Shown: piece after piece, positions 1 through 7,380 of the stretch
How the letters are laid out: every line of letters begins with the position of its first letter
Numbering within the stretch: the first letter of the stretch is position 1
Assembly (NCBI GenBank): GCA_012513545.1
Contig: JAAZCB010000135.1
Span: 1-7,380, forward strand
Reading direction: 5' to 3'
DNA length: 7,380 bases
Source: Clostridiaceae bacterium
GTDB lineage: Bacteria; Bacillota_A; Clostridia; Acetivibrionales; Acetivibrionaceae
Made by a program: the position numbers and the translations under genes
The notes under the pieces: model-generated
Told to the model about the DNA's origin: nothing
What the model saw: the letters and a program-made list of their open reading frames with translations, nothing else
Databases searched by the model: none

Positions 1-466
1 CCGTCCCTCCGAATTTTTTTACTCCTTCAACTACTGCAGCAGTATCATACAAAAGCATATCGATACCTGCCTGCATATAGCCTTCAACGGTTCCCTTCAC
101 CTTCTCAAGGTCAAATTCATTACCTGCACATGGAAGATGAATGGATTGCCACAAATAAATATTCGGATAGGCAGATTTGAGTCGCCTGACCACGTCATAG
201 TCCTCCTGACTTAAGAACTGTATGGCATATGGTTTCAACTTCTCAATAAGATAATGAATCCTTTCTTCCTTCATCTGATACACAAGAGCAACAGTTGGAA
301 GAGGACTTGCATAAAAAATCTCTGCTGCCCTTTCTATAGAAAGAGACCTTTTTGAAAATTCAGTCTCAACAACTACTCCAACAAAATCCGCTCCCTCATG
401 TCCTGCAAGCAAAGCATCCTCAACGCTGGTTGTCCCACAGATTTTAACCTTGTAACCATCCTTCAT
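1..466 (-). CDS. TrpF-like phosphoribosylanthranilate isomerase paralogue (3' part cut by window edge)
   Basis: The first 155 codons are present, starting at ATG 466 and leaving the window at base 1. The N-terminus VKICGTTSVEDALLA followed by GADFVGVV is the TrpF signature. Cys10 in KICG is the expected general base, and Asp141 in LLYDTAAVV followed by KKFGGT matches the catalytic Asp and the phosphate loop of the TrpF (beta/alpha)8 barrel. TrpF converts N-(5'-phosphoribosyl)anthranilate to the carboxyphenylamino-deoxyribulose phosphate in tryptophan synthesis. The start lies 23 bases inside the upstream GHMP-family gene, with AAAGGG nine bases before the ATG, so the two are translationally coupled. 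No trp genes are in view, and the partner is an RFAP-synthase-like protein, so a role outside tryptophan synthesis is plausible. Family assignment is confident; substrate is inference. Confidence 0.85.
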   Translation of the reverse strand, partial: MKDGYKVKICGTTSVEDALLAGHEGADFVGVVVETEFSKRSLSIERAAEIFYASPLPTVALVYQMKEERIHYLIEKLKPYAIQFLSQEDYDVVRRLKSAYPNIYLWQSIHLPCAGNEFDLEKVKGTVEGYMQAGIDMLLYDTAAVVEGVKKFGGT

Positions 467-1670
467 GCTGAAAAGCCCTTTCTACCCCATTTTCCTTTAT
501 TCTTGCACCGACATTGTCCACCTCGGTTTCAATTATCCTGCTTTCAGGAATATTCTGAGTTCTTAAATATCTGATAATCCTGTCATAAACATCCTGCTTC
601 CTGGTAAGAGCAAATATAGTAGGGCCGACAGAACTCATACCTGCAACCTCAGCGCCTATCTCCCTGAAATTACTTATGTAATTATAAATTGGAGCACCAT
701 AAGAACCGTGCTGCTCACATTCAGCTCTTTTTGAGCCTAGAAATGATAAATCGAACATGGCATCACCCATTGATTTTAAATCCCTTTTAATCATGGCAGG
801 CAACATATTCATAAGTATTATCTGCGACTTTATACATGACTGCATAGAGTCCAAATACCTGGCTCTTCGAAGTAAGAGTTCCGCTTCTGACTCTGCAGCA
901 GTTTCTTTTCCGATAAATTCACTTTCAAGACTTGGAACATCGGGAATGAAAATTATAACCTTGGTATCAGGTAAATCAATTCTGTATACTAATTCAAGAT
1001 CATCAGTTCCCAATACCCAACCGCCGTTCACACCAACCATGGCTCCTATACCTGTTTCGAAAGCACGTATAAGATACCCGTTACCGGTAGCGCTCTCCTC
1101 ACAAGAGTGGTACCCGAGAATTCTTCTGAGTTCCCTCCCTGTAAAAGGTCTGCCAAGTACTTCATTGATTCCGATACACACTGCACACATTGAACCCGCA
1201 GAGGATCCCATGCCGACATGTCTTCTCTTGTGATCATAAAGCTCTATTTCAAAACCACCGGGATAATTAAGCAATTCTTTGAAAATATGACAGAAGTGTT
1301 CGATAATAAGAGTTCTTTCTCCATTAACAATAATTACAGGCTCCCTAAGAGACTTTACTTTTGCATGAAAATAAATTTTCACACCTATTCCGATGCCGCC
1401 ACCACCTGCACGATCCAGATTGAACCTGTTCATATCCAGTACTGAGGGATGCAACCTCGCTGGTACAGTAATCTCAACTTCCCGTTCTACAACTTCACTA
1501 ACTGTCCTTGGGGCTACACCAAACCTTTCCAATGGAATTATAAAATTCTTCTCTCCAGGTTCAAATTCCTCCAAAACAGTAGTCACACGGTCAATTAAGC
1601 TACCTACGATATTAATCTCAATACGCTGCTTTGCAGGTGGACATTCCTGCACTGATTGACCATTATACAT
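444..1670 (-). CDS. GHMP-superfamily protein, RFAP-synthase-like
   Basis: A 408-residue protein starting at ATG 1670, chosen because GGAGGAG sits five bases upstream. It resembles beta-ribofuranosylaminobenzene 5'-phosphate synthase (MptG family), which joins PRPP to an aromatic acid with loss of CO2 and pyrophosphate in methanopterin synthesis. Visible motifs in order: ARLHPSVLDMNRF (about residues 71-83), a glycine-rich AGGGGIGIGV (88-97), the GHMP phosphate loop HVGMGSSAGSM (151-161), FETGIGAMVGVNGGW (204-218) and the C-terminal GMSSVGPTIFAL (344-355), which parallels the family's GQSSWGPT motif. The reading frame stays open another 47 codons upstream to ATG 1811, but that start lacks a ribosome site. 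It is cotranscribed with the overlapping TrpF-like gene. Clostridia are not known to make methanopterin, so the aromatic substrate is unknown. Another GHMP activity, such as a small-molecule kinase, is possible. Confidence 0.8.
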   Translation of the reverse strand: MYNGQSVQECPPAKQRIEINIVGSLIDRVTTVLEEFEPGEKNFIIPLERFGVAPRTVSEVVEREVEITVPARLHPSVLDMNRFNLDRAGGGGIGIGVKIYFHAKVKSLREPVIIVNGERTLIIEHFCHIFKELLNYPGGFEIELYDHKRRHVGMGSSAGSMCAVCIGINEVLGRPFTGRELRRILGYHSCEESATGNGYLIRAFETGIGAMVGVNGGWVLGTDDLELVYRIDLPDTKVIIFIPDVPSLESEFIGKETAAESEAELLLRRARYLDSMQSCIKSQIILMNMLPAMIKRDLKSMGDAMFDLSFLGSKRAECEQHGSYGAPIYNYISNFREIGAEVAGMSSVGPTIFALTRKQDVYDRIIRYLRTQNIPESRIIETEVDNVGARIKENGVERAFQHEGWLQG

Positions 1671-1675
1671 TTTTT

Positions 1676-1682
1676 CTCCTCC
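1676..1682 (-). promoter_or_regulatory. Ribosome binding site of the RFAP-synthase-like gene
   Basis: GGAGGAG followed by five A residues and ATG 1670. It decides the start at 1670 rather than the upstream in-frame ATG at 1811, which has no such site. Confidence 0.8.
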
Positions 1683-1721
1683 ATTCCTTTTTAAATATCT
1701 GACTGAATAGCCAAATTTTGC

Positions 1722-1740
1722 TTTTACAACTTGTGTAAAA
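1722..1740. repeat. Perfect inverted repeat TTTTACA-N5-TGTAAAA in the operon leader
   Basis: Two perfect 7-base arms (1722-1728 and 1734-1740) flank ACTTG. It lies between the promoter (-10 at 1844-1849) and the start codon of the RFAP-synthase-like gene. The size and symmetry suit a dimeric repressor operator, but this is inferred from symmetry alone. Confidence 0.4.
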
Positions 1741-1804
1741 ACAGGTAAGAGGAGAAAACATATACTCCAAATTTGTATTTCAAGATATATGAACTGTTTA
1801 TTTT

Positions 1805-1827
1805 CTACCATCCTACCATGCTACCAT
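1805..1827 (-). repeat. Three direct repeats of ATGGTAG, period 8
   Basis: On the minus strand ATGGTAG occurs three times separated by single bases (1821-1827, 1813-1819, 1805-1811), just downstream of the predicted transcription start near 1837. Each unit contains an ATG; the last one opens the reading frame running into the downstream gene. It could be a protein-binding array, a translation decoy or replication slippage. Confidence 0.6.
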
Positions 1828-1843
1828 ACTAATCTACAAATAG

Positions 1844-1872
1844 ATTATATACTCTAAATCAATCCTTTTCAA
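1844..1872 (-). promoter_or_regulatory. Promoter of the RFAP-synthase-like/TrpF-like operon
   Basis: The -35 TTGAAA (1867-1872) and -10 TATAAT (1844-1849) are separated by exactly 17 bases, a near-consensus housekeeping sigma promoter. Transcription would start near 1837, giving a leader of about 167 bases. The rest of the 367-base gap between the coding regions (1671-2037) shows no convincing gene. Confidence 0.7.
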
Positions 1873-2024
1873 CAAGAAATTCTGAGGCTCGGAAGTTTAT
1901 CTGCCAAACTTAGCCACAGATTCATCAGTATCAGCAGGTATAGTTGTTTGTCTTAAGTTAAGAATTCACTTCTAACCGGAACTGATTGCAAAAGCCTTTA
2001 AGTCAATTCGCTTCGCTCATAGAG

Positions 2025-2050
2025 TCAGGTGAAGCTTCTACTCCACCTGA
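2025..2050. repeat. Inverted repeat spanning the stop codon of the SLH-protein gene
   Basis: TCAGGTG (2025-2031) and CACCTGA (2044-2050) are perfect 7-base arms around a 12-base loop that contains the TAG stop at 2038-2040. No T-run follows on either strand, so it is not a standard intrinsic terminator. It may limit 3' decay or be part of a dispersed palindromic repeat. Confidence 0.35.
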
Positions 2051-4248
2051 AGGTTTTTAGATATGATAACCTCATATAAATGGTTCAATACTGTGGCTGC
2101 TTCCGCTCGTGTCAAATTATCACATGGCCTGATTTTATTATTGCTGCCCTTTATGATACCGGCAGCAACCAACTTCGCTATACTATCCCTTGCATAATCT
2201 GCTATCTGGTTGGAATCTGAAAAGGAAGACAGGTCTGAAGCATCCTTAATACTAACCCCTGAAATTTCAAGAGTCTTGTCAATCAGCACAATCATATCCT
2301 GCCTTGATATGTTTCCTTTGGGATTAAATCTGTCTTTACCAATGCCTCCGGTTATGCCCAGATTCCTGGCAGTATTAACTGCATCATAATAATAATCCCT
2401 TTCTGAAACATCAATAAATTCCTTTACCGGTTCAGTATCATGTTTATCAAGTACTCCCATAAGCATCATAACAAAATCAGCCCTGATAATTTTATGGTCC
2501 GGAGAATAGGTTTTTAGTGATTTACCATTAATAATTCCCCTGCCTGCAAGAGCTTCTATTTGTTTTTTCGCCCAGGACATCTGGATATCCTCAAATGTTT
2601 TTTTATTAAAGGCTACCCCGTATAACCCGGTTTGAGCAGCTGAAAATTCTACCGCACCTGTCTTCTGGTTATATTTTCCGCTTCTTAGCACATGAAATTT
2701 GTCATTCTCATCTATAGAACATGCAACAATATTATGTGAGTTTTCCAATTCTGATTCTTGTGGCGTATATGGTATTGATATATAAACCGGTGCCCGTTCA
2801 TTTCTCCAGTCAAGCTTTTTTCCGTCAACAAGGATAGAAATGTCCAACAAGGGCCGCCCCTCAAAAATCTCCTTCAGATCCCCGGACAATTTATTTGTAT
2901 CAATACTGGATATTGATAATTCAACTTTTTTGGCTTCTTTTAATATATTTTCCGAAAACATGGCTTCAGGAAATTTTATAGATATTACAGAGTTACTAAC
3001 ACTTCCTCCCAGCGCAAATGACTCTGCTGGAAATTCCTTGGTAATAGTTTGTTTTACAAGATACCCGACCTCATCTTCTTTGTGTACAACAATTGTATCG
3101 CTGCTTTTTGCCTTAATTCCAAAAGGCTGGGTAAAGCATATTCCTCCGGCACCTATAAGCTGTGCTCTGACATATGTACCGAGTTTGTCTTCATAATCAT
3201 TCAGATCAATGGAATTTCCCCGGGCAATAATATTTCCATCGGCAATCCATTCGATTGTCTCATAGTCTTCAGCTTCAACAGCAATAGTATCTTGAGCTTC
3301 ATCCACGATAATATTGGTAATAGCAGGCTGTGGTCCGTTTCCTACATACTTTTCTCCAAGCTCCCTCCTTGATACTCTGGCCACAGAATAAAATGCACCA
3401 TTCTCCATGGAATAACGAAGATTATCCAAAGTATTCTCCGGCATCAGCATCATATTGAAGCTGTATCCCGTTGAGCCCGTCGAATGCGTATCATCATTGC
3501 AGAAACCCCATACCGGTCTGTCAGGCATTGTCTGCTTCAGTATATTGTCCCACAGAATCCTGTCACTATAACTATAGCCATCTGTCTTATTGATGATTTC
3601 CATGCCAACACACGAAGGATATTTTTCAAAAAGGTTTACGTATTTTGCCACTGTAGAAGGTTCCTTTGACGCTGCCGCTCCAATTTCAGCCATATCGTCC
3701 GAATAAGTTGCAACATATCCTCCGGTATATCGTCCGGGATGATTAATGTGAGAGATTCCACCTAATGATTCGCATATTGCTATGTTGCTCTCTAATGTAG
3801 CACCCACTCCGTTGGTAAAAGGAGCCCAGAAGGTATTCAAATGATCGGAATTAGACTGCTCGGTTGAAAAAGGAACGCTTATCATACCCTTTCCCCCTCT
3901 TCCATGCCCGGCATTTATCTCAGACAACCGCTCACTTGTAATATACATGGCATCAGAATCCTTTCTGTCCCATGAGGTGCTTGTAAAGTTATGATCTGTT
4001 ATAGCCATAATACTGTAACCTTTGGAATAGTGATCTTCAATCATTTGCTCAGGTTGATTGCCTCCGTCACTTTCAACCGTATGGATATGAAAATTGGCCT
4101 TGTACTGTCCATAAGTTCTCCAATCGACAGTATTATAAGGGTTAATAATTATGTAGTCAACATTGCTTGTCCCGGCTTCAATTACGGGTACTATGTTGAC
4201 AAATATAACCATCAAAATCATGATAACACCAATCAGTTTTTTCTGCAT
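2038..4248 (-). CDS. Secreted PHP-domain phosphoesterase with three SLH modules
   Basis: A 736-residue protein starting at ATG 4248, preceded by GGAGG at good spacing; an in-frame ATG nine codons earlier has no such site. Residues 1-25 form a signal peptide (QKK, hydrophobic core, IEA-G cleavage region). A PHP domain follows: HIH at 54-56, TDHN at 84-87, a possible Glu130/His136 pair, HINH at 167-170 and DDTH at 252-255 supply the expected metal ligands. Residues 320-550 are beta-rich and resemble linker domains seen before SLH modules in clostridial surface proteins. Three SLH modules lie at about 553-603, 611-662 and 674-728; the second and third keep the GI-G and (T/S)R core. PHP enzymes hydrolyse phosphoesters with two or three metal ions; here the domain would act outside the cell, bound to the wall. 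Substrate unknown. Confidence 0.9.
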   Translation of the reverse strand: MQKKLIGVIMILMVIFVNIVPVIEAGTSNVDYIIINPYNTVDWRTYGQYKANFHIHTVESDGGNQPEQMIEDHYSKGYSIMAITDHNFTSTSWDRKDSDAMYITSERLSEINAGHGRGGKGMISVPFSTEQSNSDHLNTFWAPFTNGVGATLESNIAICESLGGISHINHPGRYTGGYVATYSDDMAEIGAAASKEPSTVAKYVNLFEKYPSCVGMEIINKTDGYSYSDRILWDNILKQTMPDRPVWGFCNDDTHSTGSTGYSFNMMLMPENTLDNLRYSMENGAFYSVARVSRRELGEKYVGNGPQPAITNIIVDEAQDTIAVEAEDYETIEWIADGNIIARGNSIDLNDYEDKLGTYVRAQLIGAGGICFTQPFGIKAKSSDTIVVHKEDEVGYLVKQTITKEFPAESFALGGSVSNSVISIKFPEAMFSENILKEAKKVELSISSIDTNKLSGDLKEIFEGRPLLDISILVDGKKLDWRNERAPVYISIPYTPQESELENSHNIVACSIDENDKFHVLRSGKYNQKTGAVEFSAAQTGLYGVAFNKKTFEDIQMSWAKKQIEALAGRGIINGKSLKTYSPDHKIIRADFVMMLMGVLDKHDTEPVKEFIDVSERDYYYDAVNTARNLGITGGIGKDRFNPKGNISRQDMIVLIDKTLEISGVSIKDASDLSSFSDSNQIADYARDSIAKLVAAGIIKGSNNKIRPCDNLTRAEAATVLNHLYEVIISKNLQVE

Positions 4249-4252
4249 AAAT

Positions 4253-4257
4253 CCTCC
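4253..4257 (-). promoter_or_regulatory. Ribosome binding site of the PHP-SLH gene
   Basis: GGAGG followed by ATTT and ATG 4248. It lies between the two candidate in-frame start codons and so selects 4248, which also gives a normal signal peptide. Confidence 0.75.
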
Positions 4258-4313
4258 GACTTTTTCTGTTTTCATAACAGTTTGGATTTTTGAAACTACT
4301 TATCATCATCTAT

Positions 4314-4319
4314 ATTATA
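4314..4319 (-). promoter_or_regulatory. Probable -10 element of the PHP-SLH gene
   Basis: A perfect TATAAT on the minus strand about 65 bases upstream of the start at 4248. No good TTGACA-like -35 is found at 16-18 bases, so the promoter is either activator-dependent or of another sigma class. Confidence 0.4.
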
Positions 4320-4397
4320 CCGTTTTGTTCGGTCTAATACTACACCAATAATTATAAAACATAATATCATAAATTGTATTATGTAATTTTTTATTTT

Positions 4398-4449
4398 TAA
4401 CCCCTCTAAAAATCATCAGTTGTTATGAATATATATGTCAAAGGGGTTA
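4398..4449. repeat. Inverted repeat TAACCCCT / AGGGGTTA
   Basis: Perfect 8-base arms at 4398-4405 and 4442-4449 enclose 36 bases, including the start of the 43-codon ORF. Paired in RNA, the right arm would place codons 7-9 of that ORF in a stem. Its function is unknown. Confidence 0.35.
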
Positions 4450-4556
4450 GAGAAGATTTGTCTTTTGCAAAAGAAAACGAAGCTAATATTGAAGCTGGTA
4501 CCGGAAATATTAGAGAAGTAATTGTTAGAATAAAAAAGGGGGACAGAATTTTTTAA
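4425..4556 (+). CDS. Small hypothetical ORF, 43 residues, possible gene remnant
   Basis: ATG 4425 to TAA 4556 encodes a 43-residue peptide beginning MNIYVKGVREDLSF and including NEANIEAGTGNIREV and VRIKKGDRIF. The amino-acid mix is that of a real soluble protein rather than a random translation. No ribosome site precedes the ATG, and an in-frame stop lies five codons upstream, so this may be the C-terminal stub of a lost larger gene. I do not recognise the family. It lies divergent from the PHP-SLH gene and upstream of the proline-rich frame, in the same phase but separated by several stops. Confidence 0.35.
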   Translation: MNIYVKGVREDLSFAKENEANIEAGTGNIREVIVRIKKGDRIF

Positions 4557-4625
4557 GTTTTGCTGAATTGGTAATCAAAAGGAGATTGTGTAATTTAATA
4601 AAAAGAGAGAAAAAAACGAAAGTAG

Positions 4626-5120
4626 GCTACATTCAAATCTGCACCTACACCACCAGCTTCTTACACTCATACAACCACTCCCATCATAAATTATCACACT
4701 CCAAAAGCTACTGCCAAACCAATAATAATAACACCTATTACAAAATCAAAACCATTGCTGCCTTCACCACCCCCGCAACTACTGCCTCCACCATCTCCAC
4801 CGCTGGCAAATCCCTCTTCTACCGACATACCACCTCCAGTTTCAACAAAAAAACCGGACTCAATAGAAATGCCCCATAAACCGGGTGACTTGCATGAGTT
4901 TAACAACGATTCTAATGATCCCAAAAGGGCTAAATACCATGGTCCTGATAAAGCCGAACCCATTGAGCAGAAAGAGACACCGGGATATCCACCCGACTAT
5001 GAGCATGTACCTATCCCACAAAGGGAATTATTACCTTTGCCGGATGAAAATAATCCAGCCGTTCCAAAGAACAATATATCACCGTATCCCAAAGATAGTC
5101 CAAGAAACAGTTCTCCATAA
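4626..5120 (+). CDS. Proline-rich hypothetical ORF without a clear start
   Basis: The frame is open for 165 codons from the stop at 4623-4625 to TAA 5118-5120. Its first part is rich in Pro and Thr (for example SAPTPPASYTHTTTP), then comes a polyproline stretch (LLPSPPPQLLPPPSPPLANP), then a charged proline-rich tail with HEFNNDSNDPKRAKYHGPDK and PGYPPDYEHVPIPQ. This resembles extracellular or spore-surface low-complexity proteins; no domain is recognised. Proline bias continues upstream of the first usable start (TTG 4755, or ATG 4869), and neither has a ribosome site. The original 5' end is therefore probably lost or frameshifted, perhaps in the A-run near 4610-4618. The opposite strand reads glycine-rich over 4694-4996, but its start also lacks a ribosome site and it is shorter. 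Confidence 0.4.
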   Translation, partial: ATFKSAPTPPASYTHTTTPIINYHTPKATAKPIIITPITKSKPLLPSPPPQLLPPPSPPLANPSSTDIPPPVSTKKPDSIEMPHKPGDLHEFNNDSNDPKRAKYHGPDKAEPIEQKETPGYPPDYEHVPIPQRELLPLPDENNPAVPKNNISPYPKDSPRNSSP

Positions 5121-5136
5121 AAAAACAACTGTTTCT
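5103..5136. repeat. Perfect 10-base inverted repeat, possible weak bidirectional terminator
   Basis: AGAAACAGTT (5103-5112) and AACTGTTTCT (5127-5136) form a 10-base stem with a 14-base loop that includes the stop of the proline-rich ORF. It lies between that ORF's end and the end of the convergent MetRS fragment. The stem is AT-rich and the following T-runs are short, so termination would be weak. Confidence 0.45.
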
Positions 5137-5171
5137 ATTCCATTTTGACGAATGAGAGCGGACAATAAACC

Positions 5172-5564
5172 CTATAAATTTTTGAGTCTTTCCGTTTCCT
5201 CCTCTATTACCTTTTTGTCGATACGCTCAAACAAGATATTTACGGCTCTTATGTCAGAACCTGATGCCACATCGGTATACTTCCAATCATTAGTTTCGAG
5301 TTTCAGCATATTCTGAATCTTAGATGATGAACCAGGAAGGAATGGTTCCAACAGTATTGAAAGATTGACAATAATTTGGACACAAGTATGGAGTGTATCC
5401 TTACATTTCGTCACGTTGTCTTTCGCTGTAATCCAGGGTTGTTCCTCATCTCCTTTTAATCTGAAATAACTTGCCAGAACGTCGCCTGGCAACAAAGCAG
5501 CGATATGACCAATATGGAGTGACCCATTTGCATAAGGCCAGGCTCCGCCGATGAATATGTTCAT
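5172..5564 (-). pseudogene. Internally deleted methionyl-tRNA synthetase (N-terminus fused in frame to C-terminus)
   Basis: A 130-residue frame from ATG 5564, preceded by AGGAGG eight bases away. Residues 1-39 match the start of class I Met[19 protein letters not shown] carries the HIGH motif at 17-20, followed by [15 protein letters not shown]. From about residue 42, QPWITAKDN and [20 protein letters not shown] match the C-terminal helical region, and the end [17 protein letters not shown] is the usual MetRS boundary. Some 400 residues are missing, including the connective peptide, the KMSKS loop and most of the anticodon domain, so it cannot aminoacylate. The join is in frame and the ORF has no other lesion. 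It lies directly downstream of a methionine T-box, as an intact metS/metG copy would. It may be a recent pseudogene or a retained small protein. Confidence 0.8.
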
Positions 5565-5682
5565 AAACAACTCCTCCTTAAATTACTGTTTTTTAAATAA
5601 AACTTTTTTGTACAAACAAAAAGTCAAGCTCTAAGTGCCCTGATTTTTTCGTTTGCTTTGCTAAAACTAAATAGATACGAAT

Positions 5683-5725
5683 AAAAAAGCCCTCACCCCC
5701 AGGCAATTTATCCTGGGGACGAGAG
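5683..5725 (-). terminator. Intrinsic terminator of the T-box leader
   Basis: On the minus strand a GC-rich stem pairs CTCTCGTCCCCAGG with CCTGGGGGTGAGGG around an ATAAATTG loop, followed directly by CTTTTTT. It ends leader transcripts about 120 bases before the MetRS fragment unless the antiterminator forms. Confidence 0.9.
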
Positions 5726-5991
5726 CATTATACTTCGTGTTACCACCCCGGTTCACTGATGACTTACGAACATCAGCCTCAACAAGTACGTCAGAATAAA
5801 TGAATTCTGGTTATACTCCGGCACTATAACGGGTGCATACGTCGCAGCCTAAGTAAATTAAACATTCGGTGCGAATGCTCCGAGACCATGTTCAGCAATC
5901 TATTCTTTACCCCTTCTCAGCTTCCGGGGTTCTCTGGAAAAGACGTCAACAGCTTACTCTTCTCATCATTGCATTAGTAGTATTATCATTA
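5683..5991 (-). promoter_or_regulatory. T-box riboswitch, methionine-specific
   Basis: The leader contains the T-box core GGGGTGGTAACACG (5749 down to 5736), whose UGGU would pair with the ACCA end of uncharged tRNA(Met), followed by the terminator hairpin. Stem I is recognisable by GATGAGAAGAGTAAG near 5972, the distal ACCCC/GGGGT hairpin with GCTGAGAAG in its loop, and a 3' arm GAACATGGTC that presents AUG (5889-5887) as the specifier codon. Uncharged tRNA(Met) would favour the antiterminator and allow expression of the downstream MetRS fragment. The specifier and the downstream family agree. Confidence 0.9.
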
Positions 5992-5997
5992 CATTTT

Positions 5998-6026
5998 ATT
6001 TTAATATAGATAACTTTTCCAGTAAA
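5998..6026 (-). promoter_or_regulatory. Promoter of the T-box/MetRS-fragment transcript
   Basis: TTTACT (6021-6026) and TAAAAT (5998-6003) are 17 bases apart, placing the start near 5991, just ahead of T-box stem I. It lies immediately after the stop of the VOC gene, so the T-box unit is transcribed independently. Confidence 0.55.
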
Positions 6027-6049
6027 TATACAAATTATTAATGATATAT

Positions 6050-6442
6050 TCACACGGTTATGTACCAATATACACCATATTTATCTACCACATCAGCACA
6101 ACAGGAACTCCAAGGAAGTGACCCTAAAGGAAAAAGCACCTTTCCTCCTTCTGCTAACATGGAATATGCTTTTTTTACTTCATCTTCGTTATCAAAATAA
6201 ATACCATAACTCATAGTCGGACGCGACTCTTTTAATGAGGATGTTAGCATGACATTAACAAAGTTATCATTTTGTGATTCACTTACGGCGAAAACTTCAT
6301 GTCCGTCTCTAAGTAACGCTGCATGCATGAAAGTACCGTCTGGGAATTTTTCATTATATCCCAGAGTCATTCCAAAAGCCTCCTTGTAGAATTCTACAGC
6401 TTCAACTGTGTTCTTAATGTATAGCGTTGCTCCAAGTTTCAT
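6050..6442 (-). CDS. VOC-superfamily protein, PhnB/glyoxalase-like
   Basis: A 130-residue protein starting at ATG 6442, with AAGGG eight bases upstream; an in-frame GTG at 6451 overlaps that site and is less likely. The two beta-alpha-beta-beta-beta halves of the vicinal oxygen chelate fold are visible. The first has LYIKNTVEAVEFYKEAFG, NEKFPDGTFMHAALL (His40 a possible metal ligand) and HEVFAVSES; the second has YFDNEDEVKKAYSMLAEGGK at 82-101 and the closing VVDKYGVYWYI. The length and the K-PDG--MHA motif fit the PhnB-like group, whose members include dioxygenase-, glyoxalase- and resistance-type proteins. No function can be assigned from sequence. Two adjacent cysteines (114-115) sit where this group often has Gly residues. 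It is monocistronic, with its own promoter and a possible operator. Confidence 0.85.
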   Translation of the reverse strand: MKLGATLYIKNTVEAVEFYKEAFGMTLGYNEKFPDGTFMHAALLRDGHEVFAVSESQNDNFVNVMLTSSLKESRPTMSYGIYFDNEDEVKKAYSMLAEGGKVLFPLGSLPWSSCCADVVDKYGVYWYITV

Positions 6443-6461
6443 CTCAAACACCCTTCTTATA

Positions 6462-6480
6462 ATGTAAATAATCTTTACAT
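6462..6480. promoter_or_regulatory. Candidate operator ATGTAAA-N5-TTTACAT of the VOC gene
   Basis: Perfect 7-base inverted arms (6462-6468 and 6474-6480) around a 5-base centre, located between the promoter -10 and the ribosome site of the VOC gene. The position is ideal for repression by a dimeric regulator. The TGTA/TACA half sites resemble those of BlaI/MecI-type repressors, though the spacing differs; the regulator is unknown. Confidence 0.45.
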
Positions 6481-6510
6481 TTCAATATCAAATAAATCTT
6501 TATTAAAAAT

Positions 6511-6539
6511 ATTATAGCCCACAATTTTACAATAAGCAA
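6511..6539 (-). promoter_or_regulatory. Promoter of the VOC gene
   Basis: TTGCTT (6534-6539) and a perfect TATAAT (6511-6516) are 17 bases apart. Transcription would start near 6504, giving a leader of about 60 bases that includes the inverted repeat at 6462-6480. Confidence 0.6.
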
Positions 6540-6573
6540 GAAGACTTATTAACACTAAAAGATTTATTATCTA

Positions 6574-6675
6574 TTAGAACGGTGGGACTTCCTTGCCATC
6601 ATCATTCCAATAAGTATCTTCTATTTCATCATATTTCAACATCTGTATTAAGTAATTCAAACGTGTTGGTAAGTT
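6574..6675 (-). pseudogene. Short coding remnant, unrecognised
   Basis: On the minus strand a stop-to-stop frame of 33 codons ends at TAA 6574-6576. It reads NLPTRLNYLIQMLKYDEIED and continues with TYWNDDGKEVPPF. An internal ATG at 6642 would give 22 residues. The acidic, aromatic-rich sequence ending in GKEVPPF looks like the C-terminus of a real protein, but no start or ribosome site is present. No family is recognised. It may be a stub left by a deletion or an element insertion. Confidence 0.3.
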
Positions 6676-6954
6676 TCAATTAAGCAATTATCCCTATGTA
6701 GACTACAATACTAAGTATTATCCTGGAAATGAAAACACCTTTATTATGAAGCTGTATTGGACAAATTGGACAATGAAGAAGCTCATGAGAAGTTATTGCA
6801 GGTAAAGGATTTTACAGAGCAGGAGAAAGCTATTTTAAAACTCTGGAAAACTGAACCCAATATTTCTACAAGGAAATTATCAGCCTCTCTGAATATGTCA
6901 CAGTCTACAGCAAGTAGAGCAGTAAGGAAGTTAAAAGATAAGTTAGCAGGATGA
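6656..6954 (+). pseudogene. Frameshifted helix-turn-helix protein remnant
   Basis: The 3' part (from about 6733, or TTG 6757) encodes a 65-residue segment whose residues 36-60, ISTRKLSASLNMSQSTASRA, form a clear helix-turn-helix, followed by basic VRKLKDKLAG. It resembles sigma-factor region 4 or a winged-helix regulator. TTG 6757 has no ribosome site. Upstream, another frame (6656 to about 6740) reads KFQLSNYPYVDYNTKYYPGN and ENTF, which flows plausibly into YYEAVLDKLDNEEA in the HTH frame if one shift near 6740 is corrected. The whole therefore looks like the C-terminal part of a larger DNA-binding protein damaged by a frameshift. An intact small regulator starting at TTG 6757 is the alternative. 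A terminator follows directly. Confidence 0.5.
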
Positions 6955-6958
6955 TGGA

Positions 6959-6993
6959 AGCCTTTAAAATTAATTTAGAGGCTACTTTTATTA
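6959..6993 (+). terminator. Intrinsic terminator after the HTH remnant
   Basis: AGCCTTTAAA (6959-6968) pairs with TTTAGAGGCT (6974-6983), nine pairs plus one G-T, around a 5-base loop, followed by ACTTTTATTAT. It starts five bases after the TGA stop. The remaining stretch up to the next promoter at 7086 shows no gene. Confidence 0.65.
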
Positions 6994-7085
6994 TAAGTTA
7001 TTTTCATTACAGGCCAATTAAAATGCTTTAAACATCACTCTAAAGCCTACAGTATGCACATTAATTTCAGCTTTTTTACATTTAC

Positions 7086-7115
7086 TTGGTATTAATTAGG
7101 AATAAATGATATACT
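7086..7115 (+). promoter_or_regulatory. Promoter of the gene at the right edge
   Basis: TTGGTA (7086-7091) and TATACT (7110-7115) are 18 bases apart, about 80 bases before the ATG at 7195. Confidence 0.5.
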
Positions 7116-7194
7116 AGTGGCATTATAAAATTAATACATAAATAATATTACTCCCCAACTCTCAAGTAAGAAGAATAAACAAGGTGGTGTAATT

Positions 7195-7380
7195 ATGGTG
7201 GATATAAAAGACCTCAATAGTTTTTTAAACAAATTGGATGAATGTAAAATTTACTATAAAATCAACAAAATAAGAAATGAGAGCATCATGGTAGAGGTCA
7301 CAGTCCCAGGACAAAGATGGGAAGTAGAGTTTATGGATGATGGCACCATAGAAATAGAGAAATTTATAAGTGATGGAACA
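7195..7380 (+). CDS. Conserved hypothetical protein (N-terminal 62 residues, cut by window edge)
   Basis: ATG 7195 follows AAGGTGGTGT at proper spacing, and the frame is open to the window end. The visible part has an N-terminal helix (DIKDLNSFLNKLDE), then beta strands: KIYYKINKIRNESIMVEVTV, GQRWEVEFMDDGTIEIEKF and ISDGT. The small alpha-plus-beta layout with RWEVEF and DGTIEIEKF recalls single-domain hypothetical proteins that I associate, from memory only, with toxin-immunity loci. No catalytic motif or signal peptide is seen, so it should be cytoplasmic. Its own promoter and the terminator at 6959-6993 separate it from the remnant upstream. Function unknown; the immunity idea is weak. Confidence 0.8.
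   Translation, partial: MVDIKDLNSFLNKLDECKIYYKINKIRNESIMVEVTVPGQRWEVEFMDDGTIEIEKFISDGT

What the first reader, a model, noticed from the sequence alone, without database searches (positions are those of the whole stretch)
1..1872. RFAP-synthase-like and TrpF-like genes in one overlapping operon in a probable clostridium
The sequence shows a GHMP protein with the RFAP-synthase landmarks (ARLHPSVLDM, glycine-rich loop, GMSSVGPT) overlapping by 23 bases a TrpF paralogue that keeps Cys10 and Asp141. RFAP synthase homologues are known for joining PRPP to aromatic acids in methanopterin synthesis, and related enzymes act in C-nucleoside antibiotic synthesis. TrpF handles phosphoribosylated aromatics. 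Together, outside any visible trp or methanopterin cluster, they suggest an undescribed phosphoribosyl-aromatic or C-riboside cofactor or metabolite.
Basis: partly seen in the sequence, partly recalled or inferred. Interest (0 to 1): 0.72.

Follow-up and report, generated by a model that had tools for sequence, protein, structure and literature searches.

The report
Operon for a ribosyl-aromatic pathway
The window holds the first two genes of a conserved four-gene cluster, found mainly in anaerobic bacteria, that looks built to join a phosphorylated ribose to an aromatic acid through a carbon-carbon bond and then rearrange, oxidise and cut it; the searches made here found no description of such a pathway.

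Summary
On the minus strand, 444-1670 encodes a 408-aa GHMP-fold protein nearest to RFAP synthase/ForT; it overlaps by 23 bases a TrpF-like gene (466 to the window edge) that keeps TrpF's Cys, Asp and S-x-Arg. Relatives show what follows: of 43 loci fetched with the GHMP protein, 28 carry GHMP, TrpF-like, NAD-type zinc dehydrogenase and LsrF-like aldolase in that order; 9 are cut by the contig end; 6 differ.

Strongest evidence: in one genome (G298) the same TrpF-dehydrogenase-aldolase trio is followed by a curated-level RFAP synthase instead of the divergent GHMP gene, and no H4MPT cyclohydrolase was found there. This ties the GHMP gene to RFAP-type chemistry outside methanopterin. Of 16 genomes tested, 12 have a separate trpF.

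Proposed route: aromatic acid + PRPP give a C-riboside; TrpF-type opening gives a 1-aryl-1-deoxyribulose 5-phosphate; oxidation at C4; LsrF-type cleavage to DHAP and an arylacetyl unit. Context supports the first two steps fairly well; the last two are inference; substrate and product are unknown.

The parts
444..1670 (-). GHMP-fold, RFAP-synthase-like protein (408 aa), gene 1 of the operon; about 60 extra N-terminal residues before the region aligned to RFAP synthase and ForT
2..466 (-). TrpF-like isomerase, gene 2, first 155 residues only (cut by the window edge); keeps Cys10, S38-x-R40, Asp141
444..466 (-). 23-base overlap of gene 1 end and gene 2 start (translational coupling likely, inferred)
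1676..1682 (-). GGAGGAG, ribosome-binding-site-like sequence 5 bases before the GHMP ATG
   Evidence: read directly

Best explanation
The window holds the first two genes of a four-gene operon for a PRPP-dependent pathway on an aromatic acid. Step 1 (GHMP protein): an aromatic carboxylic acid, most likely an amino- or hydroxybenzoate, is joined to PRPP by a C-C bond with loss of CO2 and PPi, as in RFAP synthase and ForT. Step 2 (TrpF-like): the C-riboside is opened and isomerised by a vinylogous Amadori shift, helped by the ring's electron-donating group, to a 1-aryl-1-deoxyribulose 5-phosphate. Step 3 (NAD-type zinc dehydrogenase): the C4 hydroxyl next to the phosphate-bearing carbon is oxidised. 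Step 4 (LsrF-like aldolase): a Schiff base at C4 releases DHAP and leaves an aryl-CH2-CO unit, perhaps on CoA. PRPP would then serve as a two-carbon donor, as it does in tryptophan synthesis. Shown: the operon, its conservation, the kept catalytic residues, the RFAP-synthase replacement. Inferred: every reaction. Rough odds: step 1 0.75, step 2 0.6, steps 3 and 4 as written 0.35-0.4.
For: Gene order in 28 of 43 loci, 9 more cut by contig end, and in 4 of 4 regions fetched from further genomes with the GHMP gene (L124-L127). GHMP: best PDB match ForT by sequence and by fold; shares R72 (ForT Arg19, a PRPP contact), D79, H151, a (S/T)G-x-G turn and SS-x-GP with RFAP synthases and not with the three homoserine kinases aligned. 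G298: TrpFa-MDR-aldolase-RFAP synthase on one strand with gaps under 50 bases by tblastn positions, RFAP model 351 bits against cut-off 328, no Mch. An RFAP-family gene (partial, at a contig end) also adjoins a TrpF-like gene in G536, where another RFAP copy sits with Mch on contig C16; the other 20 of 21 Pseudomonadota RFAP loci show no TrpF within about 1.5 kb. TrpFa Cys, Ser, Arg, Asp kept in 30 of 30. MDR: acidic NAD-type residue in 29 of 29, zinc ligands in 28-29 of 29. Aldolase: LsrF best; Schiff Lys, Asp, His and phosphate Arg equivalents in 25 of 25; the column holding Tyr in MJ0400 is Gly in 25 of 25 (that this Tyr is the catalytic one is recalled). DHQ synthase II in only 1 of 16 genomes, against an ADTH- or GriH-type use of the aldolase.
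Against: No assay or metabolite. The GHMP protein misses both curated RFAP cut-offs. Of the ForT PRPP contacts, the Thr106 position varies and the likely Arg135 equivalent is Arg or Pro, so PRPP binding is not proven. The tree does not join it to RFAP synthases against kinases. LsrF's proposed acid Asp251 is Val in 25 of 25, and the LsrF model cut-off is missed (270 of 297 bits). Four Gammaproteobacteria have the GHMP gene with a convergent TrpF-like gene that lacks the Cys and Arg, and no dehydrogenase or aldolase nearby; a Chloroflexi MAG has GHMP alone. In L027 and L031 the aldolase match is partial. Four of 16 genomes lack a separate canonical trpF, so in some the operon gene could also serve tryptophan. 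The G298 case is one draft genome, and the G536 pair lies on a 3.4-kb contig.
Confidence: 0.42

Rival explanations
1. A methanopterin-like side-chain route: the GHMP protein and TrpF-like enzyme work as above, but the dehydrogenase reduces the ketose to a 1-aryl-1-deoxyribitol 5-phosphate (the sugar form of methanopterin, recalled), and the aldolase makes or extends another part.
For: RFAP-type first step and the G298 swap; solved MDR relatives of gene 3 include a ketose reductase and galactitol-1-phosphate dehydrogenase.
Against: Mch in 1 of 21 genomes with this GHMP type and a curated-level RFAP synthase in 1 of 16; the MDR carries an acidic NAD-type residue in 29 of 29, more usual for oxidation (recalled); the aldolase is left without a clear role.
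Confidence: 0.2
2. The GHMP protein is a kinase of a 1-substituted pentose, and the operon is catabolic: phosphorylation, TrpF-type isomerisation, oxidation and LsrF-type cleavage, like autoinducer-2 breakdown.
For: LsrF is the best match of the aldolase; the phosphate-binding loop reads GSSAG, GSSIG and the like, as in kinases; homoserine kinase models also match weakly.
Against: RFAP models score 90 and 80 bits against 36 for homoserine kinase; ForT ranks above homoserine kinase by sequence and fold; in G298 the place is filled by a curated-level RFAP synthase, a PRPP-using family; beyond the four families no gene family is in more than 7 of 43 loci, so no transporter is conserved with the operon.
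Confidence: 0.15
3. Ordinary genes: a relocated trpF for tryptophan next to an RFAP synthase for H4MPT.
For: The TrpF catalytic residues are kept; 4 of 16 genomes have no other canonical trpF, and 3 of these 4 have trpC.
Against: 12 of 16 have a separate trpF; operon TrpFs form their own clade, apart from trp-operon TrpFs (support 96/87; split 99/97); Mch nearly absent; linked dehydrogenase and aldolase.
Confidence: 0.05

Closest known systems
RFAP synthase (MptG) of methanopterin biosynthesis
   Same: PARLH-DMN-R motif, His before the PPi loop, SS-x-GP motif, fold; a true family member stands in its place in G298
   Different: Below both curated cut-offs, about 60 extra N-terminal residues, an insert around 187-203, H4MPT genes absent as a rule, linked to TrpF-like, MDR and aldolase genes
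ForT C-nucleoside synthase (formycin)
   Same: Best solved-structure match by sequence and fold; Arg19 equivalent kept
   Different: 19-20% identity in the fold alignment; Thr106 not conserved, Arg135 unsure
TrpF, phosphoribosylanthranilate isomerase
   Same: Cys7, Arg36 and Asp126 of T. maritima TrpF have aligned equivalents; residue roles recalled
   Different: Separate clade; partner genes are not trp genes; misses NCBIfam TrpF cut-offs (129 of 215 bits for L001)
LsrF (autoinducer-2 processing)
   Same: Best match of gene 4; Lys203, Asp57, His58 and Arg254 equivalents; no Tyr in the column where MJ0400 has one
   Different: 270 of 297 bits needed; Asp251 is Val; no lsr-like family among the conserved neighbours
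HVO_2628, RFAP-synthase homologue of Haloferax
   Same: An RFAP homologue in an organism without the methanopterin-specific enzymes (PMC8305020, passages read)
   Different: Archaeal; about 30% identical to RFAP synthase by that paper; not compared here with this operon

Membership tests
RFAP synthase (NF040726, TIGR00144) | Score above the curated cut-off | tested here: not met
   90.3 of 328 and 79.9 of 113.5 bits
RFAP synthase (NF040726, TIGR00144) | PARLH, Asp19 and Arg26 equivalents | tested here: met
   R72 and D79 invariant and R87 at least 90% in the 36 rows of A1; columns aligned
RFAP synthase (NF040726, TIGR00144) | PRPP 5'-phosphate contacts seen in ForT (Thr106, Arg135) | tested here: inconclusive
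   Thr106 position varies; R203 is Arg or Pro; contacts from PMC8183095
RFAP synthase (NF040726, TIGR00144) | H4MPT pathway present in the genome | tested here: not met
   Mch in 1 of 21 genomes with the A-type GHMP; the window's own genome is not held
RFAP synthase (NF040726, TIGR00144) | C-riboside product from PRPP and aminobenzoate | not testable with these tools
   needs an assay
TrpF | PRAI domain with catalytic Cys and Asp | tested here: met
   PF00697 over cut-off; C and D in 30 of 30 operon relatives
TrpF | Role in tryptophan synthesis (trp neighbours, sole trpF) | tested here: not met
   No trp neighbours; separate trpF in 12 of 16 genomes, none canonical in the other 4
LsrF | Score above the curated cut-off | tested here: not met
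   269.7 (L001) and 260 (L038) of 297 bits
LsrF | Schiff-base Lys, general-base Asp, phosphate-binding His and Arg | tested here: met
   25 of 25; roles from PMC2728841 passages
LsrF | Asp251 | tested here: not met
   Val in 25 of 25
Homoserine kinase | VPATSANLGPGFD and SGAGP motifs | tested here: not met
   absent from 13 of 13 A-type rows

The most novel reading that the evidence does not exclude
An undescribed pathway uses PRPP as a two-carbon donor to an aromatic ring through a C-riboside: an aromatic acid becomes an arylacetyl (CoA) unit plus DHAP by way of an RFAP-type synthase, a TrpF-like enzyme doing a vinylogous Amadori shift, an NAD dehydrogenase and an LsrF-type cleaving enzyme, a carbon-linked counterpart of the tryptophan route.
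Probability: 0.3. Interest if true: 0.85.

Novelty: new variant of a known kind. Interest (0 to 1): 0.7.

Why it matters
RFAP-synthase chemistry is known from methanopterin and from C-nucleoside antibiotics. Here it is tied by gene order, in Bacillota and sulfate-reducing relatives (Desulfobacterota), to a TrpF-like enzyme, a dehydrogenase and an aldolase, in genomes where an H4MPT marker was found in only 1 of 21. That predicts a concrete, testable pathway, gives a new function to a TrpF clade that databases name as tryptophan enzymes, and offers a model for how a ribosyl aromatic can be opened to a deoxy-ketose. As far as I recall, the enzymes for the matching ring-opening step of methanopterin synthesis are not settled; a 2011 inventory (PMC3087415, passages read) counted an estimated seven unknown proteins for methanopterin.

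Tried and rejected
Viral contigs: no relative. Plasmids: no match. Riboswitch or T-box upstream of the operon: none at gathering thresholds in the seven loci scanned, only two TPP riboswitches far away in L019. An ADTH-synthase or GriI/GriH-type use of the aldolase was considered, because NCBIfam lists BagB/FevI, and set aside: DHQ synthase II is in 1 of 16 genomes and the Tyr column holds Gly. A plain tryptophan or H4MPT reading was rejected as above. Rooting the GHMP tree to decide between RFAP-synthase and kinase kinship failed: three bundles meet (RFAP; homoserine kinase with group C; A with B), with long branches flagged. The stand-alone Desulfobacterota TrpFs (L131, L132, L134-L142) first looked like operon members but have no GHMP gene within about 1.5 kb. 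L158 has TrpFa and MDR behind a decayed 35-codon RFAP-like start, which I do not count as an intact case. Flanking genes beyond the four are not shared: the next family is in 7 of 43 loci and is ABC ATPases by reading. In high-GC loci (such as L123, L091, L092) the simple ORF picker chose wrong strands, so tblastn positions were used. Literature: searches listed no paper whose title or opening abstract links RFAP-type and TrpF-like genes; only open PMC papers are held and most of these listings are capped. Papers: PMC6787355 (passages), PMC8183095 (parts 1 and 2 of 3), PMC2728841, PMC8305020 and PMC3087415 (passages), PMC9832568 (one passage); the rest only as listings.
Full report
WHAT IS IN THE WINDOW. 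Two genes on the minus strand fit the finding. The first, 1670 to 444, encodes a 408-residue protein with weak but over-threshold GHMP kinase domains. Its best curated models are RFAP synthase, NF040726 (90.3 bits, cut-off 328) and TIGR00144 (79.9, cut-off 113.5), with homoserine kinase at 36 bits. Its best solved structures are those of ForT (E 2.5e-6). The second gene starts at 466, overlaps by 23 bases and runs off the window after 155 residues; it matches PRAI and solved TrpF structures. Against relative L001, 222 of 301 base differences in the GHMP gene lie on codon position 3, and 186 of 244 differing codons are silent; the TrpF part is less constrained (85 of 164 on position 3; 49 of 112 silent).

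THE OPERON. The window ends inside gene 2, so relatives were used. One scan of genome contigs gave 43 loci. ORF clustering found four families in 38, 34, 29 and 25 loci, and no other in more than 7. With tblastn, 28 of 43 loci hold GHMP, TrpFa, MDR dehydrogenase and aldolase in that order on one strand (the aldolase match is partial in L027, at the contig end, and in L031). Nine are cut by the contig end: 7 of the 9 still show TrpFa and 3 of these MDR, 2 have no room. Six differ: four Gammaproteobacteria (GHMP with a convergent TrpF-like gene), one Chloroflexi (GHMP alone) and L041 (a 41% relative, alone). The four genes in order were also seen in 4 of 4 regions fetched from further genomes that hold the GHMP gene (L124-L127). 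Distribution is patchy. In the phylum of Desulfonema magnum, 14 of 297 genomes matched the GHMP profile, but only 3 (G002, G005, which was the centre, and G006) are of the window's type; 6 are the weaker group B (L041's genome G016 among them), the rest group C or RFAP-like. In the class of Desulfotruncus it is 12 of 113, centre included. In 274 genomes of the class of G003 (a gammaproteobacterium) and 301 of the phylum of G014 (a Chloroflexi MAG) the only strong match was the centre itself; 9 and 8 others matched weakly.

GENE 3 AND GENE 4. Gene 3 is a zinc MDR dehydrogenase nearest scyllo-inosose 3-dehydrogenase and threonine dehydrogenase models, below cut-offs. Its catalytic Cys, His and Glu are kept in 28 of 29, the structural zinc Cys in 29 of 29, and an acidic residue at the end of beta-2 in 29 of 29 (22 Asp, 7 Glu), usual for NAD (recalled). 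Gene 4 is a DeoC/LacD-family class I aldolase; LsrF is best by model (269.7 bits, cut-off 297) and by PDB sequence. LsrF residues Lys203, Asp57, His58 and Arg254, described in PMC2728841, have equivalents in 25 of 25; Asp251 is Val in 25 of 25; the column where MJ0400 has Tyr (in my recall the catalytic Tyr of the FBPA/ADTH-synthase type) holds Gly in 25 of 25.

IS THE TRPF A TRPF? Cys, Ser, Arg and Asp equivalents are kept in 30 of 30 operon rows, aligned to T. maritima TrpF. But 12 of 16 genomes also hold a separate high-scoring trpF; of the other four (G003, G007, G011, G012) three have trpC, so dual use there is possible, or the assemblies are incomplete. In a tree of 48 rows the operon TrpFs form one clade (96/87) and sit, with stand-alone Desulfobacterota TrpFs, apart from trp-operon TrpFs (99/97).

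IS THE GHMP PROTEIN AN RFAP SYNTHASE OR A KINASE? By motif it is RFAP-like: PARLH, Asp and Arg of the third conserved region, His before the PPi loop, a (S/T)G-x-G turn and SS-x-GP are shared with RFAP synthases, and the homoserine kinase signatures are absent. D19 and R26 matter for pABA use (PMC6787355, passages); Arg19 and Arg135 of ForT bind PRPP (PMC8183095). Arg19 is kept (R72); the Arg135 counterpart is Arg or Pro and the Thr106 position varies. By tree it is undecided: RFAP synthases, homoserine kinases (with group C) and groups A with B form three bundles without a root.

THE SWAP. A search with the GHMP profile hit G298 only weakly (30 bits). The region turned out to hold TrpFa (57% identity), MDR (73%) and aldolase (76%), followed on the same strand by another GHMP gene that scores 351 bits for RFAP synthase, over its cut-off of 328. 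No Mch was found in G298. So the trio keeps company with either the divergent GHMP protein or a true RFAP-synthase-family protein. In G536 a partial RFAP-family gene adjoins a TrpFb gene on a 3.4-kb contig, while a second RFAP gene lies on contig C16 with Mch. As a control, the other 20 of 21 RFAP loci from 398 Pseudomonadota genomes show no TrpF-like gene within about 1.5 kb at E 1e-4, nor do L074, L121, L122 and L160-L164 over the stretches held. Group C GHMP genes in two genomes also adjoin a TrpF-like gene. H4MPT genes do not explain the operon: Mch is in 1 of 21 genomes with the A-type GHMP (G329) and a curated-level RFAP synthase in 1 of 16 (G006).

MECHANISM. Step 1 follows from RFAP synthase and ForT. 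Step 2: a ring with a para or ortho donor lets the C-riboside open to a quinone-methide-like form, from which TrpF's Cys/Asp pair could move a proton to give a 1-aryl-1-deoxyribulose 5-phosphate; this is inference by analogy with the Amadori reaction of TrpF. Steps 3 and 4: in aldolases of this kind the Schiff base forms at the carbonyl next to the phosphate-bearing carbon (as discussed for LsrF in PMC2728841), so the carbonyl must be at C4; an NAD dehydrogenase acting at C4 would make a 1-aryl analogue of LsrF's known substrate (3-hydroxy-2,4-pentadione 5-phosphate, recalled), and cleavage between C2 and C3 gives DHAP and an arylacetyl unit. All four reactions are untested, and the substrate is unknown. 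The kept Arg of TrpF, which in T. maritima TrpF binds the anthranilate carboxylate (recalled), hints that a carboxylate may remain on the ring.

PRIOR WORK. Searches in open PMC papers listed none that appears to describe this linkage (titles and abstract openings seen, listings mostly capped). RFAP homologues in organisms without methanopterin have been remarked on for haloarchaea (HVO_2628; PMC8305020).

VERDICT. A real, conserved operon, undescribed as far as these searches go; a new variant built from known enzyme families, with a testable pathway.

Noticed in passing
window 5172-5570 (-) and 5712-5978 (-): T-box leader (100 bits) followed by a 132-aa ORF that joins the first 50 or so residues of methionyl-tRNA synthetase to its anticodon-binding part in frame, the catalytic middle missing: a shortened MetRS remnant behind a full-length T-box match.
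   Followed up: no
window 2038-4275 (-): 745-aa protein with a PHP/CehA-McbA-like hydrolase part (below cut-offs) and SLH domains (three stretches); not one of the four conserved operon families.
   Followed up: no
L056, L063, L072, L143 and places G013:C15, G015:C11: A second TrpD-like, TrpC-like, TrpF-like set; in the 4 read, the TrpF lacks the S-x-R motif (PVPWN in three). A second trpC beside such a trpF is in 5 of 16 genomes tested. Possibly another phosphoribosyl-aminobenzoate pathway; the TrpD label is by reading.
   Followed up: partly
L006-L009 and L159: TrpF-like clade (TrpFb) that lacks the catalytic Cys and the Arg but keeps the Asp; convergent with the GHMP gene in four Gammaproteobacteria and next to an RFAP-family gene in G536.
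   Followed up: partly
L097:234-2139 and L120: Group C GHMP gene (26% to the window's family) followed by a TrpF-like gene of its own clade and, in L097, phosphoglucose isomerase; related proteins occur in Aenigmatarchaeota and Patescibacteria by source name.
   Followed up: partly
L091-L096: Group B GHMP proteins (about 36-43% identity) in Desulfobacterota with no TrpF, MDR or aldolase match in the 12-18 kb held; role unknown.
   Followed up: no
L074:1489-3688: In G006, where no Mch was found, a true RFAP-synthase-family gene lies beside a thiolase-like gene, apart from the genome's own four-gene operon. The thiolase label is from reading, not from a call.
   Followed up: no
L158:238-2112: TrpFa-like (41%) and MDR (54%) genes directly behind a decayed RFAP-like gene start.
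   Followed up: partly
L132, L134-L142: Stand-alone trpF genes away from trp genes in many Desulfobacterota, with recurring neighbours (a lipoprotein-like gene and a large SecA-like gene, names by reading only); nearest kin of the operon TrpFs in the tree.
   Followed up: partly
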